21,749 nucleotides of DNA, taken from positions 1 through 21,749 of the IMG/VR virus record IMGVR_UViG_3300020395_000127; one strand, given 5' to 3'. This DNA is from a virus. Positions 1 to 21,749 of the stretch are shown here, one piece after another (position 1 is the first letter of the stretch; each line of letters begins with the position of its first letter). The position numbers and the translations under genes were made by a program. The notes beneath the pieces are model-generated. The model was not told the DNA's origin. It did no database searches and saw only the letters and a program-made list of their open reading frames with translations.

Positions 1-378
1 GAAGTCTTCTGCTGCTTCCCATTTTGCATGGTTTACTGCATATTTCATCACTTCAGTAACATACTTCTTAGTTCTTGTTTTTTGTATTTTTGGTTCTCTT
101 ACTTCTTTAGCAGGTTTGACTTCAATTACCTTTTCAAGTATTTTTCCTCTTGCATCTTTGTACTTGATATAAAAATCTGGAAAATATCTATGCGATCTAT
201 TGTCAACTGGTGATTTATATGGTATTATTATTTCTTCTGATGACCATGTTATGATATCTTTGCTCTTGTCGCAATAATTCATAAATTTTAGTTCCCAAAG
301 TGATCTGTAAACAATATCACTTGAGTTGCCTTTGTATTTTTTACGGTTTTTTGGTCTAAACTTGCCTTTATATGACAT
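1..378 (-). CDS. gp4: Head completion protein, gp4-like (partial)
   Basis: Reading the minus strand from the ATG at 378 gives 126 open codons that run off the window edge, so the C-terminus is missing. T4 gp4 is about 150 residues, so most of the protein is present. The N-terminus MSYKGKFRPKN and the following YRSLWELKFM and YFPDFYIK blocks are those of T4 gp4, which acts late in head maturation so that the filled head can join the tail. The protein also carries a PD-(D/E)XK-like pattern: E29 in the WEL helix, P67-D68, then E86-V87-K88. This suggests a nuclease-type fold similar to TnsA; whether it cuts DNA is inference. It is the only minus-strand gene seen and diverges from the tail genes, with 27 bases between the two start codons. 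Confidence 0.9.
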   Translation of the reverse strand, partial: MSYKGKFRPKNRKKYKGNSSDIVYRSLWELKFMNYCDKSKDIITWSSEEIIIPYKSPVDNRSHRYFPDFYIKYKDARGKILEKVIEVKPAKEVREPKIQKTRTKKYVTEVMKYAVNHAKWEAAEDF

Positions 379-389
379 ACATAGTATGT
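375..389. repeat. Palindrome at the gp4 start codon
   Basis: ACATAC-ATA-GTATGT is a perfect 6-bp inverted repeat with a 3-base centre. It lies in the short divergent region and contains the gp4 start codon. It could be an operator or a hairpin over the gp4 translation start. With such short AT-rich arms, chance is also plausible. Confidence 0.35.
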
Positions 390-398
390 AGCGTACTG

Positions 399-406
399 TA
401 TTTAGA
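399..406 (-). promoter_or_regulatory. Possible T4-type late promoter for gp4
   Basis: On the minus strand the bases read TCTAAATAC, one mismatch from the T4 late promoter core TATAAATA. It ends about 20 bases upstream of the gp4 ATG, a reasonable distance. It overlaps the start codon of the divergent gene at 406. No equally good late promoter is visible for that plus-strand gene. Confidence 0.35.
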
Positions 407-1368
407 TGGCAAATAGACCAAATGTCTTTGCAGAGGGAAGACATATACTGCCAACTCAAGATTTATATATTACCAGAGATAAGTTTGGTAGTAATGTTCC
501 AGCGTATAATAATGTTTACGATGTATGGATAGATTTTTCTGGTAAAGGATTGACAAGATTTATAAATCAACATACTTTTTATGATAAAGGTGGTAGAGGT
601 GCGAGTCCAGGAAGTGCGTTAGCATTATTTTGTTCCGAGGCAATTTTACCAGGATCTACCATTGAAACTGCTGAAGTACGTGGTTTGAGGCAAGGTGTTG
701 TTCAGAATTATGCGACATATAGATCATATCCTGACATAACCTTGACATGGTACACTCAACAGGACTATTATACTAATGATGTCTTTAATGCTTGGATGGA
801 ATATATTTCTCCAACTAGGTTAGCAGATAGTCGTTACGGAGATTCTACTAGAACTAGAAGGAACGACAAAGCATCCTTTAGGAGATTGAAGTACCCCGAA
901 TTTTACAAATGTAATATGCAGATTACTTCATTTAGTAAACCTGTACTTTCTCAACCTGGATTAGGAAATCAATTTGGAGGTAGAGGAACACAGGGTACTG
1001 ATCCTGATGGTAGAGATTTTGATGATCCACAAGCACGAGTTTCTGGTCCCGATAGATCATTGGGTAAGTTTCCAAGTAGTATTACATACTACGTAGAAAA
1101 TCTTTTTCCTACTAATATAGTTGCATCACCATTAGCATATGGAAAGTCTGAGTTGATAAAAACATCTGTCACTTTCAAATATGAGTACTATTATATTGAT
1201 CGTACTTCTAGAGCTGGTGAAACATTGAAAGTATCCGATTCAGGTAACAATCGAAGAACAGATTCTATGAACGATGCAAGAGCATCTCAAGGAACAGATA
1301 ATGCTGGTAGAGATTTCGATGATCCAGAGTTTAATTTATCTGGAGATGATGGGTTTACAATGTTTTAA
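406..1368 (+). CDS. gp48: Baseplate tail-tube cap/initiator, gp48/gp54 family
   Basis: This 320-aa protein has a tail-tube (gp19-like) core: DVWIDFSGKGLTRFI near residue 40, then the SEAILPGSTIE strand, a PDITLTWYTQ strand and a DVFNAWMEYI helix near residue 130. In T4 two tube-like proteins, gp48 (364 aa) and gp54 (320 aa), sit on the baseplate and nucleate tube growth. The length matches gp54, while marine T4-like phages usually name this gene gp48, so the exact equivalent is uncertain. From about residue 195 the protein carries an acidic element, QGTD-x2-GRDFDDP, which recurs near the C-terminus around residue 300. A baseplate role is supported by the gp26 gene immediately downstream. No strong ribosome binding site precedes the ATG. 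Confidence 0.8.
   Translation: MANRPNVFAEGRHILPTQDLYITRDKFGSNVPAYNNVYDVWIDFSGKGLTRFINQHTFYDKGGRGASPGSALALFCSEAILPGSTIETAEVRGLRQGVVQNYATYRSYPDITLTWYTQQDYYTNDVFNAWMEYISPTRLADSRYGDSTRTRRNDKASFRRLKYPEFYKCNMQITSFSKPVLSQPGLGNQFGGRGTQGTDPDGRDFDDPQARVSGPDRSLGKFPSSITYYVENLFPTNIVASPLAYGKSELIKTSVTFKYEYYYIDRTSRAGETLKVSDSGNNRRTDSMNDARASQGTDNAGRDFDDPEFNLSGDDGFTMF
1009..1326 (+). repeat. In-frame duplicated 21-bp segment in the tube-cap gene
   Basis: Bases 1009-1029 and 1306-1326 differ at one of 21 positions and both encode GRDFDDP (residues 202 and 301). The similarity extends at protein level to QGTD before and SG-x-D after. The copies are 297 bases apart, exactly 99 codons. Confidence 0.75.
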
Positions 1369-1373
1369 AACCC

Positions 1374-1381
1374 TATAAATA
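1374..1381 (+). promoter_or_regulatory. T4-type late promoter
   Basis: An exact TATAAATA lies six bases after the preceding stop codon and 21 bases before the gp26 ATG. This is the sequence recognised by the T4 gp55-type late sigma factor. Transcription would start in the 34-base gap and could read through gp26, gp51 and the following tail genes. Confidence 0.75.
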
Positions 1382-1402
1382 AAGCCACTGAAGTGAATTA
1401 TT

Positions 1403-2131
1403 ATGCCATTACCAAAGGTCGTAGCACCTACGTTTGAACTGAAACTAATTTCTACACCAAAGACAATTAAATACAGACCATTCCTTGTAAAAGAGGAAAA
1501 GGCATTGTTGATTGCTATGGAGAGTGGAAATGAAAAAGATATTACTGCCACAATTAAAGATGTACTCAAATCCTGTGTACTGACTCGTGGAGTGAAGGTA
1601 GATGATCTACCAAGTTTTGAACTAGAATATTTGTTTTTGAATATTAGAGGAAAATCTGTTGGTGAGACTGTTGAATTATTAGCAACATGTAGTGATGATA
1701 ATGAAACAAAGGTTCCTTTGAGTATCAAAATGTCGGACATCAAACTACATGTCCCTGACGATCATAACGATACTATTGATCTTGGAGGTGGTATTTCTAT
1801 CAAAATGAAATATCCATCAATGCAAGCATTTTTAGACACTAATTTCAATGTTAGTCAGACTAAAGATGATGAAAGAATTGATAAGGCATTCAAGGCAGTT
1901 GCTGATTCTGTTGATACTATTTTTACAGCAGATGAGGCGTGGTCTTCAAGTGATTGTACTAAAAAAGAATTAGTATCCTTTATTGAACAGTTGAGTTCTG
2001 CACAGTTTCAAAAGATTGAAGGATTTTTTGCTACTATGCCTAAGTTACAATATAAAACAAATGTAAAAAATCCCAATACAGATGTTGAGACTGAAGTACT
2101 AATTGAGGGATTATCAAATTTTTTCGCATAA
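1403..2131 (+). CDS. gp26: Baseplate hub/tail-assembly protein, gp26 family
   Basis: This 242-aa protein begins MPLPKVVAPTFELKLIST and continues with KYRPFLVKEEKALLIAME, the N-terminal signature of the T4 gp26 baseplate family (T4 gp26 is 208 aa). The body is mixed alpha/beta with no membrane segment. In T4 gp26 is needed for assembly of the central hub, and members of this family are often viewed as chaperone-like rather than permanent virion parts. The gene has a late promoter 21 bases upstream. Its last codons (TCA AAT TTT TTC GCA TAA) contain two overlapping -1 slippery heptamers. Its stop shares a base with the next start codon, so termination-reinitiation or a frameshift fusion with gp51 are both possible. 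Confidence 0.88.
   Translation: MPLPKVVAPTFELKLISTPKTIKYRPFLVKEEKALLIAMESGNEKDITATIKDVLKSCVLTRGVKVDDLPSFELEYLFLNIRGKSVGETVELLATCSDDNETKVPLSIKMSDIKLHVPDDHNDTIDLGGGISIKMKYPSMQAFLDTNFNVSQTKDDERIDKAFKAVADSVDTIFTADEAWSSSDCTKKELVSFIEQLSSAQFQKIEGFFATMPKLQYKTNVKNPNTDVETEVLIEGLSNFFA
2116..2125 (+). other. Candidate -1 ribosomal frameshift site at the end of gp26
   Basis: In the gp26 frame the bases read A AAT TTT (2116-2122) overlapping T TTT TTC (2119-2125). Both fit the X-XXY-YYZ slippery pattern. Slipping back one base continues as ...F-R-I-M-L-Y-H with no stop, straight into the gp51 frame. Four bases downstream is a 6-bp inverted repeat, AATGCT (2130-2135) with AGCATT (2146-2151) and a 10-base loop; it is weak as a stimulator. 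None of the other three TAATG junctions here (6197, 7766, 10456) has such a heptamer. Confidence 0.5.
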
Positions 2132-2334
2132 TGCTATATCATACCAGCATTGATGCAATGTTAGAGGCAAATTTTGCCCTGATGCAACATCATAACTGGA
2201 GTTTGAGTGATATTGAATCTATGATTCCTTGGGAAAGGGAAACTTACGTGAACTACCTTATCAATTTTCTAGAAAAACAAAAACTAGAAAGGAAAAACGC
2301 AGAAGCAGCCGCAAAAAATGCAAACTCCTGGTAG
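2131..2334 (+). CDS. gp51: Baseplate hub assembly catalyst, gp51-like small protein
   Basis: This 67-aa protein lies directly after gp26 with a TAATG overlap and in the -1 frame. Marine T4-like phages name the small gene at this place gp51; T4 gp51 is much longer (about 249 aa), so homology over its whole length is not implied. Visible features are a helical N-terminal part, then MIPWERETYVNYLINFLEKQ, and a charged Lys/Glu/Ala tail. An aromatic-proline motif before a short helix is reminiscent of the C-terminal segments of tail-assembly chaperones made by frameshifting (lambda gpGT, P2 E+E'). It may therefore be translated alone by reinitiation, or as the extension of a gp26-gp51 fusion. Its last 17 bases overlap the next gene. 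Confidence 0.7.
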   Translation: MLYHTSIDAMLEANFALMQHHNWSLSDIESMIPWERETYVNYLINFLEKQKLERKNAEAAAKNANSW

Positions 2335-4411
2335 ACGAGTAGAACCACAAACATCCATGCTTCCATTGGAACGTAGGATGGATAGTCTTGAAAGGAGATT
2401 TATAAATTTTTCAAATGCACAGCAATTAGATGAAGAAACTTCGACTTCGATAAGAGGTTTGGGTAGGATTGTTCTAGAAATGGAACAGATGCAAAATAAT
2501 ATGGAGGCGATGCAGAAGGAGATAAGAAGAGATATAAGAGAAAGAGCAAAATATTTCAAAGAAGAACAAAAATTACTGAAGAAGGATTTAAAGAATACTG
2601 AAGATTTCAAAACTGCAGCTTTATTTGATCTACGTAAGATAATAGGACTTTTTGGGTTTGCTGTAGCAGCAAATGAATTATCTCAAGGTGATATTGGAGG
2701 TGCTATACAAGGTGTAGGACTTGGTATAGGTTCATTCTTACCAGAAATTACCACTGCTGTTGTTGGAATATTAGCTGCCAAAGGTCTCATTGGTGGTGGT
2801 ATGATGGGTGGTGGTATGGTTGCTGGTGGCGGAAGAAGATTATTGGGTGGTGGTATGATGGGTGGTGGTAGGATGGCTGGTGGACTTGGACTGTTGGGAG
2901 GTAAAGGTAAAGGTATACTAGCACTAGCAGCTTTAGGTGGGTTATTGTTAACTGGTGGTGCTCTTGCTGGTGGAGGAAATACAAGTAGAATGCAAGTGGG
3001 TGATAAGAAGATTGATGATGGTAATGATGTATTAAATCGATCTGATACTCTAAGGTTTAGAAGACAATTAAATAGATTTGGTGCTATTTTGGACGATATA
3101 GGTAAAGAATCTACAACTGCTGACAAAGGTATAGGTCAAGTTAATGAAAAATTTGAAAAAGATTTGAAAGATATCTCAAAATCACCCCCAGATAAAACTA
3201 AAAAGTTCAAAAGTACAGAAGTTGAACTACCAGATGAGGTAGAACCACAGGAATTTAATAAAGGTGGAAAAGTTCCTGGTAGTGGTAATAAAGATACAGT
3301 TCCTGCAATGCTGACTCCTGGTGAAGTTGTCATGAGTAAACCAGCAGTTGATAAGATTGGTGCTGATAAGCTTTTAGCAATGAATGCTGCAGGTGGTGGA
3401 ACTAATAGACCAAGTTATGATACTCTAGGATATCGGTTTGGACAAGTAAACCCAAACATGTTAATTACAGGAGCCACAACATTTACTGATAAAACAACTG
3501 ATAGTACAAAAAAACGAGGAATGCTAGATAAATTCTTTAATCGTGACTTTGATTCATTTAAAGAAAAAAATCTTGGTAGAGGTTTGCCAGGATTAAGTAT
3601 GCAGACAACTGAGAAATTCAGAACCACTGATAAAGACAGCACTCTAGAAGGTGAAAGAATTCTTACAGAGGATATTGCTAGTGTAGGAATGCCTGATATA
3701 ATGGAACATCAGGAAGATCTGATGAGAAGAATAAACGCAGTCAAGGGATTTGAAGATAAGACAATAGAGGATGTTATAAATGGAACAGTTAATATGGATA
3801 CCCGACAATTTACACGACTTCTCAACAGGAGTGATGCTGCGAGAGCAACAGAAAAGAAACGAGAAGAAGCAAGAAAACTTGATATAAAAGAAAATATAGA
3901 TACGTCATATAGAACGCTGCCAGCATTCCAAGGTGGTGGTTTAGTTCTAGGAAAGACACCAATGCAACAGGTGAGTGAATTAAGAGATGAGAGGAGAGAG
4001 ATTCTTCGTAATCAAGTTGATGGTAAAATGAGTAAAGAGGATAAGAAGAGATATAAGATTATAACTAAAAAGTTAAACCAACTTTCAGATGAAATGAAGG
4101 CAGACAAAAAGGTTCCTGGTTATACCAAAATTTCCACACCTACTGCACCTATAGTACCAGAAACTAAAAATATAAAACCAATAGAAACTAAAAATATAAA
4201 ACCAATAGAAACTAAGGAAGTACCCTCTAGTATGATTGCTCAACCTATCATTACTAACATTCCTGGTAAAACTACAAATATGCCACCTCCAGCCCCAAGT
4301 GGAGATGAGTTTGGTAGTGAAAAGTTCGTTTCAATAAACACACGTTTTCAAGGTTCTATTGATAAACTTGATTCTGCATATACACTAAACAGTTACGCTG
4401 CGTTACAGTAA
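2318..4411 (+). CDS. Putative tape-measure/tail structural protein (first of two)
   Basis: This 697-aa protein has a charged, coiled-coil-prone N-terminus (roughly residues 15-95), a hydrophobic helical stretch (about 97-160), a Gly/Met-rich segment (160-195) and a second hydrophobic helix (about 198-222). Near residues 313-355 comes NKGGKVPGSGNKDTVPAMLT, followed by PGEVVMSKPAV. The GG-x-V-x-G-x-G-x-x-DTVPAMLTPGE motif is common near the C-termini of phage tape-measure proteins. The C-terminal 300 residues are charged and low in complexity, with a Pro/Thr-rich tail. Position after gp26-gp51 and before gp27 matches that of T4 gp29, the tape measure, but no clear gp29 sequence match was seen. 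The start overlaps gp51; Met14 (2357) is an alternative start. Confidence 0.65.
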   Translation: MQTPGRRVEPQTSMLPLERRMDSLERRFINFSNAQQLDEETSTSIRGLGRIVLEMEQMQNNMEAMQKEIRRDIRERAKYFKEEQKLLKKDLKNTEDFKTAALFDLRKIIGLFGFAVAANELSQGDIGGAIQGVGLGIGSFLPEITTAVVGILAAKGLIGGGMMGGGMVAGGGRRLLGGGMMGGGRMAGGLGLLGGKGKGILALAALGGLLLTGGALAGGGNTSRMQVGDKKIDDGNDVLNRSDTLRFRRQLNRFGAILDDIGKESTTADKGIGQVNEKFEKDLKDISKSPPDKTKKFKSTEVELPDEVEPQEFNKGGKVPGSGNKDTVPAMLTPGEVVMSKPAVDKIGADKLLAMNAAGGGTNRPSYDTLGYRFGQVNPNMLITGATTFTDKTTDSTKKRGMLDKFFNRDFDSFKEKNLGRGLPGLSMQTTEKFRTTDKDSTLEGERILTEDIASVGMPDIMEHQEDLMRRINAVKGFEDKTIEDVINGTVNMDTRQFTRLLNRSDAARATEKKREEARKLDIKENIDTSYRTLPAFQGGGLVLGKTPMQQVSELRDERREILRNQVDGKMSKEDKKRYKIITKKLNQLSDEMKADKKVPGYTKISTPTAPIVPETKNIKPIETKNIKPIETKEVPSSMIAQPIITNIPGKTTNMPPPAPSGDEFGSEKFVSINTRFQGSIDKLDSAYTLNSYAALQ
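2792..2870 (+). repeat. 25-bp direct repeat encoding a Gly/Met-rich segment
   Basis: Bases 2792-2816 and 2846-2870 are identical and lie 54 bases (18 codons) apart, in frame. They encode the GGGMMGGG part of the first tape-measure-like protein, so they look like a local coding duplication. Confidence 0.8.
4160..4207 (+). repeat. Two perfect 24-bp tandem repeats in coding sequence
   Basis: Units 4160-4183 and 4184-4207 are identical, and a 7-base third start follows. Each encodes ETKNIKPI in the linker of the first tape-measure-like protein. The pattern fits slippage-driven length change in a flexible linker. Confidence 0.85.
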
Positions 4412-4412
4412 T

Positions 4413-6197
4413 ATGACTGAACAATTATATAACATAGCAAAAGATCAAAATGAAACCTCAAATGGTTTGCTGAATGATATTAGAAGAAGATCTTCTTTGA
4501 ATAGAATGTATGAGAAGCAATCTCTTGCATTGAAGAAGAAGTTAGTAGAAGAAAGAAAGAAAGCATATGATGCTGCATCAAGAAAAGAAGGTGAGGGAAA
4601 GGGTGGTTTAGGTATTTTAAGAGATCTATTTCTTCTAAGATTTCTACGTGGTCGTGGTCGTGGTGGTGGTGGATTTGGTAGAGGTGGTGGTAGACCACCT
4701 GTAGGTCCAAGAGGTGGTCTTGGTATATCACCAAGAATAACACCTAAGAATAATATTGTACCTTTTAGTAGAGGTAGAGTACCTACAAGATTAGGAGGTC
4801 TTTCGAGAGTAGGACCATTAGCAGTATTAGGAACGGGATTAGATTTTACGAGTAGACTAGGATCTGGACAGAATGTGTTACAAGCATCACTTGGTGCTGG
4901 TGGTGGATTAGCAGGTGCATTAGCAGGTGGAGCAAAAGGTGCTGCTCTTGGTTCTTTTGCTGGACCTATTGGTACTCTTATTGGTGGTATTGGTGGTAGT
5001 ATTTTAGGTGGATTTGCTGGTGGTAGTATAGCTGATTTATTATCAGGTGCTAATCGTAGAAGAGGTCAAGAGCTGGAACGTGTGACAAAGATGTCTAAGA
5101 AGACAGAATTCTCAAAAGCTTTAGATGATTTTGATGTAGTGTTGGATAAGTTTGAGGGTAATACTGCACCCATGCTGAAGTCAATGAATGATGAAGTTGA
5201 AGAAGAGATTCCTGATGAACTTCCAATTATACCTAAAACACCATTCTGGACTCCTGGTAAAATTGCTGGTGTTGTAACTCTAGCAGCAGCAGCAGTAGTA
5301 GCAGCTGTTGCAATTCTTGCACCAGAACCATTTGCAGATGTTCCTGCAATTGCTTTTTTTACACGGCAACTTGCTAAATTTGGGATCAAAAATCCTGGTT
5401 TCAAACCATTAATCAAGCCAAATGTCGGGGTAAAAAAACCATTCTTCAACTGGCAATCACTTTTTCAAAAGAAAAAGATATTCACACCTCGTACAACACC
5501 AGTAACTACTAAAACACCAGTAAAAACATATAGTAGACCTATTGAAACACCAATAAAAACAAATACTAGATTTCCTACATCATCAAGTGTCAACTCACCA
5601 ACTGTCAACCCATCAAGAAATATTAGTAGTAACATACAGGCTGGTAAATCTACTCTAAAAAATATAAAGAAGGGTAATAACCCATGGGATGTTGATCTTA
5701 AAAATATTGAATTGGATCCTAAATCACCTTTTATTAGATCACAGGTTGAAAGACAAACTGGCACTCTTATTAAACCATTTACTCCCTCTCCTCCCAGTAA
5801 ACTAATTCAAGGATCTCCTACTAATTTCCCTACTGGACAAGCAAGTGAACCACTAAGAAAAATTATTAAAAAAATAACAAAAGAAAAACCAGAACTTTTT
5901 CAAACTCAAATACCGAAACCTAAACAAGAAGGTGGTAGAGTAGAGGCAGGTAGACCATATATCGTTGGTGAGGTAGGTAAAGAATTGTTTGTACCTGATG
6001 CTGGTGGTAAGATCGTTCCTAATGATGATTTACCAAGTTCAAATCTATTGGTTATAAACAAAGAACCTGAAACTGTTGTAGTACCACAGGTAACTGGATC
6101 TGGTGGGTCATCAGACACACCAATTGCATCTAAGACTGTCAATGCATATGATGTTGTCGCTAAATATGCTCAGATGACTGGGTTGTTTACAGTTTAA
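4413..6197 (+). CDS. Putative tape-measure/tail structural protein (second of two)
   Basis: This 594-aa protein starts two bases after the previous stop. Residues 1-60 are charged and coiled-coil-prone. Residues 68-105 are a Gly/Arg-rich tract (LRGRGRGGGGFGRGGGR). Residues 150-215 are Gly/Ala-rich and hydrophobic, and 283-318 form a strongly hydrophobic Ala/Val helix. Residues 360-425 are Thr/Pro/Lys-rich. Near 506-545 the protein has EGGRVEAGRPYIVGEVGKEL then FVPDAGGKIVPN, the RPYIVGE-x-G-x-ELFVP motif typical of C-termini of tape-measure proteins from many tailed phages. Its length is close to T4 gp29 (590 aa), making it the better gp29 analogue of the two. How the two share the work is unknown. 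Confidence 0.68.
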   Translation: MTEQLYNIAKDQNETSNGLLNDIRRRSSLNRMYEKQSLALKKKLVEERKKAYDAASRKEGEGKGGLGILRDLFLLRFLRGRGRGGGGFGRGGGRPPVGPRGGLGISPRITPKNNIVPFSRGRVPTRLGGLSRVGPLAVLGTGLDFTSRLGSGQNVLQASLGAGGGLAGALAGGAKGAALGSFAGPIGTLIGGIGGSILGGFAGGSIADLLSGANRRRGQELERVTKMSKKTEFSKALDDFDVVLDKFEGNTAPMLKSMNDEVEEEIPDELPIIPKTPFWTPGKIAGVVTLAAAAVVAAVAILAPEPFADVPAIAFFTRQLAKFGIKNPGFKPLIKPNVGVKKPFFNWQSLFQKKKIFTPRTTPVTTKTPVKTYSRPIETPIKTNTRFPTSSSVNSPTVNPSRNISSNIQAGKSTLKNIKKGNNPWDVDLKNIELDPKSPFIRSQVERQTGTLIKPFTPSPPSKLIQGSPTNFPTGQASEPLRKIIKKITKEKPELFQTQIPKPKQEGGRVEAGRPYIVGEVGKELFVPDAGGKIVPNDDLPSSNLLVINKEPETVVVPQVTGSGGSSDTPIASKTVNAYDVVAKYAQMTGLFTV

Positions 6198-7495
6198 TGT
6201 CAAAGAAAGGTTTATGGTCAAAAGGTCATAAGATAAAGCAATTTGATATCATCCCTGAGGGTGGTGGTGAACCAATAGGTTTATCTGGACAACTTCTTGG
6301 AATAAAATATTTTGAGGATGTAATAGATTCTTGTATTCATTTTCAGATAGTAATGTCTGATACCTATGGTTTTTTGGCTGCTATTCCAATTAGGAGTGGC
6401 ATGACTGTGCATTTAGAAATTGAGCATCCTAGCGTAGAAGAAAATTTTATATGGAATGATACTACAGTACCGTTGATCGTAACAAATATTTCAGATAATA
6501 TTTCAGATCAAAAGAGAGAAGTTTATGTGTTGACTTTAGAGACTGTACATGCAGTTTCTAATCATACCCTAAGAGTTTGGGAAAAACATGGAGGAAAGAT
6601 ATCAAATACTGTAGAGAAAATATTGACTAAAAAAATGAATATCCCAGAGGATAGGATTGACATTGATGAAACTAGAAATAATTGTGATTTTACTGGTAAT
6701 TATAGAAGACCTCTCTTTATGATTACTTCACTCTGCCCTAAAGCAATTACTCCTAATTCTGGATTTTTGAGAACAACTAAGGGAAGTGCTGGATATCTAT
6801 TCTATGAGGATCAAGATGGATATCATTTTAAAAGTATAGATAAAATCATGGATATGGAAAATGCAAATATTGAACCATGGCAAGTATATTCTGCATATAC
6901 TGGAAAGTATCTCATGGAAGACAATAACTTATCACTTACTGGACCACCTGTTTGGACTGAAAGTCATGATATCCTAAAGAAATTGAGGTCAGGGGCATAC
7001 AAGACAGCAAACTACTATTATAATATACTCACAAGAGAACCAGTTTTTTCTGAGTATTCTGCTGCAGAAAGTATAAAAGACTTGAAAACAGCAAATGAAG
7101 ATGTATTGATCCCTGAAAATGTATCTGAAAGTTATTCTAGAATAACATTTGGAACACTTGATAATGGTACTATGACCCCTAATTGGAGGGGTAAAAAAAG
7201 GGAAACTCCACAAGATCAAGCAGTATATCAATCACAAGCTTCCGCTAGGTATTCTGCATTATTTTCTCAATTATGTGAAATTACAGTACCTATGAATTTG
7301 AATTTGAGAGTTGGTCAAGTTATAGAACTTGAAAAACCTAGACTAAATATTGAAAAACCAACTCAAAAAGGAAAAGATTCTAATGCTGGAAGTTACATGA
7401 TTGTTAGATTGGCTCATGACTTTGGGTCTGCAAGTGGAGATTATACTGGTATTTCTATGGTTCGAGATTCTTACTTACCTTACGAAGGACGCTAA
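6197..7495 (+). CDS. gp27: Baseplate central hub protein, gp27-like
   Basis: This 432-aa protein (T4 gp27 is 391 aa) follows the hub architecture shared by T4 gp27, Mu gp44 and VgrG. The first tube-like part includes GLSGQLLGIKYFEDVIDSCI then FQIVMSDTYGFL, aligning with the gp27 segment that holds LTMRDSLYG and LQFYDS. A second block has VLTLETVHAVSN (compare IAIELGTIHSIEN in gp27). A central block reads AGYLFYEDQDGYHFKSID, and the final barrel has LCEITVPMNLNLRVGQVIEL and YMIVRLAHDF. In T4 a gp27 trimer links the tube to the gp5 spike; the gp5 gene here lies just downstream. The start overlaps the previous stop as TAATG, implying coupled translation. Confidence 0.78.
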   Translation: MSKKGLWSKGHKIKQFDIIPEGGGEPIGLSGQLLGIKYFEDVIDSCIHFQIVMSDTYGFLAAIPIRSGMTVHLEIEHPSVEENFIWNDTTVPLIVTNISDNISDQKREVYVLTLETVHAVSNHTLRVWEKHGGKISNTVEKILTKKMNIPEDRIDIDETRNNCDFTGNYRRPLFMITSLCPKAITPNSGFLRTTKGSAGYLFYEDQDGYHFKSIDKIMDMENANIEPWQVYSAYTGKYLMEDNNLSLTGPPVWTESHDILKKLRSGAYKTANYYYNILTREPVFSEYSAAESIKDLKTANEDVLIPENVSESYSRITFGTLDNGTMTPNWRGKKRETPQDQAVYQSQASARYSALFSQLCEITVPMNLNLRVGQVIELEKPRLNIEKPTQKGKDSNAGSYMIVRLAHDFGSASGDYTGISMVRDSYLPYEGR

Positions 7496-7496
7496 C

Positions 7497-7766
7497 ATGA
7501 CAACTAAAGTTCCAGAACACGATCTAACCCATGAGGTTTACATTGATCCTAAAGATCATAAAGAACATGTCAATCATGGTATGATTGAATATACTGAGGC
7601 AGATTTGGAAATGCACAATGATGCTTTCCATGCACATGATGATTCAGAAGTGGATAAGAATGAAGGTAAGATCAATGATTGGCACACTCGTCATGAAGAT
7701 AAGCATCTAGAAGTTTATTGTGATAACCATCCTGATTCATTAGAATGTAGAGTGTATGATGACTAA
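7497..7766 (+). CDS. Small His/Asp/Glu-rich protein of unknown function
   Basis: The ATG at 7497 follows the gp27 stop by one base and gives 89 residues. An in-frame upstream start at 7401 would overlap the gp27 gene by 95 bases and is unlikely. The protein has 12 histidines (about 13%), many Asp and Glu, and two cysteines near the C-terminus (YCDN and LECRV). No signal peptide, membrane helix or known domain is recognised. The composition would suit metal binding, but that is inference. Position between the two central hub genes suggests a role in hub assembly or a minor baseplate part. Its stop overlaps the gp5 start as TAATG. Confidence 0.75.
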   Translation: MTTKVPEHDLTHEVYIDPKDHKEHVNHGMIEYTEADLEMHNDAFHAHDDSEVDKNEGKINDWHTRHEDKHLEVYCDNHPDSLECRVYDD

Positions 7767-10456
7767 TGCTTGAGCAATCCCGATCAAATATAAATTTTTC
7801 AGGTAAAGACGGTTTCCATTGGTTCATTGGACAGGTAACTGCTGATAAAGCCTGGCGGGATAAACATAATCAGAATACTAATAATGGATTCAGAGCAAAG
7901 GTAAGGATTCTTGGTCATCATCCTAGTGATAATAAAAAGCAGGGTGGTATAGACGATAAAGACTTACCTTGGGCTCATTTCTTAGTACCACCCAGTATGG
8001 GTGCTGGACATAATTATAGTGGAACTAGTTTTGCAGTGCAAGGTGGTGAAACTGTATTTGGTTTTTTCTTGGATGGTGAAGAGGGACAACAACCAGTCGT
8101 TGTAGGATCTTTTTATGCTAATAGTAATATAACTCCATATAGGACTTGGGAACAGGTCATGGAGTCTGGAAGTTCAGGATTTGCTCCATTTACTGCCGAT
8201 ACAAGTATAGAAACTGGAAAACATATAACTCCTACTTATGGTAAGAAACAAAATGATGTAGGTGGACTACCTGATAGTAACACTCAGATTATAGAACAAC
8301 CTGAAACGGCTGTGGGTGAAGCAGGTCTTAGGAAACCAGGTGAAACTTTTAGTCAGTATAGGAAAAGAGTTAGAGGTGGTAGTAGTTCATCTGTAGAAAT
8401 ATTAGATAAACCAACTCATGAACTTAAAGTTGGTGAAGCCAATGCAGAGACAGTAGCACTAGCAAAGGCAGAAAGTAATAAAGGTGGTAATAGTGAGAAA
8501 TCTGGTAATGATATTACACCTGAAGAGGAAGAAGATCCAATACCATCTGAAGAGAATGATGTCTTCATTGATAATATAAACAAACATTATGATAATAAAC
8601 CAACCGAGGTAAGGAAAGCACAGAAATGTGCTGATCCAAAGGGAGCGTTGGGTGATGTAGCAAAAATTCTACAGGCATTTACTGATGAGGTAAGTGGATA
8701 TGAGAAGTATAAAGATGGACACATTGACCCTATTATAAACAGAATTGTCAATATGGATCTGTTGATTGAAAGAACGTCTAATAAAATTGCAGGTGGATTC
8801 TCTGCAACTATTAGGCAAGCTAGAAAGGAGATGTTCAAGGAGGTCAATAAACAAGTAAATGAGAATGTGACTTTCTTAGATCCTTCTCATCTTATTAAAA
8901 ATTTAGAGGTAAAGAAACAACAGGATACAATCTATTGTTTGATGGAGAATATTATCAATGGGTTGAAGAATTTTGTTAGTGATTTTTTGAAGGGTATGGT
9001 TGGTAATCTACTTCAGATGCCACTTTGTGCAGCAGAACAATTTATTAGTGGTTTGATCTCTGATATTACTGACCAAGTTCAAGGACTAATTGGTCCAGCA
9101 ATCAATGCTATCAATGGTTTAGGTGGTATATCTTTACCACCTTTCGGTGATTTTATGGATAAAGCACTCAAGATTGCTCAAACAGGTTTGAAATTCTTAG
9201 AGTGTGAAGGTAATGAGTGTGAAGATGAACCAATTGATTGGAAGACTAATGTTGGTGCTGATCCTAAGAAGAAACTTAATATTGGTAGAGCATTAGGACT
9301 TGCTAAGAATTTGAGTGGTATGACTGGATTAGATGCTTTAGGTGATGCTCTAGGTGGTGGTATTATAGGTGGTACTCTTGAAGGTATGTTCCCTGGTATA
9401 TCTAAAGTAAGGAGTGCTATTGATAATCCTGCAGGAGCACTAAGTGATGTAATAGGTCTTGATATAGAAACAGGGTTACAAAAGGTTACTGGTTTAGGTC
9501 GTAATATTACATCTATTCCAAATGCACAACAGTTTGCAGAAGAATCTGCAGCATTTAATCAAATGTCTCAACTTGTAGGTGGATGTAATCCATTCCAGAA
9601 AGAATGTGGTCCTCCTAAACTAGAATTGTTTGGTGGTGGTGGAGTTGGTGCTGCAGGTAAAGCAGTTATAAACTCTATTGGTGAAGTGGTTGGTGTTAGT
9701 ATGGATGATCTTGGTATAGGATATACTAAAAAACCATTTGTTAGTTTTGTAGATAATTGTGGTAATGGTAAAGGTGCTACTGGTACAGCAGATGTAGATT
9801 TGAATCCTGAGTCACCGACTTATGGTCAGATCACTAACGTTATAGTTACAAATCCTGGTGGTGGATATCTCGGACCTTTCCCAGACATACCTGTTGTTGG
9901 AACTACTGGTGATGGTACAACTGTTGCTGCTGATGGTACTGTTGTAACTCCTGGTACTATTACTGGAACTGGTGGAACTGGAACTGGTGGAACTGGAACT
10001 GGTGGAACTGGAGGTGGTCAAACTGGTGGAGTTGATCCTGTTACTGGTGTAGTAGATGATCCAGAATTACAAGGTGATGGTATAAATGATAGAACCAATG
10101 TTCAAAATGATGACACAGGAATTACTTCATCTGACGAAGGTGAAGATGTTTTAGGAGAGGTAACAGGTATACAAGTTGTTACTACAGGAATGAAGTACGC
10201 TGATGGTGATAAGGTTGTAACTGAGAATGGAGGAGAGTTAGATCTAGAGGTTGATGAGAGGGGTAGAATTATTGGTTCTACTGGAACGTGTGATCTTGGA
10301 CTTACAAGTATTCCTAAGTTGTCCGTCAAGACAAAGACAGGTTATGGTGCTATAATAAGACCTATAACTAAGTTTGTGAAGAGGAAGGATTATAAGGATC
10401 CTATTACAACAGACGTTTCACTTATTAGGGTTATTGATTGCCCAAGAGGTTTCTAA
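7766..10456 (+). CDS. gp5: Baseplate hub protein gp5, OB-fold, no visible lysozyme domain
   Basis: In this 896-aa protein residues 1-125 match the gp5/VgrG OB-fold: HWFIGQV near 18, RAKVRILGHHPSDN near 43, LPWAHFLVPP near 66, then GGETVFGFFLDGEEGQQPVV and VGSFY. This domain sits under gp27 at the tail tip. After a charged linker comes a helical central region (about 280-470) with several cysteines. The C-terminal 400 residues are Gly-rich and beta-prone, with a GGGY motif near 700 and TGTGG repeats near 735. The last block has GYGAIIRPITKFVKR. T4 gp5 (575 aa) has a lysozyme domain and a C-terminal beta-helix; neither is recognisable here. The next gene may supply the helix. Confidence 0.85.
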   Translation: MLEQSRSNINFSGKDGFHWFIGQVTADKAWRDKHNQNTNNGFRAKVRILGHHPSDNKKQGGIDDKDLPWAHFLVPPSMGAGHNYSGTSFAVQGGETVFGFFLDGEEGQQPVVVGSFYANSNITPYRTWEQVMESGSSGFAPFTADTSIETGKHITPTYGKKQNDVGGLPDSNTQIIEQPETAVGEAGLRKPGETFSQYRKRVRGGSSSSVEILDKPTHELKVGEANAETVALAKAESNKGGNSEKSGNDITPEEEEDPIPSEENDVFIDNINKHYDNKPTEVRKAQKCADPKGALGDVAKILQAFTDEVSGYEKYKDGHIDPIINRIVNMDLLIERTSNKIAGGFSATIRQARKEMFKEVNKQVNENVTFLDPSHLIKNLEVKKQQDTIYCLMENIINGLKNFVSDFLKGMVGNLLQMPLCAAEQFISGLISDITDQVQGLIGPAINAINGLGGISLPPFGDFMDKALKIAQTGLKFLECEGNECEDEPIDWKTNVGADPKKKLNIGRALGLAKNLSGMTGLDALGDALGGGIIGGTLEGMFPGISKVRSAIDNPAGALSDVIGLDIETGLQKVTGLGRNITSIPNAQQFAEESAAFNQMSQLVGGCNPFQKECGPPKLELFGGGGVGAAGKAVINSIGEVVGVSMDDLGIGYTKKPFVSFVDNCGNGKGATGTADVDLNPESPTYGQITNVIVTNPGGGYLGPFPDIPVVGTTGDGTTVAADGTVVTPGTITGTGGTGTGGTGTGGTGGGQTGGVDPVTGVVDDPELQGDGINDRTNVQNDDTGITSSDEGEDVLGEVTGIQVVTTGMKYADGDKVVTENGGELDLEVDERGRIIGSTGTCDLGLTSIPKLSVKTKTGYGAIIRPITKFVKRKDYKDPITTDVSLIRVIDCPRGF
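9962..10006 (+). repeat. Three perfect 15-bp tandem repeats in gp5
   Basis: Units at 9962, 9977 and 9992 are identical (ACTGGAACTGGTGGA), followed by a partial fourth copy to about 10017. They encode TGTGG, a flexible Gly/Thr linker between C-terminal modules. Confidence 0.9.
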
Positions 10457-11022
10457 TGGCGAATATACCACCTATTATTATAAACCATTCTGAAGATGGT
10501 CAACTCTGTATAGGAAGAGAAAGAGATAAGAATGTTCTAAGAAAGAGGCAGGTTGGTCTGTATGGTGGATCTAGTGCTGCCTTACGTTTCTTCTTAGATG
10601 GTGGATTTGAAATGAGATCCAGTGATGATGCTACTGCAGAGCAGGGTTCTAATATATTACAAACATGTCCTGGAGCACCACTTGTCATAAGATCTGCAGG
10701 TGATATAATAATAGAAGCTGATGGTAGATTCTCTGTATATGCAAATGATATTAGGATGGAATCAAAGAATGCTGATGAAGGAGATATTACACTAAAGGCA
10801 GCACATGATATAAACATAGATGCAAATAATCGTGCTATAGTACAATCAGAGAATGTTGTACTGGATGCTAAGTGTAGTATTCTTACACACTCTGAGGGTT
10901 GGACATTTATTGTAGGAAACATTGTCAGAATACATGAACCAATTTCTCAACTTGTACCAACAACATTTGGTACGGCAATAGATACACTTGTTGCACCACT
11001 AAAAACTATAGTCTCAGGATAA
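10456..11022 (+). CDS. Octad-repeat beta-helix protein, possible separate spike/needle
   Basis: This 188-aa protein starts at the ATG overlapping the gp5 stop (TAATG), with AAGAGG at 10444-10449 as a good ribosome binding site; an in-frame TTG at 10438 is less likely. Residues 82-148 show an eight-residue rhythm: GDIIIEAD, GRFSVYAN, DIRMESKN, a looser turn, HDINIDAN, NRAIVQSE, NVVLDAKC, SILTHSEG. The T4 gp5 C-terminal needle is also a trimeric beta-helix of octads, and VgrG tips use similar GDI-x-I-x-A repeats. Adjacent to a gp5 that lacks such a tail, this is a plausible trimeric needle encoded as its own gene. Function is inferred from the repeat and position. It has no PAAR-like cap sequence. 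Confidence 0.68.
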   Translation: MANIPPIIINHSEDGQLCIGRERDKNVLRKRQVGLYGGSSAALRFFLDGGFEMRSSDDATAEQGSNILQTCPGAPLVIRSAGDIIIEADGRFSVYANDIRMESKNADEGDITLKAAHDINIDANNRAIVQSENVVLDAKCSILTHSEGWTFIVGNIVRIHEPISQLVPTTFGTAIDTLVAPLKTIVSG

Positions 11023-11023
11023 C

Positions 11024-11809
11024 ATGGCTGGAATACCCGACATACAAGCACATAAGATCTACATTGGTTTAGAAGAACCACAAATAGATGATAGATCACT
11101 GAATAATTTGAATGGTGATAGACCTTATGAAGGTACTCTAGCTGTTGCTGGTCCTAGTTATCTTGGAGGTCACAGTGGTAGTGGTAATGGTACGTTGAAT
11201 GTTGGAACTGATATAGATGAGTGGTCACCAAATGTCAGTGGAAGAGCAGTTGATATAGAAGGTGATGTTAATATAGTGGGAGAACAAGGACCAGACCATG
11301 TATACATTGATGGTAATGTGTATGTTACTGGTACTGTCGATTGTTTATCAACTGGTAGATTAGAATCAAGACACCAAGAGGCAGATGGTAGACCAAAACC
11401 ATTTGATATGGTTCACCCATCTAAAGGTAAAGGTAACAGACTAAGGTATGCCTGTATTGAGGGACCAGAGGTTGCTGTATATTATAGAGGAAGACTGAAG
11501 GATAGTAATATTATACAACTACCTTCTCATTGGAAGGATCTAGTACATGCTGATAGTATTACTGTACAGATACAGAATATTGGAGTACCACAGATGATAA
11601 CTGTGGAGAGTTTTGATAACGAGAAGATAGTCTTAGAATCTAATACCATACCTGAGACTCCTATTGATTGTTTCTACCATGTGTATGGTGAGCGTAAGGA
11701 TGTCAATCATTTAGTTGTAGAGTATGAAGGAGATACTTGGGAAGACTATCCAGATCCAGACTATGATGATCCTCAATATAAGACAGGAGTTAATACTAAG
11801 ACTACGTGA
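11024..11809 (+). CDS. Structural protein with EGPE-type C-terminal domain
   Basis: This 261-aa protein starts one base after the previous stop. The N-terminal half is Gly-rich and beta-prone, with VDIEGDVNIVG and VYIDGNVYVTGTVD resembling fibre strands. From about residue 124 comes PFDMVHPSKGKGNRLRYACI followed by EGPEVAVYYRGRL, then IIQLPSHWKDLVHADSITVQ. This block is familiar from cyanophage tail-fibre and structural proteins; its exact role is not established and it differs from the S74 intramolecular chaperone. The C-terminus is acidic (EDYPDPDYDDPQ). It is likely a minor baseplate or fibre part. Its second half is paralogous to the small gene at 12344. Confidence 0.7.
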   Translation: MAGIPDIQAHKIYIGLEEPQIDDRSLNNLNGDRPYEGTLAVAGPSYLGGHSGSGNGTLNVGTDIDEWSPNVSGRAVDIEGDVNIVGEQGPDHVYIDGNVYVTGTVDCLSTGRLESRHQEADGRPKPFDMVHPSKGKGNRLRYACIEGPEVAVYYRGRLKDSNIIQLPSHWKDLVHADSITVQIQNIGVPQMITVESFDNEKIVLESNTIPETPIDCFYHVYGERKDVNHLVVEYEGDTWEDYPDPDYDDPQYKTGVNTKTT

Positions 11810-12357
11810 AAAAACTGATTTATATTGAGGATAATTTTTTATCCCCTGAACTTTGTGAACACTTCATCAATCTATCTAAAGCAAATAATAAAGAAATGCC
11901 TTATGGTAACTCTACTAGAGGTGGAGATACCTATCTTACTACTGTTGAGTGGAAAAATCATACAGCAGTATATCATGGTGGGAACGTAGATCCTACTGTC
12001 ATTCCACCAGAGGATGACGTAGTTATGAGAGTAACTAATCTTTGCAAGTCTTTTGATACTACAGCAAACTTAGATTACGTTGGTGTCATACGATGGCCAG
12101 TTGGTACATTTATGAAACCACATGTTGATGATAATAACAAGCACAACCCAGATATATTTGCAGCAATGCTATATCTAAATGATGATTATACTGGTGGTCA
12201 TACCTGCTTTGAGCACATAGAGGTAAAACCTGAGAAGGGTAAACTTATAGTATTCTCAAATGCTGAGTATTTACATTATGTTTCTCAGGTTGAAAAGTCA
12301 GAAAGATTTGTGTTGTCATTCTGGTACAATCATGCTATACTAGATGAAAATTCATAA
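11806..12357 (+). CDS. 2-oxoglutarate/Fe(II)-dependent oxygenase
   Basis: In this 183-aa protein the prolyl-4-hydroxylase-like double-stranded beta-helix is clear. The iron ligands are H106 and D108 in KPHVDDN and H157 in YLHYVS, with R167 in SERFVLSFW to bind 2-oxoglutarate. MLYLNDDYTGGHTCF (121-135) is the usual conserved strand-turn. Such enzymes hydroxylate proteins or small molecules and are frequent in marine T4-like phages, but their targets are generally unknown. Translation begins at GTG overlapping the previous stop (GTGA), with AAGACAGGAG upstream as a possible binding site. Lying inside the structural run suggests a virion protein such as a neighbour as substrate; that is inference. 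Confidence 0.88.
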   Translation: MKKLIYIEDNFLSPELCEHFINLSKANNKEMPYGNSTRGGDTYLTTVEWKNHTAVYHGGNVDPTVIPPEDDVVMRVTNLCKSFDTTANLDYVGVIRWPVGTFMKPHVDDNNKHNPDIFAAMLYLNDDYTGGHTCFEHIEVKPEKGKLIVFSNAEYLHYVSQVEKSERFVLSFWYNHAILDENS

Positions 12358-12619
12358 GATTATGGAAGTACGTGGTACAGTTAGTGTTGATGGTATTATT
12401 GAATTGCCAGAGACTTGGAGAGGACATATTGAACCAGAAACTATTCACGTTCAACTTACCCCAATCGGAGTATTTCAAGAATTATTTGTAAATAGTATTC
12501 AGTATGGTGCAAGAGTTGTTATACGTAATGCTGCTGGTGGACCTATCAAGGCATATTATGAGGTGACTGCTGATGCTAAATCACTTCCTGTTGTAGAGGA
12601 TGCTACTTGCGATATCTGA
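12344..12619 (+). CDS. Small EGPE-type domain protein, paralogue of the 11024 gene
   Basis: This protein is 91 aa from the ATG at 12344, or 85 aa from 12362, where the domain itself begins (MEVRGTVSVDGIIELPETW). Neither start has a clear ribosome binding site; 12344 overlaps the oxygenase gene by 14 bases. The sequence parallels the second half of the protein at 11024: RG, then IIxLPxxW, IxVQ, and IGVxQ, in the same order and spacing. So it is a stand-alone copy of that domain. It ends the late-type block; the sigma70-like promoter of the next genes begins inside its last codons. Function is unknown, probably structural or assembly-related. Confidence 0.72.
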   Translation: MKIHKIMEVRGTVSVDGIIELPETWRGHIEPETIHVQLTPIGVFQELFVNSIQYGARVVIRNAAGGPIKAYYEVTADAKSLPVVEDATCDI

Positions 12620-12635
12620 GCATCTATGCTATAAT
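12607..12635 (+). promoter_or_regulatory. Sigma70-type promoter with extended -10
   Basis: TTGCGA (12607-12612), a 17-base spacer, then TATAAT (12630-12635) preceded by TGC, an extended -10. Transcription would start near 12642, leaving about 14 bases before the ATG at 12656. This is a host-sigma type promoter, unlike the late promoters elsewhere in the window, and implies early transcription of the following genes. Confidence 0.7.
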
Positions 12636-12655
12636 GAGATACAAACTAAAAAACC

Positions 12656-12853
12656 ATGACTGAAAGACTAGAATTTGACGAATTTGTGGACGAGGTTAGA
12701 GTCAACCTTGCTGCCAGAAAGTTTGATATTTTTGGATCTAATGGTTCTCGTCAAACAGTTGTATGTGATAGTGCAGATGAGTTTATGTCAGTATTACAAG
12801 TTGTAAGGAGTGCAGATGGTATAGATGAAGAACTAGATATAGTATACGTATGA
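12656..12853 (+). CDS. Small acidic protein of unknown function
   Basis: This 65-aa protein is acidic, with about 13 Asp/Glu against about 7 Arg/Lys, and a predicted alpha/beta pattern: an N-terminal helix EFDEFVDEVRVNLAARKF, a strand around QTVVCD, a second helix (SADEFMSVLQVV) and a final strand DIVYV. It has no membrane segment or signal peptide, and a single cysteine. No family is recognised. It is the first gene behind the sigma70-like promoter, with a short leader and no clear ribosome binding site, and it is followed four bases later by a membrane protein gene. Small early phage proteins of this sort often modify host processes, but nothing in this sequence shows a target. Confidence 0.7.
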   Translation: MTERLEFDEFVDEVRVNLAARKFDIFGSNGSRQTVVCDSADEFMSVLQVVRSADGIDEELDIVYV

Positions 12854-12857
12854 TACA

Positions 12858-13160
12858 ATGACAGAAGAAAAGATCAAAAGTCTTTGTTATACTAAAGAAG
12901 AAGTTGATCTGATGATAGAGGCTGCTGTTGCTGAAGCAAGACGTATAGATGAAGAGTCTATGCGTAAGCATAATAGAGAAGCAACTATCATTAGCATGAT
13001 TCTTGGATTCACATGTCTAGCATTATTTTTAGATGGATTACTTCGCATACTTGGTATCATTCCACCATTCGCAGGTCTTGATGTTAATATCATCGATCAG
13101 ATTGTGGAGAAGGTTGAAACAGATATATATCCATTAGTACATAAAATACCTAGGATATGA
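12858..13160 (+). CDS. Small single-pass membrane protein
   Basis: This 100-aa protein has a charged helical N-terminus (residues 1-41, including KEEVDLMIEAAVAEARRIDE), one hydrophobic helix at about 42-68 (ATIISMILGFTCLALFLDGL then LRILGII) and a C-terminal part of about 30 residues beginning PPFAGLDVNIIDQIVEKVET. With positive charges before the helix (RKHNR) the N-terminus should stay in the cytoplasm. It has no lipobox and no holin hallmark beyond size and one helix; a holin role is not supported. The ATG follows the preceding stop by four bases, and its own stop overlaps the halogenase-like start (ATGA), so the three genes behave as one operon. Confidence 0.75.
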   Translation: MTEEKIKSLCYTKEEVDLMIEAAVAEARRIDEESMRKHNREATIISMILGFTCLALFLDGLLRILGIIPPFAGLDVNIIDQIVEKVETDIYPLVHKIPRI

Positions 13161-14416
13161 AAATTGCTGTTGTGGGTGCAGGTAATGCAGGTTGCATTTC
13201 TGCACTTTCTGCTTTAAAAATTTTTAGGCAGTTTGATATTCAAGGAGAAGTAGAGATATATTATGATCGAAATGTACCAATTCAAAAAGTTGGTCAAGGT
13301 AATAGTAGGGTAGCACCAAAATTAACATGGGAATTTATAGAAGATTGGGATGATTTTGTAGAGAAAACAGGTACTACTATAAAAACTGGAATATTATATC
13401 ATAATTGGGGAACTAAAAATGAGTGGAATTTTCATCCATTTGGAAGGATGAATGGTGAAGGGTGGGATCCTAAAAAGTTATCCGAGTTTTATTCTGACCC
13501 TGTTCAGTCAGACTGGTTTCATAACGCATTTCATTATATTCCGAAAAAATTCTCTGAGTATATTTTAGGTCTTAAGCAATTTAAAACATTTGAAAAAACT
13601 ATTGTAGATCCTGAAAAAGAAATAGATTCTGATGTTATTATTGATTGTAGGGGAAAATCTGATGATATAGATTATGAAAAGGTTATAAACCCTATTAATA
13701 GTGTTTTGATAGCGAGAAAAGAGGGTGCAGATCCAGATTTGAAATGGAGTGGTCATATTGCTACTCCACATGGATGGACATTTGAAATACCTAATACTGA
13801 TAGTGTATCTTATGGATATTTGTATAATAGTAATATTACAACTAAAGAGGAGGCAACAGAGGATTTCTTAGAAAGATTTAATCTATCATCAGTTGATTTT
13901 GATATGACTTTTGATCCTTACTGGGCAAAAAATCCTTTTGTTGGTGAAAGAACTTTTGTAAATGGAAATAGACATGCTTTTATAGAACCACTTGAGGCAA
14001 ATTCTTCAGATATTCATGGTAATGTTGCATCTGCTGGATTAAAATCTTTTCTTGGACATCAGAGTAAGGAAATAACAGTCAGAAGATTACAATATAAAAT
14101 GTGGAAATGGGAAAGTTTCTTTTTGTGGCATTATCGGGCAGGTTCTGCGTTTGATACTCCTTTTTGGAATTATGCAAAAAATTTGGATTATAGGGAGGAA
14201 GCTAAATCTAGATGTATGGAAACATTTGGTGGAGGTGAGGAGGAAAAGTTTTTTGGTGTAGAGAAATTATGTAGAGTTGGTAATTATGAATTGTTTCATA
14301 ATGGTCTTAGTTGGGATCATTCTACAAGGTTGTCTGATAAGAAATACTTAGTTCAAATACCAGATAGTCATCCTCGTAAGAAGTTTATTGAAAATGATAG
14401 AAATATAGAGGTATAA
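13157..14416 (+). CDS. Flavin-dependent tryptophan-halogenase-like protein
   Basis: This 419-aa protein (bacterial enzymes are usually about 500-540 aa) starts with an FAD-binding GxGxxG (VVGAGNAG, residues 5-12). QKVGQGNSRVAPKL (43-56) sits where halogenases have GVGEATIP. K76 in TIKTG aligns with catalytic K79 of PrnA, and E280 in FIEPLE aligns with PrnA E346. The halogenase W-x-W-x-I-P motif appears as GWTFEIP (206-212) with Phe for the second Trp, followed by SYGYLY. FAD-dependent C-H halogenation, or a related oxidation, is therefore plausible; the substrate is unknown. Tryptophan-halogenase-like genes are known in marine T4-like phages. It is coupled to the membrane-protein gene by ATGA and needs an outside flavin reductase; none is seen here. 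Confidence 0.82.
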   Translation: MKIAVVGAGNAGCISALSALKIFRQFDIQGEVEIYYDRNVPIQKVGQGNSRVAPKLTWEFIEDWDDFVEKTGTTIKTGILYHNWGTKNEWNFHPFGRMNGEGWDPKKLSEFYSDPVQSDWFHNAFHYIPKKFSEYILGLKQFKTFEKTIVDPEKEIDSDVIIDCRGKSDDIDYEKVINPINSVLIARKEGADPDLKWSGHIATPHGWTFEIPNTDSVSYGYLYNSNITTKEEATEDFLERFNLSSVDFDMTFDPYWAKNPFVGERTFVNGNRHAFIEPLEANSSDIHGNVASAGLKSFLGHQSKEITVRRLQYKMWKWESFFLWHYRAGSAFDTPFWNYAKNLDYREEAKSRCMETFGGGEEEKFFGVEKLCRVGNYELFHNGLSWDHSTRLSDKKYLVQIPDSHPRKKFIENDRNIEV

Positions 14417-14419
14417 ATA
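14412..14419 (+). promoter_or_regulatory. T4-type late promoter for the 1889-aa gene
   Basis: An exact TATAAATA includes the stop codon of the halogenase-like gene and lies 32 bases before the ATG at 14452. It restarts late transcription after the early-type block. CAGGA around 14437-14441 is a possible ribosome binding site for the next gene. Confidence 0.75.
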
Positions 14420-14451
14420 AGTTGAAGGAATGGTGTCAGGATTAATAAGTA

Positions 14452-17400
14452 ATGCCACTTAGCAGACTTGAAAATTTTCTAAAGAATGTTCAGGGTAACG
14501 TAATATACGTAAATCCTGAAGAACTTGATGCAACGGATGATATCAGTAATACTGGTAACTCTAGAACCCGTCCGTTCAAAACGATACAAAGAGCACTTTT
14601 AGAGTCTGCAAGATTCTCATATCAATTAGGAAAAGATAACGATAAATTTGATAAGACTACAATTATGGTGTCGCCTGGCGTACACTATATTGATAATAGA
14701 CCAGGATATCAAATAGATGCTGATGCTAATATTACAGATATAAATGGTTTATCAAAAAGTATAACTGAGTTTGGTATTGGTACTAATTTTGATGTTCAGA
14801 ATCTTGACAATGTATTATATCAGTTCAACTCAATTCATGGTGGTGTAATATTACCAAGGGGTACATCCATAGTTGGTGATGATCTAAGAAAAACTAAAAT
14901 AAGACCAAAATATATTCCAGACCCAACAGATAATGGTATTGAAAGATCAGCAATCTTTAGATTAACTGGATCTTGCTTTATTCATGGGTTTACCATATTT
15001 GATGGTGAGGGTTCAGATAGAATATTCAAAGATTATACTACTAATGTATATGCTCCTAACTTCTCACATCATAAACTAACAGTATTTGAATTTGCTGATG
15101 GTAAGAATACTGTTGCAGGTAAGAGTAATACTGATTTAGATATGTACTATGCTAAGCTAACGCTTGCATATGGTACTAACAGTGGTAGAGCATTACCTAA
15201 TTATCCTACCAATGATGATTTTGAAACTATTATTGATGAGAATAGAATTGTTGGTGCAGTATCACAAATAGGTGATATTGAGATAAATGACATTTATTCT
15301 GGTGTAGATTCAACATCTACAACTCCAACATCTATTGTAACTGTACAAACAAAGAGTGAGCATAGACTTGCTGTAGGAACACCTATTTTAATATTTGGTG
15401 TCAACAATGCTGAATATGATGGTAGTCATGTTGTAGCACAGGTAGTAAACGATACTCAATTTAGTTATACTGTTGCAACTACACCAACAACTACGGCAAC
15501 TCCAAGTCTTAGTGGACTTACTCCTACTGTAGCAATAGAGAGTGATACTGTAACTTCATCTTCACCTTACGTATTCAATTGTACTGTTAGATCAGTATAT
15601 GGTATGTGTGGTCTTCATGCTGATGGGGACAAAGCAACTGGCTTCAAGTCAATGCTTCTTGCTCAGTTTACTGGTATATCTCTTCAGAAGGATGATAACG
15701 CATTTGTAAAGTATAATACAACCTCTGGTGCTTGGGAAGATCAAGCAACACTAGGAACAACAACGACATTACATACTGATAGTTTAGCAAGATATAAACC
15801 AGAATATGAGCATTATCATGTAAAGGGATCTAATAATTCCGTAATGCAATTGGTTTCTGTATTTGCTATTGGATATGCTCATCACTTCAAGTCTACTGCT
15901 GGTGGTGATTTGTCTATCACCAACTCCAATTCTAACTTTGGTTCTAAAGCACTTGAGTCTGATGGATTTAGACGAGAAGCATTCCTCAAAGATGATAAGG
16001 CATTTATAACAAGTATAGTACCACCTAAAAAGACTTTTTCTACTGTTGAGAATATAAATTGGCAGTCTATTGATGTTGAGGTAACTGCTGGTTTATCTAC
16101 AGACACTAAATTGTACATTTGGGGTCACTCTGAGAAGGATAAACTACCAGATAAGACTGCTAGTGGATTTACTGTAGGTAATAAGATAGGTGAAAAATTA
16201 TATTGTACTATAGAAAACGTTACTTATGGTGCAGAAGTATTGATGACTGGTCCTGGTACTCAAGTATCAGGTAAGAAAGAAATATTTGTTGGTAGTAGTT
16301 CTGGTATTAGTTCTATTACAAGTAATACCTTTACCTTAGAGGATACTCATAAGTTTGTTGAGGGTGAGAATGTCAGAATTTATTCTGATAGTGGATCACT
16401 ACCTGACGGTATAGAGTATGGTAGAGATTATTATGTTGTAACTTCTGGTTTGAATGCAGATCAGGTCAAGGTTGCTACTACTTTCAATAATGCTATTGCT
16501 GGTAGTAATCTTACTGGTATAAACAATTTAGGTGGTAAGTTACGTATAGTATCGACTGTAGATTCTAAGGATCCAGGTGACGCAGGACATCCAATCCAAT
16601 ATCAAGATGGAACTGGTTGGTATGTTAATGTAGGTGCTGCTAATACACTAAGATCTGCAATAGTATCAAATCAAAGTAAGATAACACCACGTACTGTCAA
16701 TACATTTATTGAAAGAACAAGTGATAATAGAAAAGATCTAGAGAAAATTTATAGACTTAGGTATGTTATACCCGATGATTCTACATTAGCATCTCCACCA
16801 ACTAACGGATTCTCTATTGCTGAATCTGGGTCATTCCCTGATGATACTAACTACAAGAATGATTCTACAGTTATATCATCTACATCTAATCTAAGAATTG
16901 ATAGTACTATTGTTGATGCAACTTGGAACTCTAGTTCTAAAGCTGGTATTGTAACATCTCAATTCCCACATAGATTATCTGTTGGACAAGGTGTAGAAAT
17001 AAGAAGAGTTAGAAGTACAGAAAATACTGATGGTGAGGCTAATAATGGATATAATGGATTGTTTGATGTTCTAGCAATTGATGATTCTAGAACATTTAGA
17101 ATTGGTATAAACACTAATCCAGGTGGTATTTCAACTATCACCACTAATATACCATATACTAGGCATGATCAATCTATTGTAGGATCTGGTAGAACATTTA
17201 CACCATTCTTTAATAAACGTGATCTTGGTATTGGATATCAGATTTATACTAATGAAGAAATTCAGGAATACAAGAAGGATATTCAGGATGGTATCTATGA
17301 TGTAACTTTATTATCATACTTAGCACAACCTGATATAACACCATTCTCTACTACAACTAATTATTTTCCACAGGATCCTAATGATATAAGACCAAAAGTA

Positions 17401-20121
17401 GATAAAGATAATCCTAATGAAGATCCTAATGCTGCTACATCATATGCTTTACGTGATGATATAGGTATTGTTCAAACAAATGATCCTTCAAATAGTATTT
17501 CTAGAGAAGGTATACATTCATTCTTAGAGAAAACCAACATTGGTATTGGTATTACTGGTGCTTTATCAACTGGGTCAAACATGTTTGTTGATGCAGGTGT
17601 AGAGCATGGATTCAATGCTATTTTATCTGTTACTGACCTAAATGGTGGTACTAACTATGAAGCATCTTCATCTTGGTTCAATGTAAATCTATCAGGTGGT
17701 ACAGGTAAAGGTGCTACTGCTGATGTTACAGTCAATTCATTAGGTGTTATTGCTAGTGTTGTTATAAACAACCACGGATCAGGATATAGTGTAAATGATG
17801 TTGTAACTATCAAGGATGTTCCTTTTGCTTCTTCTGGGACAGATGGTACAGTAAGGATTGATAGTATCAACAATAACATTGGTGATGTTGTTCAAGTTGT
17901 TGGAGTAGGAAGCACTGGATATAATGGACTGCATAGAATTACCTCAGTAACTGAACCACAAAGAATTGTATATGATGGAACTGGAGTAGATTCAAGTTCT
18001 GGTGGATTCATTTATCATGTTGGTGTTACTACTGCAGTCAATAATATTGTACATGATTCTGTTAGTGGTATTGCTACAGTTACATTATATTCTGACATTG
18101 GTCTAAAACGTGGTGATCAGATTGTAATTGATGGAGCTAATGCAGAATATAATGGTACTCATTATGTTACTGATAGAATAGGTTATGGATCTTCTGTAAA
18201 TGTAAACATTGGTGTATTAAGTAGTTCGCCCACATTTAGTGGTGCTAGTGCAATTGCTCATGGTGCAGGAATTGCAGCAAGAGGTAACAATCAGACTATT
18301 CCGTTATACGGTGGAGTTACAACACCTCTAACTACAGGTCTTACTACAACTACATCATCTATCTCATTACTTGAGACAGGTATGCTTCGTAGAGGAGACT
18401 ATCTGCAGATTGAGGATGAGATTGTAAGAATCTCTAATAATGATAGTACTTCAATTATTAGAGGAGTATTAGGAACTAATGCAACCAATCATGATAAGAA
18501 TGTTGCTGCAATAAAGATAAAGGTATTACCAGTAGAATCTAGAAGATATTCTATCTTACGTGCTTCTGGACATACATTTGAATATATTGGTCATGGTCCA
18601 GGTAACTATTCTACTGCGTTGCCACAAACTCAAGACAGAATACTTACTGATAAGCAACAGTTAGCAGCACAGGCAAATCAAACAAGAGGTGGACTTGTTG
18701 TTTATACTGGTATGAACGACAAGGGTGAGTTCTATGTTGGTCGTAAGAAGACTGATGCTGTAACAGGTGAAAGTAGTTCTACTATAGATGAACTTGATAC
18801 AGCTCCAACTGGATCTTCATTACCTAAGTCTCTCCTGCTCAATTCTTTGACAGCAGATGACCTATCAGTAAATGAAAATCTTTATAGTAATGGTAATACT
18901 GATGTAGTTGATATAAAACTAAGAGGTAATAGACAAGGTACACAAGGAGTACTTTATTTGGGTGTTCAGGGAACTGAACCTACTACAACTAATCAACAGG
19001 ATAATATCCTATTCAATACAAATCCTGTTCCAGGTGGTTATATTGGATGGGTAAGGACAAATGGTGCTGGTGTTGAAAGATGGCAACAGTTCGGTCCTAT
19101 ATCTGTTGAGAATGGAGTTGAACATTATTCTTTTGCAAAACTTGCTGTAGGTCAGTCTAGTGTAGATGCAGGTGAAGTTTTCAGTGTTAATGGTGGTGTA
19201 AGTTTCGGTAGTCTGAAGATTGATGATCTAACCACTGGTCGTGTAGCTCTTGTCGGAACCTCAGGTGAACTTGAGGATAGTGCAAGTTTTACTTGGGCTG
19301 GTTCTACTCTAACTATCCACACACTGTCGGTAAGTAATAATATCACTGTTGGTGGAGCAAGTTCAATCACAGGCAATGCCTACACTGGAGGTGATTCTAC
19401 CTTTGGTGGAGGTTTGAACTCTGCTGGAGTTTGTACCGCAACTGCCTTTGTAGGTAGTGGTATTATACCTGTTGGTGGTATTATAATGTGGTCAGGTACT
19501 GATGGTGACATACCAACAAACTGGAATTTATGTGATGGTACAAATGGTACTCCTAACTTGGTCGATAGGTTTATTGTTGGTAGAGGTAATGCATACTCAT
19601 CTGGTCAGACTGGTGGTCAAACAGATACCTCACTAATTGCTCACGATCATAGTATTACCACTTTCCTTTCAGATCCTGGTCATACTCATAGTAATAGTCT
19701 TAGTGGTGGAAATCACACTCACGCTAATTCACTTGGCGGTGGTGATCACTCACACAGTGTAACGAATTCACCTCATGATCATGAGATGGATCACACTCAT
19801 AGTTACAATGCATCAGATGCAAATGAGAGTGTTGTTACGTCAGGTGGTGCATCCAACGTTGGTAATAGTATATCAAGTGCCACAACTGCTGGATTGAGTA
19901 CTTCCTTCACTGAAGAGACAACAGTTAGTTCCTTCGCTAATACAAATAACGCTGGAGTTACTATTACCAATGCTGCTGCTGACGCAGGTGTGAGTCTAAC
20001 AAATGCATCTCAGACAACTGGAATCGGTGTTACTGCATCCTCTGACAGTCAGGGAACTTCAGCAACTAATAAGAACTTACCACCATATTATGCAATTGCT
20101 TACATTATGCGTACTGCTTGA
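14452..20121 (+). CDS. Giant tail-fibre/structural protein, pectin-lyase-like start and collar-domain end
   Basis: This 1889-aa protein is multidomain. Residues 1-200 are a pectin-lyase-like start (VIYVNPEELDATDD, then RPFKTIQRALLESA and MVSPGVHYI). Residues 365-527 are a block shared with cyanophage structural proteins (VYGMCGLHADGDKATGFKSM, YAHHFKS, SITNSNSNFG). A module of the type H-x-L-x-x-G-x-x-V-x-I plus EYDG/YNG/EYNG recurs near 301-347, 836-892, 1147-1183 and 1208-1255; a diverged copy is near 626-683. A GSGY element lies at 1060-1122. Residues 1363-1443 carry RRYSILRASGHTFEYIGHGP. The C-terminus is a collar domain like T4 gp12: PVGGIIMWSG near 1674, six HxH motifs at 1731-1783 that could bind metal, and LPPYYAIAYIMRTA at the end. 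Host binding is the likely role; the exact T4 equivalent is unclear. Confidence 0.82.
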   Translation: MPLSRLENFLKNVQGNVIYVNPEELDATDDISNTGNSRTRPFKTIQRALLESARFSYQLGKDNDKFDKTTIMVSPGVHYIDNRPGYQIDADANITDINGLSKSITEFGIGTNFDVQNLDNVLYQFNSIHGGVILPRGTSIVGDDLRKTKIRPKYIPDPTDNGIERSAIFRLTGSCFIHGFTIFDGEGSDRIFKDYTTNVYAPNFSHHKLTVFEFADGKNTVAGKSNTDLDMYYAKLTLAYGTNSGRALPNYPTNDDFETIIDENRIVGAVSQIGDIEINDIYSGVDSTSTTPTSIVTVQTKSEHRLAVGTPILIFGVNNAEYDGSHVVAQVVNDTQFSYTVATTPTTTATPSLSGLTPTVAIESDTVTSSSPYVFNCTVRSVYGMCGLHADGDKATGFKSMLLAQFTGISLQKDDNAFVKYNTTSGAWEDQATLGTTTTLHTDSLARYKPEYEHYHVKGSNNSVMQLVSVFAIGYAHHFKSTAGGDLSITNSNSNFGSKALESDGFRREAFLKDDKAFITSIVPPKKTFSTVENINWQSIDVEVTAGLSTDTKLYIWGHSEKDKLPDKTASGFTVGNKIGEKLYCTIENVTYGAEVLMTGPGTQVSGKKEIFVGSSSGISSITSNTFTLEDTHKFVEGENVRIYSDSGSLPDGIEYGRDYYVVTSGLNADQVKVATTFNNAIAGSNLTGINNLGGKLRIVSTVDSKDPGDAGHPIQYQDGTGWYVNVGAANTLRSAIVSNQSKITPRTVNTFIERTSDNRKDLEKIYRLRYVIPDDSTLASPPTNGFSIAESGSFPDDTNYKNDSTVISSTSNLRIDSTIVDATWNSSSKAGIVTSQFPHRLSVGQGVEIRRVRSTENTDGEANNGYNGLFDVLAIDDSRTFRIGINTNPGGISTITTNIPYTRHDQSIVGSGRTFTPFFNKRDLGIGYQIYTNEEIQEYKKDIQDGIYDVTLLSYLAQPDITPFSTTTNYFPQDPNDIRPKVDKDNPNEDPNAATSYALRDDIGIVQTNDPSNSISREGIHSFLEKTNIGIGITGALSTGSNMFVDAGVEHGFNAILSVTDLNGGTNYEASSSWFNVNLSGGTGKGATADVTVNSLGVIASVVINNHGSGYSVNDVVTIKDVPFASSGTDGTVRIDSINNNIGDVVQVVGVGSTGYNGLHRITSVTEPQRIVYDGTGVDSSSGGFIYHVGVTTAVNNIVHDSVSGIATVTLYSDIGLKRGDQIVIDGANAEYNGTHYVTDRIGYGSSVNVNIGVLSSSPTFSGASAIAHGAGIAARGNNQTIPLYGGVTTPLTTGLTTTTSSISLLETGMLRRGDYLQIEDEIVRISNNDSTSIIRGVLGTNATNHDKNVAAIKIKVLPVESRRYSILRASGHTFEYIGHGPGNYSTALPQTQDRILTDKQQLAAQANQTRGGLVVYTGMNDKGEFYVGRKKTDAVTGESSSTIDELDTAPTGSSLPKSLLLNSLTADDLSVNENLYSNGNTDVVDIKLRGNRQGTQGVLYLGVQGTEPTTTNQQDNILFNTNPVPGGYIGWVRTNGAGVERWQQFGPISVENGVEHYSFAKLAVGQSSVDAGEVFSVNGGVSFGSLKIDDLTTGRVALVGTSGELEDSASFTWAGSTLTIHTLSVSNNITVGGASSITGNAYTGGDSTFGGGLNSAGVCTATAFVGSGIIPVGGIIMWSGTDGDIPTNWNLCDGTNGTPNLVDRFIVGRGNAYSSGQTGGQTDTSLIAHDHSITTFLSDPGHTHSNSLSGGNHTHANSLGGGDHSHSVTNSPHDHEMDHTHSYNASDANESVVTSGGASNVGNSISSATTAGLSTSFTEETTVSSFANTNNAGVTITNAAADAGVSLTNASQTTGIGVTASSDSQGTSATNKNLPPYYAIAYIMRTA

Positions 20122-20127
20122 TAAATA
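20120..20127 (+). promoter_or_regulatory. T4-type late promoter for the last gene
   Basis: GATAAATA, one mismatch from TATAAATA, overlaps the TGA of the 1889-aa gene and lies 24 bases before the ATG at 20152. GGAG at 20138-20141 serves as ribosome binding site. Position and spacing match the other two late promoters. Confidence 0.6.
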
Positions 20128-20151
20128 CACATACGACGGAGTAGTTAGTAG

Positions 20152-21749
20152 ATGGCTTCAGTAAATAGAAAGTTTGCTGTAGAAAAAGGTTTAGAGGTCG
20201 GCACTGACGCATTAGTTGTTGATGCTGATAATAATCTTACGGGTGTTGGTAAGACTGACCCCACCTACGTACTTGATGTAACATCAAGCACAGCAAATTT
20301 TGATGGTATTGTAGCCGCAGCCAACGTTGGTATAGGCAGTACACAACCTCAAAGAAATCTAGATGTAGTAGGCACTGCAAGGGTAACAGGTGCAGTTTAT
20401 GATTTACATAATACTGCAGGTAATAATAATGAAGTACTAATAACTGTTGGTACTGGTGTTTCTTGGACAGCAGACTTCCAAGCTGCTAGAGATGGTACTA
20501 ATAGTGTACAGTATAAAAAATCTGACGGTAAATTTGGTGGTGCATCTAATTTTGTATTTGATCCTACAAACAAGCGAGTAGGTATTGGTAGCACACTTCC
20601 AGCATACTTATTACAAGTAGCACGTAATGGTAGTGATACTAGTAACGGACTTGTTCAGATAGGAGGCACATTCTTAGATAGTAATGCAACTGTCGGTGCT
20701 GCAGCATCTATTCTTGCTGCTGATGCTAGTGGAGAACTTATCTGGGTTAGAAACACTGGTTCTCAAGTAAACAACATATTATATGTGAGTGAAGAAGGTA
20801 ATGATACAAATGATGGATTGACGGAAGGTGCAGCAAAACGAACTATTGAAGGTGCTACAGCAATTGCTGCTGCAGGTAATGTTATAAGAGTTTCTAGTGG
20901 TATATACACAGAAAACAATCCAGTAACAATACCAGCAAATGTCACAGTTGACGGGGATGAACTCAATAATACACAGGTGATTCCATCAAATGCAGGTGCA
21001 GATTTATTTGAACTAAAGAATGGTTCTATGATACAGAACCTATCATTCATTGGTGCTGCAAGCACTGGTTCAATGGTTTGCTTTGCTCCATCTGGAGTTG
21101 GTATTGTAACTCAGTCTCCACTGGTTAGAAACTGTACTAACTATGTTCCTAATAGTATTGGATTGAAGGTAGATGGCAATCATGCAGAGGGTGAGAAATC
21201 TATCACTGCTGATTCATATACAATGTACAATCAGGGTGGTATAGGTGTTACAGTTTCAAATGATGGTCATGCACAACTCAATTCAGTTTACAGCATTTGT
21301 AACAAGGCTGCTGTTACTTGTGTCACAGGTGCAACTGCAGACGTTCACAGTTCTGAAGCATCTTTTGGTACTTTCGGTCTTATCGCTTCTGGGGTAGGAA
21401 CTGTACATCAATCAGGTATTCTTACTGCTACTGTATCAACTGACAATAACATAGTCAACGTTGCTAATCTAACACAGAGACCGTTTGCTGGTCAGGTATT
21501 ATATTTGGGTGAGTTATTCAATGAAGTAACAAGTATTTCTATAACTTCTGCTGGATCAGGATATACTGCGACGAATCCACCGACTGTAACTTTCGGTGAT
21601 CCGTCAGGGACAAATGGTATAACTGCTGAAGGTAGTGCTGTTATAAGCGGATTTGGTTCTATTACCTCGATTAATATAACGGGTAAAGGATCACAATATC
21701 GGTCTGCACCAGCTGTGACTATATCAGCTCCTTCGTCGGGGGTCACAGC
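20152..21749 (+). CDS. Fibre-like structural protein with pectin-lyase-like domain (partial)
   Basis: The reading frame is open from the ATG at 20152 to the window end (532 codons), so the C-terminus is missing. Residues 1-170 contain repeated fibre-type motifs: GVGKTDPTYVLDV, NVGIGSTQPQRNLDVVGTAR and RVGIGSTLPAYLLQV, of the VGIG-x-x-x-P-x-x-x-LDV kind found in adhesins and fibres. From about residue 205 a pectin-lyase-like beta-helix begins: VSEEGNDTNDGLTEGAAKRT, then IRVSSGIYTENNPVTIPANV and TVDGD. Near residues 460-525 are two GSGY-type elements (ITSAGSGYTATNPPTVTFGD; ITGKGSQYRSAPAVTIS). A virion fibre or baseplate-attached role is likely. A ribosome binding site GGAG stands ten bases upstream. 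Which receptor or partner it binds cannot be told. Confidence 0.8.
   Translation, partial: MASVNRKFAVEKGLEVGTDALVVDADNNLTGVGKTDPTYVLDVTSSTANFDGIVAAANVGIGSTQPQRNLDVVGTARVTGAVYDLHNTAGNNNEVLITVGTGVSWTADFQAARDGTNSVQYKKSDGKFGGASNFVFDPTNKRVGIGSTLPAYLLQVARNGSDTSNGLVQIGGTFLDSNATVGAAASILAADASGELIWVRNTGSQVNNILYVSEEGNDTNDGLTEGAAKRTIEGATAIAAAGNVIRVSSGIYTENNPVTIPANVTVDGDELNNTQVIPSNAGADLFELKNGSMIQNLSFIGAASTGSMVCFAPSGVGIVTQSPLVRNCTNYVPNSIGLKVDGNHAEGEKSITADSYTMYNQGGIGVTVSNDGHAQLNSVYSICNKAAVTCVTGATADVHSSEASFGTFGLIASGVGTVHQSGILTATVSTDNNIVNVANLTQRPFAGQVLYLGELFNEVTSISITSAGSGYTATNPPTVTFGDPSGTNGITAEGSAVISGFGSITSINITGKGSQYRSAPAVTISAPSSGVT

Follow-up and report, generated by a model that had tools for sequence, protein, structure and literature searches.

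The gp26 and gp51 genes of this phage very probably constitute a single recoded gene that encodes two tail assembly chaperones comparable to G/GT of lambda. The window, i.e., the whole stretch of 21,749 nucleotides analysed here, comes from an uncultured marine T4-like phage, with AG-345-D19 as the best named match (65% at the amino acid level). The original prediction that gp26-gp51 is a -1 frameshifting chaperone pair is supported by evidence of a comparative nature only, i.e., by the conservation of a slip heptamer, by the open -1 frame, by loci in which gp51 lacks a start codon, and by a fused homologue in Tevenvirinae. Profile matches, of which those to tape measure proteins are weak, place a tail tube gene ahead of gp26 and gp51 and tape-measure-like genes behind them:

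406 to 1368, + strand: tail tube protein gene (PF23849 Phage_TTP_2, 1e-12; phrog_45 tail tube, 5e-24).
1403 to 2131, + strand: gp26 family gene of 242 aa, the proposed short tail-assembly chaperone, TAC-N (PF12322 T4_baseplate, 4e-66; phrog_150, 6e-72).
2131 to 2334, + strand: gp51 ORF of 67 aa, with its ATG within the overlap TAATG and preceded by no Shine-Dalgarno motif (phrog_634, 9e-21).
2318 to 4411, + strand: tape-measure-like gene of 697 aa, immediately 3' of gp51 (weak phrog tape measure matches, the best named one at 5e-6).
4413 to 6197, + strand: second tape-measure-like gene, of 594 aa (phrog_794 tail length tape measure, 1e-11).

The two tape-measure-like genes that had been foreseen downstream of gp51 are found there on weak profile matches, and they follow one another in the region 2318-6197. 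A tryptophan-halogenase-like gene is located among the tail genes (window positions 13157-14416; PF04820, 4e-25), and a gene encoding a 2OG-Fe(II) oxygenase adjoins them (11806-12357; PF13640, 8e-14).

We infer both the slippage and its efficiency as follows. Most ribosomes would stop at the gp26 stop codon, yielding the short TAC-N of 242 aa, and a minority, with tRNA-Phe on the TTT and TTC codons of 2119-2125, would slip back one base and re-pair on TTT TTT. The slipped ribosomes would pass the gp26 stop and read gp51, yielding the longer TAC-NC, of about 310 aa. The pairing of an mRNA GAGGG element with 16S rRNA just 5' of the site and a stem-loop just 3' of it probably increase the slippage. 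Of the two products, the short one would coat the tape measure protein, and the long one would recruit the tail tube subunits.

In the gp26 frame, the end of the gene reads TCA AAT TTT TTC GCA TAA, and it contains both of the overlapping heptamers that had been pointed out in this frame, with their first bases 13 and 10 nt 5' of the stop codon:

2116 to 2122, + strand: A AAT TTT, the other heptamer in this frame, restricted to certain lineages (28 of 226 unique loci).
2119 to 2125, + strand: T TTT TTC, proposed -1 slip site, with a homologous T TTT TTN in 221 of 225 unique loci and invariant third bases.

Only the latter stood as the putative slip site; A AAT TTT was rejected as the main one, and it is probably not used as such, since it is found in only those 28 loci. 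In-frame heptamers of the XXXYYYZ type occur 37 times among the 6539 codons of the window, and TTTTTTN occurs six times; thus a lone heptamer near one stop codon, which can arise by chance, is weak evidence and it is conservation that decides. None of the other TAATG junctions of the window has a heptamer, as had been stated. The slip sequence of lambda is G GGA AAG, unlike the T TTT TTC found here.

Relatives were gathered with gp26 and gp51 as queries and from phage records. Once identical junctions had been dropped, the set comprised 226 loci in which gp26 is closed, one of which belongs to a Tevenvirinae phage that carries the two genes on opposite strands; leaving this phage aside gives 225 non-identical loci, and T TTT TTN is present at the homologous Phe-Phe position in 221 of them. 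The slip site is also found in isolates, i.e., in Kyanoviridae, Sinorhizobium, Pseudomonas, Stenotrophomonas, Pootjesviridae, Aeromonas, and Vibrio phages. The codon that precedes TTT TTN can be AGT, GAT, AAT, TCT, GCT, GGT, or ACT, and its third base is T in all 221 loci; likewise, the first Phe codon is always TTT (221/221). These two are the only gp26 columns with an invariant third base across all loci. By parsimony on the gp26 tree, each of them has undergone 0 third-base changes, while the codon before the Phe pair has undergone at least 28 amino acid changes; on the same tree, the median gp26 column shows 60 third-base changes and the other Phe columns show 20-47. The second Phe codon is TTC in 84% of the loci, compared with 29% expected from codon usage. 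The joint probability of the heptamer conservation, about 1e-45, ignores relatedness, and the parsimony count is the fair figure. Thus, across the aligned junctions the heptamer is kept well beyond the synonymous expectation, as anticipated for a functional slip site.

Among the four exceptions, L257 differs from a neighbour of 99% identity (L256) in having five Ts instead of six, and this shorter run may be a sequencing error. In three distant phages, Vibrio D509, Dickeya Kamild, and Vibrio YC (L088, L090, L094), an overlapping -1 frame C ORF begins at TAATG without a T6 heptamer, which is perhaps replaced in these phages by coupling or by another slip site. Scans of viral_contigs yielded no relatives of the gp26 proteins of Vibrio D491s and D509.

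The position of gp51 in an open -1 frame was also borne out, the frame being open from 22 nt 5' of the gp26 stop codon:

2125 to 2331, + strand: 69 codons (RIMLYHTSID...) that a slipped ribosome would read in the -1 frame, free of stops in all 221 loci and with a coding signature in the loci that lack a start codon.

Joined to gp26 up to the slip, this segment gives the predicted fusion of 310 aa (TAC-NC). From the slip site, the -1 frame is open for 55-69 codons in each of the 221 loci, and so the relatives have no -1 frame stop codons between the slip site and gp51; in 204 of the 221 loci, a conserved P-W-E motif lies 32 codons from the slip. In 84 of the 221, the stretch from the upstream -1 frame stop to codon 13 past the slip contains none of the start codons ATG, GTG, and TTG in the -1 frame. 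Near-cognate codons such as ATT, which are rare starts, are present in most of these start-less loci, but their use as starts across so many lineages is not regarded as credible. In 46 start-less loci, in which gp26 ends one codon past the slip, the changes at positions 1, 2, and 3 of the -1 frame codons (codons 2-17) are distributed as 58:45:145, and therefore these codons are read as protein ahead of any start codon. On the evidence of the sequences, gp51 is not a free-standing gene in many relatives. In 36 loci (e.g., L138, L232, L144), the gp26 stop codon is located eight codons past the slip, and about 25 nt are coding in both frames.

The alternative that best survives these data is that gp51 is a separate short protein produced by termination-reinitiation at TAATG, with no fusion and with the T run as an incidental feature. 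It would account for the ATG of the window that overlaps the gp26 stop codon, and for the two genes annotated in the GenBank records of P-SSM2, S-PM2, and others, as well as for an early ATG in the -1 frame of 107 of the 221 loci. Nevertheless, a Shine-Dalgarno (SD) 4-mer precedes none of these 107 ATGs, since the slip site takes up that place, and reinitiation explains neither the 84 loci without any start codon, whose codons evolve as those of a protein, nor the third bases of the heptamer, which never change, nor a Tevenvirinae gp51 that is known solely in fused form. As a replacement for frameshifting it is very improbable. Re-initiation may, however, coexist with the frameshift in the ATG-bearing loci, and since gp51 has its ATG at TAATG in the window, coupled re-initiation could also yield free gp51 here.

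The proposal that gp51 is a frameshifted extension of gp26 is consistent with the arrangement of the T4-type phages. Those of E. coli have no such slip site. In the Tevenvirinae phage, the products of the two opposite-strand genes have 207 aa (gp26) and 250 aa (gp51), and gp51 matches the gp26 family from end to end, its C-terminus also matching the gp51 family. The profile of the gp26 part matches both Tevenvirinae proteins, and that of the -1 frame segment alone matches residues 209-250 of Tevenvirinae gp51 (3e-8) and not the gp26 of the same phage, which is devoid of the C part. The predicted frameshift product aligns with Tevenvirinae gp51 without gaps across the junction, where NFFRIMLYH is placed over DVFKLILNP. 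The models of gp26 and Tevenvirinae gp51 present their structural elements in the same order, with extra C-terminal helices in gp51. Tevenvirinae gp51 thus reads, at the level of sequence, as a hard-wired fusion of a gp26-like protein and gp51. Foldseek searches in BFVD linked the model of Tevenvirinae gp51 to gp26 proteins and also to the 'Tape measure chaperone' of phage Moon (E 1e-3). It seems rather probable that the gp51 of the marine T4-like phages is only the frameshifted tail of gp26, produced under a dnaX-like signal, and that in the T4 branch a hard-wired second gene on the opposite strand, arisen by duplication and fusion, replaced the recoding.

Two elements flank the slip site in the window:

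2105 to 2110, + strand: GAGGGA, SD-like element that begins 14 nt 5' of the slip heptamer, with an excess of anti-SD pairing.
2126 to 2156, + strand: stem-loop directly 3' of the heptamer, GCAUAAUGCU / AGCAUU-G-AUGC (z -1.23 alone).

Across relatives, a GAGGG-like core begins 13-15 nt 5' of the heptamer. In 130 representatives, the pairing of this region with the 16S tail is -6.93 compared with a synonymous expectation of -5.59 (SD of the mean 0.14), and such an excess was absent from 22 control windows within gp26. The element is not universal among the loci.

Concerning the stem-loop, the 6-bp inverted repeat AATGCT/AGCATT that had been noticed (2130-2135 and 2146-2151) forms part of a longer stem of 10 bp, interrupted by one bulge, that spans 2126-2156 and follows the heptamer with no spacer. 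The hairpin had been called weak, and for the window this holds, since a z of -1.23 (40 nt) is by itself not exceptional; the folding of 2119-2190 gives a z of -2.40. Among the 130 representatives, the downstream folding compared with shuffles has a mean z of about -2.0, with 55% of the values below -1.5, while the controls range from -0.25 to -0.53. A single consensus hairpin for all clades was rejected, and pairs were counted within clades because the stem shifts its register between them. In the P-SSM2-like clade, 90.5% of the cells pair, compared with at most 42% when the register is slid, and one stem pair appears as U-A, G-C, and A-U; in a second clade, double changes are observed in three stem pairs. 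These compensatory changes thus belong to two clades other than that of the window. As in the case of the SD-like element, the stem-loop is not universal among the loci. Both putative stimulators appear well supported for the group and, due to the modest stem-loop of the window, less so for the window.

The -1 signal of E. coli dnaX consists of an SD-like element about 10 nt upstream, a slip heptamer, and a downstream stem-loop, and the proposed signal resembles it, with the SD-like element at a position that corresponds to that of the dnaX stimulator and a stem-loop that is strong in several clades but modest in the window. However, dnaX uses A AAA AAG and its frameshift gives a shorter product, whereas the slip proposed here gives a longer one.

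The conserved core is a homopolymer of six Ts, and thus RNA polymerase might slip on it, producing an mRNA with one extra U that puts gp51 in frame; the difference of one T between the 99%-identical contigs L256 and L257 fits such a proposal. However, six Ts are short for transcriptional slippage, and the seventh position is C far more often than predicted (84% against 29%), which keeps the run short. Moreover, the SD-like element is a translational signal, and L257, with one T fewer, is in the wrong frame. This alternative is slightly less probable still than reinitiation. The least probable one, that the needs of the gp26 protein or of codon usage alone account for the conservation of Phe-Phe and its codons, agrees with the invariance of Phe-Phe in gp26 but appears already refuted at the sequence level by the 20-47 third-base changes of the other Phe columns, against 0 here, and by the preceding codon, which holds its T through 28 amino acid changes.

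Regarding the function that frameshifting would serve, the AF2 model of gp26 has a pLDDT of 86.5, and the best solved match of its N-terminal domain (residues 1-86) with VIA-align is the HK97 tail assembly chaperone 2ob9, with a Z of 7.8, i.e., under 8, and an rmsd of 4.0 over 84 residues, followed by 3fgx (7.7), 3klu (7.0), 5ir0 (5.2), and then 4.3. The top structural match is the family predicted from gene order, and with this Z and length it is no more than suggestive. The sequences of gp26 and Tevenvirinae gp51 gave no match in the PDB, and the model of Tevenvirinae gp51 gave no chaperone match there. The T4 gp26 and gp51 proteins have been listed among the hub assembly chaperones (PMC3004832).

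Frameshifted pairs of this kind are already known, and thus the window represents a further member. The TAC-N genes of T4-like phages are known to contain poly-T slip sequences (PMC12846349, citing Vladimirov et al., 2022), and in some T4-like phages a short gene is accompanied instead by a longer one that is already fused (PMC10885494, citing the same work, i.e., Vladimirov, Gautam and Davidson 2022, Virology 566:9-15), which is how Tevenvirinae gp26 and gp51 look here. To judge by these citing papers, the gene pair of that work is presumably 26/51, and the case of the marine T4-like phages is probably known too. A direct description of a cyanophage gp26-gp51 frameshift was not found in the literature searched, where Vladimirov et al. 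(2022) is represented by the papers that cite it. The loci without a start codon, the counts of third-base changes, the SD-like element, and the covariation within the stem-loops were measured in this analysis.

As in lambda G/GT, the pair is placed between the tail tube and the tape measure genes, with a first ORF that has a (here putative) -1 slip close to its end and a second ORF that would serve solely as a C-terminal extension (Xu, Hendrix and Duda 2004, as cited in PMC10885494). However, gp26 is larger, and the two systems are compared by arrangement and not by sequence relation. The Vandenendeviridae / Andersonviridae, with phage Adele (PMC12846349), share with the proposed system a -1 frameshift at a T-rich motif, GTTTTT in their case, and a downstream -1 frame that is always open and without an independent gene; they belong to other phage families, whereas the loci described here are distinguished by the invariant T TTT TTN and the SD-like element.

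This interpretation would tie gp26/gp51 to the lambda-type chaperone switch and offers a working interpretation for two "baseplate hub" genes of most sequenced cyanomyoviruses and of many uncultured marine relatives. It would also make gp26-gp51 a clean test of how evolution moves between recoding and gene fusion, and it implies that public records mis-annotate the second half of the pair. In Synechococcus phage ACG-2014e, the gp51 segment is unannotated (L262, KJ019054.1, 1912-2092), and in Syn19 it appears as a truncated 'hypothetical protein' (L263, GU071106.1, 1965-2102). Among 60 sampled phage records, about a quarter have one feature only under the gp51 segment.

Follow-up and report, generated by a model that had tools for sequence, protein, structure and literature searches.

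This study indicates that positions 12607 to 14416 of a viral sequence are probably the local version of an early-expression island located inside the structural gene cluster of marine cyanomyoviruses. The best reading of this island is that it is led by a host-sigma promoter and expressed early (or early/middle), with a conserved leader gene followed by exchangeable cargo. The fixed part is the promoter with the first gene and the moving part is the cargo, which is the opposite of the view, taken in the initial annotation, that the block is an inserted expression unit. Most relatives examined have the promoter and first gene at this place, so that these two are near-core, whereas the halogenase gene was swapped alone or absent. 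The synteny comparison among relatives, suggested earlier for deciding whether the block is present or absent as a unit, revealed that the three genes are gained and lost separately.

The sequence analysed, referred to as the window, is the whole stretch of 21,749 bases of an IMG/VR virus record. It is a 21.7-kb piece of a marine T4-like cyanomyovirus, harboring the genes of the cyanomyovirus structural cluster (a tail tube-like protein, the baseplate-hub region and fibres), and its best DNA matches were phages of Synechococcus and Prochlorococcus together with viruses from marine single cells. Relatives were obtained from viral contigs by means of the halogenase (one locus), the membrane protein (407 loci, of which 80 were retained) and the 2OG oxygenase (87 loci, of which 80 were retained), and annotated isolates were added.

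Table 1. Coordinates of the island, its promoters and its flanking genes in the window
Feature	Coordinates	Strand	Basis
Left neighbour, 91-aa ORF	12344..12619	+	Last codons contain the -35 of the 12607-12635 promoter
Host-sigma70-type promoter, TTGCGA-N17-TATAAT, extended -10 (TG)	12607..12635	+	Sequence and conserved place
Leader gene, 65 aa, DUF7294 (PF23966, PHROG 662, T4-GC 29)	12656..12853	+	Pfam, PHROGs
Cargo, 100-aa one-helix membrane protein (PHROG 7360/1096; T4-GC 246)	12858..13160	+	PHROGs, hydropathy, P-SSM7 annotation
Cargo, 419-aa flavin-dependent halogenase-like protein (PF04820, PHROG 2928)	13157..14416	+	Pfam, motifs, profiles
T4-type late promoter motif TATAAATA, right island border	14412..14419	+	Sequence; shares bases with the halogenase stop codon
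Right neighbour, 1889-aa fibre protein, late structural gene	14452..20121	+	Matches the annotated fibre genes of isolates

Conservation of the host-sigma-type promoter

The promoter claimed at 12607-12635 is present with both hexamers and the TG, and it does stand at the head of several non-structural genes that are surrounded by late structural ones, with a site at the same place in relatives. An iterated profile of the 65-aa protein gathered 82 sequences, counting the window and its copy L001, and their upstream regions were scored after thinning of near-identical ones to 52. At least 10/12 matches to the TTGACA/TATAAT type were recorded in 43 of these 52 and at least 9/12 in 49, and a 17-nt spacer was also found in 49. 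At the 10/12 threshold the controls yielded 0-29% across 13 other gene sets, among which the set for the 91-aa ORF takes in hits inside its paralogue p261, and 5% of 2080 random windows. The hexamers, the spacing of about 17 nt and the conservation upstream of a gene are thus what is expected of a sigma70-type promoter. Weak exceptions were observed in P-SSM2, P-TIM68 and L094 (8/12 each), and in P-HM2 and P-SSM2 a whole-genome scan allowing one mismatch gave no hit at the island place.

The earlier description of a good host-sigma promoter stands as far as conservation across relatives is concerned, but not for the consensus match alone, which is at chance level: between 11800 and 15200 (3.4 kb) 18 promoter-like sites were seen against 18.4 expected from shuffled sequence, four of them at 10/12. 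The TGNTATAAT count in the window was 6 against 2.5 expected. Motif statistics of the window alone were consequently dropped as promoter evidence, and the significance of the site comes from its being conserved. In the clade of the window the -35 reads TTGCGA and lies within the last codons of the 91-aa ORF, whereas distant relatives have another gene upstream of DUF7294 and mostly TTGACA as -35, so that coding constraint does not explain the site. Judged from this conservation, the promoter is probably real, with a predicted transcript start near 12642. A link between a weak promoter and an empty cargo slot was considered and rejected, as P-SSM2 and P-TIM68 fit it but L154, L157, L158 and L108 display short leader-to-fibre gaps and yet good promoters.

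The leader gene and its counterpart in other isolates

The 65-aa protein scored 41.9 bits against DUF7294, above the cut-off of 27, and its T4-GC 29 number was taken from the annotation of S-SM2, P-SSM2 and P-HM2. The gene was also noticed, present but unannotated, in S-8S55 (L175, 3501-3632) and S-BM3 (L172, 3501-3680). The protein is acidic, with a net charge of -9 and a mean of -7.2 over 28 DUF7294 sequences. Its structure model, which is confident, predicts a beta-beta-beta-alpha-beta order. Matches to the FtsH periplasmic domain, eL38 or PH-like folds were too weak for use: the best Foldseek hit (FtsH periplasmic N-domain/eL38-like) gave E 0.02 and a TM of about 0.5, the best VIA hit (Z 6.5, rmsd 2.5, 58 residues) is within the range of common arrangements, and the sequence profile against the PDB found nothing convincing (best E 0.07). 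A literature search by the names DUF7294 and T4-GC 29 matched only an unrelated paper. From the place, size, charge and promoter of the gene, a host-takeover role may be guessed.

In a second set of isolates (Syn9, P-RSM4, S-ShM2, P-SSM7, P-SSM4, S-RIM2, S-MbCM25 and S-CREM1), the first gene after gp5 matches T4-GC 341/1098 or Syn9 gp21, with the gene of this type lying one gene further on in P-SSM7. By structure search DUF7294 was connected with E3SLR8, a P-RSM4 protein of 92 residues, which was equated with PRSM4_031 by equal protein length only, and the DUF7294 profile matched three members of the T4-GC 341 set (probability 89%, E 2e-6). DUF7294 and T4-GC 341/1098 are therefore probable distant homologues in the same position. 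Again, a sigma70-type site of at least 10/12 stands upstream of the T4-GC 341/1098 gene in 8/8 isolates and upstream of the next gene in 1/8; in Syn9 this site matches the consensus fully, as four other sites in that genome do.

Single-sequence tblastn against phage records disclosed 44 matching S-SM2 DUF7294 and 288 matching Syn9 gp21, counts that include near-identical genomes and may overlap. Comparatively, a gp17 search returned 517 records, of which 462 are named Synechococcus, Prochlorococcus or Cyanophage, and records with these three names matching DUF7294 or Syn9 gp21 numbered 326, with possible overlap between the two sets; hence the leader gene is unseen by single-sequence tblastn in many of them.

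Late promoters and the borders of the island

The late motif had been claimed at three sites. It was found exactly, as TATAAATA, at 1374 and 14412, while the copy at 20120 is GATAAATA, a sequence compatible with the cyanophage consensus NATAAATA. All three stand about 25-35 nt upstream of structural ORFs (1403, 14452 and 20152), and the window contains three copies of ATAAATA, all on the + strand, below the 9.7 expected. Within 80 nt of the fibre start, NATAAATA was detected in 29 of 37 thinned loci, 17 of them with exact TATAAATA and the others mostly with CTAAATA, against 1.6% of 5520 random 80-mers; a T4-type late promoter thus precedes this late structural gene well above chance, and the claim that a late promoter restarts right after the block was borne out. 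The same motif was found within 80 nt before DUF7294 in none of the 52 thinned sequences.

No terminator-like site was detected in the window between 11800 and the island. A terminator-like hairpin before the fibre late promoter was recorded in 7/35 thinned loci, compared with 0.9% of random sequences, and a terminator closing the island was discarded as a feature since it occurs in only these loci and not in the window. As no terminator was found close to either end of the island in the window, it is also likely to be read through late in infection, and it may not be a separate transcript.

Variable content of the cargo slot

The distance from leader to fibre ranges from 38 nt in P-SSM2, where nothing lies between the two genes, and 49 nt in P-TIM68, up to 2118 nt in S-CAM9. 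Among the cargo of relatives are tRNAs (Leu, Thr, Gly, Ile, Pro, Met), CpeT, ACP, 2OG oxygenases, small unknowns, a Mom-family protein (PF25680) and a protein resembling Phd/YefM that scores under the Pfam cut-off, and the membrane protein occurs with or without the halogenase. The Mom-family gene, of DNA-modification type, was noticed in L135-L139 (e.g. L137, 7815-8441). Three isolates with T4-GC 341 (P-SSM7, P-SSM4 and S-CREM1) have a second gene annotated as a Phd-like or YefM-like antitoxin. Such antitoxin genes follow T4-GC 341 at 2692-2904 in L186, 2686-2949 in L187 and 2680-2931 in L190; the antitoxin-named gene of L186 and L187 is T4-GC 342, and no toxin is named alongside in these three.

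In the window the three non-structural genes are tightly packed, as had been stated, with 4 nt between the first two and an ATGA overlap of the halogenase start with the membrane gene stop, and the TAA of the halogenase lies inside TATAAATA. The halogenase therefore fills the exact span from the membrane gene stop to the late promoter, and in L005 and L042, which are without it, the membrane gene is a few bases from the late promoter.

The roles of the catalytic lysine and glutamate of flavin-dependent halogenases are known from PrnA and RebH. The predicted halogenase scored 88.9 bits against PF04820 (cut-off 21), and among 11 phage halogenase sequences GxGxxG and K76 are invariant and the EPLE glutamates nearly so; the sequence accordingly combines the Pfam score, the GxGxxG motif and the catalytic residues of this family. 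Its Trp motif is GWTFEIP, not WxWxIP, and its profile matches are PrnA, RebH and VirX1. VirX1 of cyanophage Syn10 (PDB 6qgm), as presented in PMC8407142, is likewise encoded by a phage and belongs to the same halogenase superfamily (profile E 3e-28), but it has 531 aa against 419 aa here and is distant in sequence; for the protein of the window, halogenating activity is a prediction.

Between the window and L083, DNA identity is 100% for p261, 97% for the 2OG gene, 97% for promoter plus DUF7294 and 98% for the membrane gene, but only 69% over 329 nt for the halogenase. A like break in halogenase identity was observed in L086 (65%) and L087 (73%), while L084 is at 99%. Going by these identities, the pattern is best read as allelic exchange of the halogenase between near-identical flanks. 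In other phages the halogenase is found next to talC near gp5 (S-ShM2), after the major head gene (Sf-CH8) and near PTOX (S-SSM7).

The membrane protein has one hydrophobic stretch, at about residues 44-62. Its gene follows DUF7294 directly in 15/80 loci, with 4/80 too near the locus start to judge, and it is clade-specific. It also occurs outside the island: in P-SSM7 it adjoins purM, with gp16 and gp17 on its two sides, and in P-HM2 it is a neighbour of psbD. Relatives of this protein are annotated 'gp7' at 4962-5291 of L161 (P-SSM7) and 3917-4288 of L183 (P-HM2); given the size of T4 gp7, it is unlikely that a one-helix protein of about 100-120 aa is T4 gp7. In L181 and L071 the gene is once more close to a relative of the halogenase, in the order halogenase, 81-aa ORF, membrane gene. 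There (L181, 2352-5312; L071, 521-2809) the pair adjoins ORFs that look endonuclease-like by eye, and the L181 setting also has 2OG-like and NrdB-like ORFs, named by eye only.

Proposed expression of the island and alternative explanations

In the mechanism proposed, the fixed left parts are a promoter of host-sigma70 type and the leader gene, DUF7294 or T4-GC 341, placed after the baseplate-hub region (gp5 and its neighbours), the fixed right part is the T4-type (gp55) late promoter ahead of the fibre, and between them lies the cargo slot, in which recombination would replace genes. Once infection begins, the unmodified RNA polymerase of the host would initiate near 12642, giving one short polycistronic transcript that covers DUF7294, the membrane protein and the halogenase; at a later stage, transcription directed by gp55 would begin at 14412 for the fibre and would probably also read through the island from upstream. 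According to the account of transcription in PMC2984593, early cyanomyovirus genes are believed to be transcribed by the host sigma70 polymerase in unmodified form and late genes from NATAAATA by means of a gp55 homologue, and these phages are without the T4 factors modifying host polymerase for early and middle genes. Since early genes are thought to use host sigma70 polymerase, the island should be read before the surrounding structural genes; the early timing, the operon structure and the host-takeover or metabolic role of the products are what we infer for it.

It is hardly credible that the promoter motif arose by chance in AT-rich DNA ahead of ordinary late genes: the motif count in the window does equal the shuffled expectation, but the spacing and place of the site are fixed across divergent phages, and whole genomes display a strand asymmetry of the motif. 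Sites with at most one mismatch in eight of them stood, forward to reverse, at 16:1 (Syn9), 25:1 (S-SM2), 14:2, 22:5, 2:24, 22:0, 8:0 and 34:2, with few matches to the reversed motif pattern. A moron-like insert, in which promoter and all three genes arrived together as one expression unit, is very improbable; the lower G+C of the halogenase (32.5% against 36.5% for the window) and the structural genes flanking the block would suit it, but many relatives have promoter and DUF7294 without the membrane gene or halogenase, the membrane gene occurs without the halogenase in L005, L042 and others, and the halogenase was exchanged alone between the window and L083.

A less remote account, though one we still consider rather unlikely, is that the island is early/middle or constitutive, with sigma70 expression throughout infection plus late read-through, so that its place outweighs its timing. 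Middle genes of cyanomyoviruses, and not early ones alone, may be served by sigma70-type sites, and some think, according to the account in PMC2984593, that middle genes combine early and late promoters; both motifs are described on psbA of S-PM2 in PMC5931967, and the window has no terminator before or after the island. Against this stands the lack of a late motif before DUF7294 in the thinned sequences. The early island with exchangeable cargo remains the preferred reading. Its bolder form, that DUF7294/T4-GC 341 is an ancient, near-universal acidic early takeover protein of marine cyanomyoviruses whose promoter has been retained within the late cluster because it guarantees the early delivery of any cargo that recombines in behind it, making the place a plug-in expression slot, is advanced as a doubtful, tentative idea; if true, the slot would pass halogenases, antitoxins, tRNAs and photosynthesis genes between phages.

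Relation to known variable regions

A moron is a phage gene with its own promoter (and terminator), inserted between late genes and present or absent as a unit. The island resembles this in that its non-structural genes with a host-type promoter lie between late genes, but it is not present or absent as a unit, its promoter and first gene are near-core and no terminator was found in the window. The hyperplastic region g15-g18 of cyanomyoviruses (Millard et al. 2009, as cited in PMC2984593) is, in that account, likewise a variable-gene slot within the structural module, host-like metabolic genes included; the island differs in sitting between the gp5 region and the fibre and in starting with a host-sigma promoter and a leader gene that are both conserved. 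Sullivan et al. 2010 (PMC3037559), where the T4-GC families are defined, place talC and cp12 at variable positions, near gp5 among them, and their account of these genes does not describe a conserved promoter and leader gene there. A search of the literature on cyanophage early promoters, transcriptomes and variable regions, with Doron 2016 (Syn9), Lin 2016 (P-SSM2) and Millard 2009 outside its scope, gave no earlier description that we recognised. Cyanophage variable regions are usually listed by gene content, and here the insertion place itself has a conserved switch and first gene, which would be a simple explanation for early expression of newly acquired genes within a late cluster and which singles out the small conserved protein DUF7294 for study.

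Genes upstream of the island

The 90-aa protein at 7497 was tried as a synteny marker for distant phages and performed poorly, with 10/78 records well covered. The 91-aa ORF resembles part of the 261-aa protein p261 (11024-11809; tblastn 32%, residues 10-81), and both match PHROG 17490; by this similarity, it looks like a duplicated fragment of the p261 gene. The 261-aa protein is two genes upstream of the 91-aa ORF, separated from it by a 2OG-Fe(II) oxygenase (11809-12357, Pfam 52.8 bits). This oxygenase also matched PHROG families labelled DNA endonuclease, a label that looks like a library error.
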